A DNA stretch of 64,000 nt from an uncultured SAR86 cluster bacterium (GTDB taxonomy: Bacteria; Pseudomonadota; Gammaproteobacteria; Magnimaribacterales; AG-339-G14). Where the stretch lies: the NCBI GenBank assembly GCA_902635045.1, contig CACPMT010000002.1:175993-239992 (forward strand), written 5' to 3'. Below the pieces are notes generated by a model, which was given only the letters and a program-made list of their open reading frames with translations, searched no databases and had not been told where the DNA came from. How positions within the stretch are numbered: position 1 is the stretch's first letter; each line of letters starts with the position of its first letter. A program made the position numbers and the translations under genes. Shown here piece by piece: positions 1 to 64,000 of this stretch.

Positions 1-1
1 T

Positions 2-1090
2 ATAAAAACAGAAACAGAGGGACAATTTGCTTCAGTTATGTGTCACGAGTTAGCTCATTTAAGTCAAAGACATTATGCAAGGTCCCAACAGAATTCTAAT
101 CCACTAACAAATGCTTTAATTCTTTTAGGAAGCGTTGCGACCGCAGTTGTCACAGCTAATCCTCAGGCAATTCTCATTGCTCCTGCTTTGATTCAGCAGT
201 TAGCAACAAATTACACCAGAGAAAACGAAAGAGAAGCCGATAGAATAGGTTTTAGAAATCTTGTAAACGCAGGTTTTGATCCAAGATCACAATCTCAAAT
301 GTTTCAGATTCTTCAAAAATCTCAAAGTGGAATAAATGAAGAATATTCATATCTCTTTACTCATCCAATTCCAAAAGAAAGAATTACCGATGCAAGAATT
401 AGAGAAGAAAATGTTGATAATCAAATAAATTATAGAAATTCATTAGAATTTTATTTAGTTAAAGCCAGGGCCGAAGTCTATAATTCGAGAAATTTAAATT
501 CTCTTGGAGATTTTTATTCAAATCAAAAGAATAATGAAAATAAAAAAATTAAACTTTACAAGAAATATGGATTATCTTTAGTTTTTAAAGAGCAAAAAAG
601 ATATGAAGAAGCATTTAAAGCTGCAAGAGAATTACTGCAAGAAATTCCATCTAATCTAATTTTTCAAACTAATATTTTAGAAATTCATTTAGCAGAAGGT
701 AATTCTCTAGAAGCTATTTCTGTCGGAGAAAAGCTTTTAAGCGTTAATTCAAATAATTTTTCAATTTCTTACTTTCTTGCTAAAGCCTATATTTTAGACA
801 ATAACCCTGAAAAAGCTGAAGAAATTTTAATTAATTTATCCAAAGAAAACCCTAAAGATCCTTCTGTCTGGTATGAGTTAGCAGAAGCACAAGGTTTAGC
901 AGGAAATATTATTGGCCTTCATAGATCTAGGGCTGAGTATTTTATTCTTACTGGAAGATACGATTCAGCTATATTCCAATTAAGAGAGGGATTAAAGTTG
1001 TCTAAAAATTTTTTTGAAATTAGAGAAAGTATTATCAATAAGCTTGAACAAATTTATAAGACTAAGCGAGCCTTGAAGGATTTAACTTAA
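2..1090 (+). CDS. M48 family metalloprotease with C-terminal TPR-like region (BepA/YfgC-like), 5' truncated by window edge
   Basis: HEXXH-type motif HELAH; frame stays open upstream of the ATG at 38 (IKTETEGQFASVMCHELAH) to the window edge; downstream ENEREADRIG third-ligand motif and TPR-like repeats. Confidence 0.88.
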   Translation: MKTETEGQFASVMCHELAHLSQRHYARSQQNSNPLTNALILLGSVATAVVTANPQAILIAPALIQQLATNYTRENEREADRIGFRNLVNAGFDPRSQSQMFQILQKSQSGINEEYSYLFTHPIPKERITDARIREENVDNQINYRNSLEFYLVKARAEVYNSRNLNSLGDFYSNQKNNENKKIKLYKKYGLSLVFKEQKRYEEAFKAARELLQEIPSNLIFQTNILEIHLAEGNSLEAISVGEKLLSVNSNNFSISYFLAKAYILDNNPEKAEEILINLSKENPKDPSVWYELAEAQGLAGNIIGLHRSRAEYFILTGRYDSAIFQLREGLKLSKNFFEIRESIINKLEQIYKTKRALKDLT

Positions 1091-1092
1091 AT

Positions 1093-1437
1093 TTATCTAG
1101 GTAAATTTAATTTTTTATTTCCAGCTAGCAAATGAATATGGAGATGAAAAACTGTTTGTCCTGCTTTTTCTCCATTGTTTATTACGATGTTAAAAGCGTC
1201 TTCAACATTTAGTTTTCTAGACATATTGCCTGCTACTAACATTAAATGGCCTAGTAGACTTAAATCTTCTTCCTGAGCATCAGAAAGCTTTGATAACGGC
1301 TTTTTTGGAATAATTAGTAAATGAATAGGGGCTTGAGGATTGATATCATTAATTACAATACACATTTCATCTTCGTAAACAATTTCCGAAGGTATTTCCT
1401 TTTCAATTATTTTTTGAAAAATTGATTTACTAACCAT
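1093..1437 (-). CDS. hinT: HIT family protein (HinT-like purine nucleoside phosphoramidase)
   Basis: HLHIHLLAG histidine-triad motif. Confidence 0.88.
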   Translation of the reverse strand: MVSKSIFQKIIEKEIPSEIVYEDEMCIVINDINPQAPIHLLIIPKKPLSKLSDAQEEDLSLLGHLMLVAGNMSRKLNVEDAFNIVINNGEKAGQTVFHLHIHLLAGNKKLNLPR

Positions 1438-1795
1438 TATAAAAAATCTTAAAACCTAAATATGTTGAAAACAAGCATAAAAATACTGTAAAAAAAGTAT
1501 AAACAAGAAATATTAAAAAGCTTTCGTCGTTATAGAACACAAAAGCCTCTTTAGTAAATGCTGAGAATGTAGTGAATGCCCCCAAAAAACCTATAGCAAA
1601 AAAATTATTTATGAATAATGCATTTTCTTCTTCTTGATTAGAAATAAAATAACCAATCAAAAAACATCCTAACAAATTAACTAAAAAGGTCCCCAAAGGA
1701 ATGCTAAATAAAACAAATTGTGAAAAGTAATTTGAAAAATAAAATCTGAGAGTTGCCCCCAAAGCTCCACCGAGTCCTATTAAAAAATAAGTCAT
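1430..1795 (-). CDS. crcB: Fluoride ion channel CrcB/FluC
   Basis: 121 aa, GLGGALGATLRF start, four hydrophobic segments, GFLGAFTTFSAFTKE motif. Confidence 0.9.
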   Translation of the reverse strand: MTYFLIGLGGALGATLRFYFSNYFSQFVLFSIPLGTFLVNLLGCFLIGYFISNQEEENALFINNFFAIGFLGAFTTFSAFTKEAFVFYNDESFLIFLVYTFFTVFLCLFSTYLGFKIFYNG

Positions 1796-1802
1796 TTTAA
1801 AT

Positions 1803-1878
1803 TGGTGGGTCGTATAGGATTCGAACCTATGACCAATTGATTAAAAGCCAACTGCTCTACCAACTGAGCTAACGACCC
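1803..1878 (-). tRNA. tRNA-Lys(UUU), encoded CCA
   Basis: Reverse complement GGGTCGTTAGCTCAGTTGGTAGAGCAGTTGGCTTTTAATCAATTGGTCATAGGTTCGAATCCTATACGACCCACCA: full cloverleaf, anticodon TTT, near identical to E. coli tRNA-Lys. Confidence 0.98.
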
Positions 1879-1899
1879 AATTTTAGAAATTATATCAAA

Positions 1900-2595
1900 T
1901 CAACTTTTGAATTTGAGTAATTCTTGTTCAGATAAAATTGAGGAACCTGACTCAGGGTAATTTAGTATTACTCTCTCAAAAAAAGCAATAGCTTCTTCGT
2001 TTTTTTCTAACTTTATAGAAATTAGGCCTAACTTATAAAGAGATACAGGAACTCTCTCATGATCAGGAAAATTATTAATCAATGATAAATATGTCTCGTA
2101 AGCATCCTCATTCATTTCTTGAAGAAAATATATTTCAGCTAACCAGAAATAGGAATCTACCAAATAAGCTCCTTTTGGATATGACAGAATTAAAAACCTT
2201 AAATTTTCTGCTGCTTCTGAATATCTAGAATTATCTATTAACTTTAAAGTATTGGACCATAAAGTAAATTCTTCTTCTTCACCATCTTTTTCAATTAATT
2301 CAGCTAAAGGGTTATTTAATTCAATTTTTTCTTCAACTACTTCCTCTTCTTTTGATAATAAAATTATTGCTTCCAGCTCATGGATTCTCTTGTCTAAATC
2401 AACGTATCTCGCTTGATTAGATTCATCTAATTTTTGAACTTCAAATGTATTTGAATCTATTTGATTGGATAGTCTAGCTAATTCATTTTCTAAATTTTCA
2501 ATTTTTTCTAATATTAAATCTAAAGAATCATTATTTGCCTGTGCACTTACTGTAACGGCAATAAATAAAAATAAGAAAACAAAATTTTTCATCAA
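1900..2595 (-). CDS. cpoB: Tol-Pal system protein CpoB/YbgF (coiled coil + TPR)
   Basis: Signal peptide, coiled coil, TPR repeats (YSEAAENLRFLILSYPKGAYLVDSYFWLAEIYF); directly downstream of pal. Confidence 0.88.
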   Translation of the reverse strand: MMKNFVFLFLFIAVTVSAQANNDSLDLILEKIENLENELARLSNQIDSNTFEVQKLDESNQARYVDLDKRIHELEAIILLSKEEEVVEEKIELNNPLAELIEKDGEEEEFTLWSNTLKLIDNSRYSEAAENLRFLILSYPKGAYLVDSYFWLAEIYFLQEMNEDAYETYLSLINNFPDHERVPVSLYKLGLISIKLEKNEEAIAFFERVILNYPESGSSILSEQELLKFKS

Positions 2596-2605
2596 TCTTA
2601 GAATA

Positions 2606-3073
2606 TTAGAATAAAGATATCTCTACCCTTCTATTTTTTTTCCAAGCATTTTCATTTGAATTGATATCTATCGGTTTCTCTTCTCCATATGAAATTACCT
2701 TAATTTTAGATGAAGAAACGCCTTTGATTATTAAGTAATTTTTAACTTCTATTGCCCTTTTTTCTCCAAGAGCAAGGTTATATTCTCTTGTTCCTCTCTC
2801 ATCGCAGTGGCCTTCTAATCTAATTGCTTTAGCATTTTTTGCAAAATCAACATATTTAGTGATGAGATCTTTAGAATCAGAGCTTAATGAAGCTTTATCA
2901 AATTCAAAATAAATTAAATCATCTAGATTAGTATCAATTTTTTCAACAGATGCATATTCATCGCTCTCTGCAGAAGCATAGCTAGTTGACGTTACCAAAT
3001 CTGAAACTTGAGTTGCACATCCGACTATTAAGGGAAATATGCTTAATATGATTATTTTTTTGTATGTTTTCAT
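2606..3073 (-). CDS. pal: Peptidoglycan-associated lipoprotein Pal (OmpA-like)
   Basis: Lipobox PLIVGCA; OmpA motif LEGHCDERGTREYNLALGEKRA. Confidence 0.95.
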   Translation of the reverse strand: MKTYKKIIILSIFPLIVGCATQVSDLVTSTSYASAESDEYASVEKIDTNLDDLIYFEFDKASLSSDSKDLITKYVDFAKNAKAIRLEGHCDERGTREYNLALGEKRAIEVKNYLIIKGVSSSKIKVISYGEEKPIDINSNENAWKKNRRVEISLF

Positions 3074-3134
3074 TAGAACTCCTTAATTAATTATAAATTA
3101 ATTACAATTATTAATTTGACAAATGTGTAACGCT

Positions 3135-4400
3135 TTAGTTCATGAAAGGTGACCATGCAGGTTCTCTTACAGATCCTAGTTTTACTGGTAATGTGAATTT
3201 TGATTTTCCATCTAAGGTAAGGCCTGCTAAGTAACCCTGAGTATTATTTTTTGTAGCATATATTATTATATTTCCATTTGGAGAAATCGTTGGAGATTCA
3301 TCCAAAGTAGTTTTAGATATAGTATTTATAAATCTACTTTTTAGTTTTTTTGTTCCAATATGGAAAACTCCATTATTTCCATGAACAAGCACAATATCTT
3401 TTCCATCGGGGAAGTAACTTGCTCTGGCGTTATAATCACCATCTAAGGTGACTCTTTTTATTCTATTCGAGGAAATAGTTAGTTCGTAAATTTGGGGAGA
3501 GCCGGATCTGTTTGAAGTGAAAAGCAGTTTTTTACTATTTGGTGACCAAGCAGGTTCTGTATCAATCCCATAATGAGTTGTGTGCCTCGATATTTTTTTA
3601 TTTCTGAGATTATAAATATAAATATCAGGATTACCTGATAATGACATTACAAAAGCTAGTTTTTTATTATCTGGCGACCAAACCGGAGCGCTATTACTTA
3701 GACCAAGTGTTTTGATAGGCTCTCTATCGCCTGAAAACAAATCTTGCATATAAATTTCTGGAAAACCTTTTTCAAAAGAAACATATGCTAATTTTTTTAA
3801 ATCTGAAGACCAGGAAGGCGACATTAAAGGAGCTTCGGACTCAAATAGAACTTGCTCATCAGATCCATCTATATCTGAAACACAAATTTTGTACTTATCT
3901 TTTGAAGGATTAAGAATATAGGCAATTTTTGTATTAAAAACTCCATTTAAACCTGTTATTGATTTATAAACGCGATTACTAATTACTTTGGAAATTTCTT
4001 CTTTTTCTGAATATTTACCTGAAATATCTCCTCTTAAAATTAATTTATTTAAAGAAATATTAAAAACGAAATATTCAATACGAATCAATTCTGAATTATT
4101 CTCTTGGAAACTTCCTAAGACGACATAGTCCACATTTAAAATTTTCCAATCTCTATTGAAAAAATTTTTTTCTGAGCTTGGAAAAGATAGCATTTCTTCT
4201 TTTGGTAACGCCTTAAATTCTCCAAATAAAGTAAGGTTGTCCTGAATGAGAAAAGAAATAGACTCACCTTCATTCAAATTGGATTTGAATGGTACCACTG
4301 CAATTTTAGGTAAATCTTTTGAGCCCTGAGAAATTTCGATTTTTAATTTAGCTTCAATTGTTAAAGAAAGAAAAACAAAAAAGAGAAGAAAATATTTCAT
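3135..4400 (-). CDS. tolB: Tol-Pal beta-propeller protein TolB
   Basis: Repeated WSPxxxKLAFxS / PDIYIYNL propeller motifs; tol operon position. Confidence 0.95.
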   Translation of the reverse strand: MKYFLLFFVFLSLTIEAKLKIEISQGSKDLPKIAVVPFKSNLNEGESISFLIQDNLTLFGEFKALPKEEMLSFPSSEKNFFNRDWKILNVDYVVLGSFQENNSELIRIEYFVFNISLNKLILRGDISGKYSEKEEISKVISNRVYKSITGLNGVFNTKIAYILNPSKDKYKICVSDIDGSDEQVLFESEAPLMSPSWSSDLKKLAYVSFEKGFPEIYMQDLFSGDREPIKTLGLSNSAPVWSPDNKKLAFVMSLSGNPDIYIYNLRNKKISRHTTHYGIDTEPAWSPNSKKLLFTSNRSGSPQIYELTISSNRIKRVTLDGDYNARASYFPDGKDIVLVHGNNGVFHIGTKKLKSRFINTISKTTLDESPTISPNGNIIIYATKNNTQGYLAGLTLDGKSKFTLPVKLGSVREPAWSPFMN

Positions 4401-4404
4401 AAAA

Positions 4405-5016
4405 TTAATTCTTTGACTTAAAAACTAAATTAAAAGATCGAAAGTTTCTCTCAAAATATTTTCTGTCTAAACCAATTACTTCTGTTATGAAAGAAATACT
4501 AGATAATGCTGCCAAAGCAGATTCGTCAAAAACTTTATCTCCACTTGAGGAAATTAAATCATAACTCAAGATTTCTCCAGACGGAGCTAAATTAATCACA
4601 AACTCTGATTGTATATTTTTGTTCCCTAGAGAAGGTTTTTTCCAAATTGAATTTATCCTATCTTGAATAAGAGCAATTGTTATTTGAACTTCTCTTCTTT
4701 CTTTAAGTAATTTAGTCTCAGCGATTTGGTCTTCTAACTTTCTTTTCGAGTCAAAATTGAGTTGTTTTTTTTTATCAACTTTTAAATCTTCAATTAATTC
4801 TTTTTTTTGAATATTTTTTTCTATCGATTCATTTTTTATATTTTCAATTTTTTTTAAATTATTTTCTTTCTCTATTGGAAAAGTTACAAATTCTATTGGA
4901 ATCGTATTTATTCTGTCTTTTTGTGGAACAAAAATTGAAAAATCTATTGTAAGTATGGCTAATAAGAATAGATGAACGAAAATAGAATTTAAAAACCCTA
5001 CAAAAGAATTAGTCAT
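4405..5016 (-). CDS. tolA: TolA (short; TonB-like C-terminus)
   Basis: N-terminal TM, charged helical region, C-terminal domain; position between tolB and tolR. Confidence 0.85.
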   Translation of the reverse strand: MTNSFVGFLNSIFVHLFLLAILTIDFSIFVPQKDRINTIPIEFVTFPIEKENNLKKIENIKNESIEKNIQKKELIEDLKVDKKKQLNFDSKRKLEDQIAETKLLKERREVQITIALIQDRINSIWKKPSLGNKNIQSEFVINLAPSGEILSYDLISSSGDKVFDESALAALSSISFITEVIGLDRKYFERNFRSFNLVFKSKN

Positions 5017-5443
5017 TTATAGGCTCAGTAATAAAATTTATCGAATCAGGTTTTAATTCTTGCAATAAAGACATTAATTTTGCGACTTCTCCAAAAATTA
5101 CTCCTTTATCCGCTCTTATGTAAACCTCAATCGCATTATTATTATTAAGAATCTTCATAAGCTCCTCTTTAAGCTCAACTATAGAAAAAGGTTTATTTTT
5201 CGTAGATTCAAGATCTAAATAAAAATCACCGATAGAGCTTATAGAAATAGTAATATTTTCTAAATTTGCTTTTTTTACAGGTTGCGATTCAACATTAGGA
5301 AGTTCGACATCTATTCCCTGGATCATAAAAGGAGCTGTCACCATAAAAATGACGAGAAGAACTAACATTACATCAACATATGGAATTACATTTATTTCCG
5401 TAAGATATCTTCTTTTTTTTGAAGAGATCATGTTAAGAATCAT
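5009..5443 (-). CDS. tolR: TolR (ExbD family)
   Basis: EINVIPYVDVMLVLLVIFMVTAPF motif. Confidence 0.95.
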   Translation of the reverse strand: MILNMISSKKRRYLTEINVIPYVDVMLVLLVIFMVTAPFMIQGIDVELPNVESQPVKKANLENITISISSIGDFYLDLESTKNKPFSIVELKEELMKILNNNNAIEVYIRADKGVIFGEVAKLMSLLQELKPDSINFITEPIND

Positions 5444-6077
5444 TTTTAGAAAGAATTATTAAAAATTCTTCACTAAAATTTAAATAATTTTTTAAGATTT
5501 TATCGATGTTATTTACATTCCAGTTATATGATATTAATGCTGGTATCGCGGTAAATAAACCTAAAGCAGTTGCAACCAGCGCTTCTGAAATTCCAGGAGC
5601 TACTACTGTAATCGAAACTTGTGTTAACTGAGACAAGCCCCCAAATGCGTTCATTATTCCCCACACGGTCCCAAATAAACCAATAAATGGGCTTGCAGAT
5701 GCAACTGTAGACAAAAAAGAAAGTCTATTATCCAACTGTTCTTCATGACGAGATATTGTTATTTCCATAGCTTTTTTTGAATTTTCTAAAGAGTTAGATT
5801 TTTGATATTCATCAAAACCAACGAAAAATATTTGTTCTAATCCTATCTTGTTTTTCTTTTTGGAAATATCTAGAAATAAAATATCTAATTTTTTTTCAGA
5901 CCAAAAGAATTTTTCAAAGGAAAAAATATCTTTTTTTGCTCTGCTAAGTGTCATCCAACGCTCAAATATTATCCACCATGAACTCAAAGAGGCTAAAACT
6001 AAAATTATCATAACAGCTTGGACAACAATGCTGGCTTGCGAAAACATTGAAAAAATATCTAATTCAAATGAATTCAA
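5433..6077 (-). CDS. tolQ: TolQ (MotA/TolQ/ExbB proton channel)
   Basis: ASASPFIGLFGTVWGIMNAF and GISEALVATALGLFTAIPALISYN motifs. Confidence 0.95.
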   Translation of the reverse strand: MNSFELDIFSMFSQASIVVQAVMIILVLASLSSWWIIFERWMTLSRAKKDIFSFEKFFWSEKKLDILFLDISKKKNKIGLEQIFFVGFDEYQKSNSLENSKKAMEITISRHEEQLDNRLSFLSTVASASPFIGLFGTVWGIMNAFGGLSQLTQVSITVVAPGISEALVATALGLFTAIPALISYNWNVNNIDKILKNYLNFSEEFLIILSKNDS

Positions 6078-6475
6078 TTTGTCTCCTTAATCATATTGTT
6101 TAAAAGCTTCTCAGGTACAAGCATAGGTTTTTTTGATAAAGAATGAATCGAACCACAAAATATCTCTGCTTCACAAACCTTCTCTGAATCAAAATTGTAA
6201 ATTGTTTGTGAAAAGTTAAAACTGACTTTCTTAACTTTTTTCAAACAGGTTTGAATTTTTATCAATTCGTCTAATTTTACTGGTTTTAAGTATTCAATAA
6301 TAACTTTTCTAACAATAAATATTATTCCTATGTCCATTAACTCTTTTTGTTCGTATCCTAATGATCGTAAATATTCTGTTCTTGCTCGCTCACAAAATTT
6401 AAGATAATTTGCATAATAAACTACACCTTGCGCGTCTGTATCTTCGTAATAAACTCTGTAATCTATTGAATGCAT
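6074..6475 (-). CDS. ybgC: YbgC-type hotdog acyl-CoA thioesterase
   Basis: RVYYEDTDAQGVVYYANYLKFCERARTEYLR motif; upstream of tolQ. Confidence 0.95.
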   Translation of the reverse strand: MHSIDYRVYYEDTDAQGVVYYANYLKFCERARTEYLRSLGYEQKELMDIGIIFIVRKVIIEYLKPVKLDELIKIQTCLKKVKKVSFNFSQTIYNFDSEKVCEAEIFCGSIHSLSKKPMLVPEKLLNNMIKETN

Positions 6476-6478
6476 GAA

Positions 6479-6889
6479 TTATTTTTGGTGAGATTCTATA
6501 TCTTCACTATAAAGAGTTTTTAAAATAAAAATAAAATCACTCCAAGATAAATCGCAAGTGTTATGGTTATTTTTTTCTAGGTTGGTGTTAATAGTATAAA
6601 GAGGCACCCTCACCTTTATAGGCCTATTGTTAAATTTATAAATTAAAGCCGGCAAACCTCTATCTTTTGCGGAGTCTAAAACTTGTAACCACCATTTCTC
6701 TACCGGCTCATTACCTTGACCATAACGTTTGCACTCTAAATACCAATTTCCAAGAATTAAATCTGGAAGAAACTTTTCTCTTGTTTGTTCTAATATTCTT
6801 TTGAGCGGTTTTGTTAAATTTAATTCTTTATTGAGAGAATTTGCTATTTCTCTCTCAAATGCAGCTCCTTTATTTCTAGAATTAGTCAT
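6479..6889 (-). CDS. Small PD-(D/E)XK-type nuclease, candidate Holliday-junction resolvase (Hjc-like architecture)
   Basis: 136 aa; N-terminal NKGAAFEREIANSL helix followed by FLPDLILGNWYLECKRYGQ (D...ExK catalytic pattern); located where ruvCAB normally lies between yebC and ybgC. Confidence 0.6.
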   Translation of the reverse strand: MTNSRNKGAAFEREIANSLNKELNLTKPLKRILEQTREKFLPDLILGNWYLECKRYGQGNEPVEKWWLQVLDSAKDRGLPALIYKFNNRPIKVRVPLYTINTNLEKNNHNTCDLSWSDFIFILKTLYSEDIESHQK

Positions 6890-6895
6890 GTTCGT

Positions 6896-7624
6896 TTAAA
6901 AATCTTTTGAAAATTCAGCATTTGAATGAACATTTTGTACATCATCAAGATCGTCTAAATTTTCTAAGAGCTTAATTACTTTTTCAGAAGTATCGCCATC
7001 TAATTCAACATTTATAGAGGCATTCATTACTACTTCACTTTCTTCTATTTCAATTGTTTGAGAATCTAATGCTTCTTTTACGGCGGGTAAATTTTCAACG
7101 TCCATATTTATTAATGTTTTTCCATCTTCTAAAGGTTCTAAATCTTCTATGCCAGACGGAATTAGGAGGTCTAATAATTTATCTTCATCTGAATCTTTAA
7201 CAATAATTTGTCCTATTTTTTTAAATAAATATGATACAGATCCATCCGTTCCTAAACTTCCCCCAGATTTAGAAAAAGCATGCCTTACTTCTGCAACAGT
7301 TCTATTTCTATTATCGGTCATAGTCTCTACTAAAATAGCCACTCCACCAGGGCCATAGCCCTCATATAAAACTTCTTCTAAATTTTCAGATTCAGTATCT
7401 CCAGCACCTCTAGATACCGCTCTCTCAATAGTATCTTTAGGCATATTTGACCTAAATGCTCTATCTAAAGCTAGTCTCAATCTTGGATTGTCAGCGGCAT
7501 CTGGACCACCTAGTCTCGCAGCAACAGTTATCTCTCTAATTAATTTCGAAAAGACTTTTTGTCGTTTTTCATCCTGTCTTCCCTTTTGATGCTTAATATT
7601 AGCCCACTTAGAATGTCCAGCCAT
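6896..7624 (-). CDS. yebC: YebC/PmpR family protein
   Basis: MAGHSKWANIKHQKGRQDEKRQKVFSKL signature. Confidence 0.97.
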   Translation of the reverse strand: MAGHSKWANIKHQKGRQDEKRQKVFSKLIREITVAARLGGPDAADNPRLRLALDRAFRSNMPKDTIERAVSRGAGDTESENLEEVLYEGYGPGGVAILVETMTDNRNRTVAEVRHAFSKSGGSLGTDGSVSYLFKKIGQIIVKDSDEDKLLDLLIPSGIEDLEPLEDGKTLINMDVENLPAVKEALDSQTIEIEESEVVMNASINVELDGDTSEKVIKLLENLDDLDDVQNVHSNAEFSKDF

Positions 7625-7626
7625 AT

Positions 7627-9393
7627 TTAATCCTTGGGTTGTATGGTGCTTTTAATTGCTAATTCACTAAGCTCATCATTAGAAATATTACTTGGGGCAT
7701 CAGTCATGAGACAATACGCTGATTGCGTTTTTGGAAAGGCGATAACATCTCTAATTGAGTCTTTATTACAGATCAACATCACCAATCTATCAAGCCCAAA
7801 TGCGATACCGCCATGCGGTGGGCAACCGTAATCTAAAGCCTCAAGAAAAAAACCAAATTTTTCTTCTGCTTCTTCATCTGAGATCCCTAAAATGGATAAA
7901 ACTTTTCTTTGCTCTTTTGAATTATGTATACGCATTGACCCGCCACCTATTTCATACCCATTTAGAACAAGATCATAAGCATCTGCTCTTGCCATAGCTG
8001 GATTTTTTTCCAACATTTCTAAATTATCAGTAGTCCTTGTAAAGGGATGATGACTTGGAGAAAGTGATCCATCTTCAGCTTCATCAAAAACTGGAAAATC
8101 TTTGATCCAAAGAGGCGCCCACTTTTCTTTATCGATCAATTTAAGATCTTCGCCCAACTTTTCTCTTAATGCACCCATAGATTCATTGACAATTTTTTTA
8201 TGCCCGGCACCAAAAAACACCGTGTCTCCTGATGAAATATCAAGCTTTTTAGAAAGACTCTCTATTTCATTTTCAGATAAAAATTTAAGAATTGGAGATT
8301 GCAATCCTTCTTTCAAGTCATTTGCATCATTCACCTTTATGTAAGCTAAACCTTTAGCTCCGTAATTACCTACAAATTTTGTATAATCATCGATCTGACT
8401 TCTAGATAAAGAGTTAGAAACTTTCAAGGATACCAAACGGGATTTTGCATCTTTAGCAGGATCGCCAAAGACCTTAAACTCGGAATCAGTAAATATATCT
8501 TTTACATCAATCAATTTAAGAGGATTTCTTAGATCAGGTTTATCTGATCCAAACTTTTTTATAGCCTCAGCATAAGTCATAACAGGAAAATCTTTTAACT
8601 CTACTTTTAAAACCTTTTTAAATACTTCTTTTATTAAATTTTCTCCAAGATTCATTACTTCTTCGGCTGAGGTAAAAGATGATTCGATATCTATTTGGGT
8701 AAATTCAGGTTGCCTGTCTTTTCTCGTATCTTCGTCTCTAAAACATCTTACAATTTGAAAGTATTTACCAAATCCACTGATCATCAATAATTGTTTAAAA
8801 AGTTGAGGTGACTGAGGTAATGCATAAAAACTACCTTGATTGACTCTGCTTGGAATTACAAAGTCCCTAGCGCCTTCTGGAGTAGCCTTAGTCATCATGG
8901 GTGTTTCAATGTCTAGAAAATCGTTAGATGTTAAAAACTGCCTTATTTCATTTGAAACGTTAGATCTTATTCTTATGGTTTCCTGCATTTCTGATCTTCT
9001 TAGATCAAGATATCTGTATTTAAGTCTAGTTTCTTCTCCAACTTTCACATATTCATCTAATTGAAATGGCATAGGTTTGCTTTTGGATAAAATAGATAAA
9101 TTAGATGAATCTAATTCAATTTCTCCTGTTGTCATTTTTTTGTTAATAGTGCCTTTTGGTCTTTCCCTTATCTCACCAGATACGGAAATAACAAATTCAT
9201 CTCTAATAGATTCAGCTACTTCAAATATTTCTTTATTTTGTGGCTCAACTACAACTTGAAGAATTTCGTTACCTTCACGTAAATCAATGAAAATAACGCC
9301 CCCATGATCTCTTATATTTTCAACCCATCCAGCAACAGATATTTCTTTTCCTAAATTTTTTTTACTTAAAGATGAAATTTTTGAGAGACTCAT
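7627..9393 (-). CDS. aspS: Aspartyl-tRNA synthetase (bacterial type)
   Basis: VAGWVENIRDHGGVIFIDLRE OB fold; class II motifs FRDEDTRKDRQPEFTQIDIE and GGIAFGLDRLVML. Confidence 0.97.
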   Translation of the reverse strand: MSLSKISSLSKKNLGKEISVAGWVENIRDHGGVIFIDLREGNEILQVVVEPQNKEIFEVAESIRDEFVISVSGEIRERPKGTINKKMTTGEIELDSSNLSILSKSKPMPFQLDEYVKVGEETRLKYRYLDLRRSEMQETIRIRSNVSNEIRQFLTSNDFLDIETPMMTKATPEGARDFVIPSRVNQGSFYALPQSPQLFKQLLMISGFGKYFQIVRCFRDEDTRKDRQPEFTQIDIESSFTSAEEVMNLGENLIKEVFKKVLKVELKDFPVMTYAEAIKKFGSDKPDLRNPLKLIDVKDIFTDSEFKVFGDPAKDAKSRLVSLKVSNSLSRSQIDDYTKFVGNYGAKGLAYIKVNDANDLKEGLQSPILKFLSENEIESLSKKLDISSGDTVFFGAGHKKIVNESMGALREKLGEDLKLIDKEKWAPLWIKDFPVFDEAEDGSLSPSHHPFTRTTDNLEMLEKNPAMARADAYDLVLNGYEIGGGSMRIHNSKEQRKVLSILGISDEEAEEKFGFFLEALDYGCPPHGGIAFGLDRLVMLICNKDSIRDVIAFPKTQSAYCLMTDAPSNISNDELSELAIKSTIQPKD

Positions 9394-9659
9394 TTTTCTT
9401 TTTTTTCTGTTTTCTTGGAAGTATTGGTCGTTTTTTTTTCTTTCTTGTCTGATTGTACTAAATTTTTCTTCTTACCTGTTTTAAAGTCTGTTTCATACCA
9501 CCCTTTTCCACCTAAACGAAAAGATGGAGCTGATATTACTTTTTTTGCAAAAGCTTTTGGAGAGCAATCACATTTTACTTTTTTATTAGATTCTGAAAGG
9601 CTTACGATTTTCTCGAACCGTTTCCCACACACATCACATTGAAATTCATATATTGGCAT
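9390..9659 (-). CDS. FmdB family zinc-ribbon protein
   Basis: MPIYEFQCDVCGKRFEKIVS zinc ribbon; upstream of aspS. Confidence 0.92.
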   Translation of the reverse strand: MPIYEFQCDVCGKRFEKIVSLSESNKKVKCDCSPKAFAKKVISAPSFRLGGKGWYETDFKTGKKKNLVQSDKKEKKTTNTSKKTEKKEK

Positions 9660-9723
9660 TAACTAACCTTTGTAAGACAAAAAAAAGTATAATTTCATTT
9701 TTAAATAGGAAACTCATTTTAAT

Positions 9724-10983
9724 ATGAAAGCCTCTTCATATCACTACAAAACCCTTAAGGACGCTCCTAGCGATACAGAATTGATCAGTCATAAATTGAT
9801 GATTAGAGCTGGAATGATTAAACCTATAGCTTCAGGTATTTATACTTGGTTGCCCCTTGGGCTTAAGATTTTAAGAAAAATTGAAAATATTATTAGAGAA
9901 GAAATGAACAAAGGAGGATGCTTAGAAATTTGCATGCCAATGGTTCAACCTAAGAGTTTATGGGACGAGACAGGACGATCAGATGAATATGGACCAGAGT
10001 TATTAGGTTTTAAAGATAGAGGGAATAGAGATTTCTATTTGGGACCAACTCATGAAGAAGTTGTAACTGATTTAGCAAGAAAAGAAATTAATAGTCCTAA
10101 AGATTTGCCTTTAACACTTTATCAAATACAACCAAAATTTAGAGATGAAATAAGGCCTAGATTTGGAGTAATGAGAGCAAGAGAATTTCTTATGAAAGAT
10201 GCATATTCTTTTGATCTAGACGAACAATCAATGCGAGACACCTATTCTAAGATTAAAGAAATTTATATAAAAATTTTTGAGAAGATGAATCTTGATTATA
10301 GAGTTGTTAATGCAGACTCAGGTTCTATAGGAGGAAGTTCATCAGAAGAGTTTCATGTTTTGGCTGACTCTGGAGAGGATCTATTAGCATTTAGTGACAA
10401 AAGTGACTTTGCCTGTAATGTTGAACTGATTGATCAAGATGACGTTGAAAAAATACCTGGAATGGATAGTCCTGACGGAAAAGGAAAATTAGACGTAAAA
10501 AGAGGTATTGAAGTTGGACATATATTTCAGCTAGGTAATAAATATAGCAAGTCTATGGGTCTCAAAGTACAAGATAATAATGAAATAAAGTATTTAGAAA
10601 TGGGCTGTTATGGAATTGGTGTATCAAGAATTATTGCTGCTTCAATTGAGCAAAATCACGATGATAAAGGAATCATTTTTAATAAAGCTCTTTCACCTTT
10701 TGACTTGGTTATCGTATTAATCAATCAAAAAAATGAGGAAAATATTAATCTTAAAGCAAATAAATTTTATGAAAATTTATGTGATTTAGGAAATGATGTT
10801 CTGCTTGATGATAGAGACTGTTCTCCAGGAATAAAATTCTCAGATGCGGAGTTGATTGGTGTGCCCTATCAAGTAATTGTAAGCAAAAATTGTATAGAGG
10901 CTAACAGTTACGAAGTTGTTTCTAGAAAAGATTTATCAAAAAAACTACTTACTGAAGAAGAGTTATTCGCTTTCTTCAGTTAA
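9724..10983 (+). CDS. proS: Prolyl-tRNA synthetase, gamma-type core lacking the INS editing domain
   Basis: Motifs [52 protein letters not shown]; only about 20 residues separate SDFACNVEL from [17 protein letters not shown]. Confidence 0.96.
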
Positions 10984-12054
10984 ATTTTCTGCATCTGGTA
11001 GTTCTTCTTTTGGCAATTCTTTTTCTTTAATTGCAGCATATATTTTATCTTCTATTTCCTGCATAATTTTTTGGTTTTGTTTTAGAAATTCTCCGGCATT
11101 GGTTTTACCTTGTCCTATCTTCTCACCTTCATATGAATACCAAGCTCCAGCTTTTTCAACTATTTTGTGCTCAGCACCAATATCTAATAACTCTCCAGCT
11201 TTATTGATTCCTTTGCCGTAAAGAATTTGAAATTCGGCCTGTCTAAATGGTGGCGCAACTTTGTTTTTAACTACTTTGACTCTCGTTTCATTTCCAGAAA
11301 CCTCATCACCATCTTTCACTGTGCCAATTCTTCTTATATCTAATCTTACTGAAGAATAAAATTTTAGAGCATTTCCGCCAGATGTCGTTTCTGGGTTACC
11401 AAACATTACTCCGATTTTCATTCTTATTTGATTAATGAAAATTACAGTGGTATTAGATTTCTTTATATTTCCAGTTATTTTTCTTAAGGCTTGAGACATT
11501 AATCTTGCCTGTAGCCCAACATGATGGTCACCCATTTCTCCTTCTATTTCAGCTCGTGGAGTTAAGGCCGCTACTGAATCTATTACTAAAACATCTACTC
11601 CGCCAGATTTAACCATTATGTCTGCTACTTCCAGTGCCTGTTCTCCGTTATCCGGCTGAGAAAGCAATAGATCATCTACTTTGACTCCAAGTTTTTCGGC
11701 ATAAATTGGATCCAAAGCATGTTCTGCATCTATAAAAGCTGCTGTTCCTCCTTGTTTTTGGCACTCAGCTATAACTTGAAGAGTTAAGGTAGTTTTTCCA
11801 GATGACTCGGGACCAAATATCTCTACTACCCTTCCTCTTGGTAAACCCATTACGCCAAGCGCCAAATCTAAACCTAGCGATCCTGTCGATATACTAGGAA
11901 CATCTTCTACCTTCTTATCGCCCATCCTCATGATGGTTCCAGTACCAAATTGACTCTCAATTTGGGTTATAGCAGATGTTAAATTCTTATTCTTATCGGT
12001 TGATAAGTCCTCGTTTTTAGTGTTTTTAGTGTTTTTAGTGTTTTTTGAAGCCAT
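10963..12054 (-). CDS. recA: Recombinase RecA
   Basis: [13 protein letters not shown] Walker [54 protein letters not shown]. Confidence 0.99.
12013..12039. repeat. Three perfect tandem 9-bp units (gtttttagt) in the recA 5' coding region
   Basis: gtttttagt x3, followed by a degenerate fourth copy; encodes the [10 protein letters not shown] run on the minus strand. Confidence 0.9.
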
Positions 12055-12065
12055 AATATTAATTA

Positions 12066-12081
12066 CTGTATGTTTATACAG
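12066..12081. promoter_or_regulatory. LexA/SOS box upstream of recA
   Basis: ctgtatgtttatacag matches the CTGT-N8-ACAG palindrome, 12 nt upstream of the recA ATG. Confidence 0.85.
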
Positions 12082-12099
12082 TATTAAACAATATCTAAT

Positions 12100-12621
12100 T
12101 TAATTTTGCAATGTTTTTAGAAATTTATTTATTTCAGTAAAGGCATAAAGAACGCTTTGATTTCTCACATCGTCTCTTTCTCCTTTAAAATGCATCGTAC
12201 TAGTAATAATTTTTTCCAAATTTCCTAAAGCAAAACAAACTGTCCCAACAGGTCTCTCTTTAGAGCCTCCCCCAGGGCCCGCTATGCCACTAATAGCTAT
12301 TCCGTAATCTGCTTGACCAAGTTGGATGCAACCAATAACCATTTCTTTGACAACTGATTCCGAAACAGCACCTTCTTTTAACAGAGTTTCTTTATTTACA
12401 CCTAATATTTTTACCTTTGCGCTATTTGAATAAGTTATCAGGCCTGTGCCAAACCATTTCGAACTTCCAGGAATTCCAGTAATTTCTTTTCCTAACCAAC
12501 CTCCAGTGCATGATTCAGCCGTGCTAATGGTTTGGCTTCTATCAGACAAAAAATTACCTAGATATTCCAATAAAGAATATAAATCGGTCGTTGTTTCAGT
12601 CATATATAAATTATAATTCAA
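12100..12621 (-). CDS. pncC: PncC / CinA C-terminal domain amidohydrolase
   Basis: [35 protein letters not shown] and [14 protein letters not shown]; cinA-recA order. Confidence 0.92.
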
Positions 12622-12623
12622 CT

Positions 12624-12950
12624 ATGACCTTTATTGTTGGCTCTGCTTGTATCAATTGTAAGCACACGGATTGCGTGGAAGTATGTCCTGTAGATTGTTT
12701 TTATGAGGGAGAAAATACCCTAGTAATAGATCCTGAAGAATGTATAGATTGTGGCTTATGCGAACCAGAATGCCCAGTTAATGCTATTTATGCTGAAGAT
12801 GAGGTTCCTGCCGATGAGATAGATTTCATTGAAATTAACGAAAAATACTCAAAGATTTGGCCAAACATTACAGAGGCTAAAGCACCTATGCCTGATCATG
12901 AAAAATGGAAAGACGTTCCTAATAAAATAGACGCTTTAATTTTAGATTAG
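12624..12950 (+). CDS. fdxA: Ferredoxin FdxA-type (7Fe-8S)
   Basis: [18 protein letters not shown] and [19 protein letters not shown] at 12624 gives the canonical MTFIV start. Confidence 0.95.
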
Positions 12951-12969
12951 TTAGTTCAAAGAGAGAATC

Positions 12970-13401
12970 ATGGGAATATCATTAGACTGGTTGAATCAAC
13001 ATAAACCAGGTAACACAGCAAAATTTTTTAATCTTGAATTTTTAGAACAAGTTGAAGATGTATATAAAATAAAAGTAACGTTTCCACCTGAATCCACAAA
13101 CCCAATGAACATGGTTCAAGGCGGCATGATTGCTGCTGCAATGGACGATGCTACAGCAATGGTCATTATTTCCGCATACGAATTTAAGAAGGGCCCACTT
13201 TCAACAGATCTACATGTTTTATTTCATAGACCGGTTGCTTTAGGCGAGGCAGTGATTGAAGTTAGAATTATAAAACTCGGTCAGAAACTTGCTACTGTTG
13301 AAGGTAAATTATTTAATGCCGATAATAAGTTGGCAGCTACTTTACTCCATACTATTCAACCCTCTGATATGACTGATGTAGAAAAATCAAAAATTAAATA
13401 A
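12970..13401 (+). CDS. PaaI-family hotdog thioesterase
   Basis: NPMNMVQGGMIAAAMDDATAM and STDLHVLFHRPV hotdog motifs. Confidence 0.85.
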   Translation: MGISLDWLNQHKPGNTAKFFNLEFLEQVEDVYKIKVTFPPESTNPMNMVQGGMIAAAMDDATAMVIISAYEFKKGPLSTDLHVLFHRPVALGEAVIEVRIIKLGQKLATVEGKLFNADNKLAATLLHTIQPSDMTDVEKSKIK

Positions 13402-13407
13402 TGTGAT

Positions 13408-14100
13408 CTATTTATCCTTTATTTTTCCACTCAACATCGGCACAAATAAAACGGAATCAAGAATAGTTTCTTTGAAATCATCCTTAGTTGTCTTTTCCAA
13501 AAAAATTAAACTTTGTTTGTTTTGATCTCCACAGGGGCAGATTAATTTGCCGCCAATATTTAATTGTGTTTTCAGAGTTGCAGGTATTTCCGAAATTGCT
13601 GCAGTACAAATAATGGCATCAAACTTTTTGGGTGCAGGCCAGCCTAAGGTGCCATCTGACCATTTAATTTGAAAATTTTTTATTCCTGCGTTCTTTAGAT
13701 TTTCTTCAGCTCTTTCTGCTAATGGTTTTATTCTCTCTATTGAAAATACTTTTCGGCAAAATCTAGAAATGACTGCTGCTTGATAACCGCATCCAGTTCC
13801 TATTTCAAGGACTGCACCTAATGGTTTTTTTTCCAATACATTCCCTTTAATTAATACCTCTGTCATTTTTGCCACTACATAAGGTTGAGAGATCGTTTGT
13901 CGATAACCTATAGGCAATGACATATCTTCATAAGCTCGGCTTGAAAAAGCGCCGTCTACAAATAAATGTCTAGGCGTCTTGAGAATTGCTTCTAAAACTC
14001 TTACATCAGAAATACCCTTAGTAGCTAAGGCTTCTGCAAGTGCAGTTCTTGCTCGTTCGTAGGTAAGTTCTGTTTTGTAGTTAGTTTTAAAATTTTCCAA
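13408..14100 (-). CDS. pcm: Protein-L-isoaspartate O-methyltransferase
   Basis: RHLFVDGAFSSRAYEDMSLPIGYRQTISQPYVVAKMTE and LEIGTGCGYQAAV. Confidence 0.95.
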   Translation of the reverse strand: MENFKTNYKTELTYERARTALAEALATKGISDVRVLEAILKTPRHLFVDGAFSSRAYEDMSLPIGYRQTISQPYVVAKMTEVLIKGNVLEKKPLGAVLEIGTGCGYQAAVISRFCRKVFSIERIKPLAERAEENLKNAGIKNFQIKWSDGTLGWPAPKKFDAIICTAAISEIPATLKTQLNIGGKLICPCGDQNKQSLIFLEKTTKDDFKETILDSVLFVPMLSGKIKDK

Positions 14101-14767
14101 GCCAAGTATCCACAGCTTTTAGATTTGCTTTATCAAAAGTTGAAATCTTTATTGGTGAAATTGAAATATTTCCAGATTCTAAAGAACTAACATCATCTTC
14201 TATTTCATCATCGCTTGTAGCTTTTTCATCTATAAAAGTTTTAGTAACTTTCATTTGCGGTTGTTTAAATAAATTGTGATCAGGCACATTCACATTTAAA
14301 ATAGATTTCTCTGATAAGTTCAAATTAGTAATATTTTCTAAAATTTTTAATACTGTTTTCGCAGCAAACGAATAATCTGAAATTTCAAAGGAAGAAACTG
14401 AAATTGCAATCGATGGATATTTCAAATCTCGGCCTTGAATTGCAGCACCAACGGTACCGGAGTAAAGCATCAAATGGCCTATATTTGGCCCTGGATTTAT
14501 CCCGGAAACAACCAAATCTGGAATAAAAGGGCAAAATTCCTCTAAAGCAAGACGTACACAGTCCACTGGAGTTCCATCAATTTTATAGATATTTTTTCCT
14601 ATTTTTTGTTCAGTAATGGGAGTTAAAAAGGTTAATGCGCTGCTAAAGCCGCTTTTATTAGTATCCGGAGCCATCATAAAAACTTCATGTTGTTTGGATA
14701 ACTCCTGAAACAAAGTTTTAATTCCCGGATGATCATAACCGTCATCATTGGTTAATAAAATCTTCAT
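14087..14767 (-). CDS. surE: 5'/3'-nucleotidase SurE
   Basis: MKILLTNDDGYDHPGI, VSGINPGPNIG, YSGTVGAA. Confidence 0.96.
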   Translation of the reverse strand: MKILLTNDDGYDHPGIKTLFQELSKQHEVFMMAPDTNKSGFSSALTFLTPITEQKIGKNIYKIDGTPVDCVRLALEEFCPFIPDLVVSGINPGPNIGHLMLYSGTVGAAIQGRDLKYPSIAISVSSFEISDYSFAAKTVLKILENITNLNLSEKSILNVNVPDHNLFKQPQMKVTKTFIDEKATSDDEIEDDVSSLESGNISISPIKISTFDKANLKAVDTWLGKF

Positions 14768-15249
14768 TTAATTTTTTCCAGTAACACGGTTGCATAAGCT
14801 GAAACACCCTCATTTCTTCCTTCTGGGCCCATGCCATCGGTAGTAGTAGCTTTACAAGATATATTACCCGCATCAATATTAATAACATCAGCTAATTTAT
14901 TTTCCATATTACCTTTATGTGGTTCTAATCTTGGAACGTTACCGACAAAAGTAGAATCAATATTGATAACTACCATATTTAAATCGGCGATCTTGGTCAT
15001 GATATTTTCTAAAATTATCAGGCTAGAAAGATTTTTTGTAGAATCGTCATCAGGCACAAAAGAACCTAAATCTCCCAAGTGTGCAGCGCCCAATAAAGCA
15101 TCGCAAATTGCGTGCGTTACTACGTCACCATCTGAATGAGCAATGATTTGATAGCCACATGAAATTTCAACTCCACCCAGCGTCATTGAGTCTCCCTTTT
15201 CTATTTGGTGAGAATCGAACCCAAAACCGATTCGAAGATTATTACTCAC
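14764..15249 (-). CDS. ispF: 2-C-methyl-D-erythritol 2,4-cyclodiphosphate synthase
   Basis: RIGFGFDSHQIE, HSDGDVVTHAICDALLGAAHLGDLGSFVPD. Confidence 0.96.
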   Translation of the reverse strand: MSNNLRIGFGFDSHQIEKGDSMTLGGVEISCGYQIIAHSDGDVVTHAICDALLGAAHLGDLGSFVPDDDSTKNLSSLIILENIMTKIADLNMVVINIDSTFVGNVPRLEPHKGNMENKLADVINIDAGNISCKATTTDGMGPEGRNEGVSAYATVLLEKIK

Positions 15250-15959
15250 AGACGTCCCATCAATTTTAAAAACAACTCGGCAATAGCAATTTCTTCTTTC
15301 TTAGTAACCTTTAGATTCATTCGACTTGAATTAATGGGTTTAATAGAACCTTTATAAAAACTATATACTGCGCTTACCTCATCATGGTATGTTTTTTCAT
15401 TATTTACCGCTTCACCTAAGGCTTTAAATACATCTTCTAGAATAAAAACTTGTGGCGTGGCTGACAGCCAAATCTTGTTTCGATCCAAAATTTTAGAAAT
15501 TTTTTCTTTGCTGCTTTGATTAATGCTTTCGTTAGGCTGATAAGCTAAAAAAGCACCCTGTCCGTCTTCTTTAATTTCTTCGTCTGCATACTCCATTAAA
15601 GTTTTTAAATCTTCTATTTGCAAACAAGGTCTAGCAGCATCATGAATTGCAACCAGACTGGATTTATCCTCTTGATCAATAAGAAGCTCCAAACCGGCCA
15701 AAACCGAGTTCATTCTGGTTGAACCCCCAAAACAAGAAATTATTTTTTCATGGTTTGAGATACTCAATGAAGGCCATAAATCGTCTTCTTCATTAGTTAC
15801 TACACATATTTTTTTACAATTTTCATCCTTAATAAAAGGATCAATTGCATGCTCGAGAATTGTTTTCTCTCCTATCTTAAGAAATTGTTTCGCCGTACTG
15901 AGCTGAGCCCTAGCTCCAACTCCTGCAGCGGGTATTAATGCCAAATAATCATCAATCAT
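15246..15959 (-). CDS. ispD: 2-C-methyl-D-erythritol 4-phosphate cytidylyltransferase
   Basis: LIPAAGVGAR...KQFL, HDAARPC, DEVSAVY. Confidence 0.95.
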   Translation of the reverse strand: MIDDYLALIPAAGVGARAQLSTAKQFLKIGEKTILEHAIDPFIKDENCKKICVVTNEEDDLWPSLSISNHEKIISCFGGSTRMNSVLAGLELLIDQEDKSSLVAIHDAARPCLQIEDLKTLMEYADEEIKEDGQGAFLAYQPNESINQSSKEKISKILDRNKIWLSATPQVFILEDVFKALGEAVNNEKTYHDEVSAVYSFYKGSIKPINSSRMNLKVTKKEEIAIAELFLKLMGRL

Positions 15960-16251
15960 TTTCTATTTCTATTATGATTTCCCCTTCTTTAATGAGACCC
16001 AACTCTTGTCTCGCGTAACCTTCCAAAGCATCTTCATCGTAAGTCAGACTTTCTAGTTCGCTTTCCAGATTTTTATTTTTCTCAATCTGTAAATTATTTT
16101 CTTTGGAAATAATTTCTTTTTTAGATTCTAGTTTCTTTATCTCATTAAAACTATACATCCCGAAAAAAATTTCATAAATATAATAAGTAAAAATTATGAT
16201 TAATAAGATTATTATTCCCAAGGGAAAGTTTTTAAATAAATTTCGAATCAT
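15952..16251 (-). CDS. ftsB: Cell division protein FtsB
   Basis: N-terminal TM plus coiled coil, ALEGYARQELGLIKEGEIIIEI; eno-ftsB-ispD order. Confidence 0.88.
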   Translation of the reverse strand: MIRNLFKNFPLGIIILLIIIFTYYIYEIFFGMYSFNEIKKLESKKEIISKENNLQIEKNKNLESELESLTYDEDALEGYARQELGLIKEGEIIIEIEND

Positions 16252-17534
16252 TTATTCAATTCATTTCTTCCCAAAAATTCAAAGTTTTCCCAGGAGTCAA
16301 TCATTAAAAGTCTATTATATTTGGAAGTTCTATCTGATCTAGATGGTGCTCCTGTTTTTATTTGTCCGGCTCCAGAGCCAACTGCTAAATCTGCTATAAA
16401 ACTATCTTCTGTTTCTCCTGATCTATGAGAAATTACAGTTTTATAATTATTTTCTTTAGCCAAATTTATTGTTTCTAAAGTCTCGGTTAGAGTTCCTATT
16501 TGATTAATTTTTATAAGAATTGAATTAGCTAGATTCTTTTGAATTCCTTCTTGAAATATATCTTTGTTGGTAACAAATAAATCATCTCCTACCAGTTGCG
16601 TTTCTTTTCCCATTTCTTTAGTAAGATTATTCCATCCTTGCCAGTCATTTTCATCTAAAGCGTCTTCAATAGAAGTAATTGGGTATGACTTTCTAAGCTC
16701 TTTGAGATAATTGATCAACTCATCACTTGAGAACTTTTTTTTGTCTGAAAATATGTAACTTTCATCATCGAAAATTTCTGTTGATGCACAATCCAAAGCA
16801 AAAGTAACCTCTTCTTCAACTTTATAACCTGAACTTAAAATAGCTTCTGAAATAAGGTTCAAAGCTTCTTCTGGTGAATTTATTTCTGGGGCAAACCCTC
16901 CTTCATCGCCAACGGCAGTTGAAAATCCTTTTTTGTCTAGGGTTTCTTTAAGAGAATTAAAAACTTCTACCCCACAAGTTAATCCTTTTTTGAATGAAGA
17001 AAACCCAACTGGTTGAATCATAAACTCTTGAAAATCCAATCCGTTGTTAGCATGTGCGCCGCCATTTAAGATATTCATCATTGGTAAAGGCATTTTCATT
17101 TGAACGTTAGTATTAAAACAATCATTAAACAAAGTATTAATATACGAATATAATTTTTTCTTTTTTGCTGCTGCTGCTGCTTTGCATGTGGCTAGAGAAA
17201 GGGCCAAAGTGATATTAGCTCCAACTTTGGCTTTATTTTCTGTGCCGTCAAGCTCAATAATCTTTCGATCAATTTCTAGTTGATTTTCAACTTCCATGCC
17301 GATAAATGCCGGAAAAAAGGATTTTTCAGCATCTGTTATTACACCTTGAACACCCTTGCCGTTAAAGCTACCTGCTTTATCTCTTTTTTCAACGGCCTCT
17401 TTGGATCCTGTTGAAGCACCAGAAGGAACAAAACCAAATTCTTCTATATCATTTTCCAGAGTAACTCTAGTTGCAACTGTAGGAGTGCCTCTGGAATCTA
17501 AAATTTCATAGGCATCAATTTTTTTTATTTTCAT
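16248..17534 (-). CDS. eno: Enolase
   Basis: EILDSRGTPTVA, ALDCASTEIF, LIKINQIGTLTET, SHRSGETED. Confidence 0.98.
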   Translation of the reverse strand: MKIKKIDAYEILDSRGTPTVATRVTLENDIEEFGFVPSGASTGSKEAVEKRDKAGSFNGKGVQGVITDAEKSFFPAFIGMEVENQLEIDRKIIELDGTENKAKVGANITLALSLATCKAAAAAKKKKLYSYINTLFNDCFNTNVQMKMPLPMMNILNGGAHANNGLDFQEFMIQPVGFSSFKKGLTCGVEVFNSLKETLDKKGFSTAVGDEGGFAPEINSPEEALNLISEAILSSGYKVEEEVTFALDCASTEIFDDESYIFSDKKKFSSDELINYLKELRKSYPITSIEDALDENDWQGWNNLTKEMGKETQLVGDDLFVTNKDIFQEGIQKNLANSILIKINQIGTLTETLETINLAKENNYKTVISHRSGETEDSFIADLAVGSGAGQIKTGAPSRSDRTSKYNRLLMIDSWENFEFLGRNELNK

Positions 17535-17537
17535 TTT

Positions 17538-18356
17538 TTAAAAGCTTTTTATTAGATTATCAACTTCAGATACTTTTCTTAAAAAACCTTCGAACTCATC
17601 TAATTTTGTTGCTGACGGTCCGTCGCAAAGGGCTTGTTCAGGATTTGGATGGACTTCAATAAAAATTCCCGCTAGACCTATTGCGACACCTGATAATGCT
17701 AAATCAAGAGCTTGATTGCCTCTTCCTCCTGCCGAATCTCCTTGCGCACCAGGTAATTGCAGCGAATGTGTAACATCAAAAATAATTGGGCTATTAAGTT
17801 CCTTCATTTTTGACATTCCCAACATATCTACTACTAAATTGTTGTAACCAAACGAAGATCCTCTTTCACAAATCATTATTTTTTCATTACCAAAATTTTT
17901 ACATTTCAAGATTATATTTTCAATTTGTTCTGGAGATAGAAACTGACCCTTCTTAATATTAAGAGGTTTGTTTGTTTCGCAGGCAGCTTTAATTAAATCC
18001 GTTTGCCTGCATAAAAAAGCAGGAATCTGAATTACATCAACTACTTCTGCTACATCTTCAACTTGATTGATTTCATGAATATCAGTGATTAAATTAAAAC
18101 CTTCGGTTTTTAAGTTTTTTAAAATTTCCAAGCCTTTTTTAATTCCTGGGCCTCTATATGAATCAACCGACGATCTATTAGCTTTATCAAACGATGCTTT
18201 AAAAATAAGTGGGTTACCAATTTCGGAGGTAACTTTTTTTAAAGTATTAGCTACTTCAATTGCCTGTTCTTCAGTCTCCAAAACGTTTAGGCCAGCAATA
18301 ACAGCAAGCTTAGAAGAATTTGATACTTCAAAATTTGATAGCTCTATTTTATTCAT
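17538..18356 (-). CDS. kdsA: 3-deoxy-8-phosphooctulonate synthase
   Basis: FKASFDKANRSSVDSYRGPG, DVTHSLQLPG, EVHPNPEQALCDGP. Confidence 0.97.
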   Translation of the reverse strand: MNKIELSNFEVSNSSKLAVIAGLNVLETEEQAIEVANTLKKVTSEIGNPLIFKASFDKANRSSVDSYRGPGIKKGLEILKNLKTEGFNLITDIHEINQVEDVAEVVDVIQIPAFLCRQTDLIKAACETNKPLNIKKGQFLSPEQIENIILKCKNFGNEKIMICERGSSFGYNNLVVDMLGMSKMKELNSPIIFDVTHSLQLPGAQGDSAGGRGNQALDLALSGVAIGLAGIFIEVHPNPEQALCDGPSATKLDEFEGFLRKVSEVDNLIKSF

Positions 18357-18365
18357 TTTTTTAGT

Positions 18366-19982
<1,617 letters not shown>

Positions 19983-20043
19983 CTAAAAACCTAGTCAAGA
20001 TGGAATATCATCTTAACAAGAAGATAGCTTAGCTACAATTAAT

Positions 20044-21132
20044 TTAAGCTGTTTCTGAAAAATCTAATGGCTGTTCCAGAGAAACCCAATCAATATCTCC
20101 ATCAGTAGGCCAATTCTCATACTCCAAGACACCTAATTCATCATAAAGAGGTCTAACCTTATCTGTTAAAAGCCCTATTCTTGATAAATTTGGCACTACT
20201 CTTGTGAACAATAAATGTTGAAAATTATTGGCAACGTCAGCCTTTTGAGCAAAAGCTTGGGCGTCTTCTTTGTCCCAACCAAAATTCTCATAAACATCAG
20301 CGGACATTAATCTTCCTCTCATTACAAGGCAAGCTTCATAAGCAAACATTGCTCTCTCTTCAAGCTCTTCTTTAGATAAAGTCTTAATGAACTCTTCCAA
20401 ATAATTAACTCCAAAAGTAACATGACGAGCTTCATCTCTAATAATTAAATAAAGCATGTCTTTAAAAACAGGGTCATTTGTACCTTGTCTAGCTACATTA
20501 AATGCTGCCAGAGCAAGACCTTCGATAATTATTTGCATGCCAATAAATTTTAAGTCCCATCTAGGGTCAGTAAGAATTTTATCTAAAAGTGATTTCAATC
20601 CATTACCAATCGGGTACATTAATCTCTGTCTTGTTTGTATGTATTTATTAAAGGCTTCTACATGTCTAGCCTCATCAAAAGTTTGAGAAGCAGCATACAA
20701 TTTGGCATTGAAGGTTGGTGCACAGGAGACAAGTTGAGAAGCAACTAATAAGGCACCTTGTTCTCCATGTAAGAACTGACTTAAAGACCAAGAACCCCTA
20801 TGTTGTAGGAATTTAAATTTATCTTCGTTTGATAGTTCTTGGTAAGGCTTATATTCATCCCAGAATATAGGTTGAGGAGTGTCTCCTCTATCAGGCATAG
20901 GTTGGGACCAATCTATATCGGTATCTGCATTCCAATTAAGTTCTTTACCAAGCTCATAAAGCCTCTTAATTCTATTATCTTGAATTGTGTAGTCCCAGTT
21001 GTAAGCTCCTGTTAATGGAGTTTGAAAAATCTCTGCTACGTCTTCAACTTGTTGCTCAGAGAGTCCCAATTCGTTTTCCACTGGAAATTCTCTAATTTTT
21101 CTTGGTGTTTCTTTAACTTTAGTAATTTTCAT
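20044..21132 (-). CDS. Ferritin-like (R2-like) di-iron protein, function unassigned
   Basis: Helical protein with E (HGEQGALL), ExxH (FDEARHVEAF), E (IIEGLALAAF), ExxH (RDEARHVTFG) di-iron ligand pattern. Confidence 0.8.
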   Translation of the reverse strand: MKITKVKETPRKIREFPVENELGLSEQQVEDVAEIFQTPLTGAYNWDYTIQDNRIKRLYELGKELNWNADTDIDWSQPMPDRGDTPQPIFWDEYKPYQELSNEDKFKFLQHRGSWSLSQFLHGEQGALLVASQLVSCAPTFNAKLYAASQTFDEARHVEAFNKYIQTRQRLMYPIGNGLKSLLDKILTDPRWDLKFIGMQIIIEGLALAAFNVARQGTNDPVFKDMLYLIIRDEARHVTFGVNYLEEFIKTLSKEELEERAMFAYEACLVMRGRLMSADVYENFGWDKEDAQAFAQKADVANNFQHLLFTRVVPNLSRIGLLTDKVRPLYDELGVLEYENWPTDGDIDWVSLEQPLDFSETA

Positions 21133-21183
21133 ACAAAGATTTTATCTTTCCTTTAAAAAGAAATATATAAATTTTTATTTTTT

Positions 21184-22269
21184 TTATAAATATATTCGTT
21201 TTACTCGTGCGGATAACGAAGTCATTATTGAATAAGGAATATTTTTAGTTAATTTGGCAATTTTTTCTACTGGCAGATCCCTCCCCCATAAAACAACGTC
21301 TGCTTCATAATTTATATCTTTAAAATTTGAAAGATCTACTGCAGTTAAATCCATTGATACTTTACCAATAACCTTAGCCTTCTTTCCATTTACGAGAACA
21401 AAGCCATTATTACCCATCAGTGAAGGATACCCATCTGCATATCCAACAGGAAGTATGCCAATAATAGAATCTTTTTTTGCAGTCCATTTTCCATCGTAAC
21501 CAACTTTATCTCCTTTCTTAACTGTTTTAATTGAAATTAGCTTTGTTTTAAAAGTTAAAACATTTTCTAAACCAATTTTATTTCCTATCTCCTTTTGGTC
21601 GATCCCATATAAAGAAATGCCAGGCCTTACTATATCTTTGTGTGAACTTCTATAATTTAATAGACCTCCAGAATTACATAAACTTGATAGGGGATTAAAG
21701 CCCATCTTATTTAATTTTTTTTCAATTTTATTAAAACTATCAATCTGTTTTTTGGATTTAATCTTTGAAGATTTAGTTCCAGCTGCTGACGAAAAATGAC
21801 TCATTAAAACGATTTTTTTTGTTTTTACCTGAAGTTGCTTAAATGTATCAATAATTTCATCCTCCTTAAAACCTAATCTGTTCATTCCTGTGTCAATCTT
21901 TATCCAGACTTTAATTTCTTTAGGAAAATCATTAGTTCGTTCAATAAACCCAATTTGTCTTTTTGAATGAAACACTATATCTATTTTGTTTTTGATTAAT
22001 AGATCAAATTCCTTTTGATCATAAGGTCCTTCCATGCATAAAATGTTTTTGTTGGTTATTTTTCTTATCTCCAATGCTTCTTCGGTAGTGGCCACACATA
22101 GCCCGTCTACCAAGTTTTCTATTTCTTTGACAACTTTTTTATAACCATGTCCATATGCATTAGCCTTTACAACGGGATATATAAGTGAATCTCGAGATAG
22201 AGATTTAATTTTTTTTAGATTTTTTCTTATTGCAGTCAAATTAATTTCTGCAACTGTAGGCCTAGTCAC
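21184..22269 (-). CDS. alr: Alanine racemase
   Basis: YPVVKANAYGHGY PLP-Lys motif; RPGISLYGI; MDLTAVDLS. Confidence 0.95.
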   Translation of the reverse strand: MTRPTVAEINLTAIRKNLKKIKSLSRDSLIYPVVKANAYGHGYKKVVKEIENLVDGLCVATTEEALEIRKITNKNILCMEGPYDQKEFDLLIKNKIDIVFHSKRQIGFIERTNDFPKEIKVWIKIDTGMNRLGFKEDEIIDTFKQLQVKTKKIVLMSHFSSAAGTKSSKIKSKKQIDSFNKIEKKLNKMGFNPLSSLCNSGGLLNYRSSHKDIVRPGISLYGIDQKEIGNKIGLENVLTFKTKLISIKTVKKGDKVGYDGKWTAKKDSIIGILPVGYADGYPSLMGNNGFVLVNGKKAKVIGKVSMDLTAVDLSNFKDINYEADVVLWGRDLPVEKIAKLTKNIPYSIMTSLSARVKRIYL

Positions 22270-22271
22270 GA

Positions 22272-23651
22272 TTACTCGTCCCAGTCATCATCAGGTCTTG
22301 TAAGAGCTGGGTCATCAAGAGCTAAATCTTCAAATTTTGCACATCGCGCAGCAAAATGAAGTTTCCTCTTTCCAGTTTCTCCATTTCTGTGCTTTGCAAC
22401 AATTATTTCAGCAAGCCCTGCGGTTTCTGGCGTTTTTTCATAAACTTCTGGTCTAAATGGAAAGAGAATTAAATCAGCATCCTGTTCTAAAGCTCCCGAA
22501 TCTCTCAAATCTGCCATTACAGGTCTTTTTGTTGTTCTTGATTCAGATGCTCTATTAAGCTGTGAAAGCGCAACGACTGGAACGTCTATTTCCTTTGCGA
22601 TAGCTTTAACTGATCGAGAAATATCTCCCATTTCTGTTACTCTATTGTCGTTACCTGTATCTGAACTCATCAACTGCAAATAATCTATTGCAATAAGAGC
22701 AAGGTCAGGATGTTCTCTTTTTGTCCTTCTAGCTCTGGACAAAATCTCCGAAGGAGTTAAACCTGAAGTATCATCAATAAATAATCTACTTTTATGCAAA
22801 ATTGATGCTGCTTCTTCAATTTTACGATGATCGTCTTCTGTCAAATCTTTGACTTGTTGTAATTTTTTTAAGTCCACTTTAGAAATAATTGAAAGAAGTC
22901 TATACATAATTGATCTATTAGACATTTCCATGCTAAAAAATAAAACTGGCAATCCATTTTGGATAAAGTTTGCTGCCATACTGAGTGCAAAAGCTGTTTT
23001 TCCCATACTTGGTCTGCCAGCAACTAGAATCAAGTCTCCTTCCTGAAGACCTAAAGTGATGTTGTCTAAGTCTCTAAACCCAGTACTAAACCCTACTAAA
23101 GGGGAATCAGATTTAGAAGTTTTTTCCATATTATCCCAAACAGGCTGTATCAAATCTGCAGCTAATTTGGGTCCATGTTTTCTGTCTAAAGAATCTCGTA
23201 ATTTAACTAATTTATTTTCCGCAGAACTAAATGCTGTTTCACTTTCTAATGAGTCAGTTTCACTTGCCAGCTTACTTATATCAGTCGCAGTAGAAATTAG
23301 TTTTCTTAAACTTGAAGTCTGTTTAATTATTTCAGCATAATTAGAAAAGTTTGCTACCCCTGGAGTTTCAACCGCTAATTTTTTGATATATTCTTTTTCG
23401 TCGAACCCTCTGACGGAAGAAACGTCAGGGTCCGATGTTAAAGACTCTATCAAAGTAACAGTATCTAATTTGATGCCGAGATTATGAAGTTTTTTAATTG
23501 CTTTGAATATTAGTCTGTGTTCAGTTAACGCAAAATCGTCTTCTTCTATTAAAACTGCAACAGAGTCCCATAATTCTGGGTCCAAAAGCACTCCACCTAA
23601 GACTGCTTTCTCTGCTTCAATTGATGTAGGTTGCTCAAATTCATTTCTCAT
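22272..23651 (-). CDS. dnaB: Replicative DNA helicase DnaB
   Basis: LILVAGRPSMGKTAFALSMA Walker A; AIDYLQLM; DLRDSGALEQDADLI. Confidence 0.98.
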   Translation of the reverse strand: MRNEFEQPTSIEAEKAVLGGVLLDPELWDSVAVLIEEDDFALTEHRLIFKAIKKLHNLGIKLDTVTLIESLTSDPDVSSVRGFDEKEYIKKLAVETPGVANFSNYAEIIKQTSSLRKLISTATDISKLASETDSLESETAFSSAENKLVKLRDSLDRKHGPKLAADLIQPVWDNMEKTSKSDSPLVGFSTGFRDLDNITLGLQEGDLILVAGRPSMGKTAFALSMAANFIQNGLPVLFFSMEMSNRSIMYRLLSIISKVDLKKLQQVKDLTEDDHRKIEEAASILHKSRLFIDDTSGLTPSEILSRARRTKREHPDLALIAIDYLQLMSSDTGNDNRVTEMGDISRSVKAIAKEIDVPVVALSQLNRASESRTTKRPVMADLRDSGALEQDADLILFPFRPEVYEKTPETAGLAEIIVAKHRNGETGKRKLHFAARCAKFEDLALDDPALTRPDDDWDE

Positions 23652-23706
23652 AAGACAGCAAAGTATTCTCCCATTAGAAAGAGTTTAAAACAAATAAGAA
23701 TTTAAT

Positions 23707-24153
23707 TTATTCGGCTTTTATAGACAAATTTATTGAAGCTATAACTTCTGCATGAAGTTCAATATCAATTTTTGATTCACCAACTTCCTTTAGAGACCCA
23801 TCAGGTAATCTTATAGATTGTCTTTCTACCTCAAAGCCTTGAGCTTCAAGTCCTTCTGAAATTTCTTTGGTCCCAACAGAACCATACATTACTCCTTCTT
23901 CAGATACAGCAACTTTTAATTCCAAACTAAGATCATTTAATTTTTCATATATTTCTCTCGCAGATGTAATTTTTTGTTCTTCTGCTTTCATTAATTCTTC
24001 TTTTTCAGCTTCATAAACCTTGAGATTTTCTTCATTTGCTGGAATTGCTTTTCCTTGAGGAAGTAAAAAATTTCTACCATAACCTGACTTAACATCCACA
24101 AGGTCTCCAGGAGAACCAAGGCCTGTAATAGTTTCTTTCAAAATAATTTTCAT
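23707..24153 (-). CDS. rplI: 50S ribosomal protein bL9
   Basis: LGSPGDLVDVKSGYGRNFLLPQGKA. Confidence 0.97.
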   Translation of the reverse strand: MKIILKETITGLGSPGDLVDVKSGYGRNFLLPQGKAIPANEENLKVYEAEKEELMKAEEQKITSAREIYEKLNDLSLELKVAVSEEGVMYGSVGTKEISEGLEAQGFEVERQSIRLPDGSLKEVGESKIDIELHAEVIASINLSIKAE

Positions 24154-24156
24154 AAT

Positions 24157-24429
24157 TTAACTGTTATGACTGTCTGTGTAAGGAAGTAAAGCTAAAAGTC
24201 TTGCTCTTTTTATGGCGGTTGTAAGTTGTCTTTGGTATTTTGCGCTTGTTCCTGTCATCCTTGCAGGAGAGATTTTTCCTGACTCGTTAATAAACTTGGA
24301 GAGTAAATCAACATCTTTGTAATCAATTTCTTCAACATTTGCTGCAGAAAATTGGCAAACTCTTTTCTTATTCAATAGATTATCAGAATTTTGATTTCTA
24401 GACTTTTTCTTATCAAATTTCCTTTTCAT
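24157..24429 (-). CDS. rpsR: 30S ribosomal protein bS18
   Basis: [50 protein letters not shown]. Confidence 0.97.
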
Positions 24430-24870
24430 TTATTTATCCTCCTGTTCATCAGAAAGTTCTGTATTTTCAATTATTTCTTCTGAATTAATTTCAGCTTTTC
24501 CATCCGTTTTAGCATTCTCACTTAAAGTTTTCTCAACATTAACTTGACTATTTTTTGTTTGAGACATTAGTGCTGAAGTTTCTGTTTCGGCCTTTCTCTT
24601 TTTAACTATGGATGATCTCAGGATAGTTTCATCAAATTTAAATAATGATTCAATTTCTTGTAAATCATTAGGTAAACATTCAAAATTTAATAAAAAATAA
24701 TGCCCTTTTGAACAATCGTCTATTTGATAAGCTAAATCCCTTAATCCAATATCTTCGGCTCTATGCAATGTTCCGCTAATAGAAGATATTTGTTCTTTAC
24801 ATTTATCAAAAAGTTTAGAATCTTTCGATAATTGAGGATTTACAATAAATATTAATTCGTAATGGTTCAT
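24430..24870 (-). CDS. rpsF: 30S ribosomal protein bS6 with long acidic C-terminal tail
   Basis: MNHYELIFIVNPQLS, GLRDLAYQIDDCSKGHYFLLNFEC; rpsF-rpsR-rplI order. Confidence 0.96.
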   Translation of the reverse strand: MNHYELIFIVNPQLSKDSKLFDKCKEQISSISGTLHRAEDIGLRDLAYQIDDCSKGHYFLLNFECLPNDLQEIESLFKFDETILRSSIVKKRKAETETSALMSQTKNSQVNVEKTLSENAKTDGKAEINSEEIIENTELSDEQEDK

Positions 24871-24952
24871 GTTCAGTCCTTTTGGTTAGTGCCTCTATGC
24901 TAAATGCAGTAGAAGCAAGGAAAGTTCGCGAAGTGTATTTTATAATAACTAG

Positions 24953-25861
24953 TTAAGCAATAGCTTTTTTTATGATTTTTTCCAAAATAGAAATAAAAGA
25001 CTCATTATCAAAATTTGCTGATTTAGGAACTAAACTCTTTTCAGTCATACCAGGAACAGTGTTTACTTCTAAGAAATAAAAATCTTTACCATCGTCTATT
25101 AAATCAATTCTTCCCCAACCTGAACAACCGATAGTTTCAAAACATTTAATCGCTTCTTTTTTTAAAAAAATCTCTCTCTTTTTTTCTAAGACAGCTTTTT
25201 TATAAATTGTATCTTTTTGATTATATTTTGCATCGAAATCATAATAATCAGAATTGGGAATTATTTCTAAAGGACTGTATGCATGATTATCTATAATTGA
25301 AACCGTTAACTCATTTCCTTCAACATATTCTTCGATTAATATATCTTCATCAAATTTTTTTGCTTCTTCTATTGCATTAATTAAACTTGCTAGTTTATTT
25401 TCAATTATTGAGATTCCATAACTAGAGCCCTCACTAGCAGGCTTGACTACCACTTTTTTTGATAGGTTTAGAATTTCTTCGAAGTTATTATTAAATTCGA
25501 CAAAATTTGGAGAGCAAATATTTGATCTCTGCCATATTCTCTTCGTTGAAATTTTATTCATTCCTAATTTTGAGGAAAGCGCGTTACTGCCTGTATAAGT
25601 TATATTAATTTTATCTAAAAAGGTTTGTAGAAACCCATCTTCTCCTCCTCTTCCGTGAACTAAAATAAAGGCCAAATCAACACCTTCGTATGTTTTTTCT
25701 TTGGTTGCAATTTCTTCAGAAACCAAATCAATAAGTTCAGCTTTATAGCCATTTTCTAATAAGCAATTGAGTACTGTTTTTCCACTGTTAATAGAAATTT
25801 CTCTTTCAGCAGACCAACCTCCATACAAAATTCCTATTTTTAATGATTTAAGATCTTTCAT
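24953..25861 (-). CDS. ddl: D-alanine--D-alanine ligase
   Basis: GILYGGWSAEREISINSG, VKPASEGSSYGIS, EVNTVPGMTEKSLVP. Confidence 0.96.
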   Translation of the reverse strand: MKDLKSLKIGILYGGWSAEREISINSGKTVLNCLLENGYKAELIDLVSEEIATKEKTYEGVDLAFILVHGRGGEDGFLQTFLDKINITYTGSNALSSKLGMNKISTKRIWQRSNICSPNFVEFNNNFEEILNLSKKVVVKPASEGSSYGISIIENKLASLINAIEEAKKFDEDILIEEYVEGNELTVSIIDNHAYSPLEIIPNSDYYDFDAKYNQKDTIYKKAVLEKKREIFLKKEAIKCFETIGCSGWGRIDLIDDGKDFYFLEVNTVPGMTEKSLVPKSANFDNESFISILEKIIKKAIA

Positions 25862-27231
25862 TGATATTCCGATATAAGTTTTGCCAGAGTAGATGTATTT
25901 CCTGCTCCTTGTGTAAGGATTAATGAATGATCACTTACAAGCTCTTTAAGTTTCTTTAAAGCATCCTCTACTCCTTCAGCTTTGATAATATTATTTCTCT
26001 TATTTGCTGCTTTATATAAATCGATACTTTCGTAACCTTTTAAAATCTTTTCGCTTGCTGGATAAACATCCAATAAAATCAAATCATCGATTTTCGATAG
26101 AATTTCCACGAATTCTTCAAATAAAGCTTTAGTCCTTGAATATCTATGGGGTTGGAAAATAACTATTTTTTTATTATTTTTCCAAATTTTATCTACCGTC
26201 TCTAAAGTTACACTTATTTCTTTAGGATGATGTCCATAGTCATCAATAAGAGTTATTCCCTTATTAAAAATATTATTTGAAATTACCTCAAAACGCCTCT
26301 CGACTGTCTTGCAAGACAATAAAGCTTCTGAAATGTCTTTAATTTTTATTCCCTCTTCAATACTCATAATAATGGAGGCTACAACATTCAGCACATTGTG
26401 CTCCCCATGTAAGGGGACAGAAAATTTAAGATTAGAATTATCCAAATTATTTTTTAAGCTAAATTTACATCCTTCAATAGATTGCGTGAGATCTGTGATT
26501 TGAAAATCGTTCGTCTTTTTAAAACCGTAACTTATAAAATTCCTTGGAACTTTTTTAATTAACTTTACTAATTCTTTGCTGTCTCCATAAAAAACAATTT
26601 TTCCTTGGAATGGAACATTCATAGCAAATTCTTTAAATGCTTCTTTTAACTTTTTGAAGTCTCCATCGTAAGTTTCTAAATGATCATTATCAATACTCGT
26701 AATAATTAAATTGTTTGGTCTTAATGATAGAAAGGAACCGTCACTTTCGTCAGCTTCAGCTAAAATGTGAGGTCCTTTACCAAGCGCAGCATTGGACTCA
26801 AAAGATTTTATTTTTCCACCGATAATATATGTTGGATCAAGGTTACATTTAGTAAATATATGAGCAAGAATACATGTAGTTGTGGTTTTTCCATGACTGC
26901 CTGCAATGGCTATACTCTTCTTTAAATTCATTAAATTAGCTAACATTTCAGCTCTTCTAATTATCGGAATTCCCATTTTTTTACCATGGATCATTTCTGG
27001 ATTGTCTTCAGAAATTGCTGATGAATAAACTATGAGATCAATATTTTTTAAATTTTCAGAATCATGCTTGTCATAAACATTGATCCCTAGATTTTGTAAT
27101 CTTGAAGTTATCAATGATGAGGCATTATCAGATCCTGAAACTTTATAACCAGAATTTAATAGAATTTCTGCTATTCCACTCATGCCAGCTCCACCAATTC
27201 CAATTAAGTAAATATTTTTTATTTTTTTCAT
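25858..27231 (-). CDS. murC: UDP-N-acetylmuramate--L-alanine ligase
   Basis: IGIGGAGMSGIAEIL, AGSHGKTTTTC, DDYGHHPKEI. Confidence 0.98.
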   Translation of the reverse strand: MKKIKNIYLIGIGGAGMSGIAEILLNSGYKVSGSDNASSLITSRLQNLGINVYDKHDSENLKNIDLIVYSSAISEDNPEMIHGKKMGIPIIRRAEMLANLMNLKKSIAIAGSHGKTTTTCILAHIFTKCNLDPTYIIGGKIKSFESNAALGKGPHILAEADESDGSFLSLRPNNLIITSIDNDHLETYDGDFKKLKEAFKEFAMNVPFQGKIVFYGDSKELVKLIKKVPRNFISYGFKKTNDFQITDLTQSIEGCKFSLKNNLDNSNLKFSVPLHGEHNVLNVVASIIMSIEEGIKIKDISEALLSCKTVERRFEVISNNIFNKGITLIDDYGHHPKEISVTLETVDKIWKNNKKIVIFQPHRYSRTKALFEEFVEILSKIDDLILLDVYPASEKILKGYESIDLYKAANKRNNIIKAEGVEDALKKLKELVSDHSLILTQGAGNTSTLAKLISEYQ

Positions 27232-28346
27232 TAAGGTCTCATTATTTCTTCATGAATAATTTCTTCCGGATGCTTTATTGCTGCTCTAAATGAGTTTTCT
27301 CTCATCATTGCTAATTTTTCTTTGTTTTCACCTTTAATATCATTTAGAACTTTTACAACACTCTTTTCCATATTTTCATCTTCTTCTATTAGAAATCCAG
27401 CATTTAAATCACTTAAGTGTTTAGCATTAAAAAACTGATGATTATCTATTGCCCATGGCAAAGGAATAAAAATTCCCAAAGAACCTGATGCTGAAATCTC
27501 TGAAACTGTAAGCGCTCCAGCGCGACAAATTATAATATCTGCCCATTCGTAGAAATGGTGAATATTTTCTATGTATTCGATTATTTCAAATTCTGTTTCA
27601 TGAATTTTATTTTCTTTATAGAAATTCTCGGTATCTTTAAAGTTATTTTTCCCACATTGATGTTTAATAGATAAATTTTCAACTTGAGATAAGGCTTTCG
27701 GTAATAAACGGTTAAGATTTTTAGAACCCTGACTGCCTCCTAAAATTAAAATCCTTAAATTATGATCTTTTGGAAAATTTATTTTTTTTTCATGATACAA
27801 ATTGTAAATTTTTGGATTTATTGGATTACCTGAGAGGATAATTTGAATTTCTTTCTGATTAGATATTTTTTCAAAATAAATTTGGGCCTGCTTGAAGCCA
27901 CAAAAAACTTTTTTTACTTTTTTTGTGCTAACTAAAAGCCTTGATACCGAACCTGGAATGGTATTTTGTTCTTGAAGGTAAACAGGGCCTTTAAAATAAA
28001 AAAAAGCTGCTAAAGAAACATAACCACCAAAAGCTAATAAAGGAATTTCGTTTTTAGAAAAAAATTTAAATGGCCTAATTTTTATAAACAGGTAAATTCC
28101 AGTCAGTATGAAAGCAATAAGCGCTTTAATTTTTGAAACCGACGATTTTCCTCTAAATCCTGATAATGGGATTTTTATAAATTTAATATTTAAATTTTCA
28201 GCAATTTTTTTTTCTGGTCCCCTTGAGGTACCGATCCATATTACTTCGGTTTCTTCAGATAGAAATTTTTCAGCTACCACTTTTGCTGGATATACATGTC
28301 CCCCGGTACCTCCCGAGAGAATATAAATTTTTTCTAACTTAGACAT
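27231..28346 (-). CDS. murG: UDP-GlcNAc:undecaprenyl-PP-MurNAc-pentapeptide transferase MurG
   Basis: LSGGTGGHVYPA, QEQNTIPGS, ICRAGALTVSEI. Confidence 0.97.
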   Translation of the reverse strand: MSKLEKIYILSGGTGGHVYPAKVVAEKFLSEETEVIWIGTSRGPEKKIAENLNIKFIKIPLSGFRGKSSVSKIKALIAFILTGIYLFIKIRPFKFFSKNEIPLLAFGGYVSLAAFFYFKGPVYLQEQNTIPGSVSRLLVSTKKVKKVFCGFKQAQIYFEKISNQKEIQIILSGNPINPKIYNLYHEKKINFPKDHNLRILILGGSQGSKNLNRLLPKALSQVENLSIKHQCGKNNFKDTENFYKENKIHETEFEIIEYIENIHHFYEWADIIICRAGALTVSEISASGSLGIFIPLPWAIDNHQFFNAKHLSDLNAGFLIEEDENMEKSVVKVLNDIKGENKEKLAMMRENSFRAAIKHPEEIIHEEIMRP

Positions 28347-29526
28347 TTAAAATTTTATTCTTGTTAGTAAAAGATTCTGAAATCTCAAAATTAATCCTTA
28401 GCACTAATGCAATTAATGCAAACATAAGTAAAAGGTTGCTGCCGCCAAAACTTATAAAAGGAAGAGTAATCCCTTTGGTGGGTAGCATGCCGCTAGAAAC
28501 TCCAATATTTATGAATACGTGAAGGGCAATACAGATGCCAGCGCCATAGGCAATGTAGGAACCAAGATAATAATTAGCATGTCTTGCTAACCTGCCTATG
28601 TAAAAACATTTAAAAATTAGAAAAGAAAAAAGTGCTACTAAAAAGATACAAAAAAGTAGTCCCATTTCTTCGGCTATGATCGCAAAAATAAAATCGGTTT
28701 GAGCATCGGGGAGATAATGTAATTTTTGAAGGCTTTCTCCTAAACCAACACCAAACCAATCTCCTCTCCCAAAGGCAATCAAAGAATGGGAGAGTTGCCA
28801 ACCTTCATTTTGATAAGTATCCCAAGGATTCATAAAACTTAAAATTCTTTTCATCCTCCATGGGACAGTTAATATCATTAATATAAAAACTGACATTCCT
28901 AAAGAAAAAATTACGAAAAGGTGTCTTAGAGGTGCTCCTGCGATAAACATGATACTTAAAGCAACTACAAAGATAACTGCTGATGAACCGAGATCAGGTT
29001 CAAATAGAACAAGAGATATTGCCATAACAACTACCAGAATTGGTTTCCAAAAACCTAACCATTTTTCTTTAAACTCATCTAATCTCCTTGAGCAATAGGA
29101 AGAAATGTAAATTATCAAAGCAAATTTCATTAATTCTGAGGGTTGTATAGAGAACCCAAAAACCCTTATCCATCGATTTGCACCATTTACCTCTTGTCCG
29201 ATAATCGGTGAAAAGACTAAAAAAAGTAAAAAGAAAGCAATTAATAAAATTTGAATATCTACTTTCGACCAAAAATTTATTGGAAACCTAAATATAAGTA
29301 AAAAAATAATCAAAGAAATTATTACTTTGCTTATGTGAGAAATAATCAAAGAAAAACTTCCTTCGGTTAATGGAAGAGAAACGGAAGAGACCATAATTAT
29401 GCCAAATAAAGTAAGAAAAAATACTGAGAAGATAATGCCCCAATCAAAATCTTTTAATTCATAGTTTCTATAAAGTTCTCCAAGAAGTATTCTTTGCAAA
29501 AGAGATTGTTTATTAATTTTATTCAT
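28339..29526 (-). CDS. ftsW: Peptidoglycan polymerase FtsW (SEDS)
   Basis: Multi-TM; FSIQPSELMK, FEPDLGSSAV, ILSFMNPWDTYQNEGWQLSHSLIAFGRGDWFGVGLG. Confidence 0.97.
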   Translation of the reverse strand: MNKINKQSLLQRILLGELYRNYELKDFDWGIIFSVFFLTLFGIIMVSSVSLPLTEGSFSLIISHISKVIISLIIFLLIFRFPINFWSKVDIQILLIAFFLLFLVFSPIIGQEVNGANRWIRVFGFSIQPSELMKFALIIYISSYCSRRLDEFKEKWLGFWKPILVVVMAISLVLFEPDLGSSAVIFVVALSIMFIAGAPLRHLFVIFSLGMSVFILMILTVPWRMKRILSFMNPWDTYQNEGWQLSHSLIAFGRGDWFGVGLGESLQKLHYLPDAQTDFIFAIIAEEMGLLFCIFLVALFSFLIFKCFYIGRLARHANYYLGSYIAYGAGICIALHVFINIGVSSGMLPTKGITLPFISFGGSNLLLMFALIALVLRINFEISESFTNKNKILNV

Positions 29527-30715
29527 TTAAGACCATTTCTTTAAAAACATGTCCCCTTTCTTCATAACTTGAAAAAGCATCAAAACTTGAACAAGCTGGT
29601 GACAAAAGGATTACTTCATCTGAAAAAGTTATTTTTTTTGCAATATCAGTAGCTTCTTTTAGATCTTTAGCTTCAAATAATTTTTCTTTTGAAATGTTTC
29701 TTTTAATTTGATCCTTGTCCTCACCAAATAAAATAATATTTTTGCAATTTTTTGATAAAAAATTTGAAAATTCATTAAAATCAACTCCCTTACCTCTGCC
29801 GCCACATAAAACACTAACCTCTCCTAATTTTTTTGCACTCTTAATTGCTTCTTTTGCAGCGCCAATATTTGTTGCTTTAGAATCATTTATGAAAATCCTT
29901 CTTTTTTTATCTTTATGAAAAATTTCGAATCTGTGTTGTAGTTTTGAGTAATTTTCAAGAGAATTCGTTAAATCAATTTCCAGATTTAAAGATTTTAAAA
30001 TAGCTTTGATCGCATTTAAATTTTGTTCTTCAATTTCTAAATTATTAGTATTAAAAAGAATATCTACTTCAGAAATATCATGTTTATTAGCTTCATTTCC
30101 AATTCTAACTTTTGCTTTTTTAAAGATAGAATTCTTTGTTATTAAATAGTCCTCAAATGTTTCATGGTAATCCAAATGATCTTCAGTGATGTTTAAGATT
30201 ATTGCGACGTCGCAATTTAAATTATTACTTATTTTTAAATGGAAGCTTGAAACCTCTATGAGAGAATAATCTAAACTTTCTTCAATGCAGTCCAAAACAG
30301 GTAACCCAATATTGCCCATTGCTTTGGCTTTAAAACCTTTATTAGTTAAAATTGTTTCTAACATCGAACAGACAGATGACTTTCCATTAGTTCCGGTGAT
30401 CAATATTTTTTTGGAATCATGTCTATTAGTAAAAATTTCAATATCTGTTTCTATCGGAATTTTTTTTCTAATAATATTTTGATAAATCTTATGTTTTATA
30501 TCAAATCCTGGAGAGCAAATAACCCGCGAATAATTATTTAAGTCAATTTGATCATAAGGTTTCAAGTTCTCTAAAAACTCTCGATTATCAATAAAAACCT
30601 GGGAGAGTTCTTCTTTAGGTCTAGTATCAAAAAAATTAAAAAGAAATTTATCTTTTAGGTATCTTGCGACTGATCGTCCTGTCAAACCTGTTCCAAGAAT
30701 TAAGACAGATTCCAT
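29519..30715 (-). CDS. murD: UDP-N-acetylmuramoylalanine--D-glutamate ligase
   Basis: ITGTNGKSSVCSML, NITEDHLDYH, FINDSKATN, LSPACSSFDAFSSYEERGHVF. Confidence 0.97.
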   Translation of the reverse strand: MESVLILGTGLTGRSVARYLKDKFLFNFFDTRPKEELSQVFIDNREFLENLKPYDQIDLNNYSRVICSPGFDIKHKIYQNIIRKKIPIETDIEIFTNRHDSKKILITGTNGKSSVCSMLETILTNKGFKAKAMGNIGLPVLDCIEESLDYSLIEVSSFHLKISNNLNCDVAIILNITEDHLDYHETFEDYLITKNSIFKKAKVRIGNEANKHDISEVDILFNTNNLEIEEQNLNAIKAILKSLNLEIDLTNSLENYSKLQHRFEIFHKDKKRRIFINDSKATNIGAAKEAIKSAKKLGEVSVLCGGRGKGVDFNEFSNFLSKNCKNIILFGEDKDQIKRNISKEKLFEAKDLKEATDIAKKITFSDEVILLSPACSSFDAFSSYEERGHVFKEMVLNE

Positions 30716-30732
30716 CTAAAACACCTCAAAAT

Positions 30733-31815
30733 CTATCTCAGCCTAAAAGTTGCAAGAGCAAACAAAACTAATATCAAGGTAATAATCCAAAATCTAACTA
30801 TAATTTTGGGTTCCGCCCATCCAGATAATTCAAAATGATGATGAATAGGAGACATTTTAAATACTCTTTTACCTCTAAATTTAAATGAAATAACTTGAAT
30901 AATTACAGATAGAGTTTCCATAACAAATACTCCTCCCATAATAGCTAAAATTACTTCTTGTCTTACCATTACAGCAATTGTCCCTATTGCTGCTCCCAAA
31001 GAAAGCGATCCTACATCTCCCATGAATATTTGTGCAGGATAGGTGTTGAACCATAAAAATCCAATTCCAGCACCTATGAGCGCTCCACATACGATTAAAA
31101 TTTCACCTGAGTTTGGTAAATATGGAATGTTTAAATAATCAGAAAGAATTATATTTCCTGACATATAAGCGACAACTCCTAATCCTCCAGCTACCATAAC
31201 TGAAGGCATTATCGCCAAACCATCTAATCCATCAGTAAGGTTAACAGCATTGCTTGTTCCGACAATTACAAACAAAGATAGAAAGATAAACCAAATTCCT
31301 AATTCTAGAGAGAATTCTTTAAAAAAAGGAAGTATCAAGCTTGTTTCTTGTGTAGTTTCAGCGGAAAAATATAAAATTAAAACTGCAATTGTGGCAAAAG
31401 AGAATTGCCAAAAAAGCTTACTTTTGCTTGATAACCCATCACTGCTTTGATTTTTTAATTTTAAATAATCGTCCAAGAATCCAATAATTCCGAACGATGA
31501 AATTATGAATAATAAAATCCATAAAAATTTACTTTCTAAATCTCCCCAACATAGGCAAGAAAAAATGATAGCAGCTAGTATTAAGATGCCTCCCATAGTA
31601 GGAGTTCCTCCTTTTTCTAAATGTGATTCTGGTCCTATTGATCTTATTACCTGACCATAATTTTTACTTTTTAAAAATTTTATTATTGGATTACCAAAAA
31701 AAAGACAGAACACCAAAGCAGTTAAGGTTGAAAGTATCGCTCTAAAAGTTAAATAGTTAAAAACTCTAAATGGACCATAACTTTCTGCAAGATAATCTAA
31801 TAATGGTAAAAACAT
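30733..31815 (-). CDS. mraY: Phospho-MurNAc-pentapeptide-transferase MraY
   Basis: [54 protein letters not shown]. Confidence 0.98.
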
Positions 31816-31816
31816 C

Positions 31817-33070
31817 TTATAAAAATAGTTTAACTATCTCCTCCATTTTAACTGATCTAGACGCCTTAAAGAGAATTACCGAATCTTTATTAATAAACAT
31901 TTCTAGATTTTTAAAAATTGATTTTGAATTTACAATTTTAAAATTTTTAGCCTTAATATTTGAATCTAAATTGAGAGCTATAACTTGATCAAATGTTTTT
32001 AAAGCATCTTTTATAACTTGATCTTCAAAATATTGAGATTGGTCTCCAAGTTCATTCATTTTTCCCATTACGCAGATTTTATTTTTATAAGACATTGTTC
32101 TTATTTTTTGGAAAGCAGCGCGAAAAGAATCGGGATTTGCATTGTAAGTATCATCTATCAAATTAACTTTATTTTTTCCAATCAGTAATTTTTGTCTACC
32201 AGGGACGGTTGATTTTTTTTCAAGATCTTCAATGTTTTGTTTTGAAGAATGATATTTTTTTTTAATTTTATCTGGCAGACAAGAAATTACAGCCTCAGCC
32301 ATCTCAAAGTTTTGATCGAAACTTTGGGTTTCTTTAATTCCTAAAAATATTTTTTTTCTTTTTTTTGCTTTTTCTTTTGCTTTTTCTAAATATTCATCTT
32401 TAGCCCTTATCAGGCACGTTCCCTTTGATGAAACAAAACTAAAAAGGTCTGTTTTTTCTTCGAAAACACCATCTATACTTTTCAATCCTTCTAAATGAGA
32501 AATGCCAATATTTGTGATAACTCCTATATTGGGTTTTAAAAAAGATGCCAATTCTTTTATCTCTCCTACGGCATTGGTGCCAATCTCAAAAATAGCTAAT
32601 TCGTGATTATTTTTTAGACCGAGCAAAGATAAATATAAACCTAATTTATTGTTCCAGTTTCCTGGAGATTTAAATACACAATCTTTCTTTTCATATAATC
32701 CATGAATTATTTGAAAAAGAATTTCCTTAGTCGAAGTCTTACCATTGCTTCCTGTGATGGCAATAATATGTTTCTTAAATTTTGACCTTTGAAAATTAGC
32801 TAATTTCTCCAGAAATAAAAAACTATTTTCAGTTTTGATGTATGTTTTTCCAGTTAAGTCTTTTTCAGAAATTACACAACTAGCCCCCTTATCAAAAGCT
32901 TCATTGATAAAATCATGTCCATCGTAATTTGACCCGCCTAATGCTAAAAAAATATCCCCTTTTGATATGGCTCTGGTATCGGTTGAAATATTTTTAAAAA
33001 AAGTATCGTTTCCAATTAAGTTAGATTCGCCGATTTTTGAGACATTGCTTAATTTATGTTCTATTAACAA
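31817..33070 (-). CDS. murF: UDP-MurNAc-tripeptide--D-Ala-D-Ala ligase MurF
   Basis: [40 protein letters not shown]. Confidence 0.95.
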
Positions 33071-34489
33071 TTAAATAAAGCTCCTAACTATTTCATAGTC
33101 GTTACTATAAATAGTTTTTCTTTTGATTTCTTGATTAGACTCATGTCCCTTTCCTGCAAGCAACAATACTGATTCTTCCTTTTCTTCCTTTAGAAGTTTT
33201 AGACCATATTTAATGGCTTTTGTTCGATCAGTAATTATTTTTACTTTTTTAATATTTTTTATTCCCTCAGATATATGCATAACAATCTGATTTGGATTTT
33301 CAAACCTTGGATTATCATTTGTTAAAATAATTTTATCTGCCAATGAATCGGCAACCGACCCCATCAAAACTCTTTTGCCCTGATCTCGATCTCCTCCGCA
33401 ACCGAATAAACATATTAAGTTTCCTTGATATTTATTTTTTAAGGATTGAAGAACTTTTTCCAGTGCATCAGGAGTATGTGCGTAGTCAATATAGCAATCT
33501 TTATTTAAAGCAACATTAATTTTTTCCAGTCTACCTGGTAAATCTTTAATCTTCTCTAAATTTAGTTTGCTTAAATTAATTTTATTTGAAGAAAGGCAGA
33601 AAAGTCCTAAAGCAGCGGCAATATTTAACATTTTATGGTCTGCAAAAATTTGATTTGGGATTTCTAAATTGCCCCACGGTGAATTAATGACTTTTTTACC
33701 TTTATTCTTATCTATAAAAATATCTGATTTGTTATCTTCCATCGATATTGATAAGAATTCTTTGTTTTTTAGAAGTATTCTTTTACCAACTTTTGAATCT
33801 GCGTTTATAACCCCCCCTTTAAATTTATTATCTGCAAAAAAAGATTCTTTTACTTTTTCATATTCTTTCATCGATGAATGATAATCGAGATGATCTCTTG
33901 AAAAACTTGTTAAGCATCCATAATCAAAACTTATTCCTTCTACTCTTTTTTGTTTTATTCCATGAGAAGAAACTTCAAATATGGCAGCCTCTTTTTTATT
34001 CAGCAAAAAGTTATTTAGAATTTTATTTAAGCTAAAAATATCTGGGGTAGTTAATTTTGAAATGCAAATTCCAGGATTTTTTAAATTAACATTAGAAATT
34101 AACCCACTACTCATTTTGATTTGATTAAATAATTGAAATAAATAATAAGAAACAGATGATTTCCCATTAGTTCCAGTTATTCCAAAAACTGTAATTTTTT
34201 TTGAAGGGTTTTCGTAAATTTTGTTACTTAATAGTCCAAGCTTTTTTTCTAAGTTTTTAACAAAAATAATCTTTTTAGGTAAATTTTCAATCGAAAGGTT
34301 ATTAGTCAACACAAAACTAGCTCCATTTTTTAGAGCTTCCTGACAATATTTTTTTTGAAGGGAAACGTCTTTTGCTATAGAAATATATAAGTCCCCCTTA
34401 GATATCTCTTGAGAGTTTAAAGCTACTGAGTTTAACTTATCATCAGAAACTTTTCCTAAATAATCAGGCAATAATTCTTTTAATTTCAT
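33071..34489 (-). CDS. murE: UDP-MurNAc-tripeptide synthetase MurE
   Basis: ITGTNGKSSVSYYL, EVSSHGIKQKRVEGISFD, DYAHTPDALEKVL, TNDNPRFENP. Confidence 0.96.
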   Translation of the reverse strand: MKLKELLPDYLGKVSDDKLNSVALNSQEISKGDLYISIAKDVSLQKKYCQEALKNGASFVLTNNLSIENLPKKIIFVKNLEKKLGLLSNKIYENPSKKITVFGITGTNGKSSVSYYLFQLFNQIKMSSGLISNVNLKNPGICISKLTTPDIFSLNKILNNFLLNKKEAAIFEVSSHGIKQKRVEGISFDYGCLTSFSRDHLDYHSSMKEYEKVKESFFADNKFKGGVINADSKVGKRILLKNKEFLSISMEDNKSDIFIDKNKGKKVINSPWGNLEIPNQIFADHKMLNIAAALGLFCLSSNKINLSKLNLEKIKDLPGRLEKINVALNKDCYIDYAHTPDALEKVLQSLKNKYQGNLICLFGCGGDRDQGKRVLMGSVADSLADKIILTNDNPRFENPNQIVMHISEGIKNIKKVKIITDRTKAIKYGLKLLKEEKEESVLLLAGKGHESNQEIKRKTIYSNDYEIVRSFI

Positions 34490-36117
34490 TAGAGGGTATT
34501 TTGTATACTTTTTATTATTTTTGAAAATACAGGCGCTGCAACTTGGCCTCCGCCTTCCCCATTTTCTTTTGCGTCTCTAACTAAAATACCCAAAACATAA
34601 TCTTGATCATCTAACTCGGCCATTCCAATAAAACTTGCGTTAAAAGATTTTTCATTATATCCCTCATTGGTTAACCTTTTTGTGGTTCCAGTTTTGCCGA
34701 TAATTCTAGTATTCTTTACTAAAGCATTTCTCCCTGTACCATTATTCACAGCTTCAGAAAGCATAATTTTTATTTCCTCAGCAATTTCTGATGAAATTAT
34801 TTCATTTTCATTCCCGTTATAAGATCCAGAAATTAAATTTAATCCTTGGAATTGCCCATTTGAAAACAAAGCAGTATAAGCTCCTACTAATTGAATTAAA
34901 GTAACTTGAAGTCCATAGCCATAGCATAAACTTACCTTTTCTCTTGCTGACAAGTCTGCACTCGAAGGCAAATAACCCTCTCTATTTGAAATAAAAATTT
35001 CATTTATATATTTTCCAAAACCCCATTTGTAAAAATTCTTTATTATTTCTTCTGAATTTGATTTGTCACAAAGTTTAACCATAGCAACATTACTCGATTT
35101 AGAAATAACATCAGACAAATTTAGGGTTCCATAATCTTTAAAATCACTGGTCAAAAAACCCTCATACTCAATAAATCCTGGAGAAGTTTTAATTATTATA
35201 TCTTTGTAAATAACATCTTCTTGAAGCAACCCTGCTATAGCAAGTGGTTTTACTGTAGAACCAGGTTCAAATAAATCTGTAGCTGATCTATTTGCTAAAA
35301 GATTTGGATTCATACCTCTTCTATCGTTCGGATTGAAACTAGGATAATTAGCCATTGCTAAAATATCCTTAGATTTCAAATCCACCAAGATTGCCGATGC
35401 GGATGAAGCTTTATAATAATCAAAAGCCTTTTTTAATTCTTGGTATACAAGATATTGAAGTTTTGCATCCAATGTTGTTTGAATATCCTGCCCATGATTT
35501 GGTGGAATTATTTGAGTTTCAATAATTTCTCCTTTATTTGTCCTAACATATTTTTTAAAACCATCTTTACCAGATAATTTTTTATTTACCGATAACTCAA
35601 TACCCTCTTGTCCATTATTTTCGAAGTTTGTAAGTCCTATAACCTGAGATAGGATTTCTCCTTCTGGATAGCTTCTTTTATATTTATAAATACTTGTAAT
35701 TCCAGGAATTTTTTCTTCTTTGAGTTTATTGAGTTCATCTTGGGAAGCATTATGATTCAAAACTATATATTTCCTTTTTTTATTAGAAAGCTTATTTTTA
35801 AGATTTTTTGAATCAATATCTAAAATTTTTGATATTAAAGAAATATGAGATGGATCAAAGGAAAAATCATTTACTTGTATTCCTACTTCATAAGCGGGGA
35901 TGTCTTCTGCTAGAATTTGGAAATTTCTATCAAGTATTTTGCCTCGTCTTGATAAAAGTTTTAATGTCCTTTCTGAACTAGCCTTTGATTTATTAAGGGC
36001 AGTCTCAAATTCATATTTTTGTAAAAAATAAAATCTTACTGGTAATGAAATCAACAAGCAAAATATAAAGAACCAAACTATTAATTCTCTATACTTGCTT
36101 GTAAGTTCAAAATTCAA
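34489..36117 (-). CDS. ftsI: Peptidoglycan D,D-transpeptidase FtsI (PBP3)
   Basis: FEPGSTVKPLAIAG (SxxK), SSN motif, KTGTTKRL (KTG). Confidence 0.96.
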   Translation of the reverse strand: MNFELTSKYRELIVWFFIFCLLISLPVRFYFLQKYEFETALNKSKASSERTLKLLSRRGKILDRNFQILAEDIPAYEVGIQVNDFSFDPSHISLISKILDIDSKNLKNKLSNKKRKYIVLNHNASQDELNKLKEEKIPGITSIYKYKRSYPEGEILSQVIGLTNFENNGQEGIELSVNKKLSGKDGFKKYVRTNKGEIIETQIIPPNHGQDIQTTLDAKLQYLVYQELKKAFDYYKASSASAILVDLKSKDILAMANYPSFNPNDRRGMNPNLLANRSATDLFEPGSTVKPLAIAGLLQEDVIYKDIIIKTSPGFIEYEGFLTSDFKDYGTLNLSDVISKSSNVAMVKLCDKSNSEEIIKNFYKWGFGKYINEIFISNREGYLPSSADLSAREKVSLCYGYGLQVTLIQLVGAYTALFSNGQFQGLNLISGSYNGNENEIISSEIAEEIKIMLSEAVNNGTGRNALVKNTRIIGKTGTTKRLTNEGYNEKSFNASFIGMAELDDQDYVLGILVRDAKENGEGGGQVAAPVFSKIIKSIQNTL

Positions 36118-36118
36118 A

Positions 36119-37240
36119 CTAGTCTATTTGACGTTTAACAAATGAAGGCACATCAAGATAATCTAATGAAGCCTCTGTTTCAATTTCCTGCAGATCATTG
36201 ATAGGCTTGACCGAGTTTATTGATGAGACTGAGGAATCTCTTATTCCCATTGCATCTGAACCAAAACTTGATTTTTTCTTTCCATCTCCAAGACCAGTAG
36301 CTACGATTGTAACTTTGAGATCGTCTTTATTCATTGTTTTGTCAATTGCAACTCCATGAATTATTTGAACTCCTTCCGCAGCAAATTCGTTAACTTGCTC
36401 AAGAATTTTTTCTATTTCTCCAATAGTTACCTTTTCTCCTCCAGTCATATTTACTAATATACCTTTGGCGTTTTGCAAACTGATGTCTTCAAGTAAAGGG
36501 CTTCCAATAGCATCCGTAGTAGCATCCAAAGCTCTACTATGTCCAGAAGCAATACCAGTCCCCATCATTGCAGTGCCTTGTTCAGACATTACAGTTTTGA
36601 CGTCCTGAAAATCAACATTAACGGTCCCAACGCTTGTGATAATATCTGAAATTCCTCTGACAGCTCCTAATAAAACGTCATTTCCATGGGCAAAAGCTTC
36701 AGTAAAATCACAGTCCCCTCCAAAAACCTCAGTTAATTTTTGATTAGGGATAGTAATTAGAGAGTCAACTTCAGACCTAAGCGCCTCAATACCTTTTTCA
36801 GCAATTTCGTCTTTTCTTTCTAGTTTTAATGGCTTTGTGACAACAGCTACAGTTAAAGCTCCAATAGATTTTGCTACTTGTGCGACAATAGGAGATGCTC
36901 CTGTTCCTGTCCCTTTTCCCATTCCTGCAGCAATAAATACCATATCAGAACCTTCTAAAAGAGCTTCTAAACGATCGTAATCATCTAAAGCAGTTTCTCT
37001 TCCAACTTCTGGTTTTGCTCCTGCTCCTTGGCCGCTATTAGTGAGTTCGCCCAACATATGCTTAACGTCGGCCTTACTTTTTTCTAAAGCTTGGCTATCG
37101 GTATTTATTGCAAGTGTTTCCACTCCTTCTAGTCCACTTTTAACCATGTGATCAACAGCGTTACCGCCACAACCTCCTACTCCAACTACTCTAATTAGAG
37201 CGCCTGGTTTCCCAGTTTTTTCAATTACTTTCCAGTTCAT
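36119..37240 (-). CDS. ftsZ: Cell division protein FtsZ
   Basis: IRVVGVGGCGGNAVDHM, GMGKGTGTGASPIVA, C-terminal YLDVPSFVKRQ. Confidence 0.99.
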   Translation of the reverse strand: MNWKVIEKTGKPGALIRVVGVGGCGGNAVDHMVKSGLEGVETLAINTDSQALEKSKADVKHMLGELTNSGQGAGAKPEVGRETALDDYDRLEALLEGSDMVFIAAGMGKGTGTGASPIVAQVAKSIGALTVAVVTKPLKLERKDEIAEKGIEALRSEVDSLITIPNQKLTEVFGGDCDFTEAFAHGNDVLLGAVRGISDIITSVGTVNVDFQDVKTVMSEQGTAMMGTGIASGHSRALDATTDAIGSPLLEDISLQNAKGILVNMTGGEKVTIGEIEKILEQVNEFAAEGVQIIHGVAIDKTMNKDDLKVTIVATGLGDGKKKSSFGSDAMGIRDSSVSSINSVKPINDLQEIETEASLDYLDVPSFVKRQID

Positions 37241-37258
37241 AGTTGCCTCCTATAAAAT

Positions 37259-38488
37259 TTAAAAGTTATTTTGAATCCATTTAAATGCCTGATTTACTAA
37301 ACCTTTATTTCTAGTAAATGCAAAATCTAGATAATCTTCTTCACTTTCTTTTTGTCCATATAAAACTAATCCAACTGAAGTAGAGTAAATTGGATTTTTT
37401 AGTATGTCTGTTAGTCCTATTAATCCGCTTGGCTGCCCGACCCTGACAGGAATTTGAAATATTTCTTCTCCCAATTGAGATATTCCTTCGATTTTCGATG
37501 CTCCTCCTGTTAATACAATTCCAGCTGGCAATACTTGTGAAAAATCGCTTATTCCAAGTCTTTGTTTTATAAAATTAAAAATCTCAGCATATCGATGTTC
37601 AATAACATCGGATAAAGCTTGCCTAGAAAAAACTTTATCTGTTCTACCATTAATTGAAGGAGAAGATATTTGCTCACCTTCCCTGGTAAGAGCGCTAAAT
37701 GCACAACCATACTTTTTCTTTAATTCTTCTGCTTGATTTGTTGGAGTTTGAATAGCTCTAGCAATATCATTTGTAACATGGTCTCCACCCACAGGAATAT
37801 TTACAGTATGACTGATAGATCCATCCATGAAAATTGCGACATCTGAGGTCCCTCCTCCAAGATCAATTAGACATACTCCTAATTTCTTTTCATCCTCGGT
37901 AAGAACAGAATAACTTGATGCCAGCTGCTCTAAAATATAATTTTCAACAGATATTCCGCACGCTTTCATACAAGAATCAATATTTTCTGCAGCATTTTTA
38001 CTACAGGTAACAAGATGAACTTTTGCCTCTAGTCTTACTCCAGCCATTCCCAAAGGTTCTTTTATTCCACTTTGCTGATCAATCAAAAAGTCTCTAGGCA
38101 GAATGTGTAACATTTTATGTCCTTCCGAAATACTTTGCGCGCCCGCCGAATTGATTACTTTATCTACATCGCTAGCCTTGACCTTTCTATCTCTAATTTG
38201 AACGGCGCCTTCTGAATTTAAACCACAAGAACTTCCTCCTGATATACCGACATATGCTTTATTAACTGCAATTCCTGACATCATCTCTGCTCGCTCAGTA
38301 GCCTGTCTTATTGCATTTACTGTGGAATCAATATCGACTACTACGCCGTCTCTCAGACCTTTAGAAGGATGAGAACCAAGACCAATGACATTTATTCCAT
38401 CGGGCGAAGACTCTGCGATAAGGCATACTACTTTTGAAGTTCCTATATCAATTCCAATTTTTATATTTTGATAATTATTAGCAGCCAT
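37259..38488 (-). CDS. ftsA: Cell division protein FtsA
   Basis: KIGIDIGTSKVVCLIAE, CLIDLGGGTSDVAIF, VLTGGASKIEGI. Confidence 0.97.
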   Translation of the reverse strand: MAANNYQNIKIGIDIGTSKVVCLIAESSPDGINVIGLGSHPSKGLRDGVVVDIDSTVNAIRQATERAEMMSGIAVNKAYVGISGGSSCGLNSEGAVQIRDRKVKASDVDKVINSAGAQSISEGHKMLHILPRDFLIDQQSGIKEPLGMAGVRLEAKVHLVTCSKNAAENIDSCMKACGISVENYILEQLASSYSVLTEDEKKLGVCLIDLGGGTSDVAIFMDGSISHTVNIPVGGDHVTNDIARAIQTPTNQAEELKKKYGCAFSALTREGEQISSPSINGRTDKVFSRQALSDVIEHRYAEIFNFIKQRLGISDFSQVLPAGIVLTGGASKIEGISQLGEEIFQIPVRVGQPSGLIGLTDILKNPIYSTSVGLVLYGQKESEEDYLDFAFTRNKGLVNQAFKWIQNNF

Positions 38489-38982
38489 TAGAAATAGTTA
38501 ATTGCAATCTTAGTTTTATATCTAAGATCTATGGATTGAAAATTATTTATTAATTTTTTTGATTCTTTTGAAATTAAAAATAAATTGAGACGATAAAGTT
38601 GATCTACCAATTTATGTTGCTGAAATCTTATCTCTTGACCTCCCTTTAGAAATACTTTTATATTTCCTGATCTAGTTTGGCTAATAGACTTAATTACCAA
38701 ATTATGAAAAAGAATTTCTTTTTGTATGCGATAAAAATTATCTATCAACTCAAGCCTATCTTTCTCTTGTCCAGAAAGATTAATCAAATCTGAATTTTCA
38801 TAACCTTCCATATCAAAAGATTTTCCATTTTGAGAAAGACAAGATATTTCATTCCAAATGAAGTGACAATTTTTTGATTTAGTTTCATTGTCTTTGGAAT
38901 AAGCGGAAAAGGCAAAAACCAAAAAAAACAAAGCTATTATTGTATTAGTTTTCATTTTTCTCTTTAAAAATAATTTTTTCAA
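38488..38982 (-). CDS. ftsQ: Minimal FtsQ-like protein (beta domain only, no POTRA)
   Basis: 164 aa, immediately upstream of ftsA; N-terminal signal/TM; NGKSFDM, LINLSGQE..., NIKVFLKGGQEIRF, C-terminal IDLRYKTKIAINY resembles the FtsQ C-terminal VDLRY..G..V.W; a start at 38955 is also possible. Confidence 0.65.
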   Translation of the reverse strand: MKKLFLKRKMKTNTIIALFFLVFAFSAYSKDNETKSKNCHFIWNEISCLSQNGKSFDMEGYENSDLINLSGQEKDRLELIDNFYRIQKEILFHNLVIKSISQTRSGNIKVFLKGGQEIRFQQHKLVDQLYRLNLFLISKESKKLINNFQSIDLRYKTKIAINYF

Positions 38983-39235
38983 TTTTTCTTGGCTTGATCA
39001 TTGCAAGATTTATTTGCGAGTTTTTATTAGCTTCCATAAAAGATTTTTTATACAAAAGTTTATTGTTCAATTCTATGAATTTAGACTCTAAAACTAATTT
39101 CTTTGATTTTTCATTATCAAGACTTGAATTCAATGTTCTAAACTCATTTACGTTATATATTTTTACAATAGATAAAAAAGAGATCGCTACTCCGAAAGAG
39201 GCAATTAAGAAATATTTGTTTACCAAACTAACCAC
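38945..39235 (-). CDS. ftsL: Cell division protein FtsL
   Basis: Small single-TM coiled-coil protein between rsmH and ftsQ. Confidence 0.8.
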   Translation of the reverse strand: MVSLVNKYFLIASFGVAISFLSIVKIYNVNEFRTLNSSLDNEKSKKLVLESKFIELNNKLLYKKSFMEANKNSQINLAMIKPRKIEKIIFKEKNEN

Positions 39236-40106
39236 TAATTTTTTCTCCTACTCTAAGGATTGCGCTTCTTGATCTAGAATTGAGGTTTATCTCGTCTAGT
39301 GAAGGCTTAATTATTTTTCCGATAATTTTTATAGCATTTGTATTTTCTTGATTTTCAAGTCTTCCTTTTAAGAAATTTTTAACAATTCTGTCTTCCATTG
39401 AGTGAAAGGATATGACAACTAATCTCCCCTTGTCTTGCAAAAGATCTATGGAAGCATGTAAAGCTTTCTTAATTTCATCAAATTCATTATTGATGAATAT
39501 TCTTATTGCTCTAAAAATATTTGTAGCGGGATGCTTTTTTGATTTTCTATATTTTTTTCCAACATAAGTTACCTCAGCCAGTTCTCCAGTTGATTCTATG
39601 AGTTTGTTTCTTCTTTTTTCTACAATTCTCTTTGCAAATAATCTAGACTTCCTTTCTTCTCCCAGGGAGTAAAAAATATCTGCTATCTCCTTTTCGTGTG
39701 CTTTGTTAATCCATTCAAACGCTGAAATCTTGTCATTTTGATCCATTCTCATATCTAGCTTTCCATTTTTTTGAAAACTAAATCCTCTAGAAGCATCATC
39801 TAATTGCAATGAAGAAACTCCAAGATCAAACAATATTCCATCAAACTTTCTGTTGGAAAAAAGTTCTCCAATTTTTGAAAATTTTGAATATTCAAAATGA
39901 AACCTTGGATCTTTGATCTTTTCGGCATACTTAATTACCCTTTGATCCTGATCTATTGATTCTAAGGTGCCTTCAGAATTTAACCGCTTAAGAATTTCTT
40001 TCGAATGGCCTCCTAATCCAAAAGTGCAGTCTAAATAAGCCCCAGATTTATTGAGAACAAGGGAATCGATGCTTTCATTTAACATCACAGGAGCATGAGA
40101 AAACAT
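39228..40106 (-). CDS. rsmH: 16S rRNA m4C1402 methyltransferase RsmH/MraW
   Basis: HAPVMLNESIDSL, YLDCTFGLGGHS, GILFDLGVSSLQLD, VVISFHSMEDRIVKNF. Confidence 0.98.
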   Translation of the reverse strand: MFSHAPVMLNESIDSLVLNKSGAYLDCTFGLGGHSKEILKRLNSEGTLESIDQDQRVIKYAEKIKDPRFHFEYSKFSKIGELFSNRKFDGILFDLGVSSLQLDDASRGFSFQKNGKLDMRMDQNDKISAFEWINKAHEKEIADIFYSLGEERKSRLFAKRIVEKRRNKLIESTGELAEVTYVGKKYRKSKKHPATNIFRAIRIFINNEFDEIKKALHASIDLLQDKGRLVVISFHSMEDRIVKNFLKGRLENQENTNAIKIIGKIIKPSLDEINLNSRSRSAILRVGEKISG

Positions 40107-40582
40107 TAGAATGGAATCCTCCTAACCTCTTCGGGAAGTTCAATGTCTATTCTTTCGCCTTTAATTTCCTTACCAAGTTCTTTAATTTTCCAGTTTTTTT
40201 CACTCCAGAGCTCAAACTTTTGCCCCATTCCAATTAAAATTACTTTTTGTTTTTCTCTAAGTTGAGCATACTCTCTCAATGTTTGCGGAAATAAAATATT
40301 CATTCTTTCAGAAACTTCAAAATCTATTTGATGAGCATTTCCTAAAAAATTCCACTGCAAAGCTCTTAACTGTGGATTTAATCCCGATAAATTTTCAAAA
40401 GATCTTGAAATTTCTTTCCATAAATTACCTGGATATATTAGTAATGAGGGATACTGAGGATCTCTTGTAACAATAAGAGAACCAGCGGCTAACTCTCTGA
40501 GTTGCTCTTTATATTTAGCAGGCATAGCAATTCTTCCCTTATTATCTAAAACAAGACTGCTCAAACCATAAATTCCAGCCAT
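40106..40582 (-). CDS. mraZ: Transcriptional regulator MraZ
   Basis: LDNKGRIAMPAKYKEQL (AbrB-like), second repeat RMNILFPQTLREYAQL. Confidence 0.95.
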   Translation of the reverse strand: MAGIYGLSSLVLDNKGRIAMPAKYKEQLRELAAGSLIVTRDPQYPSLLIYPGNLWKEISRSFENLSGLNPQLRALQWNFLGNAHQIDFEVSERMNILFPQTLREYAQLREKQKVILIGMGQKFELWSEKNWKIKELGKEIKGERIDIELPEEVRRIPF

Positions 40583-40590
40583 AAATTAGT

Positions 40591-40637
40591 CCCTTTTGTC
40601 ACACTATGGACTATTTTTACACACTTTTACACACTTT
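40591..40637 (-). promoter_or_regulatory. Phased MraZ-box-like repeats upstream of mraZ
   Basis: Minus strand taAAGTGTGtaaAAGTGTGtaaaaatagtccatAGTGTGacaaaaGGG; GTGTG cores at 40630-40634, 40620-40624 and 40600-40604 (10/20-bp phase), just upstream of the mraZ ATG. Confidence 0.65.
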
Positions 40638-40673
40638 AGAAGTGTTTAAGCAGGCTAAATTTAGCTTAATTGG

Positions 40674-41012
40674 AGAGCTGACCCATAAGCCGGGTTCTGT
40701 TTTAAGTAATCATTCATCTTGGATTTATGTCGCCACAAACCTCTAGCAACTTACCCAGATTCAATGCGGATCACATTAAAGAATCTCTATTTAGTCTTGC
40801 TCCAGACGGGGTTTACCTAGCTATACCTGTTTCCAGATATACGGTAAGCTCTTACCTTACCTTTTCACCCTTACCCAAGATTAGGCGGTTTATTTTCTGT
40901 TGCACTAGCCGTAGTAACTTTCGTTACTCCCAGGCGTTACCTGGCGTCTTATCCTTTGGAGCCCGGACTTTCCTCTGATGTAAAAAAATCAGCGATTACT
41001 CGGTCAGCTCGT
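40674..41012 (-). ncRNA. rnpB: RNase P RNA (bacterial type A); ends approximate
   Basis: Minus strand begins GAGCTGACCGAGTAATCGCTG and ends ..CAGAACCCGGCTTATGGGTCAGCTC, with paired GAGCTGACC/GGTCAGCTC ends; internal GGAAAGTCCGGGCTCC, CGTAACGAAAG-type elements. Confidence 0.93.
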
Positions 41013-41022
41013 CAACATTATA

Positions 41023-41832
41023 TTATTTTTCTTTAAAAGTGTCGTATATTTCTTTAGATGTTTTATTAGAGATTATTGAAGCAATTTTTGAAATTTTTCT
41101 TAAAGGCAATTCGCCTTTTAAACTTTTTACGAGGATCTCTAAATTAATATCATCAATGACTGCCTTTTCTTTTGTTCCTTCAATTAAAAAGACTATTTCA
41201 CCTTTTTCTAAATTCATGTCCTTATGCATTTGTTTTAAAAGAGATTTTAGTGTGCCAGTAAAGAATTTTTGGTGCAGTTTTGAAATGTCTTTTGCAAGGC
41301 AAACTCGCCTTTTTTCCCCAAAAATTTTTAAAGAAGCTTGTGCTAATTTTTTTATTCTTCTTGGTGATTCAAAAAGAACTAATGTTCTTTTCTCAAAAAG
41401 AAATTTTTCCAAGTAACTTTCTAGTTCATTTGATTTTCTTGGAGGAAAACCATCAAAAATAAATTTATTTATTTTTAGTCCAGAAGCCACTAAAGCTGAG
41501 ATAACTGAACTCGGACCTGGAATTGGGTTTACTTGTATTTTTTCTTCTTTCGCTCTTTTTACGATCTCGTAACCCGGATCAGATATCAAGGGAGTTCCTG
41601 CATCAGAAATTAAAGCTATGCATTTACCTTTTTTAAGATAAGAGATATATTTTTCCATAGTTTTTTGATTGGTAAATTCATGGAAAGATTTACATTTGGT
41701 TTTAATATTAAATTCTTTGAGCAATACTTTTGCTTTTCTAGTATCTTCACAAAGAATTAAATCTGACTCGTTGAGAGTTTCTATCCCTCTAAGTGAAAAA
41801 TCTCTTAAATTACCAATTGGTGTTGCAACCAA
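41023..41832 (-). CDS. rsmI: 16S rRNA 2'-O-methyltransferase RsmI (start probably further upstream)
   Basis: VATPIGNLRDFSLRGIETL, SDAGTPLISDPGYEIV, PGPSSVISAL; upstream in-frame SGTLYL supplies the expected N-terminus. Confidence 0.95.
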   Translation of the reverse strand: MVATPIGNLRDFSLRGIETLNESDLILCEDTRKAKVLLKEFNIKTKCKSFHEFTNQKTMEKYISYLKKGKCIALISDAGTPLISDPGYEIVKRAKEEKIQVNPIPGPSSVISALVASGLKINKFIFDGFPPRKSNELESYLEKFLFEKRTLVLFESPRRIKKLAQASLKIFGEKRRVCLAKDISKLHQKFFTGTLKSLLKQMHKDMNLEKGEIVFLIEGTKEKAVIDDINLEILVKSLKGELPLRKISKIASIISNKTSKEIYDTFKEK

Positions 41833-41850
41833 ATATAATGTTCCTGAAAA

Positions 41851-43005
41851 ATGAATAGCATTACTCCAAAAAAGATCCTTTTTATATCTGCAATCCTCTT
41901 AATCCTATCTTGCTGTGCCACAACTAGCAATCCTAGAATTACAAACTTTTTTGGAAACGATAATCCAAATGATATTAGCAAGAAATTGCTGCAAAGCATT
42001 ACTGCTTCATCTCAGACTAAACATATTCATCTGATTTATTTTAACGACGATACTAATAAAACTAATATGTTTCTTGAAGGCGCTAGAACTTCTTTCTTTT
42101 TTCAGAAATCTTTAGAGAAAAATAGAAAAGATTTTTCTTTTAAAAAAATTAAATTTGAAAATCTATGTGAAGAAGCAACTTACTCAAATTCGTACAAAAT
42201 AATAATATTTCCGACTATTCCTGATTTTTTGGATGCAAATTGTCTCAATAAGTATGATTCCAATTTATTATTAGTTTACCTCGAAGAAGAAAAGAACATC
42301 TTTAATAATAATTTTATAAGTTTAAAATATCAAAATTTTTTTGAAGGATTAGTCTTGAGTGATCTATTTGTTAATGAAGATTACTTATTTATCACAAAGA
42401 ATATGAATGAAATTGAAAGATTGATAGTCGCTCTTGAAGAAAAGAAGATTAAGTATAATTCTGATAATTTTTTATTAATTGAAGATTCAAAAAATTTCGA
42501 GGATGAAATAGCCTCTGCCTTTGATTTGAAAAATAGCGAAAGTAGGAAAAATGATCTTCAAAATATTATCAAACATGATCTCGAGTTCGTTTCAAGATCA
42601 AGAGAAGATATTTCGAAGGTCATCCTAAGTTCTAGTTCAGATGTAGCTAACAGAATCATTCCAGCTTTTAAATATAATCTTCTTTTCGATTTAGAACTTT
42701 ATAATCTGCCCAATCATTATGATATATGGAAAGAAACTTCATCTGTAAGCGATTTAGAAGGAACTTATGGTTTAGAATTTCCTATTTTAGTCAACCGAAT
42801 AAATCTTGGAAATAAAGATTTTTTTTCTTATTCTCCGGAATCAAAAATTAATTACTCTTTAGGATTTGATCTGATAAATTTCATAAATTATGGCAATAAT
42901 TATTTTGGTCTTTTAGGAGAGTATAATTACACGGGTAATCAAATTAGAATTCAACCTATTAATGTCTCATTTTCGGAAGGAAGATTGATCCAAAGTTTAA
43001 ATTAA
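41851..43005 (+). CDS. lpoA: LpoA-like penicillin-binding-protein activator lipoprotein (short)
   Basis: Lipobox LILSCC; divergent from rsmI as in canonical rsmI/lpoA; C-terminal NHYDIWKETSSVSDLEGTYGLEFPILV. Confidence 0.7.
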   Translation: MNSITPKKILFISAILLILSCCATTSNPRITNFFGNDNPNDISKKLLQSITASSQTKHIHLIYFNDDTNKTNMFLEGARTSFFFQKSLEKNRKDFSFKKIKFENLCEEATYSNSYKIIIFPTIPDFLDANCLNKYDSNLLLVYLEEEKNIFNNNFISLKYQNFFEGLVLSDLFVNEDYLFITKNMNEIERLIVALEEKKIKYNSDNFLLIEDSKNFEDEIASAFDLKNSESRKNDLQNIIKHDLEFVSRSREDISKVILSSSSDVANRIIPAFKYNLLFDLELYNLPNHYDIWKETSSVSDLEGTYGLEFPILVNRINLGNKDFFSYSPESKINYSLGFDLINFINYGNNYFGLLGEYNYTGNQIRIQPINVSFSEGRLIQSLN

Positions 43006-43632
43006 AAACTCTTTTTCAGATTCAGAAATACTATCAACAAAACTTTTGTATTCTCTCATTCGATCTAAATATTCATTTAAGGGTTTTGCAGCCTTGTTAG
43101 AAGGTAGTTTGATTCCATAAAAAGATAATCTAAACAATATCGGCATAATTACAGTATCTAAAACAGTTAGTTCATCACTTCTGAAAAAGTTTTGGTTATT
43201 AAATAAAGATAGTGAATTGGAAATATTTTTTTCAAGAATTTTTATATTTTTATTCTTTTCATTTTTTGAAGCAGATTTTAATTCTATTTTGTCCATCGGA
43301 TCACACCAATCTGCTTCTATTCTATGAAGAATTAGTCTAGTCTGAGCTCTTGAAACAGGGTAAACAGGTAATAGAGGAGGATGCGGAAATCTTTCGTCTA
43401 AATATTCAACAATTAACCCAGAATGATATAAAGAAAGCTCTCTATCTATTAATAGAGGAAGGCTACCAGAAGGATTAACTTCCAAAATTTCAGTTGGTAA
43501 ATTTTCAGGATCTAAACTTTCAAAGTCACAAGCTATACCTTTCTCAGAGAGTACCATTCTTATTTTTTGACTTCTATGGCCCATTTCATTTTGGAATAGG
43601 ACCATGTTTGAACGGTTGTTTAGCAAACTCAT
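42997..43632 (-). CDS. sspA: Stringent starvation protein A (GST-fold)
   Basis: VLSEKGIACDFESLDPENLPTEILEVNPSGSLPLLIDRELSLYHSGLIVEYLDERFPHPPLLP; next to petABC. Confidence 0.92.
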   Translation of the reverse strand: MSLLNNRSNMVLFQNEMGHRSQKIRMVLSEKGIACDFESLDPENLPTEILEVNPSGSLPLLIDRELSLYHSGLIVEYLDERFPHPPLLPVYPVSRAQTRLILHRIEADWCDPMDKIELKSASKNEKNKNIKILEKNISNSLSLFNNQNFFRSDELTVLDTVIMPILFRLSFYGIKLPSNKAAKPLNEYLDRMREYKSFVDSISESEKEFLI

Positions 43633-44300
43633 TTTTGTTTAAGTTCTTTTTTAAATTCTCTATATGTTAAATAAGCGAATGAAGTAAACAATAACAGAAA
43701 TAATAAAACATAAACTCCCATTCTCTTTCTTTCATTTGCAGAAGGATCTGCGACATAAACTAAAAAATTAGTGAGATCATATATAACTTTATCAAACTCA
43801 GCAGAAGAAAGGTTAAGTTGAAGATCCTCCAAAACATTTGGCATGGAAACATTTTGATAAACTTTATTGTTCACACCATATGGTCTTGAAGAGTCTGGAT
43901 AATAAGTTCTTAAATATGTATATATCCACTCTGGTTTTCTAATTCTTGCCTCTAAAGTCAAATCAGGTGGTTTGGCCCCTATCCATTCTATGGCATCTTT
44001 TTCGTTAAGACTTATATTCATTAATTCGCCGGGTTTGGAACCATCAAATATTAGGTTCTCTTGATAGATTTCTAACGGTATTTTTAAATCTTTGGCAACT
44101 CTGTTATACCTTGAATATTTCAAAGAATGACAGCCATAACAATTATTCATGTAAGTCGTTAATCCAGATTGCAAAGAGGCTAGATCAGTTGTGTCAGCGG
44201 AAAAGCTATCACACTCAATCGTTCCACAATTAAAATCTCCCTCAGCGCTAAAAGATAAACTTGAAAAAAACAATACTAAAAAAAGAAGCTTCATCTTCAA
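43629..44300 (-). CDS. petC: Cytochrome c1 (bc1 complex)
   Basis: CYGCHSLKY heme motif; C-terminal TM anchor; operon position. Confidence 0.95.
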
Positions 44301-45553
44301 TGCTCAGGAGCTCTCTCCGGAACAGGTTTGCACTTTTCTAATCTGGTATAGATTGGCATTAATAAAAAGTATGAAAAATAAACCACGGTGAAAACCTTCG
44401 CTAAAAGGTTCTTTAAGTCAGATGGCGGCACAGCGCCCAAATAGCCAAGGACAAAAAAACTTACCACAAATCCAGTTAAAAATGCTTTACTTAATATTCC
44501 TTTATATCTGATTGACTTAACAGGACTTCTATCTAACCAAGGCAAAGCGGCAAAAATTGCAATTCCAGCAGCCATTGTTACAAAACCCAAAAATTTTGCT
44601 GTAAAACCAAATAAAGAAAAGTCCACTGCTCTTAACATCGCGTAAAAAGGTGTGAAATACCAAGAAGGTACTATGTGAGCAGGAGTTGAAAGAGGGTTTG
44701 CTGGTTCAAAATTTACATACTCCAAAACGTATCCTCCGCCCTCAGGAAAGAAGAATACAACCGAACAAAAAATGAGAAGAAATACTCCTAAAGCATATAT
44801 ATCGTGGGTAATATCGTAGGGATAAAACGGTTTTGAATCCAATGGAACTCCATCTTTATCAACGTATTTTTTTATGTCAATTCCATCTGGATTATTAGAA
44901 CCAATTTCATGAAGTGCCAAGATATGAAAAAATACAACTGCAATTATCATTATCGGTAATAAAACTACATGAAAAGCGAATAAACGAGAAAGTGTAATCC
45001 CTGAAATTAAGTAATCACCTCTAACCCAAGTTGCTAGATCTTCTCCTATTATTGGTATTGAACCAAGTAAAGAAATTATTACTTGAGCAGCCCAAAAAGA
45101 CATTTGACCCCATGGAAGTACATATCCAGTAAATCCTTCTGCGCAAAGTAGAACATAGGTAACCCATCCTCCAACCCAGATTAGTTCTCTTGGTTTTCTA
45201 TAAGAGCCATACATCATGCCTCTGAACATATGTAAATAAATAAGAGCAAAAAAAGCGGAAGCTCCCGCTGCATGCATGTATCTTAAAAGCCAGCCATATT
45301 CTACATCTCGCATAATATATTCGACTGAAGAAAAAGCTTCTTCGGCAGTGTTGGTATAATTCATCATTAACCACAAACCTGTAAGAATTTGCATAGCAAG
45401 GACCACAATCATCAAAAATCCAAACAAATACCAAAAATTTAAATTAGTTGGTGCAGGATATTTAGATAAATGTCTTTCGAGTAAATCTGTTACAGGAAAT
45501 CTTGTATCAAACCAGTTGACAATTCCGCCTGAATTTTTTTCGTTTGCAGCCAT
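44297..45553 (-). CDS. petB: Cytochrome b (bc1 complex)
   Basis: [59 protein letters not shown]. Confidence 0.98.
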
Positions 45554-46149
45554 TAAGATGCTCCGTCTGATCCTATAACTAGGATATTTTCTTTTGAAAA
45601 ATAATGTGGAGGCACTTCCATATTAGTAGGTGCAGGAACTCCAGCATATACTCTGCCAAGAAGATCAAATTTGGAACCATGGCAAGGACAAAAGAACCCT
45701 CCCTGCCAATCAGGATCAAAATCTGTCGAACCAGCCTCTGGATAATATTTAGGCGAACAGCCCAAATGAGAACACACTCCTGTAATAACTGCGATACCCT
45801 CTTTTCGCGATCTGAATTCATTTTTGGCATATTCGGGCTGAAAAGGAGTTTCTAAAGACGGGTCTGCAAGCTTAGAATCAACTTGACTGAGTAGTTTTAT
45901 GGAATCGTTGGAAATTTTAACTACAAAGACGGGTTTTCCTCTCCACTCAACTACCATCATTTCTCCTGAACTTATACTTGAAATATCAACTTGAACAGGT
46001 GCTCCTGCTGCCTCAGCTCTCGCACTGGGCTTAAAAGCACTTAAAAAAGGCACAGCAACGAATGCAGCGCCGATCAAACCTAAAAAGCTGGTAGCGTATG
46101 ATAAGAATTTTCTTCTTCCTGGATTGGGAGGAGAGATTGGTTGGACCAT
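45553..46149 (-). CDS. petA: Ubiquinol-cytochrome c reductase Rieske iron-sulfur subunit
   Basis: CSHLGCSP and CPCHGSKFD Rieske motifs. Confidence 0.98.
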
Positions 46150-46153
46150 AAAT

Positions 46154-46552
46154 TTATCTTTTGCTGAATTGTTTTGATTTCCTTGCTTTTACTAAACCTA
46201 TTTTCTTTCTTTCTGATTTTCTAGAGTCTCTGGTAAGGTAACCTGCTGACTTTAAAGAGGGTCTATTCTCAACGTCGTATTTTTCTAAAGCTCTAGCTAT
46301 ACCATGTCTTATAGCGCCTGCTTGCCCAAAAGAACCACCTCCTGAAACTTTAATATTTATATCAAATTTGTCTAACATATTTAATAAAACTAAGGGTTGT
46401 TTTACTAATATTTTAGCAACTTCCCTTCCAAAGTATTCTTCTAACGGTAGATCATTTACTAATATGTTACCCTTCCCTTTAGCAAGATACACTCTTGCGG
46501 TTGAAGTTTTTCTCCGTCCAGTAGCGTAAGTAAAGTTATTTTCCATATTCAA
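46154..46552 (-). CDS. rpsI: 30S ribosomal protein uS9
   Basis: [53 protein letters not shown]. Confidence 0.98.
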
Positions 46553-46977
46553 AGTTCAATTTTAATTGGATTTTGTCCAGCATGAGGATGATTATCACCT
46601 GTATAGATTTTTAATTTAGATATCATTGAGTTAGAAAGTTTATTTTTAGGTAGCATCCCTTTAACAGCCTTTAGAATTGTGTTTTCAGGATCTTTTTCTA
46701 TCATTTCTGAAAATGTAGATGATTTAAGCCCCCCCGGATAACCAGTGTGTCTATAATATCTTTTTTGTGTATTTTTATTTCCAGTAACTTTAATCTTTTC
46801 TGCGTTTACAACAACTACATAATCTCCTAAATCATTATGCGGTGTATATTGAGCTTTATTTTTACCCATCAATATAGAAGCAATCTTAGAACTTAATCTA
46901 CCCAATGTTTCGTCCTTTGCGTCTAGCAAAAGCCAATTATTATCCAAATCAGTATTTTTATAGCTTTTTGTTCTCAT
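46549..46977 (-). CDS. rplM: 50S ribosomal protein uL13
   Basis: [48 protein letters not shown]. Confidence 0.98.
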
Positions 46978-47041
46978 AACTATTAATTAAACTATGAAGG
47001 GCGTGAATATTAACTCAGAGAGATTATAATTTCCAATAGAT

Positions 47042-47791
47042 ATGAACAAAAATTTTGTTAAAAGTTTATCTTTATGGCTTATTTTAGGCATATTTTCAGG
47101 CTATTTATTTTTAAATTTATATCAAAGTGATAATTTACCAAATACTCTAGAAGAAACTTCTCCTTCAGTAGTGAATATTTGGAGTTTAAAAAAATGGAAA
47201 GCTTGGCAAGAAAGATCAAATCTTCTTGGTATTAAAAGATACAAACAAGTGATTAAAACAGGATTTGTTCCAAATGGATCAGGGGTAATCATCACGGAAG
47301 AAGGAAACATAATTACTAGCTTTCATGTGGTAGATGACTCTTTTAAAAATAATCAAAAATTGATTGTAGAATTTAGCGACGGATCTACAGAGGAAGCTTT
47401 GATTATAGGTTTTGATTTAGATGCAGATGTTGCAGTAATAAAAACTTTGGGAGATAAGACTTACCTTCCAATTAATATAAGAAAAAATTTAGAAGATCTT
47501 AAGGTTGGAGAGACAGTCGTAGCAATCGGCAATCCCCAAGGGTTAGGACAATCTTTTAGTATTGGAATAGTTAGTGCAATTAATAGGCAATTTAAAAATA
47601 AAAATGGTTCTTTCATTCAAACAGATGCTTCAATAAATCCTGGAAATTCTGGGGGTGCTTTAGTTGATTCAAAAGGAAGACTTATTGGTATTACTAACTT
47701 TATTGAAAGTACATCTGGAGGAAGTCAAGGACTGAATTTTGCAATTCCTGTTGACATAGTTATGGACAGTTACAAAGCCATTATTAATTAG
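47042..47791 (+). CDS. DegS/AlgW-like membrane-anchored trypsin-fold serine protease lacking PDZ
   Basis: N-terminal TM; SFHVVDD (His), DLDADVAVI (Asp), NPGNSGGAL (Ser); ends right after NFAIPVDIVMDSYKAIIN with no PDZ; syntenic to algW/degS. Confidence 0.88.
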   Translation: MNKNFVKSLSLWLILGIFSGYLFLNLYQSDNLPNTLEETSPSVVNIWSLKKWKAWQERSNLLGIKRYKQVIKTGFVPNGSGVIITEEGNIITSFHVVDDSFKNNQKLIVEFSDGSTEEALIIGFDLDADVAVIKTLGDKTYLPINIRKNLEDLKVGETVVAIGNPQGLGQSFSIGIVSAINRQFKNKNGSFIQTDASINPGNSGGALVDSKGRLIGITNFIESTSGGSQGLNFAIPVDIVMDSYKAIIN

Positions 47792-47794
47792 ACT

Positions 47795-49102
47795 TTATAT
47801 TTTTTTTCTATATTTAAGTGCTTCTGAATGTGCAAAGAGTCCTTCCATCTCAGCTATTTCGATTGAGCTAGAAATTACTTTTTGTAATTCGTCGCTGTCA
47901 TGATTTTCAGAAAGAATGGAGTAAGAAGATGTGACAAAAAAGTCATTCAAATTAACCTGCGAACTAAACCTACTGGCTCCGTTCGTAGGAATAACATGAC
48001 TGGGTCCTGCACAATAATCACCGAAGACTGCGCTATTAGATGAACCTATAAAAATTGCTCCAGCTGAGAAGTTCTCTTTCGCTATTTGATCTATATTTTC
48101 AATAGAAATCTGTAAATGTTCTGGATGAACAATGTTACAAACCAACTCTGCCTCGTCTAATTTTTCTACTTCAACTAGAAAGGAAAAATTCTCTAAAGAT
48201 TTTTTAGCGATAGCCGATCTTTTCATTCTGGGTAATTGCTTTAGTAAAGCATCAATAATATTTTTTTTTATTTCTCGACCGATCAAAACTAAAAAACATG
48301 AAGAATCTACGCCATGCTCAGCTTGGGCGAGAAGATCTGCAGCTATATATTCGGGATTTGCTGACTCATCTGCAATTATCATTACTTCTGAAGGGCCTGT
48401 AAGAGAATCAATGCCGACTATTCCGTAAACCTGTCTTTTTGCTTCTGCAACATACTGATTTCCAGGACCAAAAATTTTATCAACTTTTTTTATTGATTCT
48501 GTTCCAAAAGCCATAGCGGCAATTGATTGTGCTCCTCCAATACTAATTGCTTCTGTTACACCGCCTATGTAACAACAAGCTAACATAAGATTTGTGACTT
48601 TTTCGTTAGAAGGAGGAAAGGCTAAAATAATTTCATTCACTCCAGCTATTTCGGCTAAAACTGAAGTCATTAAGATAGAAGAAGGATAAGTAGCTGTACC
48701 TCCAGGAGCGTATAAACCTACTCTATTTATCGGTCTAACTATTTGTCCATATTCATTAAAAGCTGAATCTTTTGATTTCCATCCAGTCACAGTTTTTTTT
48801 GAGTGGAACTTAATTATCCTAGACTTCAAATATTCCAAGTTATTGATAATTTTGCTGTCTAATCTTTCATAAGCATTTTTAAAGTCGTTCTTTTCATATT
48901 TAAAATTTTGAACTGATGAAAACTCCACATCGTCAAACTTTTTCGAGAGATTTATCAGCGCATTATCTTTAGAGTTTTTTACTTCATCTAAAATCTTTGT
49001 TACTTCTCTTTTTAATTTCTCTGAACTCTTAACCGAGTCAATAGACTCATAATTATTTATAAAATCTTCGAAAGAAAGTTCCTGAATGAGATGTTTCGTC
49101 AT
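47795..49102 (-). CDS. hisD: Histidinol dehydrogenase
   Basis: YAPGGTATYPSSILMTSVLAEIAGV, GPGNQYVAEAKRQVYG, AEHGVDSSCFLV. Confidence 0.97.
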   Translation of the reverse strand: MTKHLIQELSFEDFINNYESIDSVKSSEKLKREVTKILDEVKNSKDNALINLSKKFDDVEFSSVQNFKYEKNDFKNAYERLDSKIINNLEYLKSRIIKFHSKKTVTGWKSKDSAFNEYGQIVRPINRVGLYAPGGTATYPSSILMTSVLAEIAGVNEIILAFPPSNEKVTNLMLACCYIGGVTEAISIGGAQSIAAMAFGTESIKKVDKIFGPGNQYVAEAKRQVYGIVGIDSLTGPSEVMIIADESANPEYIAADLLAQAEHGVDSSCFLVLIGREIKKNIIDALLKQLPRMKRSAIAKKSLENFSFLVEVEKLDEAELVCNIVHPEHLQISIENIDQIAKENFSAGAIFIGSSNSAVFGDYCAGPSHVIPTNGASRFSSQVNLNDFFVTSSYSILSENHDSDELQKVISSSIEIAEMEGLFAHSEALKYRKKI

Positions 49103-49707
49103 ATTTCTTTTTTAAACTCGTTTAATAAATTTTTAATAGTTTTATTGTTTGTCTTAAATGAAGATTTATTGACAATCAATCTTGAACTGATGTCAGAAAT
49201 TAAATCAAGTTCCTTGAGTCCATTTTCTTTCAAAGTTTTCCCTGTTTGAACGAGATCAACTATACAATCTGAAAGGCCAAGAATCGGTGCTATTTCTATT
49301 GCTCCTTTTAAAATTACTATATCAATATCTTTGGAAAGCTTAGAAAAAAAATCTTTTGCGAATAAAGGATATTTAGTTGCAACTTTTATTTTTTTATTTT
49401 TAGGTAATTTATCATCTAATGAAGCTAAAGACATTCTACAAATCCCAATATTCAAATCTAATATCTCATAAAAATTATTTTCTAGATCAGTCTCAAATAA
49501 AATATCTTTTCCAACAATACCCAAATCTGCAATGCCATAATTCACAAATTTCGGTATGTCCCAAGTTCGTAAAATAGCTATTTTCACGCCTTCTTGAGAG
49601 GACTCAATTATTAATTTTCGAGAGTTTTCATCAAAATCTATTCCAATTTTAGAGAACAGCTTTTTGATTTCTGGAAGCAATCTCCCTTTCGGTAATGCAA
49701 TTAACAT
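49099..49707 (-). CDS. hisG: ATP phosphoribosyltransferase, short form
   Basis: MLIALPKGRLLPEI; 202 aa catalytic domain; next to hisD. Confidence 0.95.
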   Translation of the reverse strand: MLIALPKGRLLPEIKKLFSKIGIDFDENSRKLIIESSQEGVKIAILRTWDIPKFVNYGIADLGIVGKDILFETDLENNFYEILDLNIGICRMSLASLDDKLPKNKKIKVATKYPLFAKDFFSKLSKDIDIVILKGAIEIAPILGLSDCIVDLVQTGKTLKENGLKELDLISDISSRLIVNKSSFKTNNKTIKNLLNEFKKEI

Positions 49708-49709
49708 AT

Positions 49710-50984
<1,275 letters not shown>

Positions 50985-51578
50985 TTAACTATCTAATTCC
51001 CAATTTCGTATTGCTAAATCGAGATTTCCATCAAAATCTTTTAAAAGTTTATTGAATTGTTTTTTAAATATTGTAATCAAATCTATCCCATCAAGGATTA
51101 TTCCAATTACTATCCATTTTTTTTCTATTTTTTTCATTTTATAAATCAAATCAAAATCTGTATCAGAAACATTTACACTCATTTTGACAATTGCTAAATC
51201 CAAACGTTCATTAGGATGAACATGAGAATCTATAGATATATTTGCATTATCAATTTCAACCAAGGCTGTAGAGTAAGTATCGAAAAGAGTATTTTTAAAT
51301 TTTAAATCAAAATTTTTCTTTTGTTCTTCTGAAGCAATTGTGTAATTTTTTTTTCCCAATACTCTTTTAGATATTTCTTCCGAGATTATCAAACCTTTCA
51401 AAGAATTTTCTAATCCCTTCAGAAATTTGGTTCTATCTTCTTTAAGAAGATTTTCTGAGTTATTTATATATTTGAAGATCTTATTATGTTGCTCTAGAAC
51501 ATATTTTTCGACCTCAGTTCCTGAAAATGAAACTGCAGAAAAAATAAATAAAATGAAAAATATTAATAGTTTTCGCAT
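50985..51578 (-). CDS. mlaC: MlaC-like periplasmic phospholipid-binding (Ttg2D) protein
   Basis: Signal peptide; KKIEKKWIVIGIILDGIDLITIFKKQFNKLLK typical MlaC motif; next to murA. Confidence 0.87.
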   Translation of the reverse strand: MRKLLIFFILFIFSAVSFSGTEVEKYVLEQHNKIFKYINNSENLLKEDRTKFLKGLENSLKGLIISEEISKRVLGKKNYTIASEEQKKNFDLKFKNTLFDTYSTALVEIDNANISIDSHVHPNERLDLAIVKMSVNVSDTDFDLIYKMKKIEKKWIVIGIILDGIDLITIFKKQFNKLLKDFDGNLDLAIRNWELDS

Positions 51579-51631
51579 AAAATCAATCAGTTATTACTAA
51601 AAGTCTACTATAAAAGTTAGAATTATCTGTT

Positions 51632-52609
51632 ATGAATAAAAAAAGTCCTAATTTTTTTGCTTCAGCCAAAAAAACATTTATCAAAGAAATCAACTCTTTA
51701 ACAAAGATTCCAAAACAAGTCGATCAAAATAAATTCAATAAGATTTGTGAGTTAATAATCAACTGCAAAGGTAACGTCGTTTTAATGGGAATTGGTAAGT
51801 CCGGTAATATTGCCGCAAAAGTTTCTTCTACGTTATCAAGCACTGGCACATCGTCGTTTTATTTGAATGCAGCTGAAGCAAGTCATGGCGACCTTGGTAG
51901 TCTAAAAAAAAATGATATTCTAATTATTTTTTCATTTTCTGGGGAAACAGAAGAAATAATTAAAATTTTTCCTTCTTGTGAGTCAAAAGTTAAAGCAATA
52001 GTTTCTATAACAGGCAACGAAGAATCGTTCATTGCAAAAGGGTCTTACTTAAATTTACATTTAGAAATTTCGGAAGAAGCCTGCCCCCTTAACTTAGCTC
52101 CTACTACAAGCTCCTCGGCAATGTTAATTTTAGGAGATGCCTTGGCCATAGCTATTCTCGAAGCTAGAAAATTTTCTCCAGAAGATTTTGCAAAAAATCA
52201 TCCTGGCGGAAAACTCGGTAAAAGTCTTCTTAAAGTAAAAGATTTAATGATTTCTGGTAATTCTCTTCCAATAACCTCCGATTCAGCACACATGAAAGAT
52301 GTGATTTACGAAATATCAAATAAGGGTCTTGGGCTTACGCTAGTTAAAAATAAAAAGAGAAAAATAATAGGAATATTTACCGATGGTGATTTAAGAAGAT
52401 TACTTAATAAAAAATCTAATATTGCAGATTTAAAAATTAAAGATTTAATCACCAAAAAGTTTCAAGCAATTAATAAAAATATGCAAATTAAAAATGCTAT
52501 TGATCAAATGAATAAAAATAAAATTTATTCTCTCGTTGTTAAAGACGAAAAAAATCGAGTAGTGGGGATCATCAGAATGCATGATATTGTTGAAGCTAAG
52601 ATCATTTAA
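51632..52609 (+). CDS. kdsD: D-arabinose 5-phosphate isomerase KdsD/KpsF (SIS + 2xCBS)
   Basis: VVLMGIGKSGNIAAKVSSTLSSTGTSSFYLNAAEASHGDLG, CPLNLAPTTSSSAMLILGDALAIAI; CBS domains. Confidence 0.96.
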   Translation: MNKKSPNFFASAKKTFIKEINSLTKIPKQVDQNKFNKICELIINCKGNVVLMGIGKSGNIAAKVSSTLSSTGTSSFYLNAAEASHGDLGSLKKNDILIIFSFSGETEEIIKIFPSCESKVKAIVSITGNEESFIAKGSYLNLHLEISEEACPLNLAPTTSSSAMLILGDALAIAILEARKFSPEDFAKNHPGGKLGKSLLKVKDLMISGNSLPITSDSAHMKDVIYEISNKGLGLTLVKNKKRKIIGIFTDGDLRRLLNKKSNIADLKIKDLITKKFQAINKNMQIKNAIDQMNKNKIYSLVVKDEKNRVVGIIRMHDIVEAKII

Positions 52610-53184
52610 TGTATAAACAAATCTCAATTTATATTGTCTTGCTATTAGCTCTGGTTGCACTAACCTTTTTCCTGACTACTTACTATATTGATTCTCAAAC
52701 TAATCAATCAAAAAATAATCAAAATTTAAATATATTTCAAGCTGAAGATATCAATCTCAAGCTTAACTTTTTTGGATCTGATTTTGACATAACATTAAAA
52801 AGCAAAATGATAAATGGACTATCTGACTCAAAAATTTTAACTATATATAATCCAATTATTAATTTAAAAAATTCCGAAATTGAAGTTGAAATTATTTCTG
52901 AAAATTCCGAATTAAATTATGGAACTGAAGAATTATTTATACCTAGCAAAATTAATTTTAAAGGAGTGTATCTAAATAAACCTTTTTCTGGCGAGGCTGA
53001 TCAAATGAATTTTTATTTTTTAGAAAATAGAATTTCCTTTAACAAAAGTTTAATGCTTATATTTGATGAAAAACTGTACAAAGGACAGAATATTGAAATA
53101 AACACTAAAGACAAGTCAATTATTGGAACTGATAAAATAAGTGTTAACAAAATAAATGATTCTAAAAACGCAAAAAATCTCTAA
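52609..53184 (+). CDS. lptC: LPS export protein LptC
   Basis: Single N-terminal TM followed by beta-rich region; ATG overlaps kdsD stop and 3' end overlaps lptB. Confidence 0.75.
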   Translation: MYKQISIYIVLLLALVALTFFLTTYYIDSQTNQSKNNQNLNIFQAEDINLKLNFFGSDFDITLKSKMINGLSDSKILTIYNPIINLKNSEIEVEIISENSELNYGTEELFIPSKINFKGVYLNKPFSGEADQMNFYFLENRISFNKSLMLIFDEKLYKGQNIEINTKDKSIIGTDKISVNKINDSKNAKNL

Positions 53185-53863
53185 ACGTTATGGCAAAAAA
53201 ATAATTTTGCAAGGTATTGATGCAGAGATAAACTTGCAAAGCATCAGTGGCATGCTTGGCCCAAATGGGGCCGGAAAAACTACACTTTTTTACGTTTTGG
53301 CAGGATTGCTTCAACCTTCTGAAGGAGAAATTCTTTTAAATGAAAAAAATATTACAAATAAAACAATTAGAGAAAGAGCAAACTTAGGCATAGTTTATCT
53401 GCCTCAAGAACCTTCAATTTTTAGAAATTTATCTGTTTCAGATAACATAAAGTCAGCATTTGAGGTGCAAAAATTAGACAAAAAAGAACTTAGTTTAAGA
53501 ACAGAAGAAATAATTGAAGACTTCGATATTGGATCTATCGCATTACAAAAAGGAAGTGAATTGTCTGGCGGGCAAAGAAGAAGAGTGGAAATCGCAAGAT
53601 CAATTGCTTTAAATCCGAAATTTATAATGCTTGATGAACCATTTGCAGGTATTGACCCAATAGCAATTCTTGAATTAAAAAAATTAATAAAAAAGCTATC
53701 TGATAAGGGTTTAGGCATTTTAATAAGCGATCATAATGTAAGAGCTACAATGGAAATCTGTAGTGAAATTTTTATTATTAGCGAAGGGTCGATAATATCT
53801 AGCGGAACTCCTGAAGAAGTTTCTAATAATAAAATGGTAAGAAAAACTTACCTAGGTGAATGA
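53156..53863 (+). CDS. lptB: LPS export ABC transporter ATPase LptB
   Basis: MLGPNGAGKTTLFYVLAG, YLPQEPSIFRNLSVSDNI, LSGGQRRRVEIARSIA, FIMLDEPFAGIDPI. Confidence 0.97.
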   Translation: MILKTQKISKRYGKKIILQGIDAEINLQSISGMLGPNGAGKTTLFYVLAGLLQPSEGEILLNEKNITNKTIRERANLGIVYLPQEPSIFRNLSVSDNIKSAFEVQKLDKKELSLRTEEIIEDFDIGSIALQKGSELSGGQRRRVEIARSIALNPKFIMLDEPFAGIDPIAILELKKLIKKLSDKGLGILISDHNVRATMEICSEIFIISEGSIISSGTPEEVSNNKMVRKTYLGE

Positions 53864-54096
53864 AATTGATGAAAAAAAGAAATCTTTATACTAATCAGCT
53901 GCAGATAAAAAAAAGCCTAAGAACTAAAATTTATGAATTTCTTAAAGAGGAGATAAAAAAAGAAGGAATTAAAAAAAAATCAGATGAAGAGCTTTCGAAT
54001 ATATTTAATTTAGAATTTGACACTAAGGTTTCTAGAAAAACAATAGCTAAGTACAGAGAAGAGTTAAAGATCCCCTCCTCAATTAACAGAAAATGA
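53860..54096 (+). CDS. 78-aa protein equal to the C-terminal RpoN-box (-24 recognition) domain of sigma-54; mini-RpoN or remnant
   Basis: KKSDEELSNIFNLEFDTKVSRKTIAKYREELKIPSSINRK versus known RpoN box ARRTVAKYRE..IPPS..RK; position directly after lptB; ATGA overlaps with lptB and mgtE. Confidence 0.82.
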   Translation: MKLMKKRNLYTNQLQIKKSLRTKIYEFLKEEIKKEGIKKKSDEELSNIFNLEFDTKVSRKTIAKYREELKIPSSINRK

Positions 54097-55430
54097 ATAT
54101 TTCTTCTGATGTAAACATAAGTTTTGTTCAAAAAGAATTATCAAAGGGAGAATTCAAAAATTTAAAAAGAATGTTTAATGGCATCCCGCCATATGATATT
54201 GCAATCTTGATTGAGTCTAGCTCCCCAAATAACAGAGCAATAATTTGGCAATTAATCGACGATAATATTGAGGGAGAGGTTTTAAGCAATCTTTCTGATG
54301 AAGTAAGAGAAATGGTTCTTTCTTTTATGGACCCTATCGAAGTAGCTGAAGTTATAAAAAATCTTGAGCCAGATGAAATAGCTGATATTCTTCAAGATCT
54401 TCCTGAAACTGTTACTGCTGAAGTCTTAGATGCTATGACAGATCAGAATAGGCAGCTAATCAAAAAAGTCTTGGATTATCCTGAAAACACTGCAGGCGGA
54501 CTAATGAATACTGATCTTATTTTGATAAGACCTAATCATACCTTAGAGGTAGTGTTGAGATACTTGAGAATAAAAAAAATTTTTCCCGATGCAACTGATA
54601 GTCTTTTCGTTGTAAGTAAAACTAATAAATTTAGAGGAATACTTTCTATCTCTAAAATATTAACAAATCCTCCAGAAAGATTAGTTAAAGACTTGATGGA
54701 AGACGAGACAAATTCCATCAATGTCAATACAGAATCTTCAGAAGTAATTAGAATCTTTGAGAAAAACGATTTAATTTCTGCGCCAGTTATAGACGATCAA
54801 AATAATTTATTAGGAAGAATAACCTTTGACGATGTAATAGATGAAATTAAATCAGAAGCAGATGAATCATTAAGGCAAATTTCAGGAATTGACAGCGATA
54901 CTTTTGAAAAAACTACTACAGCTATCAAAACTAGAGGATTTTGGCTTGGAACAAATCTGATAACTGCCTTAATTGCTGCTTCTGTTATTAATATTTTTAA
55001 AGAAACTTTAGAGCAAGTAATTTTTTTAGCAGTTCTAATGCCAATAATTGCAAGCATGGGTGGAGTGGCTGCTACTCAAACACTTACAATAACGGTTAGA
55101 GGTCTCGCCCTAGGCCAAATAGTAAGGGCAAATTATTTATATATCTTCAACAGAGAACTGCTGGTGGGAATATCTAATGGTTTTATTTGGGCAGTTATTC
55201 TAAGTTTAATAGCCTGTTCATGGTTTCAAGATTGGTTGCTCGCTTGGGTAATTTGCTTATCAATGATTATTAATTTGGTCGCGGGTGTTTTGTCCGGAAT
55301 GGGAATACCTATACTTTTAAAAAGCCTCAAAATGGATCCAGCAGTTGCAGGAAGTGTAATCGTCACTACAGTAACTGATGTGATTGGATTTTTCTCTTTC
55401 CTAGGGCTGGCTTCCTATTTTTATTCCTAG
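54093..55430 (+). CDS. mgtE: Magnesium transporter MgtE
   Basis: MgtE_N repeats (PDEIADILQDLP), tandem CBS, MPIIASMGGVAATQTLTITVRGLALGQI. Confidence 0.96.
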   Translation: MNISSDVNISFVQKELSKGEFKNLKRMFNGIPPYDIAILIESSSPNNRAIIWQLIDDNIEGEVLSNLSDEVREMVLSFMDPIEVAEVIKNLEPDEIADILQDLPETVTAEVLDAMTDQNRQLIKKVLDYPENTAGGLMNTDLILIRPNHTLEVVLRYLRIKKIFPDATDSLFVVSKTNKFRGILSISKILTNPPERLVKDLMEDETNSINVNTESSEVIRIFEKNDLISAPVIDDQNNLLGRITFDDVIDEIKSEADESLRQISGIDSDTFEKTTTAIKTRGFWLGTNLITALIAASVINIFKETLEQVIFLAVLMPIIASMGGVAATQTLTITVRGLALGQIVRANYLYIFNRELLVGISNGFIWAVILSLIACSWFQDWLLAWVICLSMIINLVAGVLSGMGIPILLKSLKMDPAVAGSVIVTTVTDVIGFFSFLGLASYFYS

Positions 55431-55933
55431 CTTGATTGGACAAACTTAATCCTTAATTGGCGTAAGATTCCAAAAATAACAGGCCATAGCAAAGAAGATA
55501 ATAAAGTCAACAGAATCAACTCCAAAAAGATGCTTTGTCTAAACTCACTAAAAAAAAGAATTAAAAAAATTTGATAAATCAAAATAACGACAGCAACAAA
55601 TAATGATTGTTGAATCATATAAAGAGCCCTTAATCTGTGAAAATATCTCTGTGTCAAAAAAGAAATTAGCAAAAATAGCAATACATGTGATCCTAATAAA
55701 ATTTCTTTATTAACGTCTAAACAAAAACCAAATATCATTGCCCAGATTAATCCTATATCTTTTGGAAGCGCCATATTCCAGTATATTAGAACCATTAGAG
55801 TTACAGGCAAATAAACAGATAAATCAAATAAATTTGATGTAAAAATTTCTAATAAAAATGAAACTAATATTGTTATTCCGATAAAAAAATATACTGAAAT
55901 AAAATTATTTTTTTTGTCGAGATATTCTGTCAT
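55427..55933 (-). CDS. mreD: Rod shape-determining protein MreD
   Basis: Small multi-TM protein downstream of mreC; GLIWAMIFGFCLDV motif. Confidence 0.87.
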   Translation of the reverse strand: MTEYLDKKNNFISVYFFIGITILVSFLLEIFTSNLFDLSVYLPVTLMVLIYWNMALPKDIGLIWAMIFGFCLDVNKEILLGSHVLLFLLISFLTQRYFHRLRALYMIQQSLFVAVVILIYQIFLILFFSEFRQSIFLELILLTLLSSLLWPVIFGILRQLRIKFVQSS

Positions 55934-56778
55934 GGATAAGCAAAAAGTATTTTTGTTCCGCTACTAAAATTTGATAATGATTGCACTTCTACTTCAAGAG
56001 TAGATTGATCTTCAGAGTTAGAAATTTTCTTTACTTTGCCAATTAAAAAACCTTTAGGATATTTCCCCCCTAGCCCTGAGGTAAAAATTTTATCATCTAA
56101 AATTATATTTGAATTATTTTTAAAATTTTTAATTGATAATTTATTTTGCTCTCCCTTACCTTCAAGAATAATATTTTGGTTTGTTCTTTGTATTAACCCA
56201 GGAATATTGACATTTTTTTCATAAATTGGAACAACTTTGACATAGTTAGGAAAGATCTGGTCTATTGTTCCAACCAAACCATTCATACTTATGGCAACCA
56301 TTTCTTCTTTGATCTCATCTATATCAGTTTTTATACTAATTGATTCTTTTGGAAAATATGACATATCAATAATCTCTCCTATTACTGATTTAGAAATAGT
56401 TTTTCTTTTTGTGTAACCCATCATCTCTAAAAGCTCTTGATTTTCTTTTGATAATTGTTCTAGTTTAAGAAGCTCAAAATTCAACCTTTCGATTTCGTTA
56501 TTCTTATCTTTAAGGTCGCTAACAAGTTTATGTTGCGAAGTAAAAAAAAGACTTATTTCTTCTGATAAATCAGCAGTGGATTGAGACAAATTACTTATAG
56601 GAGAAAAACTTTCTAAAAATACAGATTTAATTTCTTTACCAACATTGAAATTAATATCTAAAATTAGAATTATCAAAGTAAAAATAAGAGAGGGAAGAAG
56701 TTTTGAAGCTCTCATGGAGCCTGTTGTGAAGATAGCGTTACTTGCTATTGAAGTTTGTTTGTGTTCTTTTTGGAACAT
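55930..56778 (-). CDS. mreC: Rod shape-determining protein MreC
   Basis: TM + coiled coil; GLVGTIDQIFPNYVKVVPIYE; downstream of mreB. Confidence 0.92.
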   Translation of the reverse strand: MFQKEHKQTSIASNAIFTTGSMRASKLLPSLIFTLIILILDINFNVGKEIKSVFLESFSPISNLSQSTADLSEEISLFFTSQHKLVSDLKDKNNEIERLNFELLKLEQLSKENQELLEMMGYTKRKTISKSVIGEIIDMSYFPKESISIKTDIDEIKEEMVAISMNGLVGTIDQIFPNYVKVVPIYEKNVNIPGLIQRTNQNIILEGKGEQNKLSIKNFKNNSNIILDDKIFTSGLGGKYPKGFLIGKVKKISNSEDQSTLEVEVQSLSNFSSGTKILFAYP

Positions 56779-56780
56779 AT

Positions 56781-57827
56781 TTACTCAGTAGACAAAAGGT
56801 CCACATCATATTTATCTAATATATCAAGTGCTATTCCTCCTCCTTTAGCAACACAAGTTAATGGATCTTCAGCAATATAAACAGGAATTCCAGTTTGATC
56901 TGAAATCATAATATCCAAATCCCTAAGTAGCGCTCCTCCGCCAGTCAGAACAATGCCTCTTTCAGAAATATCTGCACTTAATTCCGGGGGAGATTGTTCT
57001 AAAGCATTTCTAATAGATTGTAATATAGCCGATAAAGGCCCTGAAATAGCTTCATAAACTTCCTTACTACTTAAGTTAAGAGTGTTTGGAACTCCCTCAG
57101 CTAAATTCCTTCCTCTTACTTCAAGATGTAATTCTTCACTATCAGAAGATGCGCATCCTATTCTTTCTTTTATTCTTTCGGCAGTTGATTCTCCAATCAA
57201 AACTCCATATTTTCTTCGAAGATAGGAAACTATAGATTCATTAAACCTATCTCCTCCAGTTTTGAGAGAGCTAGAGAAAACTACGCCATTAAGAGCTAGA
57301 ATTGCAATTTCAGTTGTACCTCCTCCTATATCAACCACCATAGAGCCCGATGCATCTTCGACAGGTAATCCAGCTCCTATAGCGGCTGCCATTGGCTCCT
57401 CAATTAATCTCACTTCTCTCGCTCCAGCTTGCAAGGCAGATTCTCTGATTGCTCTTCTTTCTACCTGAGTTGATTGACAAGGTACACAGATAAGAATTCT
57501 TGGACTTGGTTTAAAAAAGTTTTCACCATGAACGAGTTGGATGAAATGTTGAAGCATTTTTTCTGTTACTTGAAAGTCTGCAATGACACCATCTTTGAGA
57601 GGTCTTATTGCTTCTATATTGCCAGGTACTCTTCCAAGCATTCTTTTAGCTTCTGAACCGACAGCAACTACAGTCCTATGCCCATCTGCCTTTTTTATTG
57701 CAACCACTGATGGCTCGTCTAAAACTATTCCTTTATCTTTAACAAAAACCAAAGTATTGGCGGTTCCCAAATCTATAGAAAGATCAGTAGAATAGAAACC
57801 CTTTAAATGTTTAAAAAATGAAGCCAT
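56781..57827 (-). CDS. mreB: Rod shape-determining protein MreB
   Basis: [62 protein letters not shown]. Confidence 0.99.
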
Positions 57828-57869
57828 TACAAATTATTTTTTCTATCAAAAAATTTTTAATCCAATTGT

Positions 57870-57875
57870 TATAAT
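57870..57875 (+). promoter_or_regulatory. Candidate -10 element for gatCAB
   Basis: TATAAT in the divergent mreB/gatC intergenic region, 20 nt before the gatC ATG; no clear -35. Confidence 0.35.
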
Positions 57876-57894
57876 AACCTTTTTATCTATACAA

Positions 57895-58182
57895 ATGAAA
57901 ATTTCCGAAGAAATATTAAATAACATCTCTTCTTTATCGAAAATTAAAATTGACGAAAAGATCAAGTCTGATTTGATAAAAGATCTAGAGTCTATTTTAA
58001 AAATGGTTGAAGAAATGAATAAAATTGATACTTCAGGTATTGAACCAATGAGTCACCCTCTTGAAGAAGCCGATAATTTAAGAAAAGATGAGGCAACTGA
58101 TGAGATTAAACGAGATGAATACCAAAAATTCGCACCACAAACGGACGATGGTTTTTATCTAACTCCAAAAGTTATTGAGTAG
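57895..58182 (+). CDS. gatC: Asp-tRNA(Asn)/Glu-tRNA(Gln) amidotransferase subunit C
   Basis: Start of gat[24 protein letters not shown] motif. Confidence 0.95.
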
Positions 58183-58183
58183 T

Positions 58184-59620
58184 ATGGAAGATTTGTCGAA
58201 ATTAAGTCTTGTTGAACAAATTAATGGTTTGAAATCAAAAAAATTTTCTTCAATAGAGCTTACTGAATTTTATTTGAAAAGGATAGATCAAGAAAAAGTT
58301 TTAAATTCTTTTATATCTTTGAATGAAAATGCATTAAAAGAAGCAAAAAAATCTGATGAAAAAATTGCTAAAAATAAAAGTTCAAGCTTAGAAGGAATAC
58401 CTATTGCTCACAAAGATATATTTTGTATCAAAGATCAAAAAACAACTTGTGGTTCCAAAATGCTTGAAAACTTTATATCTCCATACTCATCTACTGTTTA
58501 TGAAAAACTATCAAGTTCGGGTACTGTTAATTTAGGTAAAACAAATATGGATGAATTTGCTATGGGCTCTTCAAATGAAACAAGTTTTTTTGGAAGTGTA
58601 TTAAATCCAATAGATCCTGAAAGAGTGCCGGGAGGTTCTTCGGGAGGTTCAGCTACTGCTGTTGCTGCAAATTTATGTTCTTTCGCCACCGGAACAGATA
58701 CCGGGGGCTCGATAAGACAACCTGCAGCTTTTTGTGGAATTACAGGAATAAAACCTACTTATGGTAGGGTCTCAAGATGGGGAATGATAGCTTTTGCTTC
58801 AAGTCTTGATCAAGGTGGTATATTCGCTAAGAATGCTTTGGATGCAGCTTTAGCGTTAGAAAACATTGCAGGCTTTGATGAAAAGGATTCTACTTCTATA
58901 AACAAAAAGGTTCCTCCCTTTTTTAATCAAGCCAAATCGAAAGATGAAGAACACGTTGTGGGTATACCAAAAAAAATTATTGAAGATATAAAAGACGATA
59001 ATGTAAAGAATAACTTTTTCGAATCTTTAGATATTCTTAAAAAATCGGGAGTTAAGGTTAAAGAGATTGACCTAAAAAATATTCAATATTCTCTGCCAGT
59101 TTATTATGTAATAGCTCCTGCAGAATGTTCTGCAAATTTGTCTAGGTATGATGGTGTGAGATTTGGTCATAGATGCGAAAATCCTAAAGATTTAGACGAT
59201 TTGTACGAGCGTTCTAGAGCAGAAGGCTTTGGTGAAGAAGTGAAGAAAAGGATATTAATTGGAACATATTGTCTTTCTGCTGGCTACTACGATGCTTACT
59301 ACCTTAAAGCTCAAAAAATTAGAAATTTGATTAAGCAAAGTTTTATGGACGCCTTTAAAGAAGTATCTTCAATTATGATGCCCACATGTGCGAACGTGTC
59401 TTTTAAATTAAATTCTATTCAAAATCCAGTAGAAATGTATGAACAGGATATTTATACAATCCCCGCAAATTTAGCTGGCCTTCCTGCAATATCTATTCCC
59501 TCTGGAAAAATAAATAAGTTACCTTTAGGCATTCAATTTATTGGAAATTATTTAGAGGAAGGAAATTTATTGAACCTTTCTAATAAATTCCAACAAAATA
59601 GCAATTTTCATAATGAATAA
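58184..59620 (+). CDS. gatA: Asp-tRNA(Asn)/Glu-tRNA(Gln) amidotransferase subunit A
   Basis: [83 protein letters not shown] at 58184 preferred over the upstream TTG. Confidence 0.98.
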
Positions 59621-61049
59621 TACTTGGGAATCGGTTATTGGATTAGAAGTTCATGTTCAGTTATCTACTGAATCCAAAATCTTTTCCAATGCGCCAACAA
59701 AATTTGGTCAAACGCAAAACAGTCAAGCGTCTTTGGTAGATCTTGGTTTGCCAGGTGTTTTACCCGTTTTAAATGAAAAAACCATTGAAATGGCAATTAA
59801 GTTTGGGTGTGCAATAAATGCAAATATCTCATCTAAAGCAATTTTTGCAAGGAAAAACTATTTTTATCCTGATTTGCCAAAAGGTTACCAAATTAGTCAG
59901 CTTGATGATCCTATAGTAGGCAAAGGAAAGATAAGTATTGAGATCGATAATAAAGAAAAGTTTATAGGCATCACTAGAGCCCATCTTGAAGAAGATGCTG
60001 GAAAATCATTGCACGATAAATATGAAAATCTATCAGCGATAGATTTAAATAGAGCCGGGACCCCTCTCTTAGAAATTGTCTCAGAGCCAGATTTAAGATC
60101 TGCCAAGGAAGCTGTGGCTTATTTAAAGAAAATCCATTCAATCATTACTTTTTTAGAAATCTCTGACGGAAATATGTCGCAAGGCTCGATGAGATGTGAC
60201 GCTAATGTATCTATAAGAAAATATGGTGATAAAGAATTTGGTAATAGAACAGAACTAAAAAATATAAATTCATTTCGATTTATAGAAAAAGCCATAGATT
60301 ATGAAATAGCTAGGCAAATTGAAATTGTTGAAAATGGCGGTTCTATTTGCCAAGAAACAAGGCTTTACGATGCCAATAAAAATGAAACTCGCTCCATGCG
60401 TTCGAAAGAACATGCTAATGATTATAGATATTTTCCAGATCCTGATTTAATACCAATAATTATCTCAAAAGAAAAAATACAAGAGATCGAAAAATCTCTG
60501 CCTGAGCTTCCTGAACAAAAAATTGTAAGGTTTATTAAAGATTACAAAATATCTGAATACGAATCAAAGAATTTAAATGCTTCAAGAGAGTTAAGTAATT
60601 TTTTTGAAAAAGTTGCAAAAAAAATATCATCGCCTGATTTAGCTGCCAAATGGATTTTGGGAGACTTAATGGCAATCTTAAATAAAAATAATAGCGAGAT
60701 TCAAGACTCTAAAATTTCCAGTGATGACATGATCAATTTACTTTGTAAAATAGAAGAAGGTTCCTTGTCTGGTCCCGGAGCCAAAAAGATAATAGAGTTA
60801 TGTTGGTCGTCTAGCGAATCTATTGATGTTTTGATAAAAAAAGAAGGATTAGATGAGGTAAAAGGAGAAGATGAGCTCTTAAAAATTATCACTAGAATAT
60901 TAGAAGATAATTCAAAGCAACTTGAACAGTATTTAAATGGTAAAGATAAACTCTTTGGTTTTTTTGTCGGTCAGGTTATGAAAGAAACTCAAGGGAGCGC
61001 TGATCCTAAATTGGTAAATAAACTCTTAAGTAAAAAACTTAAGCAGTAA
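59613..61049 (+). CDS. gatB: Asp-tRNA(Asn)/Glu-tRNA(Gln) amidotransferase subunit B
   Basis: [55 protein letters not shown]. Confidence 0.98.
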
Positions 61050-61494
61050 CATACATTGTCAAAGATTCAGCAATATAAGCTGGTTTTTCCTGACCTTCTA
61101 TTTCCATAATTACTTCATTTTTTACTAGATATCTTCCATCTCCTTTGTCATCAACAGATAACAATTTAGCTTTTGTTCTAACTTTTGATCCAACATTGAC
61201 TGGTGTTAAAAACCTAACTCGGTCTAGTCCATAGTTAAATGCCATTGTCATATTTTCTGGAGCCACTTGCGGAGCAGGCAGACCAGCCATCAAAGATAAG
61301 GATAAAAATCCATGGGCTATAGTTGATCCAAAAAGAGGTGTAGCTTTTTCTGAATCAACATGAATAAATTGATGATCAAGAGTAGCATCTGCGAATTGAT
61401 TAATTCTATCTTGATCTACGACTAACCAATCTGATTCTCCCATGTCTTTTCCAATATAATCTTTTAAAGTATCTGCAGGTACTAATCCAGCCAT
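61039..61494 (-). CDS. MaoC-like (R)-specific enoyl-CoA hydratase, hotdog fold
   Basis: WLVVDQDRINQFADATLDHQFIHVDSEKA, TIAHGFLSLSL. Confidence 0.92.
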   Translation of the reverse strand: MAGLVPADTLKDYIGKDMGESDWLVVDQDRINQFADATLDHQFIHVDSEKATPLFGSTIAHGFLSLSLMAGLPAPQVAPENMTMAFNYGLDRVRFLTPVNVGSKVRTKAKLLSVDDKGDGRYLVKNEVIMEIEGQEKPAYIAESLTMYVTA

Positions 61495-61510
61495 AATTCT
61501 CTCCTTTTAT

Positions 61511-63127
61511 TTAATTCATTAGGTGATTTTTATATTCCTCTCTTAATCCAGTTTTTAATAATTTACCGGTTGCTCCATGTGGTAATTCATCAACAAATAT
61601 TATATCGTCAGGTAGCCACCACTTTGCAACTTTATCAGATAAATAATTAAGTACAGAATCTTTATCGCATTCCTCAAGGTTATTTTTAACAACAAACATT
61701 AAAGGTCTCTCATCCCATTTAGGATGAAGAACTCCAACAACGCAAGCTTCAGCAATACCTGGATGTCCTACTGCGGTATTTTCTAAATCTATTGAACTAA
61801 TCCACTCACCGCCTGTTTTGATAACGTCTTTACTTCTATCCACGATTCTCATGTATCCATCTTTCGATATAGTAGAAACGTCTCCGGTATCAAACCATCC
61901 ATTTTCTAGCGCTGTTTCTTCTCCTTTATAATATCTTTCGATGATTGCAGGTCCCTTAACCATCAACCTCCCAAAAGTTTTTCCATCGTTTGGCAAAGTG
62001 TTACCTTTATCATCTACAATTTTTATTTGACAGCCATAGATGGCTTTTCCCTGACTAGTCTGTAAATCATATCTTTCTTCCAAATCCATATTTACCATAT
62101 CACTATTAAAAGCATTTAAAGTGCCCAGTGGGCTCATTTCGGTCATTCCCCAACCATGCAATAAAAAAGCATCATGTTTTTCTTGAAATTCTTTTATCAT
62201 CGCTCTTGGTGCAGCGGATCCACCCACTAAAACTGATGTTACAGACTCCAAAGTGATATTATTTTCTCGGGTAAAATTAAGAAGATCTAACCAAACAGTT
62301 GGAACGCCCATTAAATTTGTAACAAGCTCCGATTGAACTAACTTACTGATTGCTTCCCCACCTGTATGCGGCCCAGGAAGAACTAATTTTGAACCAAACA
62401 TCGCAGCTGCGTATGGGATCCCCCAAGCATTTACATGGAACATGGGAACTACTGGTAATATGACGCTTGTAGAAGAAATATTCATGGCGTTAGCCGCGCA
62501 AGCGTACCAGGCATGCAGAATAGTGGATCTATGAGAATACAAAACTCCTTTGGGGTTTCCGGTGGTACCAGATGTATAGCATAAAGATGAAGCTGTGTTT
62601 TCATTAAATTCAGGCCAATCTATTTCATCAGATTCGTCAGCAATCAACTCTTCATAACAAATGAGATTTTTAATTTTTGTTTCTGCTGGCATTTGAGATT
62701 TTTCACATAAAAGAATTATTCCTTCTACATCTATATTTTCATAAACGTTCTCAACGATTGGTAAGAAAGGAAGATCTACAAAGATATATTTATCTTCAGC
62801 ATGATTTACTATGTATTCTACTTGCTCAGGAAATAATCTTGGATTCAAGGTGTGCAAAACTGCGCCAATACCAGAAATTCCAAAATATAATTCGTAATGT
62901 CTGTAACCATTTAAAGCAATCGTTCCCAAAACATCGCCTTCTTTTATTTCCAATTTTTTTAAGGCATTTGCCAACTTTTTTGCTCTTTTGGAAGAGTCCT
63001 CAATAGTATATCTATGAACTTCTCCCTCGATTGTATGACTAACAATTTCTGTTTGAGGATGAGTCTTTATAGCGTGCTCCAATACTCCAGAAATGAGTAA
63101 TTGATCTTGCATCATGTTTCCTAACAT
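61511..63127 (-). CDS. AMP-binding fatty-acyl-CoA synthetase (AlkK/DmdB-like)
   Basis: [71 protein letters not shown]. Confidence 0.95.
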
Positions 63128-63187
63128 TTTTTCTCCATATTTCTTTTTGTGTATTAAAGGATATATTTGCTTTCCAAAAGCATCAAC

Positions 63188-63931
63188 TTATTTATTTTTA
63201 CATATTTTACAAAAAGGATTCTTTTTAATTGTTCTTTTTTGTATTTCGTTAGTCAAAGAATCGATTTCTATAAAATTTTCTTCGGAATTATTAATTTCTA
63301 ATATATTTTTTATTGTTTCAATTGCAAGAAAAGTACCAATCAATCCAGCCAAAGGAGAAAATATACTTGATTCTCTACAGGACAAATCTTCATCCTCAAT
63401 TTCTTCAAATAAGCATTCGTAACAAGGGGAGTTAAAAGAAGAGAAATTAAAATTAAAAATTTGTCCTTTCCAACCAATACAAGCTCCACTGATAAGATCT
63501 TTATCGTTTTTGAAACAATACTCATTAATAATTTTTCTTGTTTCAAAATTATCAGAACAATCCACTATAAAATCTGAATTTTTTAAAAGCTCATTGATAT
63601 TCTTTTTGTTTATTCTTTCAAAAAAAGAGTCACAAACTATATTTTCATTTAAGCTAATTAGCCTTTTCTTAGCTACTAAAGTTTTTTTTGCGCCCACATC
63701 AGATGAATCGTATATTATTTGTCTGTTTAGATTTGAGAGTTCAACATAATCATCGTCAAACAAATTCATCTTGCCTATTCCTGATGCTGCAAGATAAATT
63801 GAACAAGGTGAACCGAGACCGCCTAAACCAACAATTCCGATTGAAGAATTAGATAACTTTTCTTGCCCAGCAATATCTATTTCGGGCAACATTATATGCC
63901 TGCTGTATCTCATTAGTTCGTCGTGTTTCAT
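63188..63931 (-). CDS. ThiF/MoeB/HesA-family adenylyltransferase
   Basis: YSRHIMLPEIDIAGQEKL, GIVGLGGLGSPCSIYLAASGIG, LSNLNRQIIYDSSDVGAKK; CxxC at C-terminus. Confidence 0.93.
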   Translation of the reverse strand: MKHDELMRYSRHIMLPEIDIAGQEKLSNSSIGIVGLGGLGSPCSIYLAASGIGKMNLFDDDYVELSNLNRQIIYDSSDVGAKKTLVAKKRLISLNENIVCDSFFERINKKNINELLKNSDFIVDCSDNFETRKIINEYCFKNDKDLISGACIGWKGQIFNFNFSSFNSPCYECLFEEIEDEDLSCRESSIFSPLAGLIGTFLAIETIKNILEINNSEENFIEIDSLTNEIQKRTIKKNPFCKICKNK

Positions 63932-64000
63932 TATTTTGTAAGTATAGATACTCTAATGTCTTTGTTTAAATCTTTCTTCTGTTCTAAATTTATGTATCCA
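63931..64000 (-). CDS. C-terminal end of an upstream minus-strand gene, possibly prmC/hemK, truncated by window edge
   Basis: Open frame ..GYINLEQKKDLNKDIRVSILTK* ending in TAATG overlap with the ThiF-family start; prmC-moeB adjacency is common. Confidence 0.35.
   Translation of the reverse strand, partial: GYINLEQKKDLNKDIRVSILTK

Follow-up and report, generated by a model that had tools for sequence, protein, structure and literature searches.

Directly after lptB, in the window analyzed here (the whole stretch of 64,000 nucleotides, from a SAR86 bacterium whose assembly is 1.11 Mb in size and 88.5% complete), lies a small open reading frame that resembles only the end of sigma-54 (RpoN), and the question that this locus raises is whether the frame is a remnant of rpoN or a protein in its own right, and, in the latter case, how such a protein could act. 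The intact 78-aa ORF that a sequence-only reading had described at 53860-54096 is indeed present, and its view that full-length rpoN normally sits here agrees with the gene order of the sister SAR86 family f3 (L011, L003), in which lptB, full-length rpoN (~425 aa), and mgtE follow each other in that order.

Location and Identity of the Open Reading Frame

The features of the locus are:

53156..53863, + strand: lptB, upstream neighbor (ABC_tran, 6.7e-32)
53860-54096, + strand: ORF with the alternative start ATG 53860 (78 aa)
53860..53868, + strand: possible upstream start ATGAAATTG that overlaps the stop of lptB; unconserved (absent in G001, G003, and G007)
53869..54096, + strand: free-standing RpoN-box domain protein of 75 aa, counted from the conserved start (Pfam Sigma54_DBD, PDB 2o8k)
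53917..53961, + strand: first helix of the RpoN domain, residues 20-34 (AlphaFold2 model, alignment with helix 1 of RpoN domains)
54031..54060, + strand: RpoN box SRKTIAKYRE, residues 58-67 (alignments A2 and A3; model helix 59-68)
54093..55430, + strand: mgtE, downstream neighbor (MgtE, 2.1e-28; ATGA overlap with the miniprotein gene)

Three of five congeners (G001, G003, and G007) lack the upstream start, ATG 53860, and their own start aligns with ATG 53869, about 9 nt upstream of which there is an SD-like AGGTGA; judging from these sequences, the real start of the miniprotein is probably ATG 53869 (75 aa) rather than the lptB-overlapping ATG 53860. The ATGA overlap with mgtE (54093) is found in all five genomes of genus g1. 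Where ATGA overlaps with both neighbors had been proposed, the one with mgtE thus stands (in the five g1 genomes) and the one with lptB does not, as ATG 53860 is unconserved, and the argument that double translational coupling favors retention is half right, since only its mgtE side is conserved.

Pfam Sigma54_DBD (PF04552) matches the ORF at E = 6.1e-11 (42.8 bits against a cut-off of 22.8, profile positions 101-159 of 160), confirming by HMM the similarity that had been read from the letters alone; NCBIfam rpoN_sigma does so at 9e-11 (profile positions 377-434 of 434), and the closest solved chain is the Aquifex RpoN domain (PDB 2o8k, 5e-7). The similarity spans residues ~20-78, such that the proposed match to sigma-54 holds but extends beyond the C-terminal 40 residues to which it had been assigned, and a Sigma54_DBD profile search of the genome returned this ORF as its sole match. 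The AlphaFold2 model of the miniprotein, built from 39 sequences, consists of three helices with a pLDDT of ~90 over the core, and likewise ~90 in the first helix (residues 20-34). In Foldseek, every one of the first 18 matches to this model is a sigma-54 chain (TMq 0.48-0.64, probability about 1), with E-values of only 0.017 or weaker because the RpoN-box domain is tiny. By sequence and predicted fold, the ORF is the RpoN-box (-24) domain of sigma-54.

The box of the ORF, SRKTIAKYRE, which we take to be the recognition helix for the -24 element, has Lys at the position of the second Arg of ARRTVAKYRE, and the alignments give SRK in all 10 miniproteins versus RR in full-length SAR86 RpoN. The miniprotein thus lacks one of the two arginines of the sigma-54 box (R455 and R456 of E. 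coli), and an Ala mutant of either of these leads to loss of -24 binding (PMC7175178). At the other end, the N-terminal 15-20 residues align just downstream of the -12 HTH of RpoN, with the miniprotein beginning past both the extra-long helix of sigma-54 and the HTH that reads the -12 element. The ORF is therefore a plain C-terminal fragment, and the same alignment rules out a fusion of region I to the box.

Search for the Remainder of Sigma-54

The core-binding domain (PF04963) gave no match above cut-off in 40 family genomes or in the ORF, and the region I/activator-interacting profile (PF00309) gave only sub-cut-off scraps in the family, with all six f2/f3 controls positive. The order-specific profile A1 (f3 N-terminal regions), which was run without a control, gave no match at E up to 10 in the 40 family genomes. 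We note that region I is already diverged in sister family f2, where Pfam AID reaches only 2.7e-5 to 4.8e-5; profile A4 is centered on f2 and covers region I, the core-binding domain, and the HTH. It finds full-length rpoN in 10 of 10 control genomes (E 2.6e-71 to 9e-145), nine of which did not contribute to the profile. In 23 family genomes, among them G008 (a single 1.194 Mb contig), it gives only one match, a spurious one at 0.1.

As far as profiles can detect, the family has lost region I, the core-binding domain, and the -12 HTH, in agreement with the absence of core-binding and activator-interacting regions noted from the ORF (PF04963, PF00309, A1, and A4 are all negative in the family), and the full-length rpoN that might have existed elsewhere in the family was not detected by profile A4 in the 23 genomes. 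Since it has neither region I nor any part that binds RNA polymerase or recognizes the -12 element, the miniprotein alone cannot be a sigma factor.

Conservation, Selection, and Descent

Within the window's own family, f1, the miniprotein is present at lptB-mgtE in genera g1 and g2, and is intact in 10 of the 10 species that carry it across these two sister genera. The window's miniprotein shares 41-92% identity with the nine other intact copies, and the box SRKTI[AS]KYR is invariant among the 10. Pairwise dN/dS, read where dS is unsaturated, is 0.02-0.11 in g1 and 0.13-0.28 in g2, the dN/dS of lptB (0.06-0.18) being close to these values, and both the HTH/box half and the N-terminal half of the miniprotein are constrained. 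Relatives in both genera thus do keep a small lptB-mgtE ORF with dN/dS < 1, as retention would predict. G004 and the 16 third-genus genomes examined have mreD immediately downstream of lptB and lack both the miniprotein and mgtE. The fourth genus has mgtE after lptB without the miniprotein in G013 and G019, and mreD after lptB in G028. The lptB locus is unassembled in G005, G006, G023, and G026 (g1/g2).

These data bear on two explanations that assign no role to the protein itself. A decaying, functionless rpoN remnant, such as the freshly eroded gene that the sequence-only reading had offered as one of its options, would suit streamlined genomes and an order in which rpoN has been lost several times; it is refuted by a dN/dS of 0.02-0.28 across divergent species, by the intact frame in all ten species of the two genera, and by the invariant box, and we regard it as exceedingly unlikely. 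That the frame persists solely to couple its translation to, or to overlap with, mgtE is also very unlikely: the ATGA overlap in g1 and the joint loss of the miniprotein and mgtE in two clades would fit, but selection acts on the amino acids, with both halves of the protein constrained, and G013 and G019 keep mgtE after lptB without the miniprotein.

In the tree, the miniproteins fall on one side of a single branch (support 93/89), with an f2 RpoN joining the group, and a one-residue insertion before the box is common to the miniproteins and several f2 sequences. No relatives of the miniprotein were found in viral contigs or in phage or plasmid records, which, together with the syntenic locus, led us to reject a horizontal or phage origin. 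Among the best genome_contigs relatives, no other small RpoN-box protein was found where the box was located, the located boxes all lying inside long rpoN frames, a few of which run off contig ends. Weak Sigma54_DBD matches in the third genus (E ~0.005, in a 413-aa open frame) were rejected; in G009, the place is a metK/transketolase junction and the match is spurious. On these comparisons, there is good support for the miniprotein being a relic of sigma-54, a domain passed down vertically and maintained as a working protein under purifying selection, and it is very probably a retained, functional DNA-binding protein. The other option of the sequence-only reading, a retained DNA-binding miniprotein without sigma activity, is the one that the data uphold (ten species, dN/dS well below 1, no sigma-54 body). 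Our search of open-access papers found nothing relevant on SAR86 with sigma-54 or rpoN, and an RpoN-like lead in the Bradyrhizobium literature turned out to be about promoters rather than proteins.

Covariation with the GAFTGA Loop of NtrC

Activators of sigma-54 are thought to need region I as the target of their GAFTGA loop. In f1, the genomes of g1, g2, and g3 have one strong sigma-54-activator domain each, with the exceptions of G021, G026, and G039; the last has a second NtrC-like copy with ambiguous bases (G039:C39:9746-10243, L336), which is probably assembly or contamination redundancy (3% contamination). The G000 activator is NtrC, lying within a classical glnA-glnL-glnG cluster, and its Walker A (GESGTGKE), Walker B (LFLDEIGD), and GAFTGA loop are all intact; no sigma-54 body was found, and thus no sigma-54 holoenzyme for this NtrC to act on. 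Sigma-54-class activators are absent from the rpoN-less groups f4 and g11 and from the fourth genus, which has neither NtrC nor the miniprotein.

The L1 loop is GAFTGA in 10 of 10 miniprotein genomes, and also in G006 and G023, whose lptB locus is unassembled. Among the third-genus genomes, the 15 with NtrC all have GAFKGA; G004 and G005 have GAFAGA, and every rpoN-bearing relative read has GAFTGA or GSFTGA. Given the topology of the NtrC tree, (g3,(g2,((G004,G005), rest of g1))), the loop Thr was lost twice independently. Among 224 NtrC positions that are constant in the miniprotein genomes and identical in f2, G004/G005 differ at 3 and the third genus at 12, and the two clades have just one such position in common, Thr221 of GAFTGA (expected overlap 0.16). 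The new observation here is that the GAFTGA of NtrC is intact where the miniprotein is present, and that its Thr is replaced in both NtrC-bearing clades without the miniprotein.

According to published comparisons, most substitutions of this Thr abolish the activation of sigma-54, and activators in genomes without sigma-54 carry another residue here (PMC3162934); by this rule, the miniprotein genomes, with their intact GAFTGA, behave as if the sigma-54 contact still mattered. This covariation is the strongest clue to the function of the miniprotein, and the two concordant losses make a functional link with NtrC reasonably probable. We note, however, that both miniprotein-negative clades with NtrC have also lost mgtE, such that the loss of the miniprotein may be a by-product of a larger deletion, and that G005, one of the two GAFAGA genomes, is among those with an unassembled lptB locus.

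Promoters and Candidate Target Sites

In f3 and f2, promoters of the -24/-12 type are found at glnA (G044, TGGCACATAAATTGC; G062, TGGCATAATTTTTGC), at amtB (G050, TGGCATATAAATTGC), and at glnK (G040, TGGCATAGAAATTGC). Upstream of glnA in f1, the NtrC half-sites TAGTGCA-N27-TGCACTA are kept, there is a -10-like TTTGnTAnnAT, and the -24/-12 element is missing, whether or not the genome carries the miniprotein; with this arrangement, NtrC looks like a sigma-70 regulator at glnA throughout f1. No difference stands out between the glnA/glnK promoters of miniprotein-positive and miniprotein-negative genomes. As for targets of the miniprotein itself, the 21 TGGCAY-N5-TTGC matches examined in miniprotein genomes include 0 intergenic ones, all being inside ORFs. 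Canonical -24/-12 promoters are thus unsupported as targets, and the suggestion of a repressor at canonical -24 sites lacks support as worded, given these 21 of 21 matches inside ORFs and the Lys in place of the second box Arg.

The SAR86 glnA promoter (L218:1-125 and homologues) goes from the NtrC/-24/-12 type in f3 to half-sites with a -10-like element in f1. Some f2/f3 genomes have two different amtB genes close together (L302 in G043, L299 in G044, and L300 in G050), one of which has its own -24/-12 promoter (G050). In f1, the glnK-amtB operon lies directly after a putative tRNA gene, with the regulatory region between them (L314-L327).

Possible Modes of Action

As the best explanation, we lean towards a sigma-less RpoN-box DNA-binding regulator that acts with NtrC. 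The miniprotein would bind -24-like or diverged sites near sigma-70 promoters, and once bound would block or mark these promoters in the manner of the engineered 60-residue RpoN* peptide; phosphorylated NtrC would engage or displace it via the GAFTGA loops, and, after loss of the miniprotein, the loop Thr would be left without a partner and be replaced. The displaceable roadblock, as a specific molecular step, is a conjecture that we hold to be doubtful. A two-part promoter switch, with the miniprotein as the DNA-bound substrate of the NtrC AAA+ ring via GAFTGA, is put forward tentatively, as is its corollary that such a switch would need no region I, core-binding domain, or sigma-54 RNA polymerase. 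Taken as a whole, the data suggest a working two-part regulator from a dismantled sigma-54 machine. On its own, the stretch of 60 C-terminal residues of Aquifex RpoN binds -24 DNA with a Kd of ~109 nM, and engineered RpoN* also represses genes when native RpoN is absent (PMC5626770). The main objection to the NtrC mechanism is that the known GAFTGA contacts are with region I and -12 DNA, not with the RpoN domain (PMC7175178), and the parts concerned are absent from the miniprotein. A hidden split partner would answer this objection, but the searches found no trace of one.

Such a partner is the essence of a split sigma-54, in which a diverged region I/core-binding gene elsewhere would be complemented in trans by -24 recognition from the miniprotein, and NtrC would still activate a two-chain sigma-54 holoenzyme. 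This would be the simplest reason for the intact GAFTGA, and the divergence of region I already seen in f2 (Pfam AID 2.7e-5 to 4.8e-5) is in its favor; against it, A1, A4, PF04963, and PF00309 return nothing credible in the family even though A4 finds every control, the f1 glnA promoter resembles a sigma-70 promoter and no longer has a -24/-12 element, and in miniprotein genomes none of the canonical -24/-12 matches examined falls outside an ORF. We consider both the split protein and its activation by NtrC improbable. Somewhat less so, albeit still unlikely, is an NtrC-independent DNA-binding repressor or architectural protein, for which the match with GAFTGA would be a coincidence of two lineages. 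The isolated RpoN domain does bind DNA and block transcription (PMC5626770), the box is invariant, and the link with NtrC rests on two independent losses only; yet the sole shared change in 224 NtrC positions is the Thr that contacts sigma-54, and NtrC is also missing in the miniprotein-less fourth genus.

Returning to the regulator acting with NtrC, what is kept in these genomes is the GAFTGA loop and the -24 domain, with everything in between lost, which points either to a hidden split sigma-54 or to an AAA+ protein working on a bare DNA-binding domain. Either, if true, would be a new way of transcription control, and the pairing of lineages that have the miniprotein with others that lack it makes the question testable.

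Comparison with Known Systems

With sigma-54 itself (RpoN, PF04552/2o8k), the miniprotein shares the box domain, in sequence and model, as well as the locus and vertical descent; sigma-54 differs in having region I, the core-binding domain, the -12 HTH, and the second box Arg, which the miniprotein is without. The RpoN* roadblock, comprising the C-terminal 60 residues of Aquifex RpoN (PMC5626770, PMC6491466), is the same stand-alone domain at a similar size. However, RpoN* is man-made and works in a foreign host, whereas the SAR86 miniprotein, its natural counterpart, is selected and covaries with NtrC. The locus shows how a global regulator is dismantled as the genomes of abundant ocean bacteria are streamlined.

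The degenerate rpoN of Neisseria (rpoN-like sequence; PMC6755734) is likewise a natural, partly lost sigma-54, but its truncation is the opposite one, with N-terminal parts kept and the HTH lost, with or without the RpoN box; unlike in the miniprotein genomes, no GAFTGA activator remains there (PMC6755734). In Rhodobacter capsulatus and Caulobacter, NtrC acts on sigma-70 promoters (PMC10274813), a loss of the sigma-54 role that fits the GAFKGA and GAFAGA clades; NtrC in these two organisms is without L1 by deletion (PMC10274813), while in the miniprotein genomes the motif is intact. The NtrC proteins of the third genus (L209-L215, L330-L338) and of G004/G005 (L216, L217) combine GAFKGA or GAFAGA with an intact Walker A, and, by sequence, are natural candidates for sigma-70 conversion without L1 deletion.
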